Below, piece by piece: positions 1-49,213 of a stretch of DNA of 49,213 bases (position 1 is the first letter of the stretch; each line of letters begins with the position of its first letter). This DNA is from Bacillota bacterium (lineage in GTDB: Bacteria; Bacillota; Clostridia; Lachnospirales; Bianqueaceae). The stretch is taken from contig JAGBND010000149.1 in the NCBI GenBank assembly GCA_017634575.1, positions 1 through 49,213 of the forward strand, read 5' to 3'. Position numbers and translations under genes: made by a program. The notes beneath the pieces were generated by a model. It ran no database searches and was not told the DNA's origin. It was given only the letters and a program-made list of their open reading frames with translations.

Positions 1-1721
1 CCATCTTCCGGATTGACCTGATAGTGCTTCTGGAGCCGTAGGCCGGCAGGACCATCAGCCAGGATCAGATGGGAAACGCCGAGGCCGGCCAGCGTGTGGG
101 TGGTTTCACCTGCAGCGCCGGGAACCGTGATGGCGGCAGAGCCTATGATCTCGCCGGAAAGGGCCCCGGGCTGTCCGCAGACGGTTTCGGATTTCTGCCT
201 GGGAGTCATTTTTGAAAGAATTTCTTCTACTTCCTTCGCAAAGGGAAGCGCGCGGGCGTGATCTTCCTCGTGGGTTTTCCGGATGCGAAGGATTGTTTTT
301 TCAAGGGTCTCATCTAAAAGCAGAGGCGACAGAGCAGATTGAGCCGTGATGGCCGACTGTCTGAGAGAATCGATCAGAGCAGGATCCGGGCGAATCTCTT
401 TTAAGGAATCCACCAGAGGGCAAATGCTTTGCAGGGTATCCAGAACCGTAAAAGCAGAAACCCTCAGAAGGCCTGCCGGCGTTTTAACCAGGCGGCCGGC
501 GGCATCGCAGGATTCCAGTTCCAGGGCATATAAGCCTGCGTCCATATAGACCTGGCTTCTGGCCGTCCAGTAGGAGCTTAAAAGGTCTGCCGGAAATGCA
601 AGCTCCAGCACCTGTTCGCCGCCGACCTGAAGCAGATCTGTCTTGGCAAAGGCAACCATGCGCCTGAGCTCCTTTTCCCGAAGGGGATAGGCCTTATCGC
701 CGCCGGGAAGATAGGCGAAAAGCTGAACAGACTGTTTGGCGGCAAAGGGGCCCCGGTTGACCACCTTGACTTTCAGCCTGACCTGGTCATCGCAGCAGGC
801 AAGATCCCCGGCTGTGACATCAAAGCGGGAGTAGGAACGGCCGTAGCCGATGGGATAGCGGGGCAGAATGCCAAAGGAATCAAAGTATTTATATCCGACA
901 AAAATGCCGTCGGTATAGAACTCTTCTATAATATTGCCGTTATTGTGGCTGAAGTTCCGGCTGGAAGGGTAATCTTCGTAGTGATAAGCCCAGCTGTCCG
1001 TGAGTTTGCCGCTGGGAACGACTTTGCCGGAAAGGACATCAGCCAGGGCGTTCCCGCCCTCCATGCCTGCCTGGGAAAGCAGAACCAACGCCGAAATGGA
1101 GTAGGTTTCAAGGAACGAAAGATCGATAATGCCGCCGACGTTCAGGACGACAATGGTGTTTGGATAAAGGGTTGTGATCGTTTTCAGCTGGTCCATCTCA
1201 TCGTCGGACAGATAATAGTCGCCTTTAACGGCTTTTCGGTCAGCGCCTTCGCCGGAGATGCGGCTGATGACATAAATCGCGGTATCGGTATCGGTTTTGG
1301 TGATGGGGTCGCCGAGCGGCATTTTCATGGGATTGGAGGCATGAGCCCGATAAAGGCCCATCCGGTCGCCGGGCTTTCCGGAAAGTTCATAGATTCGGTT
1401 TTTCCAGGCTTCCCAGGTAGCATGATACGCGTTCTCGTAGGCCACAAGCCAGTCTTCGGTGGTGAGGGTAAAGCCGGCTTTTTTCATTCCCTCGGTAATG
1501 CTGATGTTTGTACGGTTATTCACCATACCGGAACCGGTTCCTCCTTTGACGGTGAAGCTTGCTCCGCCGCCGTAAAGGGCTACTTTGGCCCCTTCTTCAA
1601 GAGGCAGTATGCCGTTGTTTTCCAGCAGGACAATGCCCTCGGAAGCGGCTCTGCGGGCAATGAGCGCATGATTGATTTCACGATCCGTGATCGCTGTGGA
1701 AGTGGTTCCGGGATAGGACAT
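1..1721 (-). CDS. Domain-permuted GH3 beta-glucosidase, C-terminus outside window
   Basis: Glycoside hydrolase family 3 enzyme, expected to release glucose or a similar sugar from beta-linked oligosaccharides. The first 573 residues are in the window and the frame is open to base 1. The domain order is reversed relative to usual GH3s. LLENNGILPL (about residues 32-41), normally the start of the second (alpha/beta sandwich) domain, stands near the N-terminus. It is followed by the sandwich, GNALADVLSGKVVPSGKLTD and a fibronectin-III-like segment. LADGPAGLR, typical of the start of the TIM-barrel domain, appears only at the window edge. This order is known from Ruminococcus albus and Butyrivibrio fibrisolvens beta-glucosidases. 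The nucleophile Asp should lie beyond the window. No signal peptide is visible, so it is probably cytoplasmic. The ATG is preceded by CGGAGG at 9 bases. Family assignment is strong; the sugar specificity is inferred. Confidence 0.87.
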   Translation of the reverse strand, partial: MSYPGTTSTAITDREINHALIARRAASEGIVLLENNGILPLEEGAKVALYGGGASFTVKGGTGSGMVNNRTNISITEGMKKAGFTLTTEDWLVAYENAYHATWEAWKNRIYELSGKPGDRMGLYRAHASNPMKMPLGDPITKTDTDTAIYVISRISGEGADRKAVKGDYYLSDDEMDQLKTITTLYPNTIVVLNVGGIIDLSFLETYSISALVLLSQAGMEGGNALADVLSGKVVPSGKLTDSWAYHYEDYPSSRNFSHNNGNIIEEFYTDGIFVGYKYFDSFGILPRYPIGYGRSYSRFDVTAGDLACCDDQVRLKVKVVNRGPFAAKQSVQLFAYLPGGDKAYPLREKELRRMVAFAKTDLLQVGGEQVLELAFPADLLSSYWTARSQVYMDAGLYALELESCDAAGRLVKTPAGLLRVSAFTVLDTLQSICPLVDSLKEIRPDPALIDSLRQSAITAQSALSPLLLDETLEKTILRIRKTHEEDHARALPFAKEVEEILSKMTPRQKSETVCGQPGALSGEIIGSAAITVPGAAGETTHTLAGLGVSHLILADGPAGLRLQKHYQVNPED

Positions 1722-1791
1722 GGCTTAATTCCTCCGTTAACATGAATAAGAATATTTGGACGATAAAAGACGCAAAGCTGCATTTCAATTC

Positions 1792-1819
1792 ATTATAACA
1801 GAATTACCTTTATAAGCAA
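1792..1819 (-). promoter_or_regulatory. Promoter of the permuted GH3 gene
   Basis: On the minus strand, TTGCTT and a perfect TATAAT are separated by 16 bases, about 70 bases upstream of the GH3 start. The rest of the 327-base gap (1722-2048) between the two divergent genes shows no convincing gene. Confidence 0.55.
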
Positions 1820-1983
1820 AGACATTCTTTTGATGGCGCAATAAAGAAATCTCGGAGTTTTGCAGACCGCAAAATTCGCCATGCGCCATAAAAACCTGAA
1901 CGCCGAGCAGTGGGAAGGCGCATGTGAATACTGCCCCGAAAGTACCAATTTATCAGCAAAAAATGGGAAAATTGATTTTTCTA

Positions 1984-2012
1984 TTGTATTTTTTTCGAAT
2001 TCCATATACAAT
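1984..2012 (+). promoter_or_regulatory. Possible promoter of the zinc-ribbon protein
   Basis: TTGTAT-N17-TACAAT lies in an AT-rich stretch 37 bases before the start at 2049. The match is only moderate and other hexamers nearby could serve instead. Confidence 0.35.
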
Positions 2013-2048
2013 CGAATTATATCAGAGAATCCCAAAGGAGGACTATCG

Positions 2049-3914
2049 ATGAAATGTCAATTTTGCGGCGGTGAGATTCCCGATACCGCTCTATTCTGTA
2101 TCCATTGCGGACAGAAAGTAACAGCTTCGCAGCCTGCTGCGCCCAAGGTGCAGCCTGCGTTAGACATTCCCGAGGAGGCTTCCCAGACCTACACACAGAA
2201 TGTCTATGATACCCCCGACTCTTTTGATAGTGACGATGAAGGTGCTGAAACTACAGTTCTAAGTGCTTCTGATCTTCCGGCAGGCTGGAGAAAGTCAATG
2301 GAAGAGGCTTTTGCCCAGAAAGATGCCGAGCCGGATCCGCAGCCTTCTGACAATCAGGCGGCTCCCTTTATGGCAGCAGCCGGGGCAGCGGATTTCCAGC
2401 CCAAGAGTGAACCGGCCCCTGCCTTCCAGCCGAAGAATGAACCGGCAGCGCCTGCTTCGGGCTTTGGACAGTTTCAGAGTTTTGATGCGCCAAAGCAGCC
2501 CTCTGTTCAGGATGCGCCTTTTGCGCAGCCCTACAATCAAGGACAGGGCGGCAGTTTCCAGCAGGGCAGCTTTAACCAGGGCGGTTTCCAGCCCGGCCAG
2601 ACGGATGCCTATGGCGCCAAGAATCAGTCTTTCGGCGCTCAGAACCAGACTTTCGGACAGACCGGATCCTACCCCTCCTATAACGAGCCCTATCAGGGAC
2701 CTGCGGAAAAGAAAAAATCCAAGACCGGTCTTTGGATCGGCATAGCCGCCGGCGCCGTCGTGCTGATTGCAGCAGTGGTGCTGCTGATTCTTCAGCCATG
2801 GAAGCCGAAAATGGTGGATATCGACCTGAACCCGTATGCCAGCATGGAATTTTCCGGAAAGAGCGGATCAGGCGAATTTACCTTCAAGTTTGATGAGGCC
2901 AGATTTGTTAAGGACAACGAAGACAAGATCCAGTGGATGAACAAAAAGAATGCCACGGAGAATTCGGCGGCTCAGGAGTTCTATAACTACTGCGTGGATG
3001 GCCATTTCTCAGCCGAAAACGGCAGCCTGACCAACGGCGACAAGATTACCGTATTCTGGGACATTGATCAGGAAACCAGCTCCTACTTCAACGTGAACAT
3101 TGTTTCACCCTCAAGAGATTTCACGGTTTCCGGACTGAGCGAGATCGAAGAAAAAGATCCCTTCGAGGGACTGATTGTTGAGTTCGACGGCACCTCGCCC
3201 TATATTTATGCGTCTGTGGACACCTCCGGCGTTGCGGAAGCATTCCAGTATCTGCAGTACAAGATCGAGCCCAGCAGCGATCTGGCCGAGGGAGATGAAA
3301 TCACCATTACCGTGATGGATTGGGATGATAAAGATCCCACCAGTCAGCTGGAGGAATACTACAAGGTTACGCCTACCCAGCTAAGCAAAACCTATACCGT
3401 TACGGCCAGCTCCAGCTACATTACTTCTGCATCCCAGATTCCTGCTGAGCAGATGACTGCGCTGCAGGAGAAGGGCCCGACCATCTTCAACGAGGAAGAG
3501 GCGCCCTATGTTCCGGAAAACGTCAAGGTAGACAACATCACCTATATCGGCAATGTGTTTGTTACCCTGAAGGAGCCTGATTACTATAATACCAACAATG
3601 CGCTGTTCGCTTTCTACAAGGTGGATGTAACCATCACCACCAAAGAGAAAGAAACGGATGATTCCGGAAACGAGACGGAAGTGGAGAAAACCACCAGCGC
3701 TACCTACTACTGGTACGTCGAATATGACGAGCTGATCGCAGGCGAAGACGGCAATATTGTCGATCTGGATGCCCTTTCCCACTACACGCCCAACTATACC
3801 ATCTCTGTTCACGATGAATCGGTTTATGGTTTCACCTCCACGGATGAATTCCTTTCCATGTTTGATCTGGAAGAGCTGGCTATCTATAACGTGGAAAACA
3901 ACCTGAATCCGTAA
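2049..3914 (+). CDS. Zinc-ribbon, single-pass membrane protein
   Basis: Protein of 621 residues and unknown function. It opens with a zinc ribbon (Cys3, Cys6, Cys17, Cys20 in MKCQFCGGEIPD and FCIHCGQK). A low-complexity, P/Q/F/G-rich cytosolic linker follows to about residue 215. One membrane helix (GLWIGIAAGAVVLIAAVVLL, about 226-246) comes next, and the remaining ~375 residues should lie outside the cell. The outer part is acidic and Tyr/Thr-rich and I recognise no enzyme motif in it. Zinc-ribbon plus one membrane helix plus an extracellular domain is a common layout for uncharacterised Firmicute envelope proteins. The frame is open back to 1860, but ATG 2049 follows AAAGGAGG by 8 bases and begins exactly at the zinc ribbon, so it is preferred. 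The gene stands alone and ends at a bidirectional terminator. Confidence 0.8.
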   Translation: MKCQFCGGEIPDTALFCIHCGQKVTASQPAAPKVQPALDIPEEASQTYTQNVYDTPDSFDSDDEGAETTVLSASDLPAGWRKSMEEAFAQKDAEPDPQPSDNQAAPFMAAAGAADFQPKSEPAPAFQPKNEPAAPASGFGQFQSFDAPKQPSVQDAPFAQPYNQGQGGSFQQGSFNQGGFQPGQTDAYGAKNQSFGAQNQTFGQTGSYPSYNEPYQGPAEKKKSKTGLWIGIAAGAVVLIAAVVLLILQPWKPKMVDIDLNPYASMEFSGKSGSGEFTFKFDEARFVKDNEDKIQWMNKKNATENSAAQEFYNYCVDGHFSAENGSLTNGDKITVFWDIDQETSSYFNVNIVSPSRDFTVSGLSEIEEKDPFEGLIVEFDGTSPYIYASVDTSGVAEAFQYLQYKIEPSSDLAEGDEITITVMDWDDKDPTSQLEEYYKVTPTQLSKTYTVTASSSYITSASQIPAEQMTALQEKGPTIFNEEEAPYVPENVKVDNITYIGNVFVTLKEPDYYNTNNALFAFYKVDVTITTKEKETDDSGNETEVEKTTSATYYWYVEYDELIAGEDGNIVDLDALSHYTPNYTISVHDESVYGFTSTDEFLSMFDLEELAIYNVENNLNP

Positions 3915-3992
3915 ATGGCAGGTTAAGAACTTCTCTGCCAGGAATAAAGGGATGAAAAGCCGTAACAAGAACAGATGAAAGCAAAAGCACAC

Positions 3993-4031
3993 AAAAAAAG
4001 GGCCTGTTATTGATCAGACAGGTCCTTTTTT
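3993..4031. terminator. Bidirectional intrinsic terminator
   Basis: An 8-bp stem GGGCCTGT/ACAGGTCC (one G-U pair) has a 10-base loop. It is flanked by seven A on the left and six T on the right, so it can stop both convergent genes. Confidence 0.85.
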
Positions 4032-4049
4032 GATGTAATGCATTTGATT

Positions 4050-6776
4050 TTATGGCTGGTTTCGTTTCAACGCTTCCTCGTGGGCGCGCCTTGCCTTTTC
4101 GCGTTTGGCTGCCCGTGCGGCTTCCTTCAGCGTGGCAGCCTCCTCTTCCTCGAGCCGCCGCTTATCCTCCAGGGCTTTGCGTTCTTCCTCCTCTTGTCTG
4201 GCCTTGGCGTTCATTTCACGGCGCTTTCCGAGGGCCCAGAAAATGCCGCCGATGAGCAGATAGAAGACAGGGAAGATGCCTGCAAAGAGCAGGCCAAGTC
4301 TGGAAACCAGGGTGTCTGAAATCAGCAGCAGACCGTAGTTGTAACGGATGGAGGGAATGAAGGTCCAGCTGTCATCCGCGCCGAAATAACGAAGGGTTCC
4401 ATAGATGAAATAACGATTTCCGCCCTCCGCAGTTTCGTTTACATCTTCATCCAGCAGACTGGCGGAGGCTACCCATACAACAGAGGCCCCGCTTGATGTC
4501 TCGCTTAAGGCGCCAAGGGTCAGCGGACCGTGAATATCGCCTTCTTCTTCGTCATATGTGTCAAGCTGATATCCTGCCAGCTTGGAATAGGCCTCTTCGG
4601 AAGAGAGCAGCAGCGGCGTTGTGGAGGCGCCTTGCGCGTCTTTCAGGGTCAGGGCCTGAACTTCGGAAAGCAGCACGCGTTTTTCGCTGTAAGCAGCTTC
4701 TTCGTTGATCTTGTGGACCAGCATGCGGGGATACATGCTGTAAGGGCCTTCGGCAGAATAGGTGTTGCTGCCTTTTTCAATAACGATTCCCGGGACTGTC
4801 TGGATGCCGTAGGAGGCCATAATCTCTTCCAGGCGCGGCAGCCCCTGGCCGCTTTCGGAAAGATTGGTAACCAGAAGAAGCTTTCCGCCGTTGGCAAGAT
4901 AATCTTTCAAAAGAGCCGCCTCTTCTTCGGACAGGTCAGAGGTAGGATTTGCCAGAACGAGGCCAAGGGCATTGGCGGGAATCTGATCCAGGGTGGTTGA
5001 GGCCACCTCCAGGTCCAGTTTTTGGATCATAACTTTCCAGTAATCCGTAAGGGGCGTTTCACCATGTCCGGTGACCTCGTAAAGCACGGGAAGGGAATCC
5101 TGGCCGCACACATAGCTCAGACCGTGGCCCAGCATGTTTTCCAGCTGGAAAGCCAGATCATAGGTGCCGGTTTCTTCGTAGCGGCTGTAATCGTTTCCGT
5201 ACAGCTCCTCCCGGGGCAGGTAACGGGTGCGGCCTCCGCACTGAAGCAGCAGGGCATCGTTGGAGATGCTTTCGACAATATATGTCTGCAGGAAAGGCGC
5301 ATTGGAAAGCGGTTCCAGCTTTTGAACCTTAAAATGCCGGTTCTGACGGCTGTAATAGTAAAGCGCGCTCTGGAGAGAGGCGTCTTCTGCGCCGTTCTGA
5401 CAAATCCAGTAACAGGTGACATCTCTGTTTACACCGTCCAGCACCTGGCGGAACTGATCGGATTCCTTGAACATGCCTGTGGAGGTAACATCTTTGATAA
5501 GCGCTGTTCCGGTAAAGTTAAGGGCCAGTAAAAGCGCGGCGCTGAGAGCGATTGCAGAAACCGGCGCGATCAGTCCCTTCAGGGCTGCGCGGTCGGCTGC
5601 TCCTTTTAGGGCAGCCTTTTCTTCGTCGGTGAGCGCTTCGCCGGTGGAATGGGTCATGCCCTCCATGGCATCGGCCAGCTCTTTGGCCTGTTTTTCGGCT
5701 GTAAAGCGAGGCTGTCTGGTACGGGATAACTTGCCGGAAGAAAGCTTTTCGGCTTTGGCCTCCCGGGCGGCTTTGACCGCATCGAACACATCCTGACCCC
5801 GTCTGAGGGCTTCGAACATCTGGCGCGTCTGACCGGCAGCGATCAGCAGCAGAATTCCTGCAAAGAGGAGAAAATAGATTAAAGCAGGCACATCCAGCAA
5901 ACCGCCAATAAAATTGTTAAAGCGGACGACGGGCGACAGCTCCATCATGACGCGAACCGCCAGCCCCTCGAAGGCATCCCGGCGGATCAGGAAAAAGATG
6001 ACCTGTATGACTTCCAATACAGCGCCCACCAGCAGGCAGCTCAGGACATTCTTGGAAAGCAGGTATACGGCCATGGCGATCAGAACGATAACCAGCGTGA
6101 AGAACAGCATGGCTGCATAGGCGGAGGAGGCCCAAAGAGCAATCTGAGGCAGGAAGTAGGCCGTCAGCATAATCAGCAGGGTGTAGGCAAGCGCAATCAC
6201 CGGATGCTTCTCTGAGGTGGCCAAGAGCAGGGAAAGCATGATCAGAATCAGTCCGACGCCCGCAAAGGCCCAGAGGGCAGCATAGGCGCTGGCTAAGTAT
6301 ACCTCCCCGTAGGGGCGCATGATCAACGGATAAAGGTGCAAAAGCAGCATGGGAACCGCCAGCATAAGGACTAGCGACAGGGCCCGTCCAAGCGTCAGGG
6401 AGCGGCTGCTTAAGGAACCATCCAGCGCTTTTTGACGATAATACAATGCGTCCTGAATATCCTGCCGGGTGGGTTTTAATAGACGAAATCCTCCCCAGCC
6501 TTTTTCTTTGGGTAATTCAATATCGCCGTCAGGAAGATCAAAGGGAAGCTGATCTGCGGCATGAATCCGGGACTGAAGCTTGATTTCCAGAAGAGCGCAG
6601 GCGGCGAATAAGGACCAAAGGCCGGCCTGCAGGGCATATTCGAAGTTGGCGATCTGGTAGGAAAGATTTTCCCGGATGCAGCCAATGCCGCAGATGAGCA
6701 GAATAACAGCGCCGAACAGATAAGCCCATGGCCCTGCAAAATAGGCTTTCAGTTCTCTTTTTAATACTTCTTTCAT
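4050..6776 (-). CDS. GldG-like ABC-transporter auxiliary protein fused to ABC-2 membrane region
   Basis: Protein of 908 residues. The N-terminal third (MKEVLKRELKAYFAGPWAYLF onward, about 1-340) is a multi-helix membrane region like ABC-2/GldF permeases. After a cytosolic linker and another helix (about 410-430) comes a large extracytoplasmic part like the GldG / ABC-type auxiliary family. Near the C-terminus are a last helix (LFAGIFPVFYLLIGGIFWAL) and a highly charged K/R/E tail likely to form a coiled coil in the cytosol. GldF/GldG proteins normally work with an ABC ATPase, but none is next to it here. The start codon overlaps the maf stop (ATGA), so the two are probably co-translated. Substrate and role are unknown. 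Family assignment is from motif layout only. Confidence 0.75.
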   Translation of the reverse strand: MKEVLKRELKAYFAGPWAYLFGAVILLICGIGCIRENLSYQIANFEYALQAGLWSLFAACALLEIKLQSRIHAADQLPFDLPDGDIELPKEKGWGGFRLLKPTRQDIQDALYYRQKALDGSLSSRSLTLGRALSLVLMLAVPMLLLHLYPLIMRPYGEVYLASAYAALWAFAGVGLILIMLSLLLATSEKHPVIALAYTLLIMLTAYFLPQIALWASSAYAAMLFFTLVIVLIAMAVYLLSKNVLSCLLVGAVLEVIQVIFFLIRRDAFEGLAVRVMMELSPVVRFNNFIGGLLDVPALIYFLLFAGILLLIAAGQTRQMFEALRRGQDVFDAVKAAREAKAEKLSSGKLSRTRQPRFTAEKQAKELADAMEGMTHSTGEALTDEEKAALKGAADRAALKGLIAPVSAIALSAALLLALNFTGTALIKDVTSTGMFKESDQFRQVLDGVNRDVTCYWICQNGAEDASLQSALYYYSRQNRHFKVQKLEPLSNAPFLQTYIVESISNDALLLQCGGRTRYLPREELYGNDYSRYEETGTYDLAFQLENMLGHGLSYVCGQDSLPVLYEVTGHGETPLTDYWKVMIQKLDLEVASTTLDQIPANALGLVLANPTSDLSEEEAALLKDYLANGGKLLLVTNLSESGQGLPRLEEIMASYGIQTVPGIVIEKGSNTYSAEGPYSMYPRMLVHKINEEAAYSEKRVLLSEVQALTLKDAQGASTTPLLLSSEEAYSKLAGYQLDTYDEEEGDIHGPLTLGALSETSSGASVVWVASASLLDEDVNETAEGGNRYFIYGTLRYFGADDSWTFIPSIRYNYGLLLISDTLVSRLGLLFAGIFPVFYLLIGGIFWALGKRREMNAKARQEEEERKALEDKRRLEEEEAATLKEAARAAKREKARRAHEEALKRNQP

Positions 6777-7354
6777 ACAGTAAAACCATCCAATTCTCTT
6801 TTTAAGCGGGCAACCGGCAGCCCCACCACATTGAAGAAATCTCCATCTATTTTTTCCACCAGCAGACTGCCGAGTCCCTGGATTCCATAAGCGCCGGCTT
6901 TGTCCATGGGCTCTTTGCTTTCTACATAGTGATCAATTTCTTGCTCGGTTAAAGGGAAAAAGTATACCTTGGTGATTTCCCGAAAGCTATGAAACCGTTT
7001 ATCGGTTCCGTTCATCTGACACATGCTGACGCCGGTAACTACCAGATGGCAGCATCCGGAGAGCTTTTTCAGCATGCTGCGGGCGTCTTCCTGATCTTTG
7101 GGTTTGCCAAGGATCTCGCCATCCGGGGCAATGACAATGGTATCCGCGCCTACCACAAGGGCTCCGGGATGTCTGGATGCAATATCTTCAGCTTTCAGAC
7201 GGGACAAAAAAACAGGCAGATCTTCGGGGGCAGAGAGCTTGGGAATCGGAACCGTTTCTTCTGCATCCGAAGTTTCAATATCAAATTCTTTCCATATATA
7301 ATGCATCAGCTCCCGCCTTCTGGGAGAGCCGGATGCAAGGATTTTTTGAGTCAT
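6773..7354 (-). CDS. maf: Maf nucleoside triphosphate pyrophosphatase
   Basis: House-cleaning enzyme of 193 residues that hydrolyses (modified) NTPs, such as dTTP/UTP or their variants, to NMP and pyrophosphate. It begins with the family signature ILASGSPRRRELM and carries VVGADTIVIAPDGEILGKP with the acidic catalytic residues, then a KAGAYGIQG-type motif. Length is normal. The ATG is preceded by GGGGAGG at a good distance. The stop codon overlaps the start of the GldG-like gene. Many Firmicutes have maf next to cell-shape genes; here its partner is a membrane protein instead. It acts in the cytosol. Confidence 0.93.
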   Translation of the reverse strand: MTQKILASGSPRRRELMHYIWKEFDIETSDAEETVPIPKLSAPEDLPVFLSRLKAEDIASRHPGALVVGADTIVIAPDGEILGKPKDQEDARSMLKKLSGCCHLVVTGVSMCQMNGTDKRFHSFREITKVYFFPLTEQEIDHYVESKEPMDKAGAYGIQGLGSLLVEKIDGDFFNVVGLPVARLKRELDGFTV

Positions 7355-7390
7355 ACTAACCTCCCCGTATTCGGCAAATGGCCAAATTTC

Positions 7391-7419
7391 ATCATATCAC
7401 AGTTTTTGTGTTTCGTAAA
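7391..7419 (-). promoter_or_regulatory. Promoter of maf-gldG-like operon
   Basis: Minus-strand TTTACG-N17-TATGAT, about 35 bases upstream of the maf start codon. The -10 is good and the -35 partial. Confidence 0.5.
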
Positions 7420-7502
7420 TCTGAAGTTTGTAAAATCCGGGTAATTCATAAAATCCACAATTTCTGCGTATCCGGGAAAAAGAAGGGCACAATATATAGT
7501 GG

Positions 7503-7531
7503 TTGACAAATCACACTTTTTACGATAAAAT
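7503..7531 (+). promoter_or_regulatory. Strong sigma-A promoter of the SleB-like hydrolase
   Basis: TTGACA-N17-TAAAAT, 78 bases upstream of the start at 7609. The AT-rich leader holds an inverted pair CAAAATT (7554-7560) / AATTTTG (7580-7586) before the AAGGAG ribosome site, which could form a weak hairpin. Confidence 0.75.
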
Positions 7532-7608
7532 AACGAAAGTATTACAAATATTACAAAATTTGAAAGAAAAGTTCGTAATAATTTTGAATTTTCAAAGGAG
7601 ATCAAAAC

Positions 7609-8784
7609 ATGGCCTCACCGAAAACCAGATTACCCCTGATCCTGGTCGGGATTTTATCGGTCGCCAGTATCATCCTTTCTTCTATGATTTTTAATCTGAA
7701 GCCCATGGCGTCAGAAAATTCAGAAATGAGAGAAGAGAGGGCGCTTCTGGAAGAATCGGTTCTGGAAATCACAGAACGGCCGAGTATCAGTGAAAACTCC
7801 CAGACGAAGGATGGCGCTGCGCAGACGGCGCAGACAGATAAAACAAAAGACCTGGCGGCTATGGAAGAAGCAGCCAGACAATTAGCAGAACAGATTACCT
7901 CGAAAGAGGCATCGGCTGAAGTTGTGAGCACCACCAATGGCCTTAGCACAGAAAAAAAGCAAACCATATCTCAAAGCGTTCGGCCTGAAGTGGATCTGAC
8001 CCCCGTTGAAGAGGAGAGCAGCAGAATCGATTATGCCGTTTCCTCCTCTGCTCAGGAGACAAGCCCTGCCCAGGAACAGCCTGCTGAACAGACAGAAGAG
8101 ACGAGCGCTGAGACTGCGCAGACTGCTTCTGAGGAAACTGAGCCGGTGGAAGAGGCTCAGGCTTCCCAGGAAGAGACACAGGCCCAGGTCACGGAGGAGA
8201 CTCCCGCGCAGGAAGAGACGCCTGCTGAGTCACAGCCGGAAGAGACCCAGGGAAATGCTTCCGAGCCTGTCCAGGAAGAGATTCCTGCTGAGACTTCGGA
8301 AGAAACGCCCGCTGAGGAAGCGCCTGCCGAAGAATCTGCGCCGGAACAGACGGAAGAGAGCGCGCAAAGCGCCTCCACCGAAGAGAACCCGGGCACCACG
8401 GATCGCGGTCAGGAGACCAGCGGCGGCAGCACAACCGGAGGTTATACGGATCTGGATTATCTGGCAGCCCTTTGCCAGATCGAAGCCGGTCCCTATTATG
8501 ATGGATCCCTGGCTGTTGCAAACTGTGTGCTGAACCGGCTGTACGCCGGATTCGGCAGCTCCATTTATGACATTATCTATGCGCCTTACCAGTTTGCCTG
8601 CGGAAACATTATGTATCTGCTGGATACCGGTTCCGTCAGCAGCGTTTGCTACGAGGCTGCGCAGGATGCCCTGAACGGCGTCAACAATATCGGCGGTTAC
8701 CTGTACTTTAACGGTACCACCTGGCTGGATCCCGCGACGCTGGATTGCCCGTATGTGGTCATCGGAGGCAACTGCTTCTATTAA
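7609..8784 (+). CDS. Secreted or anchored SleB-type cell-wall hydrolase
   Basis: Protein of 391 residues. It has a Lys/Arg-flanked N-terminal hydrophobic helix (LILVGILSVASIILSSMIF, about 8-28; signal anchor or uncleaved signal). A long disordered E/A/P/Q/T-rich spacer (about 40-275) of repeated EETPAE-like units follows. The C-terminal Hydrolase_2 / SleB-type domain is about 280-391. In that domain CQIEAGPYYDG places the probable catalytic Glu at residue 292, followed by VANCVLNRLY and the conserved QFAC region. SleB-family enzymes are lytic transglycosylases acting on peptidoglycan. The spacer is suited to reaching through the wall. AAGGAG stands 8 bases before ATG. This could be a vegetative wall-remodelling enzyme; nothing here ties it to spores. 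Confidence 0.87.
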   Translation: MASPKTRLPLILVGILSVASIILSSMIFNLKPMASENSEMREERALLEESVLEITERPSISENSQTKDGAAQTAQTDKTKDLAAMEEAARQLAEQITSKEASAEVVSTTNGLSTEKKQTISQSVRPEVDLTPVEEESSRIDYAVSSSAQETSPAQEQPAEQTEETSAETAQTASEETEPVEEAQASQEETQAQVTEETPAQEETPAESQPEETQGNASEPVQEEIPAETSEETPAEEAPAEESAPEQTEESAQSASTEENPGTTDRGQETSGGSTTGGYTDLDYLAALCQIEAGPYYDGSLAVANCVLNRLYAGFGSSIYDIIYAPYQFACGNIMYLLDTGSVSSVCYEAAQDALNGVNNIGGYLYFNGTTWLDPATLDCPYVVIGGNCFY

Positions 8785-8801
8785 TTAACATGCATAAAAA
8801 G

Positions 8802-8850
8802 AGTGATGCCAAACCACCTGAAAAGATGGTCCGGCATCACTATTTTATTT
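8802..8850. terminator. Bidirectional terminator between SleB-like gene and azlD
   Basis: A 9-bp perfect stem AGTGATGCC/GGCATCACT has an inner ACCA/TGGT pair in the loop. It is followed by ATTTTATTT on the plus strand and by CTTTTT on the minus strand. Confidence 0.75.
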
Positions 8851-8897
8851 GAAACAAGGGTGTTTGCTTGAGAGAAATAGGGCATTCGGCCTTATCA

Positions 8898-9206
8898 TTA
8901 AAGAACAAGCTGCGCCAGATAAATTACCAGGGCTGACGAGGCAGCCACCACCAGCAGACTCTGACCGAAAAAGCTTAGCGCCAGGGCAGTGATGGTTCCC
9001 AGAATAGAGGCCGGAAGAGAAGAGGAGACATAGAAAATGGCCGGAAAGGTCATGGCGGCAAGAACCGTATAAGGAATGTAATACAAAAAAGAGTTCAGAA
9101 AACGGTTTTTGATTTTCTTGCGAATCAGAACAAAGGGAATAGCTCTTACCAGATACGTTGTGCCTGCCATAACCAGCAGATACAGGAAAAAACCATCAGG
9201 ATTCAT
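8898..9206 (-). CDS. azlD: AzlD-type branched-chain amino acid exporter subunit
   Basis: Small membrane protein of 102 residues with three to four helices and a GTTYLVRAIPFVLIRKKI motif typical of AzlD. AzlD is the small partner of AzlC in export of branched-chain amino acids (and toxic analogues) across the inner membrane. The start is ATG after GGAGG-N5. It overlaps the end of azlC by 11 bases, so the two are translationally coupled, as is usual for this pair. It is the last gene of the pcp-azlC-azlD run. Confidence 0.9.
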   Translation of the reverse strand: MNPDGFFLYLLVMAGTTYLVRAIPFVLIRKKIKNRFLNSFLYYIPYTVLAAMTFPAIFYVSSSLPASILGTITALALSFFGQSLLVVAASSALVIYLAQLVL

Positions 9207-9939
9207 CTGTTCCTCCTTCCATAGGCCTTGGGAAAAGAACGGCGCAGATCAGCGAGGACAGAACAGCGCAGACAATAACGCCCATGGCGCTGGAGAGGCC
9301 CAGGTTTTTTAAGAAGGGAACATAGGTGAGCAGCGTGTTCAGACAGACAGCGATCAGACAGGCGATCAGCACTGGCATCTCTTTTTTGCATATCGGAATA
9401 ATGATGGCAATAAACATGGCGTACAACATGACGCTCATGGCGTTCATGAGCGCTTCCGGCAGCACGGAGCCCAGCAGCGCCCCCATCAAGGTACCCAGTG
9501 TCCATCCGACGATCGGCAAAACCCGGATGCCCCTCCAGTAAGAACGGCTGATAGATGGCCTGGTTGCGGCGATGCCGAAGATTTCATCCGTAACATTAAA
9601 GGGAAAAACATAGCGGAAATATCCGCCCACCGAAGCATCCACCTTTTGGGAAAGGGTGATGGACATGAGGCTGTAGCGGATATTGATGACGACCTGGGAG
9701 ATGGCCATTTCCATCAAAGTGCCGGAAGAAAGCAGGATATCCAGTCCGGCAAACTGCCCGGCAGAGGTGAGGTTGAGCAAAGAGATGAGGGAGGCCTGCC
9801 ACCAGCTGAGACCTCCGGAAGAGGCCAGAATCCCAAAAGCAAAGGAAACAGGGAAATATCCAAGGCCTATGGGAAGACCGTCGCGAAGGCCCTGCCCGAA
9901 GGATGAAGGGCCCATCTGGTTTGAAGTTGTTTCAGACAA
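9196..9939 (-). CDS. azlC: AzlC-type branched-chain amino acid exporter permease
   Basis: Membrane protein of 247 residues with LRDGLPIGLGYFPVSFAFGI near the N-terminus and several further helices, matching AzlC. With AzlD it forms an export system for leucine, isoleucine or valine and analogues. The chosen start is TTG, because AGGAGGG lies 9 bases upstream of it; the first in-frame ATG is eight codons later and lacks a well-placed ribosome site. pcp ends 47 bases upstream on the same strand. A peptidase producing free amino acids together with an amino-acid exporter would make sense as one unit, but that link is inferred. Confidence 0.9.
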   Translation of the reverse strand: MSETTSNQMGPSSFGQGLRDGLPIGLGYFPVSFAFGILASSGGLSWWQASLISLLNLTSAGQFAGLDILLSSGTLMEMAISQVVINIRYSLMSITLSQKVDASVGGYFRYVFPFNVTDEIFGIAATRPSISRSYWRGIRVLPIVGWTLGTLMGALLGSVLPEALMNAMSVMLYAMFIAIIIPICKKEMPVLIACLIAVCLNTLLTYVPFLKNLGLSSAMGVIVCAVLSSLICAVLFPRPMEGGTDES

Positions 9940-9986
9940 GGAAAAGGCCCTCCTGAGCGTAGCTTGTATTCATGTGCGTTTTCCTT

Positions 9987-10757
9987 TCATCGATCAGCTT
10001 TGACGGCCTTGATGGTTTCTCTGATGCAGATTTCAAGCCCCGAAGCGATGGTATCAAGCGGAAGAGAAGGGGGCAGTTTCCCCTCGGGAAATTCGCGCCC
10101 CTCCAGCTGTTCGCTGCTGAAGGGCACATGAATGAATCCGCCGATGGCGCCCCCTCCGATGTGCGCATCCCCTGCAAGGGAGCCTTTGGCCAGATACACC
10201 ATCAGCCGGTAAAACAGATCGTTGCAGACGTAGGCGCCTGCGGAAAGAGAGGCAGAAGCAGGACTATTTGCCTCTGACATGGCTTCGACCATCTTTTCAA
10301 CCGGCAGCGATGAAAAATAGCCGTCAGCAGGACAAAAAGCGCCGGCAGAGGCGCCTTCGTTCAAAGGCGTGTATGAAAGAGCGGAAGGCTTCTGTGGATA
10401 AAGAATCAGCTGATGACGGGGACTGTTTCCTGCGTTGTCCGGAATGCGGGCGTCCTGATAGTTGATGGCGATCTTTTCGGGGGTAATGCCGCTTCGTCCG
10501 CCTGCCTGGCCGACGCAGATTACCGCGCACAGCCTTTCGCAGCTTTGATCGCAGGGAAGATCGCCTCCCTGACCGGGACAGGTGTTTTCGCGAATGGCTT
10601 TCTCAAGAACCTGAAAATCCTCACCAAAAACGACGGGAATTTCCTGCTTGATAATGGACACGCCATCCACTTTGTCCGGAAGTCGTTTGACAGCTTCCCA
10701 AGCGGGGTTTTCTTTTTCGCCTCCAAAGGGCATAAATCCGGTAATTAACAGTTTCAT
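9987..10757 (-). CDS. pcp: Pyroglutamyl-peptidase I (peptidase C15) with internal insertion
   Basis: Cytosolic cysteine peptidase that removes N-terminal pyroglutamate from peptides. The catalytic triad can be read: Glu94 in ITPEKIAINY, Cys178 in AGAYVCNDLFY and His210 in IGGFIHVPF. The signature VICVGQAGGRSGITPE is intact. It has 256 residues against about 200-215 for typical Pcp. The extra length lies mainly between IPDNAGN and GYFSSLPVEKMV (about residues 112-145) and near a Cys-rich stretch at about 60-75. I chose ATG 10757 (GGAG nine bases upstream); a TTG directly before it is possible. No clear promoter was seen upstream. Gene order suggests co-transcription with azlCD. Confidence 0.92.
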   Translation of the reverse strand: MKLLITGFMPFGGEKENPAWEAVKRLPDKVDGVSIIKQEIPVVFGEDFQVLEKAIRENTCPGQGGDLPCDQSCERLCAVICVGQAGGRSGITPEKIAINYQDARIPDNAGNSPRHQLILYPQKPSALSYTPLNEGASAGAFCPADGYFSSLPVEKMVEAMSEANSPASASLSAGAYVCNDLFYRLMVYLAKGSLAGDAHIGGGAIGGFIHVPFSSEQLEGREFPEGKLPPSLPLDTIASGLEICIRETIKAVKADR

Positions 10758-10825
10758 CAATATAGACTCCTGATTTTATGGTTTATAAGCAGTCTTGCTT
10801 TATTAGGCTCAGAACGGGCAATCTG

Positions 10826-12220
10826 TTATTTGGCATCCGCCAGGTTTGATGTGTATTTCAGATATTTTTTGGAACGAAAACGGAAAAAGCACAGGATACC
10901 CCGGGCGATCAGATCGATATCCATGGCCAGCCAGACCGCGGCCAGATCCATATGCAGTACAAAAATGAAGAACGGAGCCAGGGTGCAGCGAAGACCGATC
11001 ATGCAAAGCAGAGAGACAAACATGGGATACCGGGTATCTCCTGCGCCGCGAAGGGCGCCGGAAAGCACGATAGACAAACCGAACATGGGCTCTGCAAAGG
11101 CCACCAGACGCAGCATGCGGGCTGATAGCGCGATGACAGCCGGGTCGGAGCTGAAGATGGTGGAGAGGGGCACGCTGAAAGCAAACAGAATCACGCCCAT
11201 AAAGGTGGAAAGCAGGGTTCCTATCCAGCCGGAAAGCCTGCCGTAGGCCTGCGCGTCATCCAGGTTTTTGGCGCCCAGAGACTGACCTACCATGGTAGTG
11301 GCGGCAAAGGAAACGCCGAAGGCCGGCATATAGCTGATGCCCTCAGCGGTGACGGCTACGTGGTTGGCAGCCAAGGCCACGGTGCCCAGTCCGCTGACCA
11401 TTCGGGTCATAAACACCTGACCGCCGCTCATCAAAAGGCGTTCCAGCAAAACCGGCGTCCCAAGCTTGACAGCCCTGGAAATCACCGCTTTGTCCGGACG
11501 GTAGCTTTCCTTCAGATGGATCTGGTAAGGTGATTTGCGGCGGAAAATAATCAGCAGCAATATCAGGCCTACCAGAGCCATGGAGATGGCGGAAGCAATG
11601 GCGGCTCCGGTAACGCCTAGTCCCGCTCCGGGAATCCAAAAGCTAAGATCAAAAACGCGGATTTGCCTGCTGGGGAAAATCAGCAGAAAATTCAAAACCA
11701 CATTCAGCAGATTGGAACCGGTGTTAAGGCGCATGGGCGTTTTTGTATCGCCCATGCATCGGAGAATAGCGGAAAAGGTGCCGTTGATGCAGTTGAAAGG
11801 AATGGCCATCATATAGATGCGGATATAAGCTCTGGCGTCGGACAAAATCTCTTCTCCGGCTCCCAGCCAGACAGGCAGAGAGTGGGATATGGAAAGACAT
11901 ATGGTCATTACACTGACCCCGATCAAAAGCGCCAGAAGCAAGGCCTGACGGATTATTTTTTTGACGTTGTCCACTTCTCCGGCGCCAACGGCGTAGGCAA
12001 CCTGCACAGAGAAGCCCACGCCTGCGGCGGAGAGGATGCCGCCGATGAGCCAGGTGGAGGAGGCGGTTACCGCGATGGCGGCCGTGGCGTTTGCGCCAAG
12101 AGAGCCTACCATAGCCGTATCGACATAGCTGACCATGGTCATCAGAAACTGTTCGGCAATGGCAGGCAGCGACAGGAGCATCAGATGTCTTAGCTGAGAT
12201 TTATTGATGGATAAAGTCAT
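10826..12220 (-). CDS. MATE family multidrug exporter
   Basis: Protein of 464 residues with twelve predicted membrane helices in two homologous halves. It matches the MATE family: LPAIAEQFLMTMVSYVDTAM near the N-terminus, then GALGVTGAAIAS-like and FAATTMVGQSLGAKN motifs at the start of the second half. MATE proteins export cationic drugs or metabolites using a sodium or proton gradient. Its ATG overlaps the stop of the upstream C39-like peptidase gene (ATGA), so the two are translated together. The substrate is unknown. Confidence 0.9.
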   Translation of the reverse strand: MTLSINKSQLRHLMLLSLPAIAEQFLMTMVSYVDTAMVGSLGANATAAIAVTASSTWLIGGILSAAGVGFSVQVAYAVGAGEVDNVKKIIRQALLLALLIGVSVMTICLSISHSLPVWLGAGEEILSDARAYIRIYMMAIPFNCINGTFSAILRCMGDTKTPMRLNTGSNLLNVVLNFLLIFPSRQIRVFDLSFWIPGAGLGVTGAAIASAISMALVGLILLLIIFRRKSPYQIHLKESYRPDKAVISRAVKLGTPVLLERLLMSGGQVFMTRMVSGLGTVALAANHVAVTAEGISYMPAFGVSFAATTMVGQSLGAKNLDDAQAYGRLSGWIGTLLSTFMGVILFAFSVPLSTIFSSDPAVIALSARMLRLVAFAEPMFGLSIVLSGALRGAGDTRYPMFVSLLCMIGLRCTLAPFFIFVLHMDLAAVWLAMDIDLIARGILCFFRFRSKKYLKYTSNLADAK

Positions 12221-12867
12221 TCGGGTAGCGCCTCAATAGTTAGAATTTGTTCATGCTGAACCTGATAAGCCGCTTCCACCGATTTGGCGTCAAAGCGGGA
12301 TAAAGCGCCGCTGGTGGGATCGTTAAACACATAGGCGCTTATTTCGCCGTCCGGGCCGGTTTCATAGCCAATCAGCAGGGTACAGTGCATGGGGGAGACC
12401 CACTGGATCTGTCTGCCCTCCGGGGTTTGCCAGCGAAGGGTATTTCTGCCTTCCGCCATGCCGATGGTAGCCCAGAAAACAACCGGAATATCCCGGTCAA
12501 TATATTGATGAACAACCTGCGGCAAGGGAAGATGGTATTGATCTGAAACGTTGAACCGTTCGGGCTTTTCGGCGCATTCCTTTACAGCCGAGAGAACAGC
12601 TGTTTTCAGCGCGGGGGCGAAGCATCCCCAGCCATCCCGGCTGTAAGGATCTCCCGGAAAGGCCTGCCAGGGATCACAGCCATAGAAGATTCCGTCTTCG
12701 CCCTGCAGGGGAGCTTTCCCTTTAGGCAGATGCCTGTCGATGAAAGCTTCCGGGGTAATGCGGATGCCCAGGCAGTTCAGCAGCATGACGGCTGAAACGC
12801 TCTCGCAGCCGGTGGGATATTTTTCCAGCTGGGATATAAACGGTACGTCTGCAATCAGATGAGACAT
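12217..12867 (-). CDS. C39-like (papain-fold) peptidase
   Basis: Protein of 216 residues of the Peptidase_C39_2 type. Cys21 (QLEKYPTGCESVSAVML), His161 (SPMHCTLLIGYE) and Asn182/Asp183 (VFNDPT) make a plausible Cys-His-Asn/Asp set. No signal peptide follows the chosen start, so it may work in the cytosol or be exported by an unknown route. ATG 12867 has GGAGG five bases upstream; the longer open frame to 12897 has no ribosome site. The stop overlaps the MATE start. C39 peptidases proper are domains of peptide exporters that cut leader sequences. A free C39-like enzyme coupled to a MATE pump is suggestive, but the function is not known. Confidence 0.8.
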   Translation of the reverse strand: MSHLIADVPFISQLEKYPTGCESVSAVMLLNCLGIRITPEAFIDRHLPKGKAPLQGEDGIFYGCDPWQAFPGDPYSRDGWGCFAPALKTAVLSAVKECAEKPERFNVSDQYHLPLPQVVHQYIDRDIPVVFWATIGMAEGRNTLRWQTPEGRQIQWVSPMHCTLLIGYETGPDGEISAYVFNDPTSGALSRFDAKSVEAAYQVQHEQILTIEALPE

Positions 12868-12890
12868 GAACGCCTCCTTTTTCAAAAAGC

Positions 12891-12919
12891 TTGCCAAGAA
12901 GTCAAATAAACTTTATAAT
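12891..12919 (+). promoter_or_regulatory. Promoter of the P-loop NTPase gene
   Basis: TTGCCA-N17-TATAAT lies in the divergent gap between the C39-like gene and the NTPase. It leaves a leader of about 90 bases before the start at 13017. Confidence 0.7.
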
Positions 12920-13016
12920 AGGAAGTGTGTCCGATGAAGCCGCAAAAAAAGGCGGTGGACATATAGATGAAAGGTACGGCTTTGTACTTCTTTTCAAAGG
13001 TGAGAGGAGTAACCAA

Positions 13017-13664
13017 ATGGAAATTAAGAAGATCGTCATCACGGGAGGGCCCTGCGGCGGAAAATCCACAGCCATGCGCTGGATTTCCCATGTGTTTACG
13101 GAAGTCGGCTACAAGGTTCTGTTCGTTTCAGAGACCGCTACGGAACTGATCACCGGCGGCGTGGCCCCCTGGACATGCGGATCCAATCTGGAATATCAGA
13201 AATGCCAGGTTTCTCTTCAAATGTTTAAAGAGAAAATCTACGAGCAGGCTGCGCGCACCATGCCCCAGGAGAAAATTCTGATTGTCTGCGACAGGGCAGC
13301 GCTGGACAACAAGGCTTACATGACCGATGAGGAATACCGTATCGTGCTGGACGGGCTGGGACTTGAAGAAAAATCCGTAATCTTAAGCTATGATGCCGTG
13401 TTTCATCTGGTTACAGCCGCTAAGGATACGGTGCGCTTTTATACCTTTGAGAATAACCAGGCCAGGTATGAAAATGTGGAAGAGGCAGTCGCTCTGGACG
13501 AACGCATCTGGCAGTGCTGGAGTCCGCATCCTCATCACAGGCGCATTCCCGGACAGGAAGACTTTGCAGAGAAAATGCGGCTTCTGGTTGGCGAGATCGC
13601 TGCTTTTCTGGGCGTATCCGTGGAAATGGCCGAAAAGGCCATCGTGGATATCACAGAAGAATAA
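13017..13664 (+). CDS. P-loop NTPase / kinase-like ATPase (AAA_28 type)
   Basis: Soluble protein of 215 residues with Walker A GGPCGGKST (residues 10-18), then VSETATELITGGVAPW and a second acidic motif LIVCDRAALDNKAYM. This pattern resembles the AAA_28/NadR-kinase-like family, which includes the eukaryotic TTD14 protein. Members bind nucleotide and are suspected to be small-molecule kinases or GTP-binding proteins; the substrate is unknown. The frame is open back to 12891, but ATG 13017 has GAGAGGAG just upstream and begins at the conserved strand leading into Walker A. The gene is monocistronic and ends at an intrinsic terminator. Confidence 0.8.
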   Translation: MEIKKIVITGGPCGGKSTAMRWISHVFTEVGYKVLFVSETATELITGGVAPWTCGSNLEYQKCQVSLQMFKEKIYEQAARTMPQEKILIVCDRAALDNKAYMTDEEYRIVLDGLGLEEKSVILSYDAVFHLVTAAKDTVRFYTFENNQARYENVEEAVALDERIWQCWSPHPHHRRIPGQEDFAEKMRLLVGEIAAFLGVSVEMAEKAIVDITEE

Positions 13665-13751
13665 GCCGCTTTCCGGAAGGCGTGCAGGCATCCGGATATT
13701 TTTGCACGAGGGATATTGTACCTGTTTTCGGAACAGAAAACAAGCATAGAG

Positions 13752-13783
13752 AAGGCTTCTTTAACCGGTAAAGAGGCCTTTTT
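13752..13783 (+). terminator. Intrinsic terminator after the P-loop NTPase
   Basis: A 12-bp stem AAGGCTTCTTTA/TAAAGAGGCCTT (one G-U pair) with loop ACCGG and a run of five T. Confidence 0.88.
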
Positions 13784-13850
13784 GTATATTTATTCTAAAA
13801 ATCCGGGCCCTGATAAGTGATTTTGTATGTTTTAGGTGGACACGCATCTA

Positions 13851-13879
13851 TTGACAACGGACACGAATCATAGTATGAT
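13851..13879 (+). promoter_or_regulatory. Promoter of the opp operon
   Basis: TTGACA-N17-TATGAT, giving a leader of about 80 bases before oppA. A perfect 10-base palindrome GTTTGCAAAC (13881-13890) sits at the expected transcription start and could be an operator. Confidence 0.8.
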
Positions 13880-13880
13880 A

Positions 13881-13890
13881 GTTTGCAAAC
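13881..13890. promoter_or_regulatory. Possible operator palindrome at opp transcription start
   Basis: GTTTGCAAAC is a perfect palindrome starting one base after the -10 box. Its position suits a repressor; the regulator is not known. A 10-base palindrome may also be chance. Confidence 0.35.
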
Positions 13891-13967
13891 TTCCCGCAGA
13901 GGCTGAAACAAAAACAGATGTGCTTCTGTGGTTGTTCCTATTTTATCCAAAGGAGGAAATCGCTAAT

Positions 13968-16598
13968 ATGAAGAATATGAAAAAGCTTCTTGCCTTATTC
14001 TTAGCATTAGCACTGTGCGCTTCTCTGCTGGCAGGCTGCTCCGGAAACGGTTCCGGTGATAGCCAGGCTACCGAGTCTGCTGCAACCGAGTCTGCTGCAA
14101 CCGAATCCGCAGCTACCGAGTCTGCTGCTGCAGAAACCAGCACAGAAGAAACTTCCGCAACTGAAAGCGCTGCTACCGAGGAAAGTACCGAAGGTGCAGA
14201 GATTGTTGCAGAAAATGTTGAAGCCGCTGTCGAGTATCCGGCATTTAATGTCGGCGAGGTTGAAGCAAACCTTGGCAGTTCTGAAGGCGGCGAGGTCAAT
14301 CACACCGCTTTTGCCGGCGAAGCTGGCAAAGACTACACCGATGAGGCTGTTTACACCCTCAACGATGTCATGACCGCTACCACCAGCCTGAACTGGAACC
14401 CCCTGTCCTGGGAGACTTCCGACGACAGCATGATGATGTCCTATCTGACCATGGGCTTCTACGAGTTCGTTCTGAACGAGAATAAGGACGGATGGGCTAT
14501 CATTCCTGAGATGGCTGCTGACTACCCCGTAGATGTTACCGCTGACTATGTTGGTCAGTTCGGTGTTGCCGAAGGCGAAACCGGCAAGGCCTGGAAGATC
14601 GCGCTGAATCCGGATGCTGTCTGGGAAGATGGTACCCCCATCAATGCTGATTCCTACATCTACTCCTACCAGAACCTGCTGGATCCCGCTCAGCTGAACC
14701 GTCGTGCTGACAGCCTGTATGCCGGTGAAGCCGCCATTGTTGGCGCAAAGGCTTACTTCTATCAGGGTCAGGAAGCTTTCAGCCCTCTGGGCATGACCAC
14801 TTCCGAATATCTGGCTAATGGCTCCGAAGAGGATCTGTATCTGGATCCCATCGGCTTCTGGAATGCAGCTGGTTATGTCGATGCCGAAGGCAACGAAGTT
14901 CCCGCTTACCTTCCCATTTCCGACGAGACCATCTACTCTCAGGACGGAACCGATGCTGAAGACAAGGATCCTTTCAGTGCAAAGAGCCTGTACGAAGAGT
15001 ACTTTGCTCCCGGAATGTCCTATGAGGATTATGCAGCTGACTATCTGGGTACCGTTGAAGGTTATCCGGCAGATGCTTCCTTTGATTCCGTCGGTATCCT
15101 GAAGACCGGCGACTACGAGCTGACCTTCATTTTCCAGGCTCCTATCTCCGATCCCGACTACTATGTTCCCTACTACCTGCCCATGTATCTGGTCAAGGAA
15201 GACATGTATGAAGCTCTGAAGGTTGAGCAGGATGGACGTATCTCCACTACCTACGGCACCTCCAAAGACACCACTGCTTCCTATGGTCCCTACAAGCTGG
15301 ACTACTTTGAGCTGGATAAGCAGATCACTTTTGTCCGTAACGACAACTGGTGCGGTTACAAAGATGGCAAACATACCGGTCAGTATCAGGCTGATAACGT
15401 TTCCATCCAGGTTATCGACAAGCACGAAACTCAGCTTCTTGCTTTCCTGAACGGCGAGATCGACTTCGTCAGCCTGCAGCAGGAAGACATGGAGAAGTAC
15501 GCTTCTTCTGAGTATATCCGCTACGAGCCCCAGTCCTACACCACCAAGCTGACCTTCAACACCGACGAGTCTGTTCTGGCAGAGCGCGGCACCCAGGTCC
15601 TTGGCAACCTTAACTTCCGTAAGGCCTTCTCTCTGGCTATCGACCGCAGCACCTTCGCAGCTTCCTACACTGCAGCAGGTTCCGCCGGTTACGGTATGCT
15701 GAACTATATGTACGTTTACGATCCCTTCACCGGTGCTTCCTATCGTAACAACGATGCAGCCAAGGCTGCTCTTTGCGACCTGTACGGACTGACCTATGGT
15801 CCTGATGGCGACTTCGATGATGTTGATGAAGCTTACGATGCAATTACCGGTTACGACATCGAGCAGGCTCAGCAGCTGATGGCTATTGCTTATGCTCAGG
15901 TCACCTCCGATGGCACCTGGGACGGCACCACCCCCATCAAGATCACCCTTTCCGTATATCAGTCTGATGACATCTATGTCAAGATGTTCAACTACCTGAA
16001 CGACGCCCTGAAGGCTGCCTGCGCAGGTACTGGTTTCGAGGGCAAGGTTGAGCTGACCATGAAAGCTGACGCTGACTACTACGAGACCATGTATGCCGGC
16101 CAGACCGACATGATCTTCTCTACCTGGGGCGGCTCTGCTTACAGCCCCTTCACCCTGCTGTATGAGTGCTACTGCGATGCCGGTATCAACTCCGACCCGA
16201 ACCAGATGGAATATGGTTTCGACTCCAACGCTGTTGAAGTTACTATGACCATCAACGGTAAAGAGTTCACCCAGAGCCTGCAGAAATGGGCCCTGTGGAT
16301 GGACGGCGACGAGAACACCGTGCTTACCTCCAATGATGGCAGCCTGACGCTGGAAGCATTCGGAAACTACGATGCAGATACCAAGTGCGCTATCTTTGCA
16401 AAGGTTGAGTATGTCTACCTGGCTAACTATGTCAATACGCCTATCTACTACCGTAACGTCGGTTCTCTGGTTTCCCAGAAGGGCGACTACGCTGTTGATG
16501 AGTATGTCGATATGGTTACCTTCGGCGGCATCCGTTACTACACCTTCAATTACAACGATGAAGAGTGGGCTGCTGCAGCTGGTTCTCTGACCTACTAA
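13968..16598 (+). CDS. Oligopeptide ABC transporter substrate-binding lipoprotein (OppA-like), enlarged
   Basis: Extracytoplasmic peptide-binding protein of family SBP_bac_5, 876 residues against about 530-600 for usual OppA. It has a lipoprotein signal with lipobox LLAGC (Cys at about 24). A Ser/Thr/Glu/Ala linker with four TESAA repeats comes next, then the binding domain. That domain has WNPLSWETSD, AWKIALNPDAVWEDGTPINA and LNFRKAFSLAIDRSTFA, the usual landmarks of the family. Extra length lies inside the binding domain, for example around residues 280-390. ATG 13968 has AAAGGAGG 11 bases upstream and gives a proper signal peptide; the open frame back to 13836 has no site. It is first in the opp operon and followed by a strong hairpin. 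Codon use is markedly biased, which suggests high expression. Confidence 0.9.
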   Translation: MKNMKKLLALFLALALCASLLAGCSGNGSGDSQATESAATESAATESAATESAAAETSTEETSATESAATEESTEGAEIVAENVEAAVEYPAFNVGEVEANLGSSEGGEVNHTAFAGEAGKDYTDEAVYTLNDVMTATTSLNWNPLSWETSDDSMMMSYLTMGFYEFVLNENKDGWAIIPEMAADYPVDVTADYVGQFGVAEGETGKAWKIALNPDAVWEDGTPINADSYIYSYQNLLDPAQLNRRADSLYAGEAAIVGAKAYFYQGQEAFSPLGMTTSEYLANGSEEDLYLDPIGFWNAAGYVDAEGNEVPAYLPISDETIYSQDGTDAEDKDPFSAKSLYEEYFAPGMSYEDYAADYLGTVEGYPADASFDSVGILKTGDYELTFIFQAPISDPDYYVPYYLPMYLVKEDMYEALKVEQDGRISTTYGTSKDTTASYGPYKLDYFELDKQITFVRNDNWCGYKDGKHTGQYQADNVSIQVIDKHETQLLAFLNGEIDFVSLQQEDMEKYASSEYIRYEPQSYTTKLTFNTDESVLAERGTQVLGNLNFRKAFSLAIDRSTFAASYTAAGSAGYGMLNYMYVYDPFTGASYRNNDAAKAALCDLYGLTYGPDGDFDDVDEAYDAITGYDIEQAQQLMAIAYAQVTSDGTWDGTTPIKITLSVYQSDDIYVKMFNYLNDALKAACAGTGFEGKVELTMKADADYYETMYAGQTDMIFSTWGGSAYSPFTLLYECYCDAGINSDPNQMEYGFDSNAVEVTMTINGKEFTQSLQKWALWMDGDENTVLTSNDGSLTLEAFGNYDADTKCAIFAKVEYVYLANYVNTPIYYRNVGSLVSQKGDYAVDEYVDMVTFGGIRYYTFNYNDEEWAAAAGSLTY
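14070..14129 (+). repeat. Four 15-bp tandem repeats in the oppA linker
   Basis: Four consecutive units of the form ACCGAGTCTGCTGCA (copies 1 and 2 identical, 3 and 4 diverged) encode TESAA x4 just after the lipobox. Such repeats can change number by slippage without breaking the frame. Confidence 0.9.
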
Positions 16599-16626
16599 TA
16601 CCAAAAACAGCATTAAGTTAAGCTGA

Positions 16627-16663
16627 AACAGGGGCTGCCTGCCCTTTGGCGGCAGCCCCTGTT
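16627..16663 (+). terminator. Strong hairpin between oppA and oppB, leaky terminator or mRNA stabiliser
   Basis: A perfect 13-bp GC-rich stem AACAGGGGCTGCC/GGCAGCCCCTGTT with an 11-base loop, followed by only a weak T tract (TTATTCTAATTT). This arrangement is common after the binding-protein gene in ABC operons. It lowers readthrough or protects the upstream mRNA, so that oppA is made in excess of the membrane parts. Confidence 0.8.
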
Positions 16664-16692
16664 ATTCTAATTTGGAAGGGTAGATATTCGTT

Positions 16693-17646
16693 ATGGGGAA
16701 ATACGTTATTAAACGTTTGATCTTAATGGTCTTTACGTTTCTCATTATCCTAACGATGTGCTTTGTGCTCATCAAGCTGCTCCCGCTGCCTGCTGTTAAA
16801 TCGATGGGTCGTGACGTTAAGCTGGTTCTGGCAAGACGTGAGGCGATGGGATACAACAAACCGATTCTTGTCCAATATGGCTTATACTGGAAGCATCTGT
16901 TCCAGGGCGATATGGGACTGGGTGAGCAGATGTATTACGGCCTGGAGGTCGTGGATGTCTTCTTTACCAAACTGCCTTATTCTGTAGTTGTCAACCTTTA
17001 TTCGATTCTTATGGCTATTCCGCTGGGACTTCTCTTCGGAATTTATGCCGCTTTACGTAAAAATCACTGGCAGGACCATGTCGTTTCTACCATGGTTATG
17101 CTTTTTATTTCTGTACCCAGCTACGTCTGGGCGTTCCTGGTTCAGTATATTCTCTGTTATAAAACAGGGTGGTTTTCTCTGACGGTTGCATCCAGAGAAA
17201 CCACGGAGTTTTTCAGCTGGGCCATGTTTAAATCCATGTTCCCTGCGGTCCTGTCCCTGGGTATCTACACCATCGCCGGCCTGACCCGTTTTACCCGTGC
17301 CGAGCTTTCGGAGGTTCTTACCGGTGACTATCTGCGGTTGGCCCGCACCAAGGGTCTGACCCGCTCCCAGGCTGTTGTCCGTCATGCCATGAGAAACGCT
17401 ATGGTTCCGATCCTTCCCATGATCCTTTCCGAGTTTATCGGTATCCTGGGTGGTTCTCTGATCATCGAGAGCGTCTTCGCTATTCCCGGTATCGGCGCCC
17501 TGTTTGTGCAGTCCGTTAACCTTCGTGACTACAACTTCTTTATGGCAGATACCTTCTTCTATACCTTTATCGGCCTTCTGTCCGGTCTGGTAATCGACTT
17601 AAGCTACGGATTTATTGATCCTCGAATCAAGATGGGAGCGCGCTGA
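16693..17646 (+). CDS. oppB: Oligopeptide ABC transporter permease (OppB-like)
   Basis: Inner-membrane permease of 317 residues with six helices. YVIKRLILMVFTFLIILT lies at the N-terminus and an EAA-type coupling loop (LRLARTKGLTRSQAVVRHAMRNAM) stands before the last helices. It forms the channel with OppC. Length is normal, unlike the other parts of this transporter. A weak GGAAGGG site lies 12 bases before ATG. The oppC start is two bases after its stop. Confidence 0.93.
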   Translation: MGKYVIKRLILMVFTFLIILTMCFVLIKLLPLPAVKSMGRDVKLVLARREAMGYNKPILVQYGLYWKHLFQGDMGLGEQMYYGLEVVDVFFTKLPYSVVVNLYSILMAIPLGLLFGIYAALRKNHWQDHVVSTMVMLFISVPSYVWAFLVQYILCYKTGWFSLTVASRETTEFFSWAMFKSMFPAVLSLGIYTIAGLTRFTRAELSEVLTGDYLRLARTKGLTRSQAVVRHAMRNAMVPILPMILSEFIGILGGSLIIESVFAIPGIGALFVQSVNLRDYNFFMADTFFYTFIGLLSGLVIDLSYGFIDPRIKMGAR

Positions 17647-17647
17647 T

Positions 17648-19204
17648 ATGAATGAGAAAATTTTAAAACAGTACGCGGATCTTCCAAAAGAAAAATTTGC
17701 GCTGGTTCAGTCCGGAGAAAAGATTTCTGATAAGAAGCTGGCTACCAAGCCCATCGGCTCCTTTAAGGATGCCATGATCCGCTTCAGAAAGAACAAATCT
17801 TCTGTAGCCGCTGCCATTATTATTCTGATTCTGTTTCTGTATTCCATGATCGTTCCGCTGGTTTCACCCTACGATGTATCCTTCCGTGACGGTTACTACA
17901 AGATGCTGCTTCCCAGATCGGAAACATTTGCTTTTCTGGGATGGGACGGCTGCAAGGTGCAGAACGAAACCCAGGCCGGATATGACTATCTGTCCAGTAT
18001 CGGTTACGAACTGGGTGACTCCGCCGTTAAGGATGTCCGGGAAGTTTATCAGGACGCAAAGGGAACCACCTATTACAAATTGTATGTTGATTCCTACGAT
18101 AAAGTCGGTTTCATCTATGTGGATCTGACCAAGGCCGAATATCAGGCCCTTCAGAAATACCAGAATGAGAACAATATTCAGGTTATCTATCCCCTGCCGG
18201 CCAACTATAAAACCGATTTCATTGCTGTTTCCAACGGTGCGAATCTTTGGTATGAGCTGCAGAGCGATGCCGCTTCCAACCAAGGTATGTCCGCTCATCA
18301 CGATGAAAACGGAAACCCCGTTTTTGTGCCAAACTACCATACCTCCTCTAATCCTACCCGCGCCGACTACGAATCGCTTCGTATTGAAGGCGACAATGGA
18401 GGAGCAGATGGTGAAACATGGTATACTTATGCGGCCAAGAATCAGTCCGGTTATCGCGCCCGTGTTTTATACCGCGAGTATTATCACTATGTAAACGGTT
18501 TCTATCCCAACCATCTGCTGGGTACCAACCAGCATGGCCAGGATATCTTTGCCTGCCTTGCCTATGCTGCCAGACTTTCCTTCCTGCTGGCTATTTCCGT
18601 ATCCATTATCAACTTTGTCATTGGTATCGTTTACGGTGCTATTGAAGGTTACTACGGCGGCGCCGTCGACCTGATTCTGGAACGTATCTCCGATATTCTG
18701 TACAACGTTCCCTTCATCGTTGTCGCGACGCTGTTCCAGATGCACCTGGCCAACAAAGTCGGACCACTGGTAAGTCTTCTGTTTGCCTTCGTACTTACCG
18801 GATGGATTGGTATCGCCCATCGTGTGCGTACCCAGTTCTACCGTTTCAAGAATCAGGAATATATCCTGGCTGCCCGTACCCTTGGTGCCAGCGATATGCG
18901 TCTGATCTTCCGTCATATCCTGCCCAACTCACTGGGTACCATTATTACCGCAACGGTTCTGATTATCCCTGGCGTTATCTTCTCCGAGTCCATGCTTTCT
19001 TATCTGGGTATTATCTCGCTGGAGACCTCAGGTCTTACTTCCATCGGAACCATGCTGGCCAATGGTCAGGCTTATGTTTCTACCTTCCCGCATATCATTG
19101 CGGTACCGTCTGTGTTTATTTCCCTGCTGGAGATTTCCTTCAACCTCTTCGGCAACGGTCTGCGCGACGCCTTCAACCCGACGCTGCGCGGCGCTGATGA
19201 ATAA
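17648..19204 (+). CDS. oppC: Oligopeptide ABC transporter permease (OppC-like) with ~210-residue outer insertion
   Basis: Permease of 518 residues against about 300-340 for typical OppC. It has a cytosolic N-terminus, helix 1 (about 52-72), then about 215 residues (about 75-288) before the standard HLLGTNQHGQDIF motif and the remaining five helices with the EAA loop (LAARTLGASDMRLIFRHILP). The inserted part is hydrophilic and Tyr-rich and should lie on the outer face between helix 1 and helix 2, facing the binding protein. ATG 17648 is chosen because it follows GGGAG and the oppB stop; the open frame reaches back to 17615 inside oppB. Confidence 0.92.
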   Translation: MNEKILKQYADLPKEKFALVQSGEKISDKKLATKPIGSFKDAMIRFRKNKSSVAAAIIILILFLYSMIVPLVSPYDVSFRDGYYKMLLPRSETFAFLGWDGCKVQNETQAGYDYLSSIGYELGDSAVKDVREVYQDAKGTTYYKLYVDSYDKVGFIYVDLTKAEYQALQKYQNENNIQVIYPLPANYKTDFIAVSNGANLWYELQSDAASNQGMSAHHDENGNPVFVPNYHTSSNPTRADYESLRIEGDNGGADGETWYTYAAKNQSGYRARVLYREYYHYVNGFYPNHLLGTNQHGQDIFACLAYAARLSFLLAISVSIINFVIGIVYGAIEGYYGGAVDLILERISDILYNVPFIVVATLFQMHLANKVGPLVSLLFAFVLTGWIGIAHRVRTQFYRFKNQEYILAARTLGASDMRLIFRHILPNSLGTIITATVLIIPGVIFSESMLSYLGIISLETSGLTSIGTMLANGQAYVSTFPHIIAVPSVFISLLEISFNLFGNGLRDAFNPTLRGADE

Positions 19205-19276
19205 CATCGGATGGCTGGTCGAATACGAATGCGATTCGTTACAGAAAAGACAACAATATGAAAGGGAAGATGAATC

Positions 19277-21469
19277 ATGCCTGAGAAAAAGTTAGAAGTC
19301 AAAGACTTAAAGATATCCTTCCGTACAACCAACGGCAAGGTTCAGGCTGTCCGCGATATCAGCTTTGATCTGTACAAGGGTGAAACCCTTGCCATCGTTG
19401 GTGAGTCCGGTTCCGGAAAGTCTGTAACCTCCCGCGCCATCATGGGTATTCTTGCCGGCAACGCCATTAAAGACGGCGGCAAAATCCTCTATGACGGTAA
19501 GGATCTGATGAAAATATCCGAAGAAGAGTTCCAGCAGGTCCGCGGCGACAAGATCGCCATGATCTTCCAGGATCCTCTTTCTTCACTGAACCCCATTATG
19601 AGAATCGGTCAGCAGCTTACGGAAGCCATGCTGCTGAAGAATAAGGCCCAGCGCAAAGAGAGCAAAGCCAACATGAAAGCCATGTTCGCTGCACTGGATG
19701 CCCGCATGAAAGAAGTCGGCATTACCGATGCACAGCATGATCTGGCCAAGTTCAAGGATTTTGGCCTTGAGCATTCCAAGCTGCAGACTGAATATACCGA
19801 AGCCTTCGACAATGCTTCCGAGGCTTTGGCGCTGGCTGAAAACTCCGTGCTTCGTATTGACTCGAAGGCGCTGGACGCCACGCTTCATACCGACGTGACC
19901 CAGTTTGTACATGCCGCGAGCCGGGCCAAGAACTACTTTGTTGTAAGAGACAGAGCATCTGAGCTGGATGAAGCAGTAGCTGCCGTCAAGGCGGCTGGAA
20001 CGCCGAAGGACGAAGCCGGTTACGCGCCGGTAAAGGCTGCACTTGAAAAAGCGATCGATGTGCTGAAAGAAGCGGTTGCTTTTGAAAAGCCCAATACCTT
20101 TACCCTGGCCTACTATCTGAAGAATGTCAAACATGAGATTCCCAAGATGCCGGTAGCTGAGATGAACGCCATGACCCACAAGGAGACCGAGCAGGGCTTC
20201 ATGGACGCATTCCAGGCGAAAGCCGAAAAAGCTGTCCGCTATTCTTCGGAAGAGACGGACAAGGCAAGACGCGCAGCCATTGAGCTTCTGACCTCCAAGC
20301 TGCCGATTCTTGAAAAAGAGCAGCCCGACAAGACGGAAGTGGATGCGGCCGTTAAAGAAATGAAGGCTGCAGTCATTAAATGCCTGGATCCTCTGGAAGT
20401 TACCAAGGACTCTCTGACCCATACCTTCGATACGTCCATCGATTACGCCGTGGATCTGTACTTCGGCGGTTTCAAGCGCAACGAAAAGGAAGAGAAGCGG
20501 TTTGCCCGTTCCACTGCCAAGCATGACAAGATTATCGCCAGAGGCAAGACGCCGGATTGGGAAGTCATTCCCATGAGCCTTGTCAACCTGGAAGCTGCCC
20601 GCGTGGATATGGCCGATACCGTTAAAGAGCAGATTGCCCATTTCCGGCATCAGCTGGCAGCTAACGAAAAGGCTGATTTTGCAGCCCGTACTCTTGAGAT
20701 CGTGGACTACCTGAAAGAGCAGACCGAAAACTCAGCCTATAAGCTGACATCTCATGTGGCCCGCGAGCGCGCCATCAAGCTGATGGAGGGTGTTGGCATC
20801 GACAATCCCCGCCGCCGTTTCAGACAGTATCCCTTTGAGTTCTCCGGTGGTATGCGTCAGCGAATCGTTATTGCTATCGCCCTTACAGCCGACCCGGATA
20901 TCCTGATCTGCGACGAGCCGACCACCGCTTTGGATGTTACCATTCAGGCCCAGATCCTGGAACTGATCAACAATCTGAAGAAAGAGCGCAATCTGTCAGT
21001 TATCTTCATCACCCATGACCTGGGCGTTGTCGCTAACATGGCAGACCGTATCGCGGTTATGTATGCCGGCAAGATTGTTGAGTATGGCACGGCAACGGAA
21101 GTCTTCTACGAGCCGGCCCATCCCTATACCTGGGCGCTGCTGGCCTCCGTGCCGGATCTGGATACCAAGGAAAAACTGGAATCTATTCCGGGAACGCCGC
21201 CTAACATGATCTACCCGCCCAAGGGCGATGCTTTTGCCGACCGTAATGCGAATGCGCTGGAGATCGATTTTGAAATGCAGCCGCCCATGTTCCAGATTAC
21301 GGATACCCATTATGCAGCCACCTGGCTGCTGCATCCGAATGCGCCGAAGCTTGAAATGCCTAAGGTCATTACCGAACGTCTGGAGCGTATCAAAGCGCGC
21401 AGGGAAAGACAGAAACTGGAAAATGAAGCCCGGAACGATGACACACAGAACGCAGAGAAGGAGGATTAA
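19277..21469 (+). CDS. oppD: Oligopeptide ABC transporter ATPase (OppD-like) with ~350-residue insertion
   Basis: ATP-binding subunit of 730 residues, about twice the usual 330-350. All ABC motifs are intact: Walker A GESGSGKS (42-49), Q-loop Gln98 in MIFQDPLSSLNP, signature FSGGMRQR (522-529), Walker B ILICDEPTT (Asp546, Glu547), His580, and the OppD C-terminal peptide-transporter extension (AHPYTWALLASVPDL). Between the Q-loop and the signature, where about 20-30 residues are normal, lie about 370 residues (about 121-490). This stretch is K/E/A-rich, mostly helical and contains no second nucleotide-binding motif. It falls in the helical subdomain that contacts the permeases. The frame is unbroken and codon use is like its neighbours, so this is not a fusion error. 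Confidence 0.93.
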   Translation: MPEKKLEVKDLKISFRTTNGKVQAVRDISFDLYKGETLAIVGESGSGKSVTSRAIMGILAGNAIKDGGKILYDGKDLMKISEEEFQQVRGDKIAMIFQDPLSSLNPIMRIGQQLTEAMLLKNKAQRKESKANMKAMFAALDARMKEVGITDAQHDLAKFKDFGLEHSKLQTEYTEAFDNASEALALAENSVLRIDSKALDATLHTDVTQFVHAASRAKNYFVVRDRASELDEAVAAVKAAGTPKDEAGYAPVKAALEKAIDVLKEAVAFEKPNTFTLAYYLKNVKHEIPKMPVAEMNAMTHKETEQGFMDAFQAKAEKAVRYSSEETDKARRAAIELLTSKLPILEKEQPDKTEVDAAVKEMKAAVIKCLDPLEVTKDSLTHTFDTSIDYAVDLYFGGFKRNEKEEKRFARSTAKHDKIIARGKTPDWEVIPMSLVNLEAARVDMADTVKEQIAHFRHQLAANEKADFAARTLEIVDYLKEQTENSAYKLTSHVARERAIKLMEGVGIDNPRRRFRQYPFEFSGGMRQRIVIAIALTADPDILICDEPTTALDVTIQAQILELINNLKKERNLSVIFITHDLGVVANMADRIAVMYAGKIVEYGTATEVFYEPAHPYTWALLASVPDLDTKEKLESIPGTPPNMIYPPKGDAFADRNANALEIDFEMQPPMFQITDTHYAATWLLHPNAPKLEMPKVITERLERIKARRERQKLENEARNDDTQNAEKED

Positions 21470-21471
21470 TC

Positions 21472-22572
21472 ATGAGTGAAAAGACAAACGAGCCGATCCT
21501 TCGTGTCGAGCATCTGTGCATGTACTTCGGTAAAGGTGAAGGCCTGAAAAAGGCAGTGGATGACGTCTCCTTTGATATTCAGAAGGGCGAGGTTTTTGGA
21601 CTGGTAGGTGAGTCCGGCTGCGGTAAAACCACTACAGGTCGTACCATGATCCGTCTGTATGATGCAACCTCCGGAAACGTGTACTTTAAAGGCAAACGAA
21701 TTGTGGCCGGCACGCTGTCCTATAAAAATGAAATTAAAGAGCTGAAGGACAAAATTGCCGGTAAAGCGAAAAACGGCGATCAGGTAATCAAGCTTTCCGA
21801 ATCTGAGATTCAGGAAGCCAACAAGCGGATTGCCGAGCTTCGCCAGATGATTAAAGATGCCAAACACGATCATAAGGATGCCAGGAAGAACGGCAATGTC
21901 ACTCAGATTCAGATGATCTATCAGGATCCTGTCGCCTCTTTGGATCCCCGTATGACGGTTAAGGAAATCATTGCCGAGGGACTTCGCATCCAGGGCGTAA
22001 AGGATAAGGAATATATCGACCAGAAGGTCTATGAGATGCTTCGCACGGTTGGTCTGGTGGAAGAGCATGCGACCCGTTATCCCCACGAGTTCTCCGGCGG
22101 ACAGCGTCAGAGAATCGGTATCGCCCGGTCCATTATTATGAATCCGGAAGTGATTATCGCCGATGAGCCGATTTCAGCGCTGGATGTTTCCATTCGTGCG
22201 CAGGTTATCAACCTGCTGAACGAGCTGAGAGAAACCATGGGTCTGACGATCCTGTTCATTGCCCATGACCTTTCTGTGGTTAAGTACTTCTCCGACCGCA
22301 TCGGCGTTATGTATTTCGGCAATATGGTTGAGATGGCTACGTCTGATGAGCTTTTCGCTCATCCGCTGCATCCCTATACCAGATCGCTGCTTTCTGCGAT
22401 TCCGTTGCCGGATCCCGAATCTGAAAAGGGACGTGTCCGGATCCGCTATAATCCGCTGACGGATCACGAGTACTCCACGGAAACGCCCGAATTCAGGGAG
22501 ATCGTTCCCGGACATTTCGTGCGCTGCACCAGCAAGGAATTTGAAAAATATAAGGCTGAATATGACAAATAA
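21472..22572 (+). CDS. oppF: Oligopeptide ABC transporter ATPase (OppF-like) with ~65-residue insertion
   Basis: Second ATPase, 366 residues. It has Walker A GESGCGKT (46-53), Q-loop Gln151 in QMIYQDPVASLDP, signature FSGGQRQR (207-214), Walker B VIIADEP (Asp231, Glu232) and His265. About 65 Lys/Glu-rich residues (about 78-143), likely a helical hairpin or coiled coil, are inserted between the first strands and the Q-loop. The C-terminal part ends with the shortened OppF extension. The ATG is two bases after the oppD stop, with GGAGG upstream. It pairs with OppD to energise uptake. Confidence 0.93.
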   Translation: MSEKTNEPILRVEHLCMYFGKGEGLKKAVDDVSFDIQKGEVFGLVGESGCGKTTTGRTMIRLYDATSGNVYFKGKRIVAGTLSYKNEIKELKDKIAGKAKNGDQVIKLSESEIQEANKRIAELRQMIKDAKHDHKDARKNGNVTQIQMIYQDPVASLDPRMTVKEIIAEGLRIQGVKDKEYIDQKVYEMLRTVGLVEEHATRYPHEFSGGQRQRIGIARSIIMNPEVIIADEPISALDVSIRAQVINLLNELRETMGLTILFIAHDLSVVKYFSDRIGVMYFGNMVEMATSDELFAHPLHPYTRSLLSAIPLPDPESEKGRVRIRYNPLTDHEYSTETPEFREIVPGHFVRCTSKEFEKYKAEYDK

Positions 22573-23173
22573 ACCAAATCAGGGGGCGGACGCGGCTAAG
22601 CGCCGCCCCTCTTCTTTTAACAGAATGCCCTGGCTTCGATATGTGACCGCACTGGGAATCGGTGGACTGGTGTGCGTATTAAGCCTGTTGGCCATGGGAT
22701 TTTTCTCACGGGATGCTGTTGCACAGTTTTCAGTGGACTCTGGTATCGTGATCGGAACGGCCGGAGATCTTGTGATGCCTGAAAGCGCCGCCTATTTCAT
22801 TTTGGATGGCATCGTCAGCAAGGAGGCTGTGCTGGAGAGCGCTAAAGTGGAGGAGATCATTCACTTAAGCAGAATCAGGATTCTGGCTGATGCGCTTTTT
22901 ACGGCCGGCGTGCTGGTAGCCGGCGTGGGCGGACTGATTTTTGTATCCCAGGAGGGCGTATTTGACGGTCTGGTCTATTCAATGAAGCAATTCTGGTGGA
23001 TCTTTCAGGTTCGAAACCGGGGAGAGAAGCACGAATCCTACCACGAGTACAAGGAAAGACTGGGCGCCAAGCCGAAATCCAGATTTGGCCATCTTTTGAT
23101 CGCCGGCCTGATTTTGCTGCTCTTGGGGGGACTGTGCGTCCTTTGGTTTGAAAAAACCGGACATCTGGGCTGA
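22562..23173 (+). CDS. Small membrane protein, DUF3899-like
   Basis: Protein of 203 residues with three hydrophobic helices (about 25-45, 115-135 and 178-198). ADALFTAGVLVAGVGGLIFV, a short charged loop with YHEYKERLGAKPKS, then LLIAGLILLLLGGL follow the pattern I associate with DUF3899, a family of unknown function. The region between helices 1 and 2 (about 50-110) is probably outside. ATG 22562 overlaps the end of oppF by 11 bases, so it is the last gene of the opp operon and may assist or regulate the transporter. The DUF match is from memory of the pattern and is only moderately sure. Confidence 0.7.
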   Translation: MTNKPNQGADAAKRRPSSFNRMPWLRYVTALGIGGLVCVLSLLAMGFFSRDAVAQFSVDSGIVIGTAGDLVMPESAAYFILDGIVSKEAVLESAKVEEIIHLSRIRILADALFTAGVLVAGVGGLIFVSQEGVFDGLVYSMKQFWWIFQVRNRGEKHESYHEYKERLGAKPKSRFGHLLIAGLILLLLGGLCVLWFEKTGHLG

Positions 23174-23202
23174 AAAGTTGTCAAGGTTTATTCAGAAAAT
23201 GC

Positions 23203-23231
23203 TTGACAAATAAGCATGGTAATGGTAAAAT
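23203..23231 (+). promoter_or_regulatory. Promoter of tRNA-Leu
   Basis: TTGACA-N17-TAAAAT ends 13 bases before the tRNA. It is identical in both hexamers to the promoter at 7503-7531. Confidence 0.85.
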
Positions 23232-23244
23232 TATATTTGCTCTT

Positions 23245-23331
23245 GCGGATGTGGCGGAATTGGCAGACGCGCTAGACTAAGGATCTAGTGGTTACTATAC
23301 GACCTTGCGGGTTCAAGTCCCGCCGTCCGCA
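23245..23331 (+). tRNA. tRNA-Leu (anticodon AAG)
   Basis: Acceptor stem GCGGATG/CGTCCGC with discriminator A, a D-arm with GGCAGACGC, anticodon stem CTAGA/TCTAG around loop CTAAGGA (anticodon AAG, reads CUU and related Leu codons). A long class-II variable arm and T-arm GCGGGTTCAAGTCCCGC complete it. CCA is not encoded. All stems pair. Confidence 0.96.
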
Positions 23332-23348
23332 TTTTTTGTTGCATTTTA

Positions 23349-23375
23349 AAGCCTTCCCTCTGGGAGGGCTTTTTT
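23349..23375 (+). terminator. Terminator of tRNA-Leu
   Basis: A 10-bp stem AAGCCTTCCC/GGGAGGGCTT (one G-U) with a 3-base loop and six T. Confidence 0.88.
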
Positions 23376-23445
23376 GCTGCACAGTCTTGCGATAAAACAT
23401 AAACAACGACATGTAACCGATCAGGACTATCTGATGAGGTTATAG

Positions 23446-23491
23446 CAAAATCGGAAGAATATCAACTGGGATCGATATTCTTCCGATTTTG
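23446..23491. terminator. Perfect 18-bp hairpin after the DUF624 gene
   Basis: Arms CAAAATCGGAAGAATATC and GATATTCTTCCGATTTTG are fully complementary with a 10-base loop. It lies 24 bases after the DUF624 stop on the minus strand, so it most likely ends that operon. The T-rich foot of the stem replaces a separate T tract. 23376-23445 shows no gene. Confidence 0.65.
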
Positions 23492-23515
23492 TCAGGGAAA
23501 GTACAAATGAACTGA

Positions 23516-24145
23516 CTATTGGGGATCATTCAGCTGTTCATCCAATTCTTTGGTATACGGCCGGAAGATCCTGTTCAGGATATACACATCAATATAGACG
23601 ATAAACCCAAATCCCAGAATAAGGATCAGGAGATAACCCATGACGGCGATCGCATAAACCGCAATCATCAGTATGCACATTAGAAAGGTCCAGCCCATAT
23701 GACGGATCGAGAACAGGAACGCGTTCCGGAAGTGTTCTCCGAGAGTATTCTCAAAACGCCCGATCAGTGCCCATATATACTGAAAAGTAAATAGATACAG
23801 GACAGCAAGGAGACCTATAACAGCCCGCAGGAGAGGCATGATCCCGCCGGATTGGTGAGCATAGTAGAAAATGGCAAAGCCAATGACCCCTCCGGCTATC
23901 AAATAGATAAGTCCCGCGATCAGTCCCTGTTTGAAGTTGCGTTTGAAGGCCTGGAAGAAATCCCGGATATATTTACCTTCATCGCGCGCGTCTTTCATCA
24001 GAGCAAAATACAGGGCAACGGTTGCCGGACCTGCTGTGATCACTGGAATGCAGCAGATGATCCAGATCACATGCAGGACCATCGCGTCCCAGAACTTGCC
24101 GAGAAACAGCATCGGCTTACTTTCGGGATCAAGCAGCGCAGCCAT
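23516..24145 (-). CDS. DUF624 (YesL-like) membrane protein
   Basis: Protein of 209 residues with about five helices. FWDAMVLHVIWIICCIPVITAGPATVALYFALMK near the N-terminus is characteristic of DUF624/YesL. These proteins are usually encoded in carbohydrate-use operons with sugar ABC transporters or glycosidases. Their function is unsettled and may concern transporter assembly or regulation. ATG has AAGGAGG upstream. It is the last gene of the run with the two esterases (gaps of 18 and 23 bases), which fits the carbohydrate context. Confidence 0.88.
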   Translation of the reverse strand: MAALLDPESKPMLFLGKFWDAMVLHVIWIICCIPVITAGPATVALYFALMKDARDEGKYIRDFFQAFKRNFKQGLIAGLIYLIAGGVIGFAIFYYAHQSGGIMPLLRAVIGLLAVLYLFTFQYIWALIGRFENTLGEHFRNAFLFSIRHMGWTFLMCILMIAVYAIAVMGYLLILILGFGFIVYIDVYILNRIFRPYTKELDEQLNDPQ

Positions 24146-24168
24146 AAAAGGTCCTCCTTATGCAGTGT

Positions 24169-25749
24169 TTAGAATACCCAGGCGTTGCCGGATTCTGCAT
24201 CATCCGGATCGGGCACCGGGAAATTGAAATGGAAAACGGGCTTGTACTGTTCGACCAGGGGAAGGAGTTTTTCCTGCATATCTTCTACCGCGTAGAATTG
24301 ATCACCCATTACCATGGTGACAGCGTGCTCTTTGCCGCAGGGCTTCCACTCAGGAATTTCAGAACCGTTCGGATCGCCGGTGCGCGCGAAATTCACAAAA
24401 GCAGACGACATCTGACGATCCAGCTTCTGCCAGTCACCCTGATGGCACATCGGAATCAGGGCAGCATTGTGGAAGAAATACGGGATATCTGAGCAGTGCC
24501 AGGATGCCCTTCCGCCGTCGATGTCGAAGATCTTGGCGAACAGATAGTTGTAGACCGGCGCAGATGCTTTGGAAGCTTTCTTCTTCACATATTCCCAGGT
24601 ACCCGGGAGGAACATCGCTTCCAGGTCTTCCGCATAGACTTCGCTGATATGCGGATAAATGCGTCTGAATTCAGGAGCAATCTTTTCTGCACCTTCTTTT
24701 CCAAAGTAATCAGCAAGCTCGGCCGCGATCTGATCCTGATTCATTTCTGCTCTTTCTCCCAGGTCACGGACCATGCCAAATTCGGCCATAACGGTTCCGA
24801 CCATTGTGGGAACCTTCAGTGATTCCTCGGTGAAATCGCCTTCCAGGGGATCGCAGACGTAATAATCGTTCGGTACGGGAGTCCAGCCGACTTTCTTGCC
24901 TTCCAGGGAGAGCTTATAGACAGCCTTGTTGACCGCCCAGATGAACTTCGGTACGGGGACCTTTTCCAGCTTCTGAACTTCCTTCTCGGGAATATCCAAA
25001 AGACCGAGGATCTCCAGCACAAGCTCCTTCGGAGTGCAGTCAGAATCAAAATCATGAGCCGGAATAACACCGGACATGATGATCATCTTATGGAACAGAC
25101 CGGCAGCTTCCGGGATCTGACCCAGGACCGTGACCTTTCCGCCGCCTCCGGACTGGCCGAAGATCGTCACGTTATCAGGATCACCGCCAAAACAGGCGAT
25201 ATTGTCTCTCACCCAGCGAAGGGCTTCGACCAGATCAGCCATGCCCACATTGACGCTGTTATGATACTCTTCTCCGAAATCAGACAGATCCAGATAACCG
25301 AAAGCATTGAGCCGGTGGTTCACACTGACGACGACTACGTCATCCAGCTTGGCCAGATTGAAACCGTCATAGCAGACCTGCTCGATGGAAGAACCGGCAG
25401 AATAACCGCCTCCGTGAATCCAGAACATGACCGGTCTCTTCGCGGCCGGATCGCAGCTCTTCGTCCACACGTTCAGATACTGGCAGTGCTCGGAGGCAGG
25501 CCAGAAACGATGGGGCGTCATGACCTCTCCGGTGGGCATGGGGTCGGAGAGCACCGGGCAGATCATACCGTAGCTTCCGGCATCCTTGATGCCTTCCCAG
25601 GCCGGAACAGGCTCCGGCATATGGAAGCGCTTCGCGGTGGCGTAGCGGATCCCATAGAAATGATCGATACCGTCATAGTGGAAGCCGCGGATCTTTCCTT
25701 TGGGAGTCTCGACAACAGGCGCGGTCTTGGACATATAAAACTCTTTCAT
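24169..25749 (-). CDS. Type B carboxylesterase
   Basis: Serine esterase of the COesterase family, 526 residues, normal length, no signal peptide (cytosolic). Oxyanion-hole motif HGGGYSAGSS (112 onward), nucleophile Ser200 in IFGQSGGGGKV (the usual motif is GESAG, here GQSGG), probable acidic residue in MAEFGM, and the active-site His in ASWHCSDIPYFF. It hydrolyses carboxylic esters of small molecules. In this operon a role in removing acetyl or aromatic esters from imported oligosaccharides is likely but inferred. The first ATG has an AAAGGA site; a second Met at codon 6 is possible. It lies 18 bases after the neighbouring esterase gene. Confidence 0.9.
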   Translation of the reverse strand: MKEFYMSKTAPVVETPKGKIRGFHYDGIDHFYGIRYATAKRFHMPEPVPAWEGIKDAGSYGMICPVLSDPMPTGEVMTPHRFWPASEHCQYLNVWTKSCDPAAKRPVMFWIHGGGYSAGSSIEQVCYDGFNLAKLDDVVVVSVNHRLNAFGYLDLSDFGEEYHNSVNVGMADLVEALRWVRDNIACFGGDPDNVTIFGQSGGGGKVTVLGQIPEAAGLFHKMIIMSGVIPAHDFDSDCTPKELVLEILGLLDIPEKEVQKLEKVPVPKFIWAVNKAVYKLSLEGKKVGWTPVPNDYYVCDPLEGDFTEESLKVPTMVGTVMAEFGMVRDLGERAEMNQDQIAAELADYFGKEGAEKIAPEFRRIYPHISEVYAEDLEAMFLPGTWEYVKKKASKASAPVYNYLFAKIFDIDGGRASWHCSDIPYFFHNAALIPMCHQGDWQKLDRQMSSAFVNFARTGDPNGSEIPEWKPCGKEHAVTMVMGDQFYAVEDMQEKLLPLVEQYKPVFHFNFPVPDPDDAESGNAWVF

Positions 25750-25767
25750 TTTCGTATCCTTTCTTTT

Positions 25768-27009
25768 TTATTTCCAGAGGATCTCCTGGGCAAAGTGGCG
25801 GAACATCTCCGGCCAGCAGAACCAGTCGTGTGAACCGGGGACAAAGTAGGGGATATAGGGAAGCCCCTTCGCTTTCAGCGCCCGGATCGTAGGCGGTGTT
25901 CCGATATCCCGTTCATTGTAGGAGATATCTTCTTCCGCGCAGCCGATCATCAGCGTGACGTCCTTCAGACGCGGATTTTCCAGTGTAAATCCCTCGCCTC
26001 CCGCGTAGCCAGCGGAGAAGCAGCCGAAATACTGAAAACGTTCCGGGTGATGCATGTAGGTATACATGGCAGTCATACTGCCTAAAGAAAGACCGCAATA
26101 GGCCATCCGCATCGGGTCTTCCGTCACCGCAAAAAGCTGCCTTAACAGCGGCAGGATGCATTGGATCACGTTCTGGTCGATCATGGCGAAATCCCAGTCA
26201 TAGACTGAATTATTCATGGTAACAACGATGGCCGGTTCCGTTTGTTTGCCTGCGATCAGGTTATCCATGATATTGGCAAGACCTCCCTGACTGAACCAAT
26301 CCACTTCGTTTCCAGCCCCTCCGTGAGAAGCCAGGATAAGCGGATATTCACCATTACGGTCATATCCTGCCGGCAGATAGACACCCATGGTACGAACTTC
26401 GCCGAGGATATCATCATAACTGATATAAGTCAGCGTACCTTTGACTTTCGGGTCTCTCGCCGGAAGCTGCGATACTTCTTCCGGTGAACCGACATACAGT
26501 TCACTCTTCAGCTGGCAGCCGTCTTTTGTTGGAGCATAGGGCATATTCTTCGGGTCCAGGATCCAGGGTGTTTCTTCTTTGAGACTGTGAAAAGCACCGT
26601 CCTTTGTCATCAGGTTCTCCATCGCAAGCGGATTTTCCATCTTCGCTTCGACCAGTTCACCGTTGATCACAAAACCATAAGCATAAACACCCGCGGGAAG
26701 CCTCAGCGTGATCTCATAAACCCCTTTGCTCCTGTTCCAGGACATTTCTTTATAATAGCGCCCGGCGATGGAGGACATTCCTTCTTCATAGCTTGCCGGC
26801 GGAAACATCTGATCCTGCTCGACCATTCCAACTTCGTCCGTATGATCCTTCAGATTGCTGCGGTAAAATAAAAATTCCCCTATCAATCCGACGTTTTTGA
26901 TTTTCTTTTTCCGCTGATCTTCGGGCAGATCCTGAGGATCAAGAGTAATCGTCACGTCGTACATTTTTTTCTTCATAAAGTCTTTCGGTGCTTTTTTGTT
27001 CTCTGCCAT
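25768..27009 (-). CDS. CE1/Fes-type esterase with N-terminal E-set domain
   Basis: Protein of 413 residues. The N-terminal part (about 35-135) looks like an immunoglobulin-like E-set domain (YEITLRLPAGVYAYGFVING), as in carbohydrate esterases and enterochelin esterases. The C-terminal alpha/beta hydrolase (about 190-413) has the oxyanion region ASHGGAGNEVDWF, nucleophile Ser308 in CGLSLGS, an acidic loop GCAEEDISYN and His394 in PGSHDWFCW. This resembles the esterase half of XynZ-type feruloyl or acetyl-xylan esterases. No signal peptide, so it acts on imported sugars. AGGAGG is 8 bases before ATG. It is first in the esterase-esterase-DUF624 operon, with its own promoter region holding tandem palindromes. 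Confidence 0.85.
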   Translation of the reverse strand: MAENKKAPKDFMKKKMYDVTITLDPQDLPEDQRKKKIKNVGLIGEFLFYRSNLKDHTDEVGMVEQDQMFPPASYEEGMSSIAGRYYKEMSWNRSKGVYEITLRLPAGVYAYGFVINGELVEAKMENPLAMENLMTKDGAFHSLKEETPWILDPKNMPYAPTKDGCQLKSELYVGSPEEVSQLPARDPKVKGTLTYISYDDILGEVRTMGVYLPAGYDRNGEYPLILASHGGAGNEVDWFSQGGLANIMDNLIAGKQTEPAIVVTMNNSVYDWDFAMIDQNVIQCILPLLRQLFAVTEDPMRMAYCGLSLGSMTAMYTYMHHPERFQYFGCFSAGYAGGEGFTLENPRLKDVTLMIGCAEEDISYNERDIGTPPTIRALKAKGLPYIPYFVPGSHDWFCWPEMFRHFAQEILWK

Positions 27010-27066
27010 TTTCTTATCCTCCTGATAATAGATTCAAATCTCCCACCGAGGTATTGATCTGAATAT

Positions 27067-27075
27067 ATTGTAGCA
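27067..27075 (-). promoter_or_regulatory. Extended -10 promoter of the esterase operon
   Basis: TGCTACAAT on the minus strand is an extended -10 (TG-N-TACAAT) 58 bases upstream of the esterase start. No good -35 lies at the right distance, which suggests dependence on an activator such as the neighbouring AraC-type protein. Confidence 0.45.
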
Positions 27076-27162
27076 AACAGCTGACCCTTGCTCTTTTCTG
27101 CTCGGTTGAGATTCCTTTGCGATTTGTGCTATTCATACAGGCCTTTTCCGCTGCTCGAACGT

Positions 27163-27204
27163 TTCGCACATCGGACTGTGCGATTCGCACATTGGACTGT
27201 GCGA
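27163..27204. repeat. Two adjacent 21-bp palindromic repeats upstream of the esterase operon
   Basis: Two head-to-tail copies of TTCGCACA-N6-TGTGCGA differ at one base (TCGGAC and TTGGAC spacers). Each is itself a palindrome, and the pair is framed by GTTTCG and CGAAAC. Twin dyad sites of this kind suggest cooperative binding of a dimeric regulator. They stand about 90-135 bases upstream of the esterase -10 and just downstream of the terminator of the AraC-GH39 gene. Confidence 0.85.
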
Positions 27205-27207
27205 AAC

Positions 27208-27243
27208 AAAAAAACAGCGAGACAGCTGAAACTGTCTCGCTGT
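27208..27243 (-). terminator. Terminator of the GH3 / AraC-GH39 operon
   Basis: On the minus strand a perfect 12-bp stem ACAGCGAGACAG/CTGTCTCGCTGT with a 6-base loop is followed by seven T. It separates this operon from the esterase operon. Confidence 0.92.
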
Positions 27244-27337
27244 GAAAGCCGGGCTTATGGTAAGCCGCCTCACGAAGATGCACTTTTTGATCATGATATC
27301 CTTATCAGACGATCAACAACCGGCGTGAACATATTGT

Positions 27338-29722
27338 TTACTCTTTGGTGATCTGGATCATCCGCATTTCGTTCGGCGCCATGCGGAAAAAGATCCTCAT
27401 GAGGTCCCCCTCCAGGATCCTTTCTTCCGATAAGACCTCAGGCGTGCACATCTGGTAGAGATACTCCAGATCATCACGGGACAGCGCCTCGCTGCAGCCC
27501 AGCTTCATCCATTTATGAAGCGCGCTGCCGCTTTCCTCGTTCATGATCCGTTGACGGATCCGGTATCTCTGTCCTTCTTTCAGTCCAACGATCTTCAGTT
27601 CCATCACATACGGATCCAGATTGTCCATCATCTGGTCGATCTGTTCCAGACGGAACGAATCTTCCGGCTGCGTATAGTACCGGGGTCCAAGGTTCTTTCT
27701 GTTCCAGCAGACGATCCGGATATCTCCCGGATGAAAACAGGTGGCACAGATTTTTGCGGCATTAAGCAATCTCCTGTCTCCCATCTGTCTAAGAAACCGA
27801 TAAGCATAATAGATCGGTTTCCGGATCCCGCTTCGGGTCAGAAGCCCGCCGATTCCACAGATCTCCGCGGCCGAATCTGAATACGCACCGATCAGATCCG
27901 ACCCAAAGAAAACACCGATCGAATCGGCCAGTCCGTTCCCCGCCAGCATCTGTTCGAGCATCGTCGCGCCGCGGTAACAGCTGTCCTGAATATAATTTCT
28001 GTTGACGACACTGATCCCGCATTCAGTGATCCAGAATTCACCTTTAAAATGAAGAGCAGTCAGTATCTCCCGGACACGGCTCGTCTGTTGATAGAACACA
28101 TTTCTGGTGGCATCCCTGGTCAGCGACTGATCATAAATGCTCATTCCCACTCTGTTATAAGGGAAGCTTAGCATGGTAAAGACGTCTGGCTGATACTCGC
28201 AGTGGGAAAGGAGCATACGGATCTGGTCTTCATCATATTGCGGATCACTGTCCGGAATATACCCCGGGCCGGCGATCCGGATCTTCGGAAGGATCTCCTT
28301 GATAGCCTGATAGCTCTGATTCCAGGCGGCTGACACCGAGTACTCCGTATCGGAATAGTATGGGATATCATTCAGGGAAAAGGTTAATTCCATGATCCAC
28401 TGACTGACTGTCTGTTCCTGGTATCTTGTCTTGATATGAGTAACGAAAGCCCGGATCGTACGGAGCCAGTCTTCGTGCGTTTCAAAGTATTCCCGGCTGG
28501 AACGGGCATCGATCTCGCGGCTCTCGCTTCCCAGAATGCGTTCCCGGCGGGGTGTCAGATCAATAAATACCTTGACACGGTGGTCGAAACAGAAATCCAG
28601 TACCTCATCCAGCAGAGCAAAGTTTAATTTTCCTTTTTCTTCCCCCAGCATCATCATATCGGGAGCAAAAGGATTCCATATCCTCAAGTATTCGATATTG
28701 AGTCTCTCCGTTAAAAAAGCGATCTGCTTCTGCATCCGCGCGGAAAGAAGACTGGAAAAAGGGCCAACATTCAGCAGCCGGTTTTTCCACGGATCCCAAC
28801 GCACCGCATCCTCCAGCCGGATCGTCTGGGAATGAACCTCTTCTTTTCCTTCCAGACCAAGTTTCTGATTGGACTCAAGGATCCTTCTGATCTGAGCCAT
28901 GTCAGTCTTTTTCTGCGGATCTTCCACGTTCTTTTGCAGAAAAGTCCTTCGGTATTCCAGAGGCGACATCCCTATCTTCTCACGAAACGTCCGATTAAGC
29001 ACGGAGGGTGAGGAAAATCCGTTTTCCAGCGCGATCTGCGTAATGGAAAGATCTGACTGTTCCAGCGCTTTACGAACGCCGGACAGTCTGAGTTTTTTCA
29101 GGTAATCCGGGAAGTTTTCACCCGTCATCTGTTTGAACAGCCTTGAAGCGACCGATCGGGACAGATAGACCTTCTCGGCTATCTCTGTCATGCTGATCTC
29201 CTGACGGTAATTCTCCCAGATATACTGCATGATCTGAGTGATTTTCTCTTCATGATCCATGGTCTGCCTGGTTTTGTCCGGACTTCGGGAGAAATTCGCG
29301 ATCAGATGAGAGAGCAGCAGATAATATAACCCTGCTGCTTTCAAACGTTCCTCCCGCCTGTCTCCTACAAAACACATCAGAAGTCCCTGAAGCATCTGAA
29401 ACAGTTCCGCGTAGTGCGGCTGTTTTCCATCCAGACTGCAGCACTCAAACCGTATGGAGATCCTGTCCGAAGCCTGCAGCAGATCAAAGTACGGAAGAGA
29501 AAGGATCGCCAGATAAGAATCATTATCCAGATGAATGTCCGCTTCTTCAAGCACATTGATCAGCAGATAGTCTGATTTGCCGAGAACCAGCTCTTGCTCC
29601 TCTTTTTTGACATGACACGTTCCATCAACAACAAACAGGATCCTGATCTCATCCAGAGTTTCAGGAAGACGAACATCCGTATGTACCAGTCTGAAATCAA
29701 ACTGTGGTCTTGTTCCTCTCAT
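27338..29722 (-). CDS. AraC-type regulator fused to a GH39-like domain
   Basis: Protein of 794 residues with three parts. A cupin-like N-terminal sensor is at about 1-150. Two AraC helix-turn-helix motifs lie at about 160-262 (MTEIAEKVYLSRSVASRLFK and ITQIALENGFSSPSVLNRTF). The C-terminal TIM-barrel (about 300-790) resembles GH39 beta-xylosidases (LRIWNPF; FWITECGIS with Glu567 in the nucleophile position). In GH39 enzymes the acid/base Glu sits in a W-x-x-E-x-W-N-E-P motif. Here the matching stretch is WIMELTFSLND (442-452), with Ser where the Glu should be. I therefore infer a sugar-sensing domain and not an active enzyme. Its ATG overlaps the GH3 stop (ATGA), so enzyme and regulator are co-translated. 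Likely targets are this operon and the esterase operon. Confidence 0.88.
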   Translation of the reverse strand: MRGTRPQFDFRLVHTDVRLPETLDEIRILFVVDGTCHVKKEEQELVLGKSDYLLINVLEEADIHLDNDSYLAILSLPYFDLLQASDRISIRFECCSLDGKQPHYAELFQMLQGLLMCFVGDRREERLKAAGLYYLLLSHLIANFSRSPDKTRQTMDHEEKITQIMQYIWENYRQEISMTEIAEKVYLSRSVASRLFKQMTGENFPDYLKKLRLSGVRKALEQSDLSITQIALENGFSSPSVLNRTFREKIGMSPLEYRRTFLQKNVEDPQKKTDMAQIRRILESNQKLGLEGKEEVHSQTIRLEDAVRWDPWKNRLLNVGPFSSLLSARMQKQIAFLTERLNIEYLRIWNPFAPDMMMLGEEKGKLNFALLDEVLDFCFDHRVKVFIDLTPRRERILGSESREIDARSSREYFETHEDWLRTIRAFVTHIKTRYQEQTVSQWIMELTFSLNDIPYYSDTEYSVSAAWNQSYQAIKEILPKIRIAGPGYIPDSDPQYDEDQIRMLLSHCEYQPDVFTMLSFPYNRVGMSIYDQSLTRDATRNVFYQQTSRVREILTALHFKGEFWITECGISVVNRNYIQDSCYRGATMLEQMLAGNGLADSIGVFFGSDLIGAYSDSAAEICGIGGLLTRSGIRKPIYYAYRFLRQMGDRRLLNAAKICATCFHPGDIRIVCWNRKNLGPRYYTQPEDSFRLEQIDQMMDNLDPYVMELKIVGLKEGQRYRIRQRIMNEESGSALHKWMKLGCSEALSRDDLEYLYQMCTPEVLSEERILEGDLMRIFFRMAPNEMRMIQITKE

Positions 29723-31917
29723 TTTTCCCAGATCTCAGCCATCAGGCACTCGCGGCTATTTTGGCCGACATAAATTCTGAAAAGGCCTTCTTCCAGCCGG
29801 TAGTTGCCCTCATTGTCGAAGAAGCCGAGTTCGTTTTTCGGAAGCTCAAAGTACACTCTCATGATCTCGCCCGCTTCCAGGGTAACCTTCGCGAACCGCT
29901 TCAGCTCCTTCACCGGCCGCACCAGACTGGCCGCGACATCCTGCGTATACAGCTGCGCGGTGGTGGTGCCGGCGCGTTCTCCGGTATTTTTCACTTCCAC
30001 CCCGATCATCAGGACGTCGCCCTGATCCCGGACATTCAGATTGCTGAAGTCAAAGCTTGTATAAGACAAGCCGTAACCGAATGGATAGAGCGAATCCAGC
30101 GGCGCGTCGAGATAACGGGACGTAAACTTGCTCTTGCTGGCCGGTCTTCCGGTATTCGGATGATTGTAGTAGACCGGGCACTGTCCGGTCATCGCCGGGA
30201 AGGAAGAAGAAAGCCTGCCTTCCGGGTTCTTCTTGCCGCAAAGCACTCTTGCGACGGCGTCGCCCATTCGGATGCCTAAGTGCCAGGCTTCCACGATAGC
30301 CGGTACGTGCGCGTCTTCCCACTCAAGCGCCAGCGGACGGCCGTTCATCAGCACCAGCACCACCGGCTTGCCGCTTTCCAGCAGTTTCTCCAGGATCTGA
30401 CGCTGTTTTCCGGGCAGGGTGATATCCGCGCGGGAGGAAGCTTCTCCGGACATAGCGATCGTCTCGCCGAGCACCGCCACGATCACATCGCCGTAGGCGG
30501 CTGCCTCGGTAATTTCTTCTTCATTCAGACCGCCTTCCGGTCCTCCGCAGGGGAAGTATTTCGCGTTGGCAAACTCCTTCTGAATACCGCTCCATAAGGA
30601 TACGCAGTCTTCTTTTCTCCAGCTGAGCGCCCAGGCGCCGACGACCTCTTCCGGCTGATCGGCCAGGCTGCCGATGACGCTGATCTTAGCCGAAGGAGCC
30701 AGCGGGAGGATATCTCCTTCGTTCTTCAAAAGTACGATCGAGCGTTCCGCCGCTTCAAGCGCCAGATCCAGATGTTCCTGAGGAAGCACGTCGTATTGAT
30801 GCATCGATGCTTCATCGACATAAGGATGGTCGAAGAGTCCCAGCCACATCTTGACGGAAAGGATCCGGCGGGCTGCTTCATCGATCACTTCCATGGGAAC
30901 TTTGCCTTCTTCCACCGCTTTTTGCAGCTGATTCTTGTAAATGCCGGTGCCCATGTCCATATCCATCCCGGCCAGGGCGGCCTGCACGCCGGCATCGAAA
31001 TCATCCGCGGCGATGCCGTGGTTAATACATTCGCGGATGGCGTTGGCGTCGCTCACCACAAAGCCGGGAAGGCCCAGCTTCTCTTTCAGGATATCCCGGA
31101 GCAGGAATTTGTTCACGGTGCACGGAATCCCGTTCAGATCGTTGAAGGCTGCCATGACCGTCTGCGCGCCGGTATCGACCGCCGCCTTGAAAGGTTTCAG
31201 ATAGTGATTGTAGAACACATGCATGGCCATGTTGACCGTATTGTAGTCACGGCCGGATTCGCAGGCGCCGTAGCCGATATAGTGCTTCAGGCAGGCCGCC
31301 ACATAGGGATCGTCCGGACTTTCTCCTTCCTGCAGACCGGTGACTTTCGCGGTGGCGAAGGCGGAAGCAAGGCAAGGATCCTCGCCGGGGCCTTCGGAGA
31401 CACGTCCCCACCGGGCGTCGCGGGCGATATCCAGCATCGGCGCGAAATGCCATGAAACACCGGCCGCCTTCGACTCTCTGGCCGCCATCCGGGCTGTTTT
31501 TCTCATCAGATCCGGATCAAAGGTCCCCGCTTCCGCGATGGCGATCGGGAAGACGGTCTTAAATCCGTGGATGACATCCAGGCCGAAGATCAGCGGGATG
31601 CCCAGCCGGCTTTCTTCCACCGCGATCTTTTGCAGCTCATTGACTTTCGCCGGATCCTGGACCATCAGCGATCCGACCCGGCCGGCGCGGATATCGTCCT
31701 CATGATAGTCCTGCTGGCTGGTACTCATGATCTTGCCGAACTCTTCCTTTGATAAGCGCCCGTCGGTCAGCATCTCGATGAGTTCGCTGAAGGGAACATC
31801 GAATCCGCCGACGATCGAAGGAGACTCCTGATTCATCTGGCCGATCTTTTCTTCCAGCGTCATCCGGCTGAGAATCTCTTCGATCCTTTTTTTCTGGGCT
31901 TCGGTAAGCTGTCTCAT
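29719..31917 (-). CDS. GH3 beta-glucosidase / beta-xylosidase, standard domain order
   Basis: Protein of 732 residues of the BglX type. The N-terminal TIM barrel contains LMVQDPAKVNELQKIAV, CLKHYIGYGACESGRDYN and nucleophile Asp290 in GFVVSDANAIREC. Then comes the alpha/beta sandwich (GETIAMSGEASSRADITLP) and a C-terminal fibronectin-III-like domain (VEVKNTGERAGTTTAQLY). It releases terminal beta-linked glucose or xylose; the choice is not decided by sequence alone. No signal peptide, so it is cytosolic. I start at ATG 31917 (MRQLTEAQ) because GGAGG is 5 bases upstream; ATGs at 31929 and 31938 lack a site. It is first in a two-gene operon with the AraC-GH39 regulator, under a perfect promoter and a long structured leader. 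Confidence 0.93.
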   Translation of the reverse strand: MRQLTEAQKKRIEEILSRMTLEEKIGQMNQESPSIVGGFDVPFSELIEMLTDGRLSKEEFGKIMSTSQQDYHEDDIRAGRVGSLMVQDPAKVNELQKIAVEESRLGIPLIFGLDVIHGFKTVFPIAIAEAGTFDPDLMRKTARMAARESKAAGVSWHFAPMLDIARDARWGRVSEGPGEDPCLASAFATAKVTGLQEGESPDDPYVAACLKHYIGYGACESGRDYNTVNMAMHVFYNHYLKPFKAAVDTGAQTVMAAFNDLNGIPCTVNKFLLRDILKEKLGLPGFVVSDANAIRECINHGIAADDFDAGVQAALAGMDMDMGTGIYKNQLQKAVEEGKVPMEVIDEAARRILSVKMWLGLFDHPYVDEASMHQYDVLPQEHLDLALEAAERSIVLLKNEGDILPLAPSAKISVIGSLADQPEEVVGAWALSWRKEDCVSLWSGIQKEFANAKYFPCGGPEGGLNEEEITEAAAYGDVIVAVLGETIAMSGEASSRADITLPGKQRQILEKLLESGKPVVLVLMNGRPLALEWEDAHVPAIVEAWHLGIRMGDAVARVLCGKKNPEGRLSSSFPAMTGQCPVYYNHPNTGRPASKSKFTSRYLDAPLDSLYPFGYGLSYTSFDFSNLNVRDQGDVLMIGVEVKNTGERAGTTTAQLYTQDVAASLVRPVKELKRFAKVTLEAGEIMRVYFELPKNELGFFDNEGNYRLEEGLFRIYVGQNSRECLMAEIWEK

Positions 31918-32077
31918 ATCATCCTCCATGCCGAGCACATGGTCCGGGGCACGCGCGGAGAATTTCGCGCAGGCAAATTCTCCGCTGCGATCAGGCTATT
32001 TGGGCTCGGCACAAATAGCCGTGTGAACTCCTGGGTTACAGATATCTTTTGCGTAAGACGCCGCTTACAGCGCGTTT
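31918..32077 (-). promoter_or_regulatory. Long structured 5' leader of the GH3 gene, possible riboregulator
   Basis: About 160 bases between the expected transcription start and the GH3 start. In order on the minus strand: GTAAG-N6-CTTAC (32068-32053), hairpin GGCTATTTG/CAAATAGCC with a 9-base loop (32020-31994), hairpin GGAGAATTT/AAATTCTCC with a 9-base loop (31983-31957), then the ribosome site GGAGG (31927-31923). The first loop contains TGCCGAGC, fully complementary to GCTCGGCA (31936-31929), which ends one base before GGAGG. Pairing would form a pseudoknot against the ribosome site. It matches no riboswitch class I know. Confidence 0.5.
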
Positions 32078-32083
32078 GAAGAT

Positions 32084-32112
32084 ATTATAAGAAACGGGCG
32101 CATATTTGTCAA
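32084..32112 (-). promoter_or_regulatory. Perfect sigma-A promoter of the GH3 / AraC-GH39 operon
   Basis: Minus-strand TTGACA-N17-TATAAT matches consensus at all 12 bases. The short palindrome GTAAG-N6-CTTAC about 10-25 bases after the start could be an operator. Confidence 0.9.
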
Positions 32113-32270
32113 ACGGAACGGCGGGATCTCTACAGGGCCTGGGCGAGACGAAGGGGCATGGAGCGTGTACAGCGAAAAGGAGAAAGGCATGGCAAGAGAG
32201 TAGAGCCGTGAATATAATCCGTTATGAAAGCAGATGATACATCCTGGCATCTTGATTGAAACAACTCCCG

Positions 32271-32299
32271 TTGACAAACATGTGGGGAAACAATATAAT
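32271..32299 (+). promoter_or_regulatory. Perfect sigma-A promoter of the second MATE gene
   Basis: TTGACA-N17-TATAAT, all 12 bases consensus, with about 25 bases of leader to the ATG at 32331. It is divergent from the GH3 promoter. The gap 32113-32270 holds only a four-codon frame after an AAGGAG and is otherwise empty. Confidence 0.9.
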
Positions 32300-32330
32300 G
32301 TTTGAGTATTAAAATGAAGCGGAGAGATAT

Positions 32331-33656
32331 ATGTCCAATCTTAATTTAACGAAAGACAAACTGGGACCCGTGATGTTCCGATTCACGGTCCCTTTTTTCT
32401 TTTCGACCCTTTTACAAACATTGTATGGCACCGTCGATACGTTTACCGTCGGCAAATTTGCAACCACCGCCAGTGTCTCGGCGGTTGCTACCGGAGCGCA
32501 GGTGCTCAGCCTCATGACGTTTCTGGCTTATGGCCTTTCGACTGGCGCGACCGTCTTGCTGGGGCAGGCCGTGGGTGCCGGAGACGAAAAAAGATCCGCC
32601 AGAATCGTCGGGAATTCCATTATTGACTTTTCCTTGATCAGTGTTCTTTTTCTGGTGCTGATGCTCTTGCTGTATCCCCTGATGCTAAGGCTTCTGAATA
32701 TACCGCCTGAGGCAGAAAAAGAAGCACGGGTTTACTGTTTGATCTGCACGTTTGGAATCCCTCTGATCATCGGATACAATACGGTTGGCGCAATTCTTCG
32801 CGCCATCGGCGACAGCAAACGTCCGCTGCTTTTTGTAGCCGTAGCCTGTGTCTTTAACATTGTGGGTGATTTTGTATTGACCGGCGTGTTTAAGATGGGC
32901 GCGGCAGGCGTTGCTATTGCCACCATCGCTGCGCAGGGGATCAGCTTTATCTATAGTCTGCTCTATATCATGAAAAAAGGGATGGGCTTTGCATTTCACG
33001 TCTCTGATATCCGCGTGGATAAAGAGACGACCCCGCAGATTTTCAAGGTTGGTCTTCCCATGGGACTGCAGAGCATTCTGGTGAACTTAAGCTTCATGTT
33101 CATTACGGCAATCATCAATGCGATGGGCCTTTCCGCCAGCGCCGCTATGGGCATTGGCGATAAGATTATCAACATTGCATTCCTGATCCAGAATTCCGTC
33201 AGCGCTGCCCTTTCCATTGTGGTCGCGCAGAATTTCGGCGCCAGGAATTATGAACGCGCATCCGCTGCGGTGAAAATGAGCATCGCAGTCTGTGTCATCA
33301 TCGAGCTTCTGTTCTGTGTTTTCTGTGAATTAAAGCCGCATGTTTTCCCTTCCCTTTTCACGAATGATATGGAAGTTATTGATATGGCCGGCCGTTATAT
33401 GATGGCTTACAGTATTGATGGGGTACTGACTTCTATCTCGTTCTGTCTGTCCGGCTATCTGAACGGATGCGGACGAACAACGTCGAATATGATCCAAAAC
33501 CTGATAGCCACTTTCCTGGGAAGAGTTCCTGCCACCTTCCTTTTCAGCCGTCTGCCGAACACGAATCTTTTTCTTATCGGATTGGCTGCGCCGGTTTCAA
33601 CGCTTCTCAGCATCGTCATGCTGATTTTTATTCTGAAGAAAGGTTCACGAACCTGA
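32331..33656 (+). CDS. MATE family exporter (MepA/DinF-like)
   Basis: Protein of 441 residues with about twelve membrane helices. FRFTVPFFFSTLLQTLYGTVDTF and GLSTGATVLLGQAVGAGDEK mark the first half; LSASAAMGIGDKI and AALSIVVAQNFGARN mark the second half. These are standard MATE landmarks. It exports drugs or metabolites by sodium or proton antiport. GGAG stands a few bases before ATG. It is under a full-consensus promoter, so it is likely well expressed. Only distantly like the MATE protein at 10826-12220. Confidence 0.92.
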   Translation: MSNLNLTKDKLGPVMFRFTVPFFFSTLLQTLYGTVDTFTVGKFATTASVSAVATGAQVLSLMTFLAYGLSTGATVLLGQAVGAGDEKRSARIVGNSIIDFSLISVLFLVLMLLLYPLMLRLLNIPPEAEKEARVYCLICTFGIPLIIGYNTVGAILRAIGDSKRPLLFVAVACVFNIVGDFVLTGVFKMGAAGVAIATIAAQGISFIYSLLYIMKKGMGFAFHVSDIRVDKETTPQIFKVGLPMGLQSILVNLSFMFITAIINAMGLSASAAMGIGDKIINIAFLIQNSVSAALSIVVAQNFGARNYERASAAVKMSIAVCVIIELLFCVFCELKPHVFPSLFTNDMEVIDMAGRYMMAYSIDGVLTSISFCLSGYLNGCGRTTSNMIQNLIATFLGRVPATFLFSRLPNTNLFLIGLAAPVSTLLSIVMLIFILKKGSRT

Positions 33657-33785
33657 GTCAATTTGATGCCGCATCCAGTGTTTTTTGATGACAGGGGAGG
33701 TACAGTCTCAGTTACCGAGAAACAGGAACAGCGGCAGTAGGTAATAGCCAAGTGCCATTCTTTCCATACTAGGAGGGAGCGAAAC

Positions 33786-35744
33786 ATGAAAAGGATGAAT
33801 TCTCTGGTTTTGATCGTCTTTTTGATGCTGAGCAGTGTGCTCGGCGGATGCCAAAAATCAGAAAACCCAAATGAGCCAGGCGGCATAGATAGTCAGACTG
33901 TACTGCAGGAAAGTGCGCGGGAGGAATCATCACAGGATAAAACAGAAGAGCTTGAGCGCCCCCTTTCCAAGGAATTGATGGAAGAACTTACTCATGGAGT
34001 CCTGGATGGACATGAGGTCGAACTTTACTGGGAAGATATTCCCGCTTTGCGCCATTCTTTGTATGAAAACTGGAATCTTTATGCTGATGAAGAGACACCC
34101 ACGGAAGCACAAAAGGAAGCCGTCGCAGAATTGGAAGCATCCAAACGAAACGGAGATGTCCCCCAATATCTGGAAGTGGGCATTGATGGAGAATCATATA
34201 TCGGAAAGTATGCTGGTTCCAGCATTGGACGGCGGACTGAACGGCTGACGCATACTTATCAAATGGGCGAGACCAGTTTTGAAGTTTTTGCGGATAATCT
34301 GGCGCTTTGTGGTTTTTTTCAGGGAAATATCGTCAGTGATGATGATCCGCTTGACATGAATGAAGCAGCACGAATCATCAAGGAACTTGCTTCCGAATGG
34401 ATTGACTGTGAGTCCTGGGACGCCAGATTTTCGGAACTTCGAGGCACGGGAGCTTTCTCCTATTCTTTTTCCTATGCGGTTAATCAAGTTCAGGTAGGAT
34501 GTCTGGAGATTCAGATTTCTAAGGAAGGCCGACTTCTTGGCATCATGGACTGGAATAGTCGCCTGATGGATGAGATTATAAATACTGAAGAAGGAGAGGC
34601 GTTTCTCGCAGAAAAAATATCTCTGCTTTCTTCGGAAGAGGCATTCGGACTGATTCAGGAAAAACTTATAAAAATAGCCAGCGAAACCGATCTTTTAAAG
34701 TCACTAATGCAATCGGTGCCAACGAGTGTTCACCCTTATGACTTAGGCAATACGACGTACTGGAAAGTTGCGGTTTTTGGCGATGGCAGTTTTGCATTAC
34801 AAGGCTGCGTAGAAACAAACGACGGGTTATTGCTGGGATTTTTGCTGAAGGAGGCTGAGCCGACGAAAGAATTACCAGTAATCGATCCTGCGGTACAAGG
34901 GTATGAAGTCTCAGAAGCGGATTATCAATATGCCTGGGAGACGTCTCCTTATTATGTGGAAGGATTGGCAGACTGTCCATATGAGATCATTGACAATTGG
35001 AGTAGTGTACCGGAATTCTGGGAAACAAGGAACAATCCATACTATTCTCTGACAAAGTATCCGAAGGCTGAAAACCCGGTTATTGTGTTTGATGGCAGAG
35101 AGTATACCGGTTCTTTTGTTCAGAGTATGTATGAGAAGACCATCTGCGCCAGAAGAGACGTCTATCATTTCAGCAATGCTTTGGGTGAAGGAGAATTTGA
35201 ACTGAATGCCAGGACCGGCGATTTGATTTGTTATAATCTGATGAATTATTCACCGGATCCACAGAAAAAAATCACTGAAGAGGATGCGATTGCTCTGGCA
35301 AGAGAGTTCTTTGATCTGGGAGATAAAGATGATCTATATACCTACACATGCAGCGAGATGGGCCGTGGAAAAGAGATAAAAGGATATATGGTAGATGCAA
35401 AAATCTTCCTGAATGACATTCCCATTGCCGTGCCTCTTCACTGCTATATTGCTGCAGATGGGATGATATATTATTTCTATCGTCCCGTGATAGAGGAAGA
35501 GATCTGGGAGATGATGCTGACGGATGACGCTCTTGAACGGCTCAGCAATATGGCCGATTACTTTGAGACGCACCAGGAAGAGCTTCTTCGTCAGGCTGAT
35601 CCGGGATATACCAGCTATAACCGGATAGGTTTAGATGGGGGATATATGCTGCCGGACGGCCGTTGGGTTTATCAACAGCTTTATGATGTCCTGGCTCCAG
35701 ACCACGCTGGCGGGATAATGGTTGGACTGGTGGAACCCGAATAG
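33786..35744 (+). CDS. Lipoprotein of unknown function
   Basis: Protein of 652 residues with a lipoprotein signal (VLIVFLMLSSVLGGCQ, lipobox Cys at about 22), then an acidic Ser/Glu-rich linker and a long extracytoplasmic body. I do not recognise a known enzyme motif. Segments such as KKITEEDAIALAREFF followed by a Tyr/Thr-rich beta region recall repeated PepSY/YcdB-like units found in Firmicute envelope proteins, but this is weak. AGGAGGG lies 8 bases before ATG. No convincing promoter was found in 33657-33785. The gene stands alone between the MATE gene and a strong terminator. Composition is more AT-rich than the opp operon. Confidence 0.82.
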   Translation: MKRMNSLVLIVFLMLSSVLGGCQKSENPNEPGGIDSQTVLQESAREESSQDKTEELERPLSKELMEELTHGVLDGHEVELYWEDIPALRHSLYENWNLYADEETPTEAQKEAVAELEASKRNGDVPQYLEVGIDGESYIGKYAGSSIGRRTERLTHTYQMGETSFEVFADNLALCGFFQGNIVSDDDPLDMNEAARIIKELASEWIDCESWDARFSELRGTGAFSYSFSYAVNQVQVGCLEIQISKEGRLLGIMDWNSRLMDEIINTEEGEAFLAEKISLLSSEEAFGLIQEKLIKIASETDLLKSLMQSVPTSVHPYDLGNTTYWKVAVFGDGSFALQGCVETNDGLLLGFLLKEAEPTKELPVIDPAVQGYEVSEADYQYAWETSPYYVEGLADCPYEIIDNWSSVPEFWETRNNPYYSLTKYPKAENPVIVFDGREYTGSFVQSMYEKTICARRDVYHFSNALGEGEFELNARTGDLICYNLMNYSPDPQKKITEEDAIALAREFFDLGDKDDLYTYTCSEMGRGKEIKGYMVDAKIFLNDIPIAVPLHCYIAADGMIYYFYRPVIEEEIWEMMLTDDALERLSNMADYFETHQEELLRQADPGYTSYNRIGLDGGYMLPDGRWVYQQLYDVLAPDHAGGIMVGLVEPE

Positions 35745-35769
35745 AGAAAATGAACGACATTTAGATCAC

Positions 35770-35804
35770 GCCTGAACCGCAGGAGCCGGTTCAGGCTCTT
35801 TTTT
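35770..35804 (+). terminator. Terminator of the lipoprotein gene
   Basis: A 10-bp perfect stem GCCTGAACCG/CGGTTCAGGC with a 7-base loop and a T run (35799-35804). Confidence 0.92.
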
Positions 35805-35923
35805 CTGCGGCTGATTCATGGAGCGGACGACCTCTTCGGTGGTTTTGCGCTGATTGATGTTTTTTTTCATTCTTTCGTACAATTTTTACCACAGGAAGCT
35901 GATAGCTGAAAGAAGATTCTTTC

Positions 35924-35952
35924 TTGAGGATGGGAGAGAAGACTGGTATACT
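35924..35952 (+). promoter_or_regulatory. Promoter of the small membrane protein gene
   Basis: TTGAGG-N17-TATACT, 68 bases upstream of ATG 36020. The rest of 35805-36019 shows no gene. Confidence 0.6.
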
Positions 35953-36019
35953 AAGCAGAGAGACAATCTTGCAGCACCCCGGATGTTAAAAATCAAAAAC
36001 GGAAAGGGAGTAACGAAAA

Positions 36020-36352
36020 ATGTTAATTGCCATACTTTCCATTCTTGTGAGTATTGTGTATTTTGTGGTTCTGAATCTGGCGATCTATACAGACCGCGCC
36101 GTGATGCCCGCCGGAAACATCCGTGAATGGCACCGCAGTCCCATCGACAGACTGAACATTGCCGATCAATCGTTTATGCTGTATCTTCAGATTGCTGTTG
36201 CCGCTGTCAGTATCATTACCAGTATTCTGCTGCTCTTTGGCGTTCGCAGCCAGACAGTGAAAACCATTCAGCTAATCAGCACCATCGGATCCACGGTGAT
36301 TTTTATTCTTATTATGATTCTCACATCCACGGCGAATGCTCATTATGCCTGA
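36020..36352 (+). CDS. Small three-helix membrane protein
   Basis: Protein of 110 residues with helices at about 2-23, 52-76 and 84-103. A conserved-looking hydrophilic stretch (GNIREWHRSPIDRLNIADQ) lies between the first two. GGGAG precedes ATG at about 10 bases. No family is recognised. Similar short membrane proteins are common in Lachnospiraceae. It may be read with the following GNAT gene (93-base gap). Confidence 0.68.
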   Translation: MLIAILSILVSIVYFVVLNLAIYTDRAVMPAGNIREWHRSPIDRLNIADQSFMLYLQIAVAAVSIITSILLLFGVRSQTVKTIQLISTIGSTVIFILIMILTSTANAHYA

Positions 36353-36445
36353 ACCAGACAACTGCAAGGGTAATATTTTTCGATGATCGTAACTACTAGA
36401 TATTTCCTGCGGAAGCAGGATCCAGTGATAATAAGGGAAAAGAAA

Positions 36446-36907
36446 ATGATGATTGTTGAAATTTCGGATTCAAAGGAAAAGCAGGCGATTGCAAGAAAAA
36501 TACTGGAGGCTCTCACAGACTGGTTTGGGGTAGAAGAGAGCAGGGAAGAATACATTTCCGGATCTGCCGATTGGACATTCTTTGCGGCCAAAGAGGAAGA
36601 GGAGCCGATCGGATTCCTTTGCTTAAAAGAAACAGGTAAAGCGACGGTTGAGCTGGCCGTTATGGGAGTTCTGCAGAACCATCACAGGGGCGGCGTTGGC
36701 CGGCAATTGGTGGAAAGGGCAAAAGAAACTGCCAGATCACAGGGATATGAGTTCTTGCAGGTCAAGACCGTGAAGATGGGAATGTATGAAGATTATGACA
36801 GGACAAATCTGTTTTACAAAAGCTGTGGCTTCAAAGAATTCGAAGTTTTTCCGCTCCTGTGGAATGAGGCTAATCCCTGCCAGATTTACGTAATGTCTTT
36901 GAACTGA
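36446..36907 (+). CDS. GNAT family N-acetyltransferase
   Basis: Protein of 153 residues. The acetyl-CoA binding motif A is visible as VMGVLQNHHRGGVGRQLVERA, followed by a C-terminal NLFYKSCGFKEFEVFPLLW motif typical of GNAT enzymes. It transfers acetyl from acetyl-CoA to an amine of an unknown acceptor (protein, antibiotic or small molecule). The open frame reaches 36383, but ATG 36446 follows AAGGGA at a good distance and begins where the family usually begins. A second ATG follows directly. Confidence 0.88.
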   Translation: MMIVEISDSKEKQAIARKILEALTDWFGVEESREEYISGSADWTFFAAKEEEEPIGFLCLKETGKATVELAVMGVLQNHHRGGVGRQLVERAKETARSQGYEFLQVKTVKMGMYEDYDRTNLFYKSCGFKEFEVFPLLWNEANPCQIYVMSLN

Positions 36908-36950
36908 TTCCCCTGTAAGTCAGAAGAAAGAGAATAAGGAGTCCGTGGCT

Positions 36951-37736
36951 ATGAATTATTTCGTAGAAGGATTGCAGGGGAGCGGCAAGAGCACCCTGGT
37001 TCAGAAACTATCTGATATGAATCCCGGATATACAGCGGTCCGGGAAGGTGAATACTCCCCCGTTGAGCTGTCATGGTGCGCTTACGTTGATGATGATCAG
37101 TATCAAAGGATCGTGGAAAAGTATCCGAAGATGCGTTCCAAGATCGAAGAGAAGACGTATTCCGAAGGATGCAGGAAGATCATCTGTTATACGAAGATCG
37201 CAGCGGATGACAGTAAATTCTATCAGGACCTGGAGCAATATGAGATATACAATGACCGGATCTCCTTCGATGCGTTTCAATCCATCGTGCTTGGCCGCTA
37301 TAGGAAATGGGACTCGGACCAAATGATCTTTGAGTGTTCTTTGTTCCAGAACATTGTGGAGGATATGATCCTGTTCCGGCAGGCGGATGATGAGGAAATC
37401 CTGTCATTTTACAGGAAGGTCCGCGAGGCGCTGGGAGGGAAAAACTACCGTATTATATATCTGCAGGCAAAGGATATCCGTGGGAATCTGGAAACCATCC
37501 GGAAGGAGAGATCTGATGAACAGGGAAATGAGCTGTGGTTTCCGATGATGCTGGGATTCTTCAATGATTGTCCTTATGCAAAATCCCGCGGCTTACAGGG
37601 AGAAGAGGATCTGATCCGCCATTTTATACATCGGCAGGATCTGGAGCTGAGGATCTGCAGCGAGGTTTTCCCGGACAGAAGCATCGTGATAGAATCAAAA
37701 AATTACTCAGAGAGGGACATCCTTAATCGACTGTAG
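36951..37736 (+). CDS. P-loop kinase-like protein of unknown substrate
   Basis: Protein of 261 residues starting MNYFVEGLQGSGKSTLVQKL, with Walker A GLQGSGKST at 7-15. Later come MIFECSLFQNIVEDM (Walker-B-like or substrate pocket) and IIYLQAKDIRGNLETIRKERS, a probable lid region with Arg/Lys. The layout is that of nucleoside or small-molecule kinases, or chloramphenicol phosphotransferase-like P-loop enzymes. The substrate cannot be read. ATG 36951 has AAGGAG 9 bases upstream; a GTG two codons earlier is too close to the site. It starts 43 bases after the GNAT stop, so the two may be co-transcribed. Confidence 0.78.
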   Translation: MNYFVEGLQGSGKSTLVQKLSDMNPGYTAVREGEYSPVELSWCAYVDDDQYQRIVEKYPKMRSKIEEKTYSEGCRKIICYTKIAADDSKFYQDLEQYEIYNDRISFDAFQSIVLGRYRKWDSDQMIFECSLFQNIVEDMILFRQADDEEILSFYRKVREALGGKNYRIIYLQAKDIRGNLETIRKERSDEQGNELWFPMMLGFFNDCPYAKSRGLQGEEDLIRHFIHRQDLELRICSEVFPDRSIVIESKNYSERDILNRL

Positions 37737-37808
37737 GGAAGGGAGCCGAAGTAAGAAATGAATCCTTCCGCGTATACTTGATGTATTGATCAGGAAAGGG
37801 GGTTTCTC

Positions 37809-38873
37809 ATGAATCATTCAGGCACACGGACACTGGAGACAGATCGCCTCATCCTGAGGCAGTTTACGATGGCAGATGCGCAGGATATGTTTGACAACTG
37901 GGCATCCGATCCGGAAGTGACGAAATATCTGACCTGGCCCACCCATACAGGCGTCGATGTTTCTGAGAAGGTGTTGGAGGACTGGATTTCCCACTACGAT
38001 GAACCTGATTTCTATAACTGGGCCATCGAATGGAAGAGGACCGGTCAGGTGATCGGGAATATTTCTGTGGTGGGGCAGACCCATGACGGCACGGACTCCG
38101 CGGATATAGGCTACTGCCTTGGCAAAGCCTTCTGGGGGCAGGATATCATGCCGGAAGCCTTAAAGGCCGTCATCCGGTTCCTGTTCGACAGCGAGGGTTT
38201 CCGGCGTGTGGCGGCCTGTCATGATATCAACAATCCCAATTCGGGCAGAGTTATGGAAAAGGCCGGCATGAGGGAGGAAGGTGTCTGGCGCGGCGCCGGA
38301 AAGAATAACTCGGGGATTCATGACATGGTCTGGCACGCCATCCTGCGGGATGAGGACAAGCTGGTGCCGAAAACGGATATCGCGCCGGATATGGTGCATG
38401 ACATTTTCTTTATCGTCGGCTCCCATAAATTCAATTACCGGGTCTGCGCGATCATTCTGCAGGGCGATCAGATCCTGGCCATGCATGATGAGCGCTCGCC
38501 CTACTTTTATCTGCCGGGCGGAAGAGTCTGCATGGGCGAAACGGCGGAGCATGCCATCGTACGGGAACTGGAGGAGGAGCTGGATATCAGGGCCAAAATT
38601 GTTCGTCCCCTGTGGATGAACCAGGGCTTCTTCAACGAAGATGTGGATCATCTCAACTATCATGAGATCTGTATCTATTTCCTGATGGATGTCTCCGAAA
38701 CAGATCTTGAGAGCAGAGGAGCCAGATTCATCCTCTCAGAGAATGACCATGTTCACACCTTTGAGTGGCTGCCCTTTGACAGGCTGAAGGATGAATACTT
38801 CTATCCCATGTTTCTGAAAACAGAGATTTTCCATCTTCCGGATCAGTTCACGATTCGGGAAGAATATGAATAA
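37809..38873 (+). CDS. GNAT acetyltransferase fused to a Nudix hydrolase
   Basis: Two-domain protein of 354 residues. Residues 1-180 are a RimJ/RimL-type GNAT (LETDRLILRQFTMADA at the start, GYCLGKAFWGQDIMPEAL and NNPNSGRVMEKAGM). Residues about 205-350 are a Nudix domain with an intact box: Gly238, Glu244, Arg252, Glu253, Glu256, Glu257 in GGRVCMGETAEHAI and VRELEEELDI. The first would acetylate an amine; the second would cleave a nucleoside-diphosphate-linked compound. The two activities may act on one substrate. AAAGGGGG precedes ATG. Its first ~90 bases, including the upstream region, are duplicated at 42813-42903. Confidence 0.92.
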   Translation: MNHSGTRTLETDRLILRQFTMADAQDMFDNWASDPEVTKYLTWPTHTGVDVSEKVLEDWISHYDEPDFYNWAIEWKRTGQVIGNISVVGQTHDGTDSADIGYCLGKAFWGQDIMPEALKAVIRFLFDSEGFRRVAACHDINNPNSGRVMEKAGMREEGVWRGAGKNNSGIHDMVWHAILRDEDKLVPKTDIAPDMVHDIFFIVGSHKFNYRVCAIILQGDQILAMHDERSPYFYLPGGRVCMGETAEHAIVRELEEELDIRAKIVRPLWMNQGFFNEDVDHLNYHEICIYFLMDVSETDLESRGARFILSENDHVHTFEWLPFDRLKDEYFYPMFLKTEIFHLPDQFTIREEYE

Positions 38874-38881
38874 GGAAAAAC

Positions 38882-38927
38882 AAGGTCAAACACAGGAGTT
38901 AGTTTTGCCTGTGTTTGACCTTTTTTT
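38882..38927 (+). terminator. Terminator of the GNAT-Nudix gene
   Basis: A 15-bp perfect stem AAGGTCAAACACAGG/CCTGTGTTTGACCTT with an 11-base loop and a T run. Confidence 0.93.
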
Positions 38928-38988
38928 GATATTTTCGGGCAAAGGCCGGCGTGAACGTGAAGCCGTAATACCTCTTTAAAACGTTCTG

Positions 38989-39020
38989 AAAAAAGGAATG
39001 GCCGGCTGAGCAGACATTCC
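38989..39020 (-). terminator. Probable terminator of the MFS gene
   Basis: Minus-strand stem GGAATG/CATTCC followed by six T, 20 bases after the MFS stop. The stem is short. Confidence 0.5.
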
Positions 39021-39039
39021 GAAATATGAACCGCAAAAA

Positions 39040-40344
39040 CTAGATCTCACGGACCCTTCGATTAAAGAGAAGCATAAGCGATGAGACCAGAAATCCCAGG
39101 GAACAGATGAGAAGCAGCGCGCTGCTGCCAAGATGCTCCAGCACAAGTCCGGCCAGGACCGAAGCGATCGGGACCATCCCCTGAGAGGCAATGCTGATGA
39201 GGCTGGCGACTTTACTGAGCTTATCGCGGTCCACGACGCGCATCAGGGTGGTATTGAGAGGAATGTTGATGAAGGACAGCAAAAGTCCCATAAGCAGGCA
39301 GCCCAGACTAAAGCAGATCAGAAAACCGCTGATGAATCCGCCCCGGTCTACCAGAAGCCAGTAGGCAAGCGTCAGGCCCAGGGTGCAGAGGGAGGTCAAA
39401 AGAAGCCGCAGCGCTGTCTTCCTTCCGACCTTTTCCTCAGACGACCGGGCGCTTAAGATCCCGGCTCCCAAAAGGGAAGTCAGTCCGAAACATACCTCAA
39501 ATACCGAGAGCCATAGCTCAGGTGTCAGCAGCCTGTCCAACAGATAGGAGGAGGCATTGGAAAGATCGGTCTTGATAAAATAAGGCAGGAAGTTCCCTGT
39601 AATGGGAGAAAAGAAAAAATTGACGAACAGGACCGATCCGAGCAAAGCCAAAATGGCGGGTTTTGTCTGTAAATAATGGACACCATCCACAATATCCCGC
39701 GCGGCGAGCCGCAGCGTCAGCGGCTCCGGGGAAGACTGATGATCATAGCGGATCAGCATCTCGGAGATGCCGGAAGCGATATACGACAGTCCGACCAGAA
39801 AGAAAAGGATATGGATCGGCAGCGCCGCATACAGGATCCCCGCAAGGACAATGCCAACGATCCCTTCCAAAGAGTTTTTCATGGAGACATAGGCATTCGC
39901 CTGCTGAAGCTGCTCTTCCTCTACGATATGGGGAAACAAAGCGCCGGCCGCCGGCGAGAAGATCCCGCTGACAGCATTGCCCAGGATACCCAGAATGAAC
40001 AACAGGACCACCTGAATGCCCGGCGATCGAAACAGTAACAGAAGGAGCGTCACCAGCAGGATCATGGCACCCTTCGCATAATCGCACAGGAACATGATCC
40101 TGGCTTTATGAAAGCGATCGCCTAAAACGCCGCCCACAGGAGTAAAGATCAGCAGTGATGCGCCGCACAGTGCCAGGTACAGACCCTGCAGAAAAGCGTT
40201 GTTTTCTGTGATTTCCAGGATATAAAAGCCAACGGAAAAGCTGTAGAGGATCGATCCCAGCTCGGAGACCAGAGCGCCATAGAAGACCAGCCGGAAATTG
40301 CGGTTGGAAAAGACGTTTCTTTTCCGAGATGTTTCAGGACTCAT
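39040..40344 (-). CDS. MFS transporter, MefA-like efflux type
   Basis: Membrane protein of 434 residues with about twelve helices. FRLVFYGALVSELGSILYSF, then LLIFTPVGGVLGDRFHKARIMFLCDY (the MFS loop between helices 2 and 3) place it in the major facilitator superfamily near macrolide-efflux (MefA) type proteins. Export of a drug or metabolite by proton antiport is likely; the substrate is unknown. I begin at ATG 40344 (MSPETSRKRN), which has AAGGAGG 9 bases upstream; the frame is open further into the neighbouring gene. It overlaps the regulator gene by 11 bases, so both are in one operon. Confidence 0.9.
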   Translation of the reverse strand: MSPETSRKRNVFSNRNFRLVFYGALVSELGSILYSFSVGFYILEITENNAFLQGLYLALCGASLLIFTPVGGVLGDRFHKARIMFLCDYAKGAMILLVTLLLLLFRSPGIQVVLLFILGILGNAVSGIFSPAAGALFPHIVEEEQLQQANAYVSMKNSLEGIVGIVLAGILYAALPIHILFFLVGLSYIASGISEMLIRYDHQSSPEPLTLRLAARDIVDGVHYLQTKPAILALLGSVLFVNFFFSPITGNFLPYFIKTDLSNASSYLLDRLLTPELWLSVFEVCFGLTSLLGAGILSARSSEEKVGRKTALRLLLTSLCTLGLTLAYWLLVDRGGFISGFLICFSLGCLLMGLLLSFINIPLNTTLMRVVDRDKLSKVASLISIASQGMVPIASVLAGLVLEHLGSSALLLICSLGFLVSSLMLLFNRRVREI

Positions 40345-41410
40345 TGGACATTGCCTCCTTCCACTTTTCAGATAATTCCTGATCATTCAAAAAACGGAAT
40401 AAGGTCGATACACTTTCCTCGGCGCTGGTGCCAAGGATATCATAAGAAAAGGATTGTTCCAAAGGATCGACGAACCGTATCCCCCTGAGGGTATAATCCG
40501 GCTGAGAATCGAACTGACGGGCCAAAGCGGCGGCTTCAGCCAGAGAGTCCCGGGAGGCTTCGTCCTGAGAGAGCTTTGCCTGGATTGCTGCAAGAAGAGC
40601 CATCAGGCCGACATGCGCTTTTAGGAAGCTTCCGGAAGCATTCTCTGTGGTAAGGCCCGTCAACAGAGTGATCGCCCACTGCAGGATGGCAAGAGCAGCC
40701 TTCCAATCCTTGCGGCTATAGAATACAAAGGCATAAGAAACGACAATATTGAGCAGAGAAGAGAAATGATCCAGGAAAGCTTCGGACAGATAAGGCACCG
40801 CTTCCTCCGGACGATTCATAAAGACCGCCAGATAAGTGCCGATCATTTCGCTGCAAATGCCATCAACGTTGTTGTTCTTCAGAAGATCCAGGCCCTTTTC
40901 ATGCTCGCCGGACAGAAGCCAGGCTGTAGCCAGATCCCGGCAGATGGAAAGATCATTCACTTTTGGGTCTTTATTCTGGGGCAGCAGAATGCGGGCCTGC
41001 TCCAAAAGCTCAGCAGCCTCCTTCAGAAGCGCTTTGTCTTTTCTCACGGCGCCAAAGACCAGATCGATCTGAGCACAGCTGTAGATCACCTTGAAGGAAT
41101 GGGGATATTTCGCTCTATACTTATCTGCTTCTTCCAGGGCTTGCGGGTCCAGGGTCTTCATATAGCCCAGAATCCTTTCGATGGCAGCATCGAGCCGATT
41201 GTCTTTGATATGGTAGCCCAGCAGTAGATCGACGGAAATATCAAAGAAATCAGCGATCTCCATCAGCGTGGCAAGCTCCGGCTGTGATTGACCGGATTCC
41301 CATTTATAGACGGCGCCGACCGTCACGCCCAGGGCCTCGGCCAGCTTTTCCTGTGTCAGTTTTCGCTCCTTTCGGAACCTGCGGATATTTTCGGCAAGCA
41401 TGATTTTCAT
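40334..41410 (-). CDS. XRE-family regulator with TPR-like C-terminal region
   Basis: Protein of 358 residues. It starts with an XRE/Cro helix-turn-helix (about 6-62: LAENIRRFRKERKLTQEKLAEALGV, VGAVYKWESGQSQPELATL). About 290 helical residues follow, probably tetratricopeptide-like repeats that sense a peptide or cell state, as in RRNPP-type and related regulators. ATG 41410 has AAGGAG 9 bases upstream; a TTG two codons earlier is less likely. It is translated together with the MFS exporter and probably controls it and itself. Confidence 0.9.
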   Translation of the reverse strand: MKIMLAENIRRFRKERKLTQEKLAEALGVTVGAVYKWESGQSQPELATLMEIADFFDISVDLLLGYHIKDNRLDAAIERILGYMKTLDPQALEEADKYRAKYPHSFKVIYSCAQIDLVFGAVRKDKALLKEAAELLEQARILLPQNKDPKVNDLSICRDLATAWLLSGEHEKGLDLLKNNNVDGICSEMIGTYLAVFMNRPEEAVPYLSEAFLDHFSSLLNIVVSYAFVFYSRKDWKAALAILQWAITLLTGLTTENASGSFLKAHVGLMALLAAIQAKLSQDEASRDSLAEAAALARQFDSQPDYTLRGIRFVDPLEQSFSYDILGTSAEESVSTLFRFLNDQELSEKWKEAMSNES

Positions 41411-41440
41411 TGGCAAGATCTCCTTCCCTCATCTATGATC

Positions 41441-41469
41441 ATTATAAAAAGAACATTGCGAGATTGGAA
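41441..41469 (-). promoter_or_regulatory. Promoter of the XRE-MFS operon
   Basis: Minus-strand TTCCAA-N17-TATAAT, ending 31 bases before the start of the regulator. The -10 is perfect and the -35 poor, as often seen for regulated promoters. The rest of 41411-41699 contains an imperfect CCTCTC/GAGAGG dyad and the next promoter, but no gene. Confidence 0.5.
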
Positions 41470-41623
41470 GATACCACCAATACTAAAACGAGATATTTTT
41501 TATACCATCAGTATGGCTTTTTGGATTTTCCGTCATCCGGAGAATCAGCCAGACGGGTAAAAGCAAGAGCCTCTCCTGCTTATTGGCTCCACTAACAGGC
41601 GAGAGGACGAGCATCCTGCTTTA

Positions 41624-41652
41624 TTGTACTTTCAGGAGCGGTGTGATATCAT
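41624..41652 (+). promoter_or_regulatory. Promoter of the APH-like gene
   Basis: TTGTAC-N17-TATCAT, 48 bases before ATG 41700. Confidence 0.5.
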
Positions 41653-41699
41653 GAAGTTACTGGCACCCGCAGAAAAACATTAGGAAGGAACAATAGACG

Positions 41700-42800
41700 A
41701 TGCTTCAGGATAGCAACGAAGTTTTTAAGCCCGGTAAGTATTTCCCAAAAGATATAAAGATACCGCAGAAAACTGATATAATCAAAGTCCTGCAGGCCTA
41801 TGGCATACAGGATTGTAATCAGATAACTCTGATTGATTCCACACATGATGCGGACGATATCCGCCTTAACTATATCTTGGACAAAAAATGGGTCATCCGT
41901 TTTTGCAACCCTTCCAGTATGACAGAAAAAAGGCTGCAGGATATTTACAGACTTATTGACCGGTATCGGGCCTGCAAAATTCAATGTCCTCAGTTTATTT
42001 CTGATGATCAAGGAGTTTTCCTCCATCAGTGGGACTATCTGGTCTGCTATTTGTCCGAATATATTGATCTCCCCTTGGCCTGGGATGCAGAACTGCCTGA
42101 TAAGGACCAGCTGATCTGTGAAGTACAGGGAAGTGTGGCGAAGTTTGCTGAAAGATACAGGAACGTCGATTTGTCAGATACAATGGGAATGTATAGTCTG
42201 TTTGATTTGTCGCCCTTTGATATTCCTGCCGGAATTGATGAAAAGGAAGATAATTTTAATCAGCTGATTGCCCTGCTGAAAGAGGAGAAAGAAGATCAGC
42301 TTACAGAAAAGCTGATCAGCAGGCATTCGGAGATTCGAAAGAAGTTGAAGGCGGTATACAAAGAACTACCCCGGTGTGTTTTCCAGGGCGATGAAAACTT
42401 CTCGAATATTCTGATTGATGAAAAGTATCATTTTGCCGGCTTCATCGATTTCAATCTGGCAGGTACCGAGGTAATCGTCAATCAATTGGCCAATCTTGCC
42501 GGATTCGAATATGACGAGGAAAACAAGAAGCCCATAGGTGCTGGAGCGCGTCTTGAACATGCGCTGAATTACTTCAAAGCCCACATGGGTCGGATTCTCC
42601 GCCATTATCATGCCTCTGAACTGGAAATGAAGGCGCTGACCTGGTATGCCTGGATTGTTATGCTTGTTCAATGGCCAACATTATGCTATTTCAGAGACTG
42701 TATCCACGATGAGGTTCTGAAAAACGAGATTATCGAACTATTATCAATGATTGCAGAAATACCGGAAGATCATCTGCTCCGTCCCCTCTGTCTCCGTTGA
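41700..42800 (+). CDS. APH/choline-kinase-fold phosphotransferase
   Basis: Protein of 366 residues with the aminoglycoside-phosphotransferase fold. The catalytic loop reads VFQGDENFSNILID (Gln229, Asp231, Asn236), where most relatives have H-G-D. The metal-binding motif is GFIDFNLAG (Asp250). The catalytic Asp and metal residues are kept, so it may be active even with His replaced by Gln. It would phosphorylate a hydroxyl group of a small molecule (antibiotic, sugar or amino alcohol) using a nucleotide. GGAAGGA precedes ATG. The stop codon overlaps the -35 box of the next promoter. Confidence 0.85.
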   Translation: MLQDSNEVFKPGKYFPKDIKIPQKTDIIKVLQAYGIQDCNQITLIDSTHDADDIRLNYILDKKWVIRFCNPSSMTEKRLQDIYRLIDRYRACKIQCPQFISDDQGVFLHQWDYLVCYLSEYIDLPLAWDAELPDKDQLICEVQGSVAKFAERYRNVDLSDTMGMYSLFDLSPFDIPAGIDEKEDNFNQLIALLKEEKEDQLTEKLISRHSEIRKKLKAVYKELPRCVFQGDENFSNILIDEKYHFAGFIDFNLAGTEVIVNQLANLAGFEYDEENKKPIGAGARLEHALNYFKAHMGRILRHYHASELEMKALTWYAWIVMLVQWPTLCYFRDCIHDEVLKNEIIELLSMIAEIPEDHLLRPLCLR

Positions 42801-42825
42801 CACGCGGTTTTCTTGCGCGTATACT
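42797..42825 (+). promoter_or_regulatory. Promoter retained in the rearrangement scar
   Basis: TTGACA-N17-TATACT. The -35 overlaps the APH-like stop codon. It would now drive the 23-codon remnant and the small Cys-rich protein gene at 42994. Confidence 0.7.
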
Positions 42826-42975
42826 TGAGTTATCGATCAGGAAAGGATGGATTTTTGATGAATCAGTCAGGTACACAGACACTGGAGACAGATCGTCTTA
42901 AGGGATTATGGCATGACAGGAACTGTTAAACTGGAAATCTGCCGCAGATTCATTGGGTGTGAACCCGGGAACTGA
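42813..42975 (+). pseudogene. Truncated copy of the GNAT-Nudix 5' end joined to the 3' end of another gene
   Basis: From about 42813 to 42898 the sequence closely matches 37766-37853 (promoter -10, GATCAGGAAAGG, ATG and the first 14 codons). Here it encodes MNQSGTQTLETDRL, then KGLWHDRNC and a stop at 42929. From 42898 another frame reads LRDYGMTGTVKLEICRRFIG... to a stop at 42975, 18 bases before the next ATG and its ribosome site. This has the look of the C-terminal end of a lost gene that once preceded the small protein. So a deletion seems to have joined a GNAT 5' end to another gene's 3' end, out of frame. Confidence 0.7.
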
Positions 42976-42993
42976 GAAAGTGGAGGAAAAGCA

Positions 42994-43212
42994 ATGAAGT
43001 CGATTTTGATCAAGGATACGACACGGGAGGAGAGAATACGAATCGTTCACCAGGCTTTGTGGGGCGATTGCGGAACAGAATGCGAGTTTTGCTCCGGCTG
43101 TGATAACCGCGGCGGTGGGCGAACAGACCAGATCTATCAGCCATATATCGATGGCTTGAAGGAGATCCGGGAAATCAACGAGGCGTTTCGTAATCCGGTG
43201 GTACGAGGGTAG
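42994..43212 (+). CDS. Small Cys-rich protein
   Basis: Protein of 72 residues with Cys26-x3-Cys30-x2-Cys33-x2-Cys36 (DCGTECEFCSGCDNRGGG) in an otherwise charged sequence, ending IYQPYIDGLKEIREINEAFR. The four close Cys suggest a metal or iron-sulfur site. GGAGG is about 8 bases before ATG, so it is likely real. I recall similar small proteins in Lachnospiraceae with no established function; PurH labels sometimes given to them would not be supported by this sequence. 43213-43367 holds only the next promoter. Confidence 0.7.
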   Translation: MKSILIKDTTREERIRIVHQALWGDCGTECEFCSGCDNRGGGRTDQIYQPYIDGLKEIREINEAFRNPVVRG

Positions 43213-43295
43213 CGCATGATAATTGGAAGCTGAAATGGCGCATCCTATGCGATGGCGTCGGCGATGAAGGCGATGCTGCCATGTAAAATAAGGTG

Positions 43296-43325
43296 TTGCA
43301 TTTCAAACAGATTCGTCATTATAAT
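43296..43325 (+). promoter_or_regulatory. Promoter of the GPH-hydrolase-kinase operon
   Basis: TTGCAT-N18-TATAAT, 42 bases before the ATG at 43368. Confidence 0.65.
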
Positions 43326-43367
43326 GAAATGTACGAAAACGGATCTTTCAGCTTCAGGAGGCATGAC

Positions 43368-44759
43368 ATGAAAGAAAAGAGCAAAAGCATCGTAAAGTTT
43401 TCCGAGAAGCTTGGCTTTTTAAGCTTCTCCACTTCTACAAACATTGTTTTCAACTTCAAGAGCACGTATTACAAATTCTTTTTGACGTCCATTCTCATGA
43501 TCAATCCGGTGGCGGCTTCGAATATCGCGCTGATCGGCGCGATCTGGGATATTATCAACGACCCGTTCATCGGGGTGTGGGCGAACAACGTCAAATTCAA
43601 ATCCCGTGAGAAGGTGCGGCCCTGGCTGCTCTGGATCGCGGTTCCCTATGGACTTGGCATGGTGCTGCTCTTTACGGATTTCCATGTATCGGAGCGGTGG
43701 GATATTATCCTGGCGCTGATCGTTTTCTTTTTCTATGAGATCGCCAACACACTCCGCGGCATTCCGTACAACGGCATGGGCGCCCTTGTCTCCCGGGATG
43801 ACTCGGACCGAAAATCCATCAATGCCTATCGGTCGCTGGGCGCCTGTCTGGGCTCCGGCATTGGCGCAGTGGCCGTCCCGATGATCGTGAAAGCCTTCGG
43901 CGGTCTGAAGGGGCACAGCGTCATCAACTCCAGTGATTCGCCTGCCATCTTTAGATCGGCCATCTTCATGGGCGTGCTCATCGTCCTGGGCTGCCTGTGG
44001 CACTACTTTACGGTGCATGAGCGGGTCAAACAGGTCTCCGACGACGAGGAGAAGATCGGCATTGTGGAAACCTATAAGATGCTGTTCAAGTGCAAATCCT
44101 GGGTGCGGAACATGCTTTATATCATGAGCTATGGTGTTTCCACCTGCCTGCTGACTTCCTCCATTACCTATTACTGCGCCTACGTGCTGAATAATTCTTC
44201 TCTGGCCACGCCCATCATGGCGGTCTATCTGGTCTTTTCGATCATCTTTTCGGTGCTGACACCCAAAATCGACACGAAGCTGGGACGGAAGAAGACCATG
44301 ATCCTTGGCGCGCTGGTGATGATCGTCGGCAAAATTCCCTTCATTGTGGCGCCGGCGAGCGTGGTCATGGCCATTATCAATGCGGCTACCGCTGGCATCG
44401 GTCTGACGATGACCTTCATTATGTTCAATACCAACCGGAATGCGATTTCCGATATCGTGGAGGTGGAGAATGGACGGAGACTGGATACAATGGTCTCCAC
44501 CGCCGATAACCTGGTGTCCAAGATCGCGGAGGCCATTGTAGACAAGATGTTCCTGGTGGCGCTGGCGGCGGTAGGTTTCTCCGCGCAGCTGGCGGATCAG
44601 GGTCTGATGCAGAATGCCGCTACGCAGAATATGATTAATGCTCTGCTGGGATGGATTCCCGGCCTGGTAGCGGTGGTGATGCTGCTTTTTGCAGCGGGCA
44701 TCGATACCCAGAAGGAATACAACGAAGCAATGGCTGCTAAAGGTAAGGAGAACAGATGA
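43368..44759 (+). CDS. GPH-family (glycoside-pentoside-hexuronide) cation symporter
   Basis: Membrane protein of 463 residues with about twelve helices. EKLGFLSFSTSTNIVFNF at the N-terminus, then IGAIWDIINDPFIGVWANN and SREKVRPWLLWIAVPYG are hallmark sequences of the GPH (MelB-like) family, including the R-x-R-P-W loop. GPH proteins import sugars, glycosides or conjugated small molecules with sodium or protons. ATG 43368 has CAGGAGG 6 bases upstream; the frame is open to 43293 without a site. Its stop overlaps the start of the amide hydrolase gene (ATGA). This pairing suggests import of an amide-bearing or conjugated compound. Confidence 0.9.
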   Translation: MKEKSKSIVKFSEKLGFLSFSTSTNIVFNFKSTYYKFFLTSILMINPVAASNIALIGAIWDIINDPFIGVWANNVKFKSREKVRPWLLWIAVPYGLGMVLLFTDFHVSERWDIILALIVFFFYEIANTLRGIPYNGMGALVSRDDSDRKSINAYRSLGACLGSGIGAVAVPMIVKAFGGLKGHSVINSSDSPAIFRSAIFMGVLIVLGCLWHYFTVHERVKQVSDDEEKIGIVETYKMLFKCKSWVRNMLYIMSYGVSTCLLTSSITYYCAYVLNNSSLATPIMAVYLVFSIIFSVLTPKIDTKLGRKKTMILGALVMIVGKIPFIVAPASVVMAIINAATAGIGLTMTFIMFNTNRNAISDIVEVENGRRLDTMVSTADNLVSKIAEAIVDKMFLVALAAVGFSAQLADQGLMQNAATQNMINALLGWIPGLVAVVMLLFAAGIDTQKEYNEAMAAKGKENR

Positions 44760-45919
44760 TGAAAAATCCACATCAGTTTTTGACGGATCCGGCTCAGATC
44801 AGAACCGTGGAATCGATCCGCCGGGTGGACGAAAACGGATATTTGTACCATATGGTCTGTGATTACGACTATTATGACATTCCGGAAACCTTTCGGGCGA
44901 TGATCGATGCCGGCTGCTCCACCTTTGTGACGAAAAACCTGGAGGGGGAAGTCCTGTTCTGCCGCAACTACGATTACTCCCACTATAAAAACAATGACAA
45001 GATCAACAATCCCCGCACCGGTCTGAACATGATCGTGGAAGGGAACAATCCGAAAGCCAGATTCCGTTCCATCGGCTGCGGCGATGCCTACTGGCTGGAC
45101 TTCAAGAACGGCTCTTATACGAATGGCATGGCGGACGATGGCGTGACGGATCTGAGCAGCTTTATTATGTGTCCTTATCTTTGCATGGACGGCATGAACG
45201 AAGCAGGACTTGCGATCTCCATTCTGGCCCTGGGCGTGAGGGCGGATTGGGAAGAGATTCCGTTCGAGACCTATCAGGAAAGGCTGAATGAAAACCGCAT
45301 GAATCTCTTCCTGGAAAATCCGGGACAAACGCCGGATCCCTACTGGTTCAGAGCCCAGATCGGTTCGGTAGCGGTGAACAAGGCGGATCAGAAGGCCTGG
45401 GTCGCCAACATGGAATGGATCCGGACAAAGACGCCCGGAAAACCCACCTATCTGCATCCCATCGTGATGCGGATGGCGCTGGATCGCTGTGCGAATGTTG
45501 AAGAGGCCGTAGCCCTTCTTGGCAGTGTGAATGTCAGCGGCGCGATGCCGGGCGCGGATTACCACATTATGGTGGCGGACGTTACCGGAAAATCGAAGCT
45601 CGTGGAGTGGATCGGCGATGAGATGGCCGTGACGGATATCGATCACGCCACGAACCATTATGTCGCCAAGGAAGATCTGTTCTACCGGGACGGGCCCTGT
45701 GCGCGGGACGAGCTTCTGAAGGCCGGTCTGTACCGCATCAGAAAGGCCGGCATGCGGGAGGACTTTGCAGAGAACCTGTTAAAGCTGGTCATCCAGGATC
45801 CGACGAATGGCATCGACAATGCAAAAACACAGTATACCTGTATTTACAACCTGACCCGGAAGACCATGAAGGTCTTCTCCTGGGGAGACATGACAAAATC
45901 CTGGGAGTATACACTGTAA
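44756..45919 (+). CDS. Linear amide C-N hydrolase (choloylglycine-hydrolase / acylase-like Ntn enzyme)
   Basis: Protein of 387 residues. AGCSTFVTKNLEGEVLFCRNYDY contains the probable N-terminal nucleophile Cys54 and the following R-N-x-D motif of the Ntn CBAH/penicillin V acylase group. GMNEAGLAISILAL is a second family landmark. Cys54 is not at the start, so about 53 residues would have to be removed for activity, as in acid-ceramidase-like members. Otherwise the protein may be a related peptidase-C45-type enzyme. It would cleave an amide bond such as in N-acyl amino acids or bile-acid conjugates; the substrate is unknown. No signal peptide. Start 44756 (ATGATG) overlaps the GPH stop; AAGGAG is upstream. 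The SD of the next gene overlaps its stop. Confidence 0.83.
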   Translation: MMKNPHQFLTDPAQIRTVESIRRVDENGYLYHMVCDYDYYDIPETFRAMIDAGCSTFVTKNLEGEVLFCRNYDYSHYKNNDKINNPRTGLNMIVEGNNPKARFRSIGCGDAYWLDFKNGSYTNGMADDGVTDLSSFIMCPYLCMDGMNEAGLAISILALGVRADWEEIPFETYQERLNENRMNLFLENPGQTPDPYWFRAQIGSVAVNKADQKAWVANMEWIRTKTPGKPTYLHPIVMRMALDRCANVEEAVALLGSVNVSGAMPGADYHIMVADVTGKSKLVEWIGDEMAVTDIDHATNHYVAKEDLFYRDGPCARDELLKAGLYRIRKAGMREDFAENLLKLVIQDPTNGIDNAKTQYTCIYNLTRKTMKVFSWGDMTKSWEYTL

Positions 45920-45929
45920 GGAGTTCTTT

Positions 45930-48900
45930 ATGCCTCACGATATTACCGCGATCCGTGCGCATCTGAAACGCTTCATGACTAATATCCGTGATGTTTTGAC
46001 CACGGAAGAAGATTTTATCCGTTACGAAACACTATGCGCCAGGCTGCAGAACCTCGACAATCTGACCAAGATGCACTATACGGCGCATCCCGTGCTGACA
46101 AGGGAATATCTGCATACCCTGATTCAGGCCTATGAGGAGGCAGCCCTGGCTGCCGATGAAGTCCTCTCGGAAGAGGAGACCGGCCCCGTAGGTCTGCAGC
46201 TGAAGACCGTGGTCAGAGAACTGATGCCCTATCTGATGAGTGACCTGAACGGACTCAACCTCCTGAATCAGAACCCCACGCTGCCCGAAAAGCCCCTGTC
46301 GGAGCTTATTTCCCAGGTGCGCACCCAGACCGCCGATATGGAAGATGCCTACGCAGTGTCCATCAACCGGCCGGTTCTGATCCGACTAAACAGTCCAACC
46401 ACCAACGAGATCGGTCTGTTTACCCCTTCCCGTCCCGGTGATGCAAACGAACATAAGACAGCTTTTTCCCGGATGGCTGCAGTCCTCGGCGGGCCGGATC
46501 TGGTGGTGAAGACCAGGCCTTTGATGCTCACTCACGGCGGCGCCAGCACTGCCGGCGTCTTTGTTTCCCAGACGGAAGGCCTGGATCCCCTTAAGGTGCG
46601 TCCCGGTGATCCGCTGCTCGCCTTTAAGAAAAAGAATCTCGATACCGGCGCTGCCATATCCGATCTGGCGGGCATGCAGCTCATGGATTTTCTTGCCTCC
46701 GGCAAGACCCTGTCCAGAGGCCCCGAGGACTGTTATCTGCGGTTTAATCCGGACAGCGGAGCAGGCGCCCGGCTGATCGGTCTTTCCATCAAGCCGGACA
46801 CCATTCGCTTCAGCGCCGAGCCCTTTGATCCCGCTGCGCTGTCCGGGCTGAGCGTTATCCCGGCCGGTCTTTATGAACAGCTTCAGGATCCCACTTTCGA
46901 AACCCAGCTGCGCCTCAGCCTGCAGGATGTCCCCCTGCCTGAGGGAACCATTGAGCAGATTCTGGCACGCCGCAGCGCCCTGGTGGAGAAGGTGGAGCGG
47001 GACCGCGCTGTCTATCAGGATGCCGCTCCCGGTTTTGTTCAGCCCGGCAAGCTGCGCGTCGTGCCGGATGACGAATGGGATGCCTATCATCTTGGCGAGC
47101 TTGCCGCGGTAACGCCTGGCAGTCCCTTTGATAAACTGCTGCAGTTGCCGGCGGCATCCATAGACCGGGCGATAGCCTCCGAAGAAAGCTTCCCTCTAAG
47201 AGCCTATCCGGCCATCATCACCGGCAACGGTCTTTATCAGGAGAAGGATCCGCTGAATACGCAGCGGGAAGGAACCCTCAAACTGCAGATTCCCGTGCTG
47301 AACGGTCAGACGGCCCTGAAGGGCGCCGTGAGCAGCCGTTATCCCATCCAGTTCCGTCAAAATGATCAGCTCGTGCGGGGCATGTTCACCCTGCAGAGCG
47401 TCGTTGACATGAAGGCGGAGCTGAAAGCGGAAATCCAGAACTTTATTGATGACCCGGCGCTGGAGAAATACAAAGATGTTTTTCAGGCTATCCAGACCTA
47501 TTATACCGCCTCCACCATTCCCGGTCCGCTCCTGAAGCTGCCCTCTACCGCTGCAGATATCAAATATGGGGAAATGGGGCTTTCCAGGGAACGCGTGGAA
47601 GCGCTGGTGGCAGATCGGGAATTCGCCAAGGCGCTTAAGCTTCTTCAAAGCCGGGATACGCTTATCAGGAGAAAGGCCGAGATGGAGGAACGGCTTGGTT
47701 CTGCCCGCGGACAGCGTGCGGATCTTCGCAATGCAGCCATGAGCGATATCGCTGACGAGCTGGGCGTGCCGGCGCTGCTGGCCCGCTCCGTTCCTGCGCA
47801 GGCCGAGCTGGACGGCAAGGTGGTGGATGGTATTTTCATGGAGGAAGCCAAGGGACAGGATCTGAGAAAGGCTGTGCCCGGCTCTCCCATGGCTATGATT
47901 TCTGCCGATCAGTCGGACGAGGTTTTCAACACCAAAGGCCTGAAGTCCCTGGCGGACATGCAGATCCTGGACTATATCTGCCTGAATCAGGACCGCCATC
48001 AGTATAATATGTTTTATCAGTTTGAAGGGCTGGAAACCGGTCATCCGAAGTTTATCGGCGTGCAGGGGATCGACAATGACTATTCCTTCGGAACCCGCGT
48101 TCCCAAGGAAAAGGAATATATCGGCCATCTGCCTGCTCTTTCCGATATCCGGGTGATCAGCGAAAGCATGGCCAGATCGCTTTCTCAGCCCGGCCTGTTC
48201 GAGAAAATTGCCGCGAAAATGAAGGCTAACGGACTGAGGGAGGCGGAAGTCGACGCAGCCCGCCAGCGGCTTTTGGCTATCAAACGGCGTCTCGAAAAGG
48301 GCAAAATGACGGTGGTTCGTGATGAGGAGTGGGGCAAAGGACGCTTCACCTGGAAAGAGCTGGGAAAAGGTTCGGAGGACTCCTCGATTTTCCAGATTTT
48401 TAAACATTCCGTCGTGGAAACTCTGGCGTCCAAAGCCCAGAAGTATAAGGAAAATCCACAGCCGGTACCGAAGGATGAAACGATCGAATTTCAGGACGTC
48501 CTTAAGGTTGAGTCCTTAGGCGGGGAGGCCATGGACAGCTCCGAAGCGGAAAAGCGCGAGCATGCCGCTTCAGAGGAATTTATCAGAAAAGCGGAAGAAA
48601 ATCTCAGCGCCAACATAACCGTTCTCAACCCGGAGCATGCAGCTCTTTTCCGGATTCATGAGGATGCAGCCCAGATGCTGCAGTATGTGAAAGAGAATGC
48701 GCTTCCCTGGCCCTGGGGATCCAAACAGTACCGCGATATGCAAAGCGCATGCGAGAATCTGCTGCGCTATACCGGCAAGGTCCGGGAGAGGCTTTTGAAG
48801 GATCCTGCTGCGGATATTACATATCCGGAGAGTAAGGAATTGAAAAAGCTTCTGAAGGATGTAGCTGACAAAAGCACATTGTACACCGCTTACAAAAAAG

Positions 48901-49213
48901 AGGACCTGAAGCACCACGATCCGGGTTCTTCTACGGTGCAGCGTCAGAAGAATGCGGTTTACTGCGCAGAAAAGACGGCTGCTTTGCTGGAAGACTATGC
49001 TAAAGAGCGCCGCGCCCGTCTGGAGCCCATGCATCTGGTGTATGAGAAGCTGGAATACGAGCAGGCCAAGCTGAGCGGCAAAACAGGGAAGAGGCTTCGG
49101 GAACAAACAGCCAGAGTGCTCTATCTGGCAGGGCTCACCCGGATGGATTTCGCCAGGAAAACCGGCGTCGGCGTACTGAAAGCCCTGCACGCTGCCACCA
49201 TTTACGAACAGAC
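45930..49213 (+). CDS. Very large protein with two kinase-like modules (pseudokinase then kinase), 3' end outside window
   Basis: The frame is open for 1094 codons to the window edge, from ATG 45930 with AAGGAG (overlapping the previous stop) 6 bases upstream. No signal peptide or membrane helix is seen. Two segments resemble each other. Copy 1 (about 155-300): LGGPDLVVK, GVFVSQTEGLDP, LAGMQLMDFLASGKT, LIGLSIKPD. Copy 2 (about 590-725): LGVPALLAR, GIFMEEAKGQDL, LADMQILDYICLNQDRHQYN, FIGVQGIDNDYSFG. Copy 2 keeps D-R-H-x-x-N (Asp688, His690, Asn693) and I-D-N-D (Asp715, Asp717), as in PI3/4-kinase-like, HipA-like and related atypical kinases. Copy 1 has lost D, H and N. I infer pseudokinase plus kinase. 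The rest is helical and charged; substrate unknown. Confidence 0.75.
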   Translation, partial: MPHDITAIRAHLKRFMTNIRDVLTTEEDFIRYETLCARLQNLDNLTKMHYTAHPVLTREYLHTLIQAYEEAALAADEVLSEEETGPVGLQLKTVVRELMPYLMSDLNGLNLLNQNPTLPEKPLSELISQVRTQTADMEDAYAVSINRPVLIRLNSPTTNEIGLFTPSRPGDANEHKTAFSRMAAVLGGPDLVVKTRPLMLTHGGASTAGVFVSQTEGLDPLKVRPGDPLLAFKKKNLDTGAAISDLAGMQLMDFLASGKTLSRGPEDCYLRFNPDSGAGARLIGLSIKPDTIRFSAEPFDPAALSGLSVIPAGLYEQLQDPTFETQLRLSLQDVPLPEGTIEQILARRSALVEKVERDRAVYQDAAPGFVQPGKLRVVPDDEWDAYHLGELAAVTPGSPFDKLLQLPAASIDRAIASEESFPLRAYPAIITGNGLYQEKDPLNTQREGTLKLQIPVLNGQTALKGAVSSRYPIQFRQNDQLVRGMFTLQSVVDMKAELKAEIQNFIDDPALEKYKDVFQAIQTYYTASTIPGPLLKLPSTAADIKYGEMGLSRERVEALVADREFAKALKLLQSRDTLIRRKAEMEERLGSARGQRADLRNAAMSDIADELGVPALLARSVPAQAELDGKVVDGIFMEEAKGQDLRKAVPGSPMAMISADQSDEVFNTKGLKSLADMQILDYICLNQDRHQYNMFYQFEGLETGHPKFIGVQGIDNDYSFGTRVPKEKEYIGHLPALSDIRVISESMARSLSQPGLFEKIAAKMKANGLREAEVDAARQRLLAIKRRLEKGKMTVVRDEEWGKGRFTWKELGKGSEDSSIFQIFKHSVVETLASKAQKYKENPQPVPKDETIEFQDVLKVESLGGEAMDSSEAEKREHAASEEFIRKAEENLSANITVLNPEHAALFRIHEDAAQMLQYVKENALPWPWGSKQYRDMQSACENLLRYTGKVRERLLKDPAADITYPESKELKKLLKDVADKSTLYTAYKKEDLKHHDPGSSTVQRQKNAVYCAEKTAALLEDYAKERRARLEPMHLVYEKLEYEQAKLSGKTGKRLREQTARVLYLAGLTRMDFARKTGVGVLKALHAATIYEQ

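What the first reader, a model, noticed from the sequence alone, without database searches (positions are those of the whole stretch)
45930..49213. Tandem pseudokinase-kinase giant protein in a metabolic operon
The protein holds two stretches that align with each other over about 130 residues (GVFVSQTEGLDP / GIFMEEAKGQDL, LAGMQLMDFL / LADMQILDYI, LIGLSIKPD / FIGVQGIDND). Only the second keeps the D-R-H-x-x-N and I-D-N-D residues of atypical kinases. Pseudokinase-kinase tandems are well known in eukaryotes, where one half controls the other. In a bacterial protein over 1090 residues long, in one operon with a GPH symporter and an Ntn amidase, this is unusual. I do not recognise the family. It could be a regulatory or modifying kinase, or a toxin-like effector.
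Basis: partly seen in the sequence, partly recalled or inferred. Interest (0 to 1): 0.78.

Follow-up and report, generated by a model that had tools for sequence, protein, structure and literature searches.

The report
Bacterial pseudokinase-kinase, probable secreted effector
A gut (mostly rumen) bacterial gene encodes one protein with a dead kinase fused to a probably live one, from an unnamed family that almost always travels with a dedicated secretion machine, so it may be a kinase that the bacterium exports.

Summary
The ORF at 45930-49211 (1094 aa, cut by the contig end) holds two homologous kinase domains, residues 129-383 and about 463-801. AlphaFold models of both are confident (pLDDT 87 and 90.5) and match type II PI4-kinase, CtkA, Fam20, CotH and HipA kinases. 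Copy 2 keeps the catalytic and metal residues that are invariant in 79 relatives (D688, R689, N693, D715). Copy 1 has lost them, and so have its orthologues. A tree puts every tandem's copy 1 in one clade and every copy 2 in another: one old duplication, then catalytic loss in copy 1 here, in copy 2 in a sister lineage, and in neither in others. The family (108 hits in species genomes, mostly rumen Clostridia) has no NCBIfam model and only sub-threshold Pfam hits. It co-occurs with a relaxase-free type IV secretion locus: 43 of 53 kinase-bearing genomes against 15 of 376 kinase-free genomes of the order, and 4/4 against 0/3 within the genus. The metabolic neighbours are incidental. Best reading: a pseudokinase-controlled atypical kinase, probably a Gram-positive T4SS effector. 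Fold and dead/live split are well supported by sequence and prediction; export, target and copy 1's regulatory role are inferred.

The parts
45930..49213 (+). Tandem pseudokinase-kinase gene (P0001, 1094 aa), 3' end cut off by the contig end
   Evidence: open frame to the contig end; orthologues 1144-1173 aa
45930..46310 (+). N-terminal helical domain shared with the single-kinase relatives (residues 1-127)
   Evidence: HMM of relatives' first 130 residues, 52 bits, E 4e-15; no signal peptide or TM helix (max KD19 0.98)
46314..47078 (+). Copy 1, pseudokinase domain (residues 129-383)
   Evidence: AF2 pLDDT 87.4, pTM 0.85; VIA Z about 12 to CtkA, Fam20, PI4KII; HMM hit
46713..46730 (+). Degenerate catalytic loop of copy 1, SRGPED in place of DRHxxN
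   Evidence: [SG]RGPE is kept in orthologues L105, L106 and L101
46779..46799 (+). Degenerate metal site of copy 1, GLSIKPD in place of GVQGIDND (D to P289)
47316..48332 (+). Copy 2, kinase domain (residues 463-801) with a helical insert between the N-lobe hairpin and helix C
   Evidence: AF2 pLDDT 90.5, pTM 0.90; VIA Z 17.0 to PI4KII-beta 8a5x; HMM 218.7 bits
47991..48008 (+). Catalytic loop DRHQYN of copy 2 (D688, R689, H690, N693)
   Evidence: D, R, N invariant 79/79, H 76/79
48069..48080 (+). Metal-binding IDND of copy 2 (D715, D717)
   Evidence: D715 79/79, N716 and D717 78/79
47376..47393 (+). Beta3-like strand RGMFTL of copy 2; Leu488 where many relatives have Lys
   Evidence: K in 34/79 at this column
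48660..49004 (+). C-terminal helical domain shared with the single-kinase relatives (residues 911-1025)
   Evidence: iterated HMM, 55 bits, E 6e-16
44756..45919 (+). Upstream C45/choloylglycine-hydrolase-like amidase: neighbour, not part of the system
   Evidence: Pfam PF03417, PF02275; absent beside orthologues

Best explanation
The gene encodes a tandem of two kinase domains of the PI4KII/CtkA/Fam20/HipA superfamily, made by one old internal duplication in rumen Clostridia. Copy 2 is the probable catalytic domain (D688 as catalytic base, N693 and D715 holding Mg-ATP). Copy 1 kept the fold but lost the catalytic Asp, metal Asn and metal Asp, and most likely works as an intramolecular regulator, scaffold or substrate/activator sensor for copy 2. 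Helical domains flank the pair and the protein lacks a signal peptide. The family varies in number, with about 1-11 domain hits per genome, and travels with a relaxase-free VirB4/VirB6/VirD4/pilin locus. The most likely use is therefore as a protein substrate of that type IV secretion machine, phosphorylating a protein or lipid outside the producing cell. Shown by computation: the duplication, predicted folds, residue loss and retention, and association with the T4SS. Inferred: enzyme activity, regulation by copy 1, export, and the target.
For: Repeat. Folds. Pfam sub-threshold hits to PI3_PI4_kinase and Fam20C recur in independent members. Catalytic residues invariant in 79 relatives. Loss in copy 1 shared by P0001, L105, L106 and L101, and also in the cultured-isolate orthologue L142. 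Copy 1 is conserved as well as folded: 53% identity to L105 against 66% for copy 2, so it is not simply decaying. Tree: copy-1 clade 99/95, copy-2 clade 100/99, recent self-duplication rejected, AU p 0.0002. T4SS: T4CP PF02534 E 8e-48, VirB4 PF19044 and T4SS_pilin PF18895. Co-occurrence: 4/4 against 0/3 in the genus; order-wide 8 genomes with both, odds ratio 24, p 4e-7; 13/15 and 30/38 kinase-bearing genomes. Physical linkage within 10 kb at about nine loci. The only PF03432 relaxase of G000 is on another contig.
Against: No biochemical or secretion data. Copy 2 has Leu488 where 34 of 79 relatives have a Lys, so the usual ATP-anchoring Lys is not evident; the family may use another residue such as invariant R470. 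Some genomes with more distant family members (G045, G077, G095, G204, G209) lack this T4CP clade, and P0001 itself is not next to the T4SS locus. Co-occurrence could partly reflect shared rumen lineages. No export signal could be identified, and no common domain joins the kinases to the other large ORFs near the T4SS.
Confidence: 0.58

Rival explanations
1. The kinase acts inside the producing bacterium, for example controlling the STAS/anti-sigma/SpoIIE partner-switching module of the T4SS locus or some other housekeeping signal, and is not exported.
For: No export signal found. STAS, HATPase and SpoIIE genes sit in the T4SS locus, and some kinases, including the pseudokinase-kinase L025, lie next to HATPase/SpoIIE genes.
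Against: About 1-11 kinase-domain hits per genome with one T4SS and strong divergence are more like a substrate set than a dedicated regulator. Most copies are far from the T4SS locus.
Confidence: 0.25
2. Copy 1 is an evolutionary remnant or a structural spacer with no regulatory role.
For: Tandems with two apparently active copies exist (L073, L080, L102, L143), so a pseudokinase is not needed for the architecture. Copy 1 evolves faster than copy 2 (53 against 66% identity).
Against: Copy 1 keeps a confident fold, a new [SG]RGPE motif and substantial identity in four genomes. Catalytic loss recurs in both positions of the tandem.
Confidence: 0.2
3. Both domains are catalytically dead or carry out another reaction (AMPylation, glutamylation, metabolite phosphorylation), as some kinase-fold effectors do.
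For: No clear beta3 Lys in copy 2. Kinase-fold bacterial effectors with other chemistries are known, such as SidJ polyglutamylase (cited in PMC9758233).
Against: Complete retention of D688, N693 and D715, and near-complete retention of D717, across 79 relatives points to metal-dependent nucleotide chemistry.
Confidence: 0.15
4. A HipA-like toxin or a phage-defence kinase.
For: Same superfamily: HipA_C hit E 0.015 in L022; HipT and HipA among the fold matches, Z about 9-11.
Against: No PADLOC match, no phage or plasmid homologue, none in viral contigs, and no HipB-like partner gene next to it.
Confidence: 0.05

Closest known systems
Type II phosphatidylinositol 4-kinases (PI4KII-alpha/beta)
   Same: Closest solved fold for copy 2 (Foldseek E 1e-6, VIA Z 17.0, rmsd 4.0 over 234 residues); similar metal-site motif with I-D-N
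   Different: 15% identity; long helical insert in a different context; tandem pseudokinase; no known lipid-binding loop tested
Fam20C / Fam20A kinase-pseudokinase pair
   Same: Same superfamily (Z about 14); an active kinase working with a pseudokinase paralogue that activates it (PMC4421793, PMC5413348)
   Different: Fam20A and Fam20C are separate secreted animal proteins with disulfides; here both are in one bacterial chain
JAK JH2-JH1 and plant tandem kinase-pseudokinases (TKPs)
   Same: Pseudokinase and kinase in one chain; TKPs arose repeatedly by duplication or fusion (PMC6170490)
   Different: Those are eukaryotic protein-kinase-like domains; this is a PI4KII/Fam20-like fold in Clostridia, and either half may be the dead one
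CtkA, MavQ, LepB and OpiA/AnkK kinases of Helicobacter and Legionella
   Same: Bacterial atypical kinases of the same superfamily (CtkA Z 14.5, MavQ Z 10.9); several are T4SS effectors
   Different: Gram-negative pathogens; single kinase domains; no detectable sequence homology in the PDB search
Streptococcus suis 89K T4SS with secreted SspA-1
   Same: Proposed protein export by a Gram-positive T4SS (PMC12857230)
   Different: Different locus, and the substrate is a protease; the locus here has no linked relaxase, a STAS/HATPase/SpoIIE module and several candidate substrates

Membership tests
PI3/PI4 kinase family (Pfam PF00454) | Match above the curated cut-off | tested here: not met
   24.4 bits against cut-off 27.1; likewise below it in the relatives scanned
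PI3/PI4 kinase family (Pfam PF00454) | Kinase fold with DRHxxN loop and metal Asp | tested here: met
   copy 2 only
Fam20C family (Pfam PF06702) | Match above the curated cut-off | tested here: not met
   23.6 against 26.8 bits
Fam20C family (Pfam PF06702) | Secretory-pathway protein with signal sequence | tested here: not met
   no hydrophobic N-terminus
Tandem pseudokinase-kinase (JAK/TKP-like architecture) | Two kinase-fold domains in one chain, one lacking the catalytic residues | tested here: met
Tandem pseudokinase-kinase (JAK/TKP-like architecture) | Pseudokinase regulates the kinase | not testable with these tools
   needs biochemistry
T4SS effector | Genetic association with a T4SS | tested here: met
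   43/53 kinase-bearing genomes against 15/376 without kinase
T4SS effector | VirD4-dependent export | not testable with these tools
   needs an experiment
T4SS effector | Recognisable secretion signal | tested here: inconclusive
   terminal helical domains are shared among the kinases but not clearly with other T4SS-linked ORFs
HipA toxin | HipA_C match over cut-off and HipB partner | tested here: not met
   best 15.4 against 30.5 bits, in one relative; no HipB-like neighbour of the window gene seen
Dedicated (non-conjugative) T4SS | VirB4, VirD4, VirB6-like and pilin, no linked relaxase | tested here: met
   PF19044, PF02534 and PF18895; VirB6-like by size, gene order and membrane-protein look only; the only PF03432 relaxase of G000 is on another contig; other relaxase families not tested

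The most novel reading that the evidence does not exclude
Rumen Clostridia use a dedicated Gram-positive type IV secretion system to deliver a set of PI4KII/Fam20-like kinases, some controlled by a fused pseudokinase, into neighbouring eukaryotes such as ciliates or fungi, or into other microbes. This would be a Gram-positive counterpart of Legionella-style kinase effectors.
Probability: 0.22. Interest if true: 0.93.

Novelty: new variant of a known kind. Interest (0 to 1): 0.78.

Why it matters
[quoted passage not shown] Here a relaxase-free T4SS locus in gut Clostridia comes with a large, unnamed kinase family, including in cultured isolates (AC2029, YSB2008, LC2019, C6A11), so the question can be tested directly. 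The tandem also gives a bacterial pseudokinase-kinase pair in which dead and live halves have been swapped between lineages after one duplication, a natural experiment in how pseudokinases arise.

Tried and rejected
A single-protein genome-contig scan with the whole 1094-aa protein found nothing; the family alignment then found 108 relatives. No relatives in viral contigs, phages or plasmids. PADLOC and PHROGs gave nothing for P0001, which argues against known defence or phage families. Looking for a shared secretion domain between the kinases and the other large ORFs beside the T4SS gave only weak or kinase-fragment hits. A recent duplication inside the P0001 lineage was considered and rejected by the AU test, p 0.0002. 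The metabolic operon as functional context was rejected because the neighbours differ around orthologues. Literature searches found no description of this family or of a rumen Clostridia effector T4SS in the open-access library; subscription papers and preprints are not covered. The Foldseek viral library gave only distant kinase-like matches.

Full report
What is in the sequence. The ORF starts at 45930 and is open to the end of the contig at 49213, giving 1094 residues. Full-length orthologues of 1144-1173 residues show that only the last 50-80 residues are missing. A comparison of its two halves gives one alignment of 255 residues at 56 bits, E 1e-12; the local score is 141 against a maximum of 72 in 1000 shuffles. 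The repeat includes the tail motif RVVPDDEW / TVVRDEEW, so it is a whole-domain duplication. An HMM made from other proteins' kinase cores, not trained on copy 1, finds copy 1 at E 5e-8 and copy 2 at 222 bits.

What the domains are. Pfam gives only sub-threshold hits to PI3_PI4_kinase and Fam20C at the catalytic loop of copy 2. The same weak hits recur in independent relatives, and NCBIfam has nothing. AlphaFold2 models built on alignments of relatives are confident for both: copy 1 pLDDT 87.4, pTM 0.85; copy 2 pLDDT 90.5, pTM 0.90. Copy 2 matches PI4KII-beta (Foldseek E 1.1e-6; VIA Z 17.0, rmsd 4.0, 234 aligned), then CtkA 14.5, Fam20 14.2, CotH 11.5, HipT 11.3 and MavQ 10.9. Copy 1 matches the same group (Z about 12). 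So both halves are atypical-kinase folds.

Dead and live halves. In 79 aligned relatives R470, D681, N686, D688, R689, N693, D715 and R780 are invariant; H690 is kept in 76, N716 and D717 in 78. In copy 1 the loop reads SRGPED and the metal site IKPD. The orthologues L105, L106 and L101 read GRGPE and also lack the metal Asp. The isolate YSB2008 orthologue has KRRDPNK and VEND in copy 1, with DRNYGN and IDNE in copy 2. The usual beta3 Lys is not clear in copy 2 (Leu488; Lys in 34/79 at that column), which is the main reservation about its activity.

Evolution. In a 45-row tree and a 34-row tree without the longest branch, copy-1 domains of all tandem proteins form one group (99/95) and copy-2 domains another (100/99). 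Forcing P0001, L105 and L101 copies together is rejected (AU p 0.0002). One duplication therefore came first. Catalytic residues were then lost in copy 1 of the P0001 group and of the YSB2008 protein, and in copy 2 of L097 (CLKT-RSAGEMA, GTENE), while L073, L080, L102 and L143 group with them; L073, L080 and L102 visibly keep both sets, and L143 scores like them though its residues were not listed one by one. Stand-alone pseudokinases also exist (L029, L030: ERSSSD, KTGE). The tandem L025 of G045 sits on a long branch and may be separate. Copy 1 is 53% identical between P0001 and L105 and copy 2 is 66%, so copy 1 is constrained, though less tightly.

Family and distribution. Scanning species-representative genomes with the family alignment gave 108 relatives, 76 loci kept, nearly all from rumen or gut MAGs and isolates of Lachnospiraceae, Oscillospiraceae and Eubacterium, with a few Erysipelotrichaceae, Bacilli and Acholeplasmatales. 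None was found in viral contigs, phages or plasmids. Genomes carry about 1-11 kinase-domain hits (a tandem counts twice).

The secretion link. Next to the kinases in L043, L048, L055 and L071 lies a module: a VirD4/TraG-type coupling protein (PF02534, E 8e-48), a roughly 230-aa unknown protein, STAS, anti-sigma HATPase and SpoIIE phosphatase genes. In the window's own genome the locus is on G000:C134 and also has VirB4 (PF19044, 1402 aa), a VirB6-like membrane protein and surface proteins; the T4SS pilin (PF18895) was identified in sister genome G005. The only PF03432 relaxase of G000 is on another contig. This coupling protein scores 880-1500 bits when full length, against about 65-105 for other coupling proteins, so the clade is distinct. 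In the genus it is present in exactly the four genomes with kinases and absent from the three without. Across 392 genomes of the order, 16 have the kinase, 23 the coupling protein and 8 both (odds ratio 24, p 4e-7). Of 53 further kinase-bearing genomes, 43 have it; leaving out the four genomes whose loci first revealed the module, 39 of 49. A pooled Fisher test against 15 of 376 kinase-free genomes gives p 1e-36, but the two sets were sampled differently and related genomes are not independent. About nine loci have T4SS-module genes within 10 kb of a kinase.

How it probably works. The protein is soluble-looking, with no hydrophobic N-terminus. Copy 2 is the likely phosphotransfer domain; copy 1, by analogy with Fam20A-Fam20C (PMC4421793) and JAK or plant tandem kinases (PMC6170490), is a likely intramolecular regulator. 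Copy-number variation, sequence divergence and T4SS association favour export as an effector. The target is unknown; rumen protozoa, fungi, host cells and other bacteria are all possible, and nothing here distinguishes protein from lipid substrates. A 2025 review (PMC12857230) states that whether Gram-positive T4SSs evolved as dedicated effector translocators is a long-standing question, which these cultured isolates would make testable.

Limits. No experiment supports activity, regulation or export. More distant family members occur in genomes without this coupling protein (G045, G077, G095, G204, G209). Most genomes are incomplete MAGs. The neighbourhood of the window gene (GPH symporter, amidase) is not kept around the orthologues and is treated as incidental.

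Noticed in passing
G000:C134 (L116, L117) and matching loci L118-L122, L144, L145: A relaxase-free T4SS locus with a linked STAS, anti-sigma HATPase and SpoIIE phosphatase module and very large surface proteins with a PLAT-like domain; partner-switching control of a secretion system seems unusual.
   Followed up: partly
L029:4681-6021 and L030:8405-9745: Stand-alone 446-aa pseudokinases of the same family (ERSSSD for DRHxxN, KTGE for IDND) in genomes that also carry active members.
   Followed up: partly
L097:196-4194: Reverse arrangement in a sister lineage: copy 1 keeps DRH/IDND and copy 2 has lost them.
   Followed up: partly
L025:5605-9429 (G045): A separate, more distant pseudokinase-kinase tandem of 1274 aa lying about 5-7 kb from SpoIIE and HATPase genes; possibly an independent origin.
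   Followed up: partly
window 19277-21469: Oligopeptide-type ABC ATPase of 730 aa with a long extra region between the Walker A part and the signature part; relatives occur in 14 of the fetched loci.
   Followed up: no
L021:6897-9172 (same gene as L033): Kinase gene split into two ORFs, by frameshift or assembly error.
   Followed up: no
L066:7070-11854, L098:6479-12016, G396:C22: Giant single-kinase-domain relatives of 1594, 1845 and about 2500 aa whose other parts are unstudied.
   Followed up: no
L101:8285-11719, residues 1036-1090: Weak match of the C-terminal helical part to the eukaryotic ATG1-like MIT2 domain (E 7e-4, below cut-off).
   Followed up: no
L048:4507-6549, L055:6679-9489, L049:4541-8941, L117:6687-8180: Large ORFs near the T4SS module or beside kinase genes with no confident Pfam match; candidate further substrates.
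   Followed up: partly
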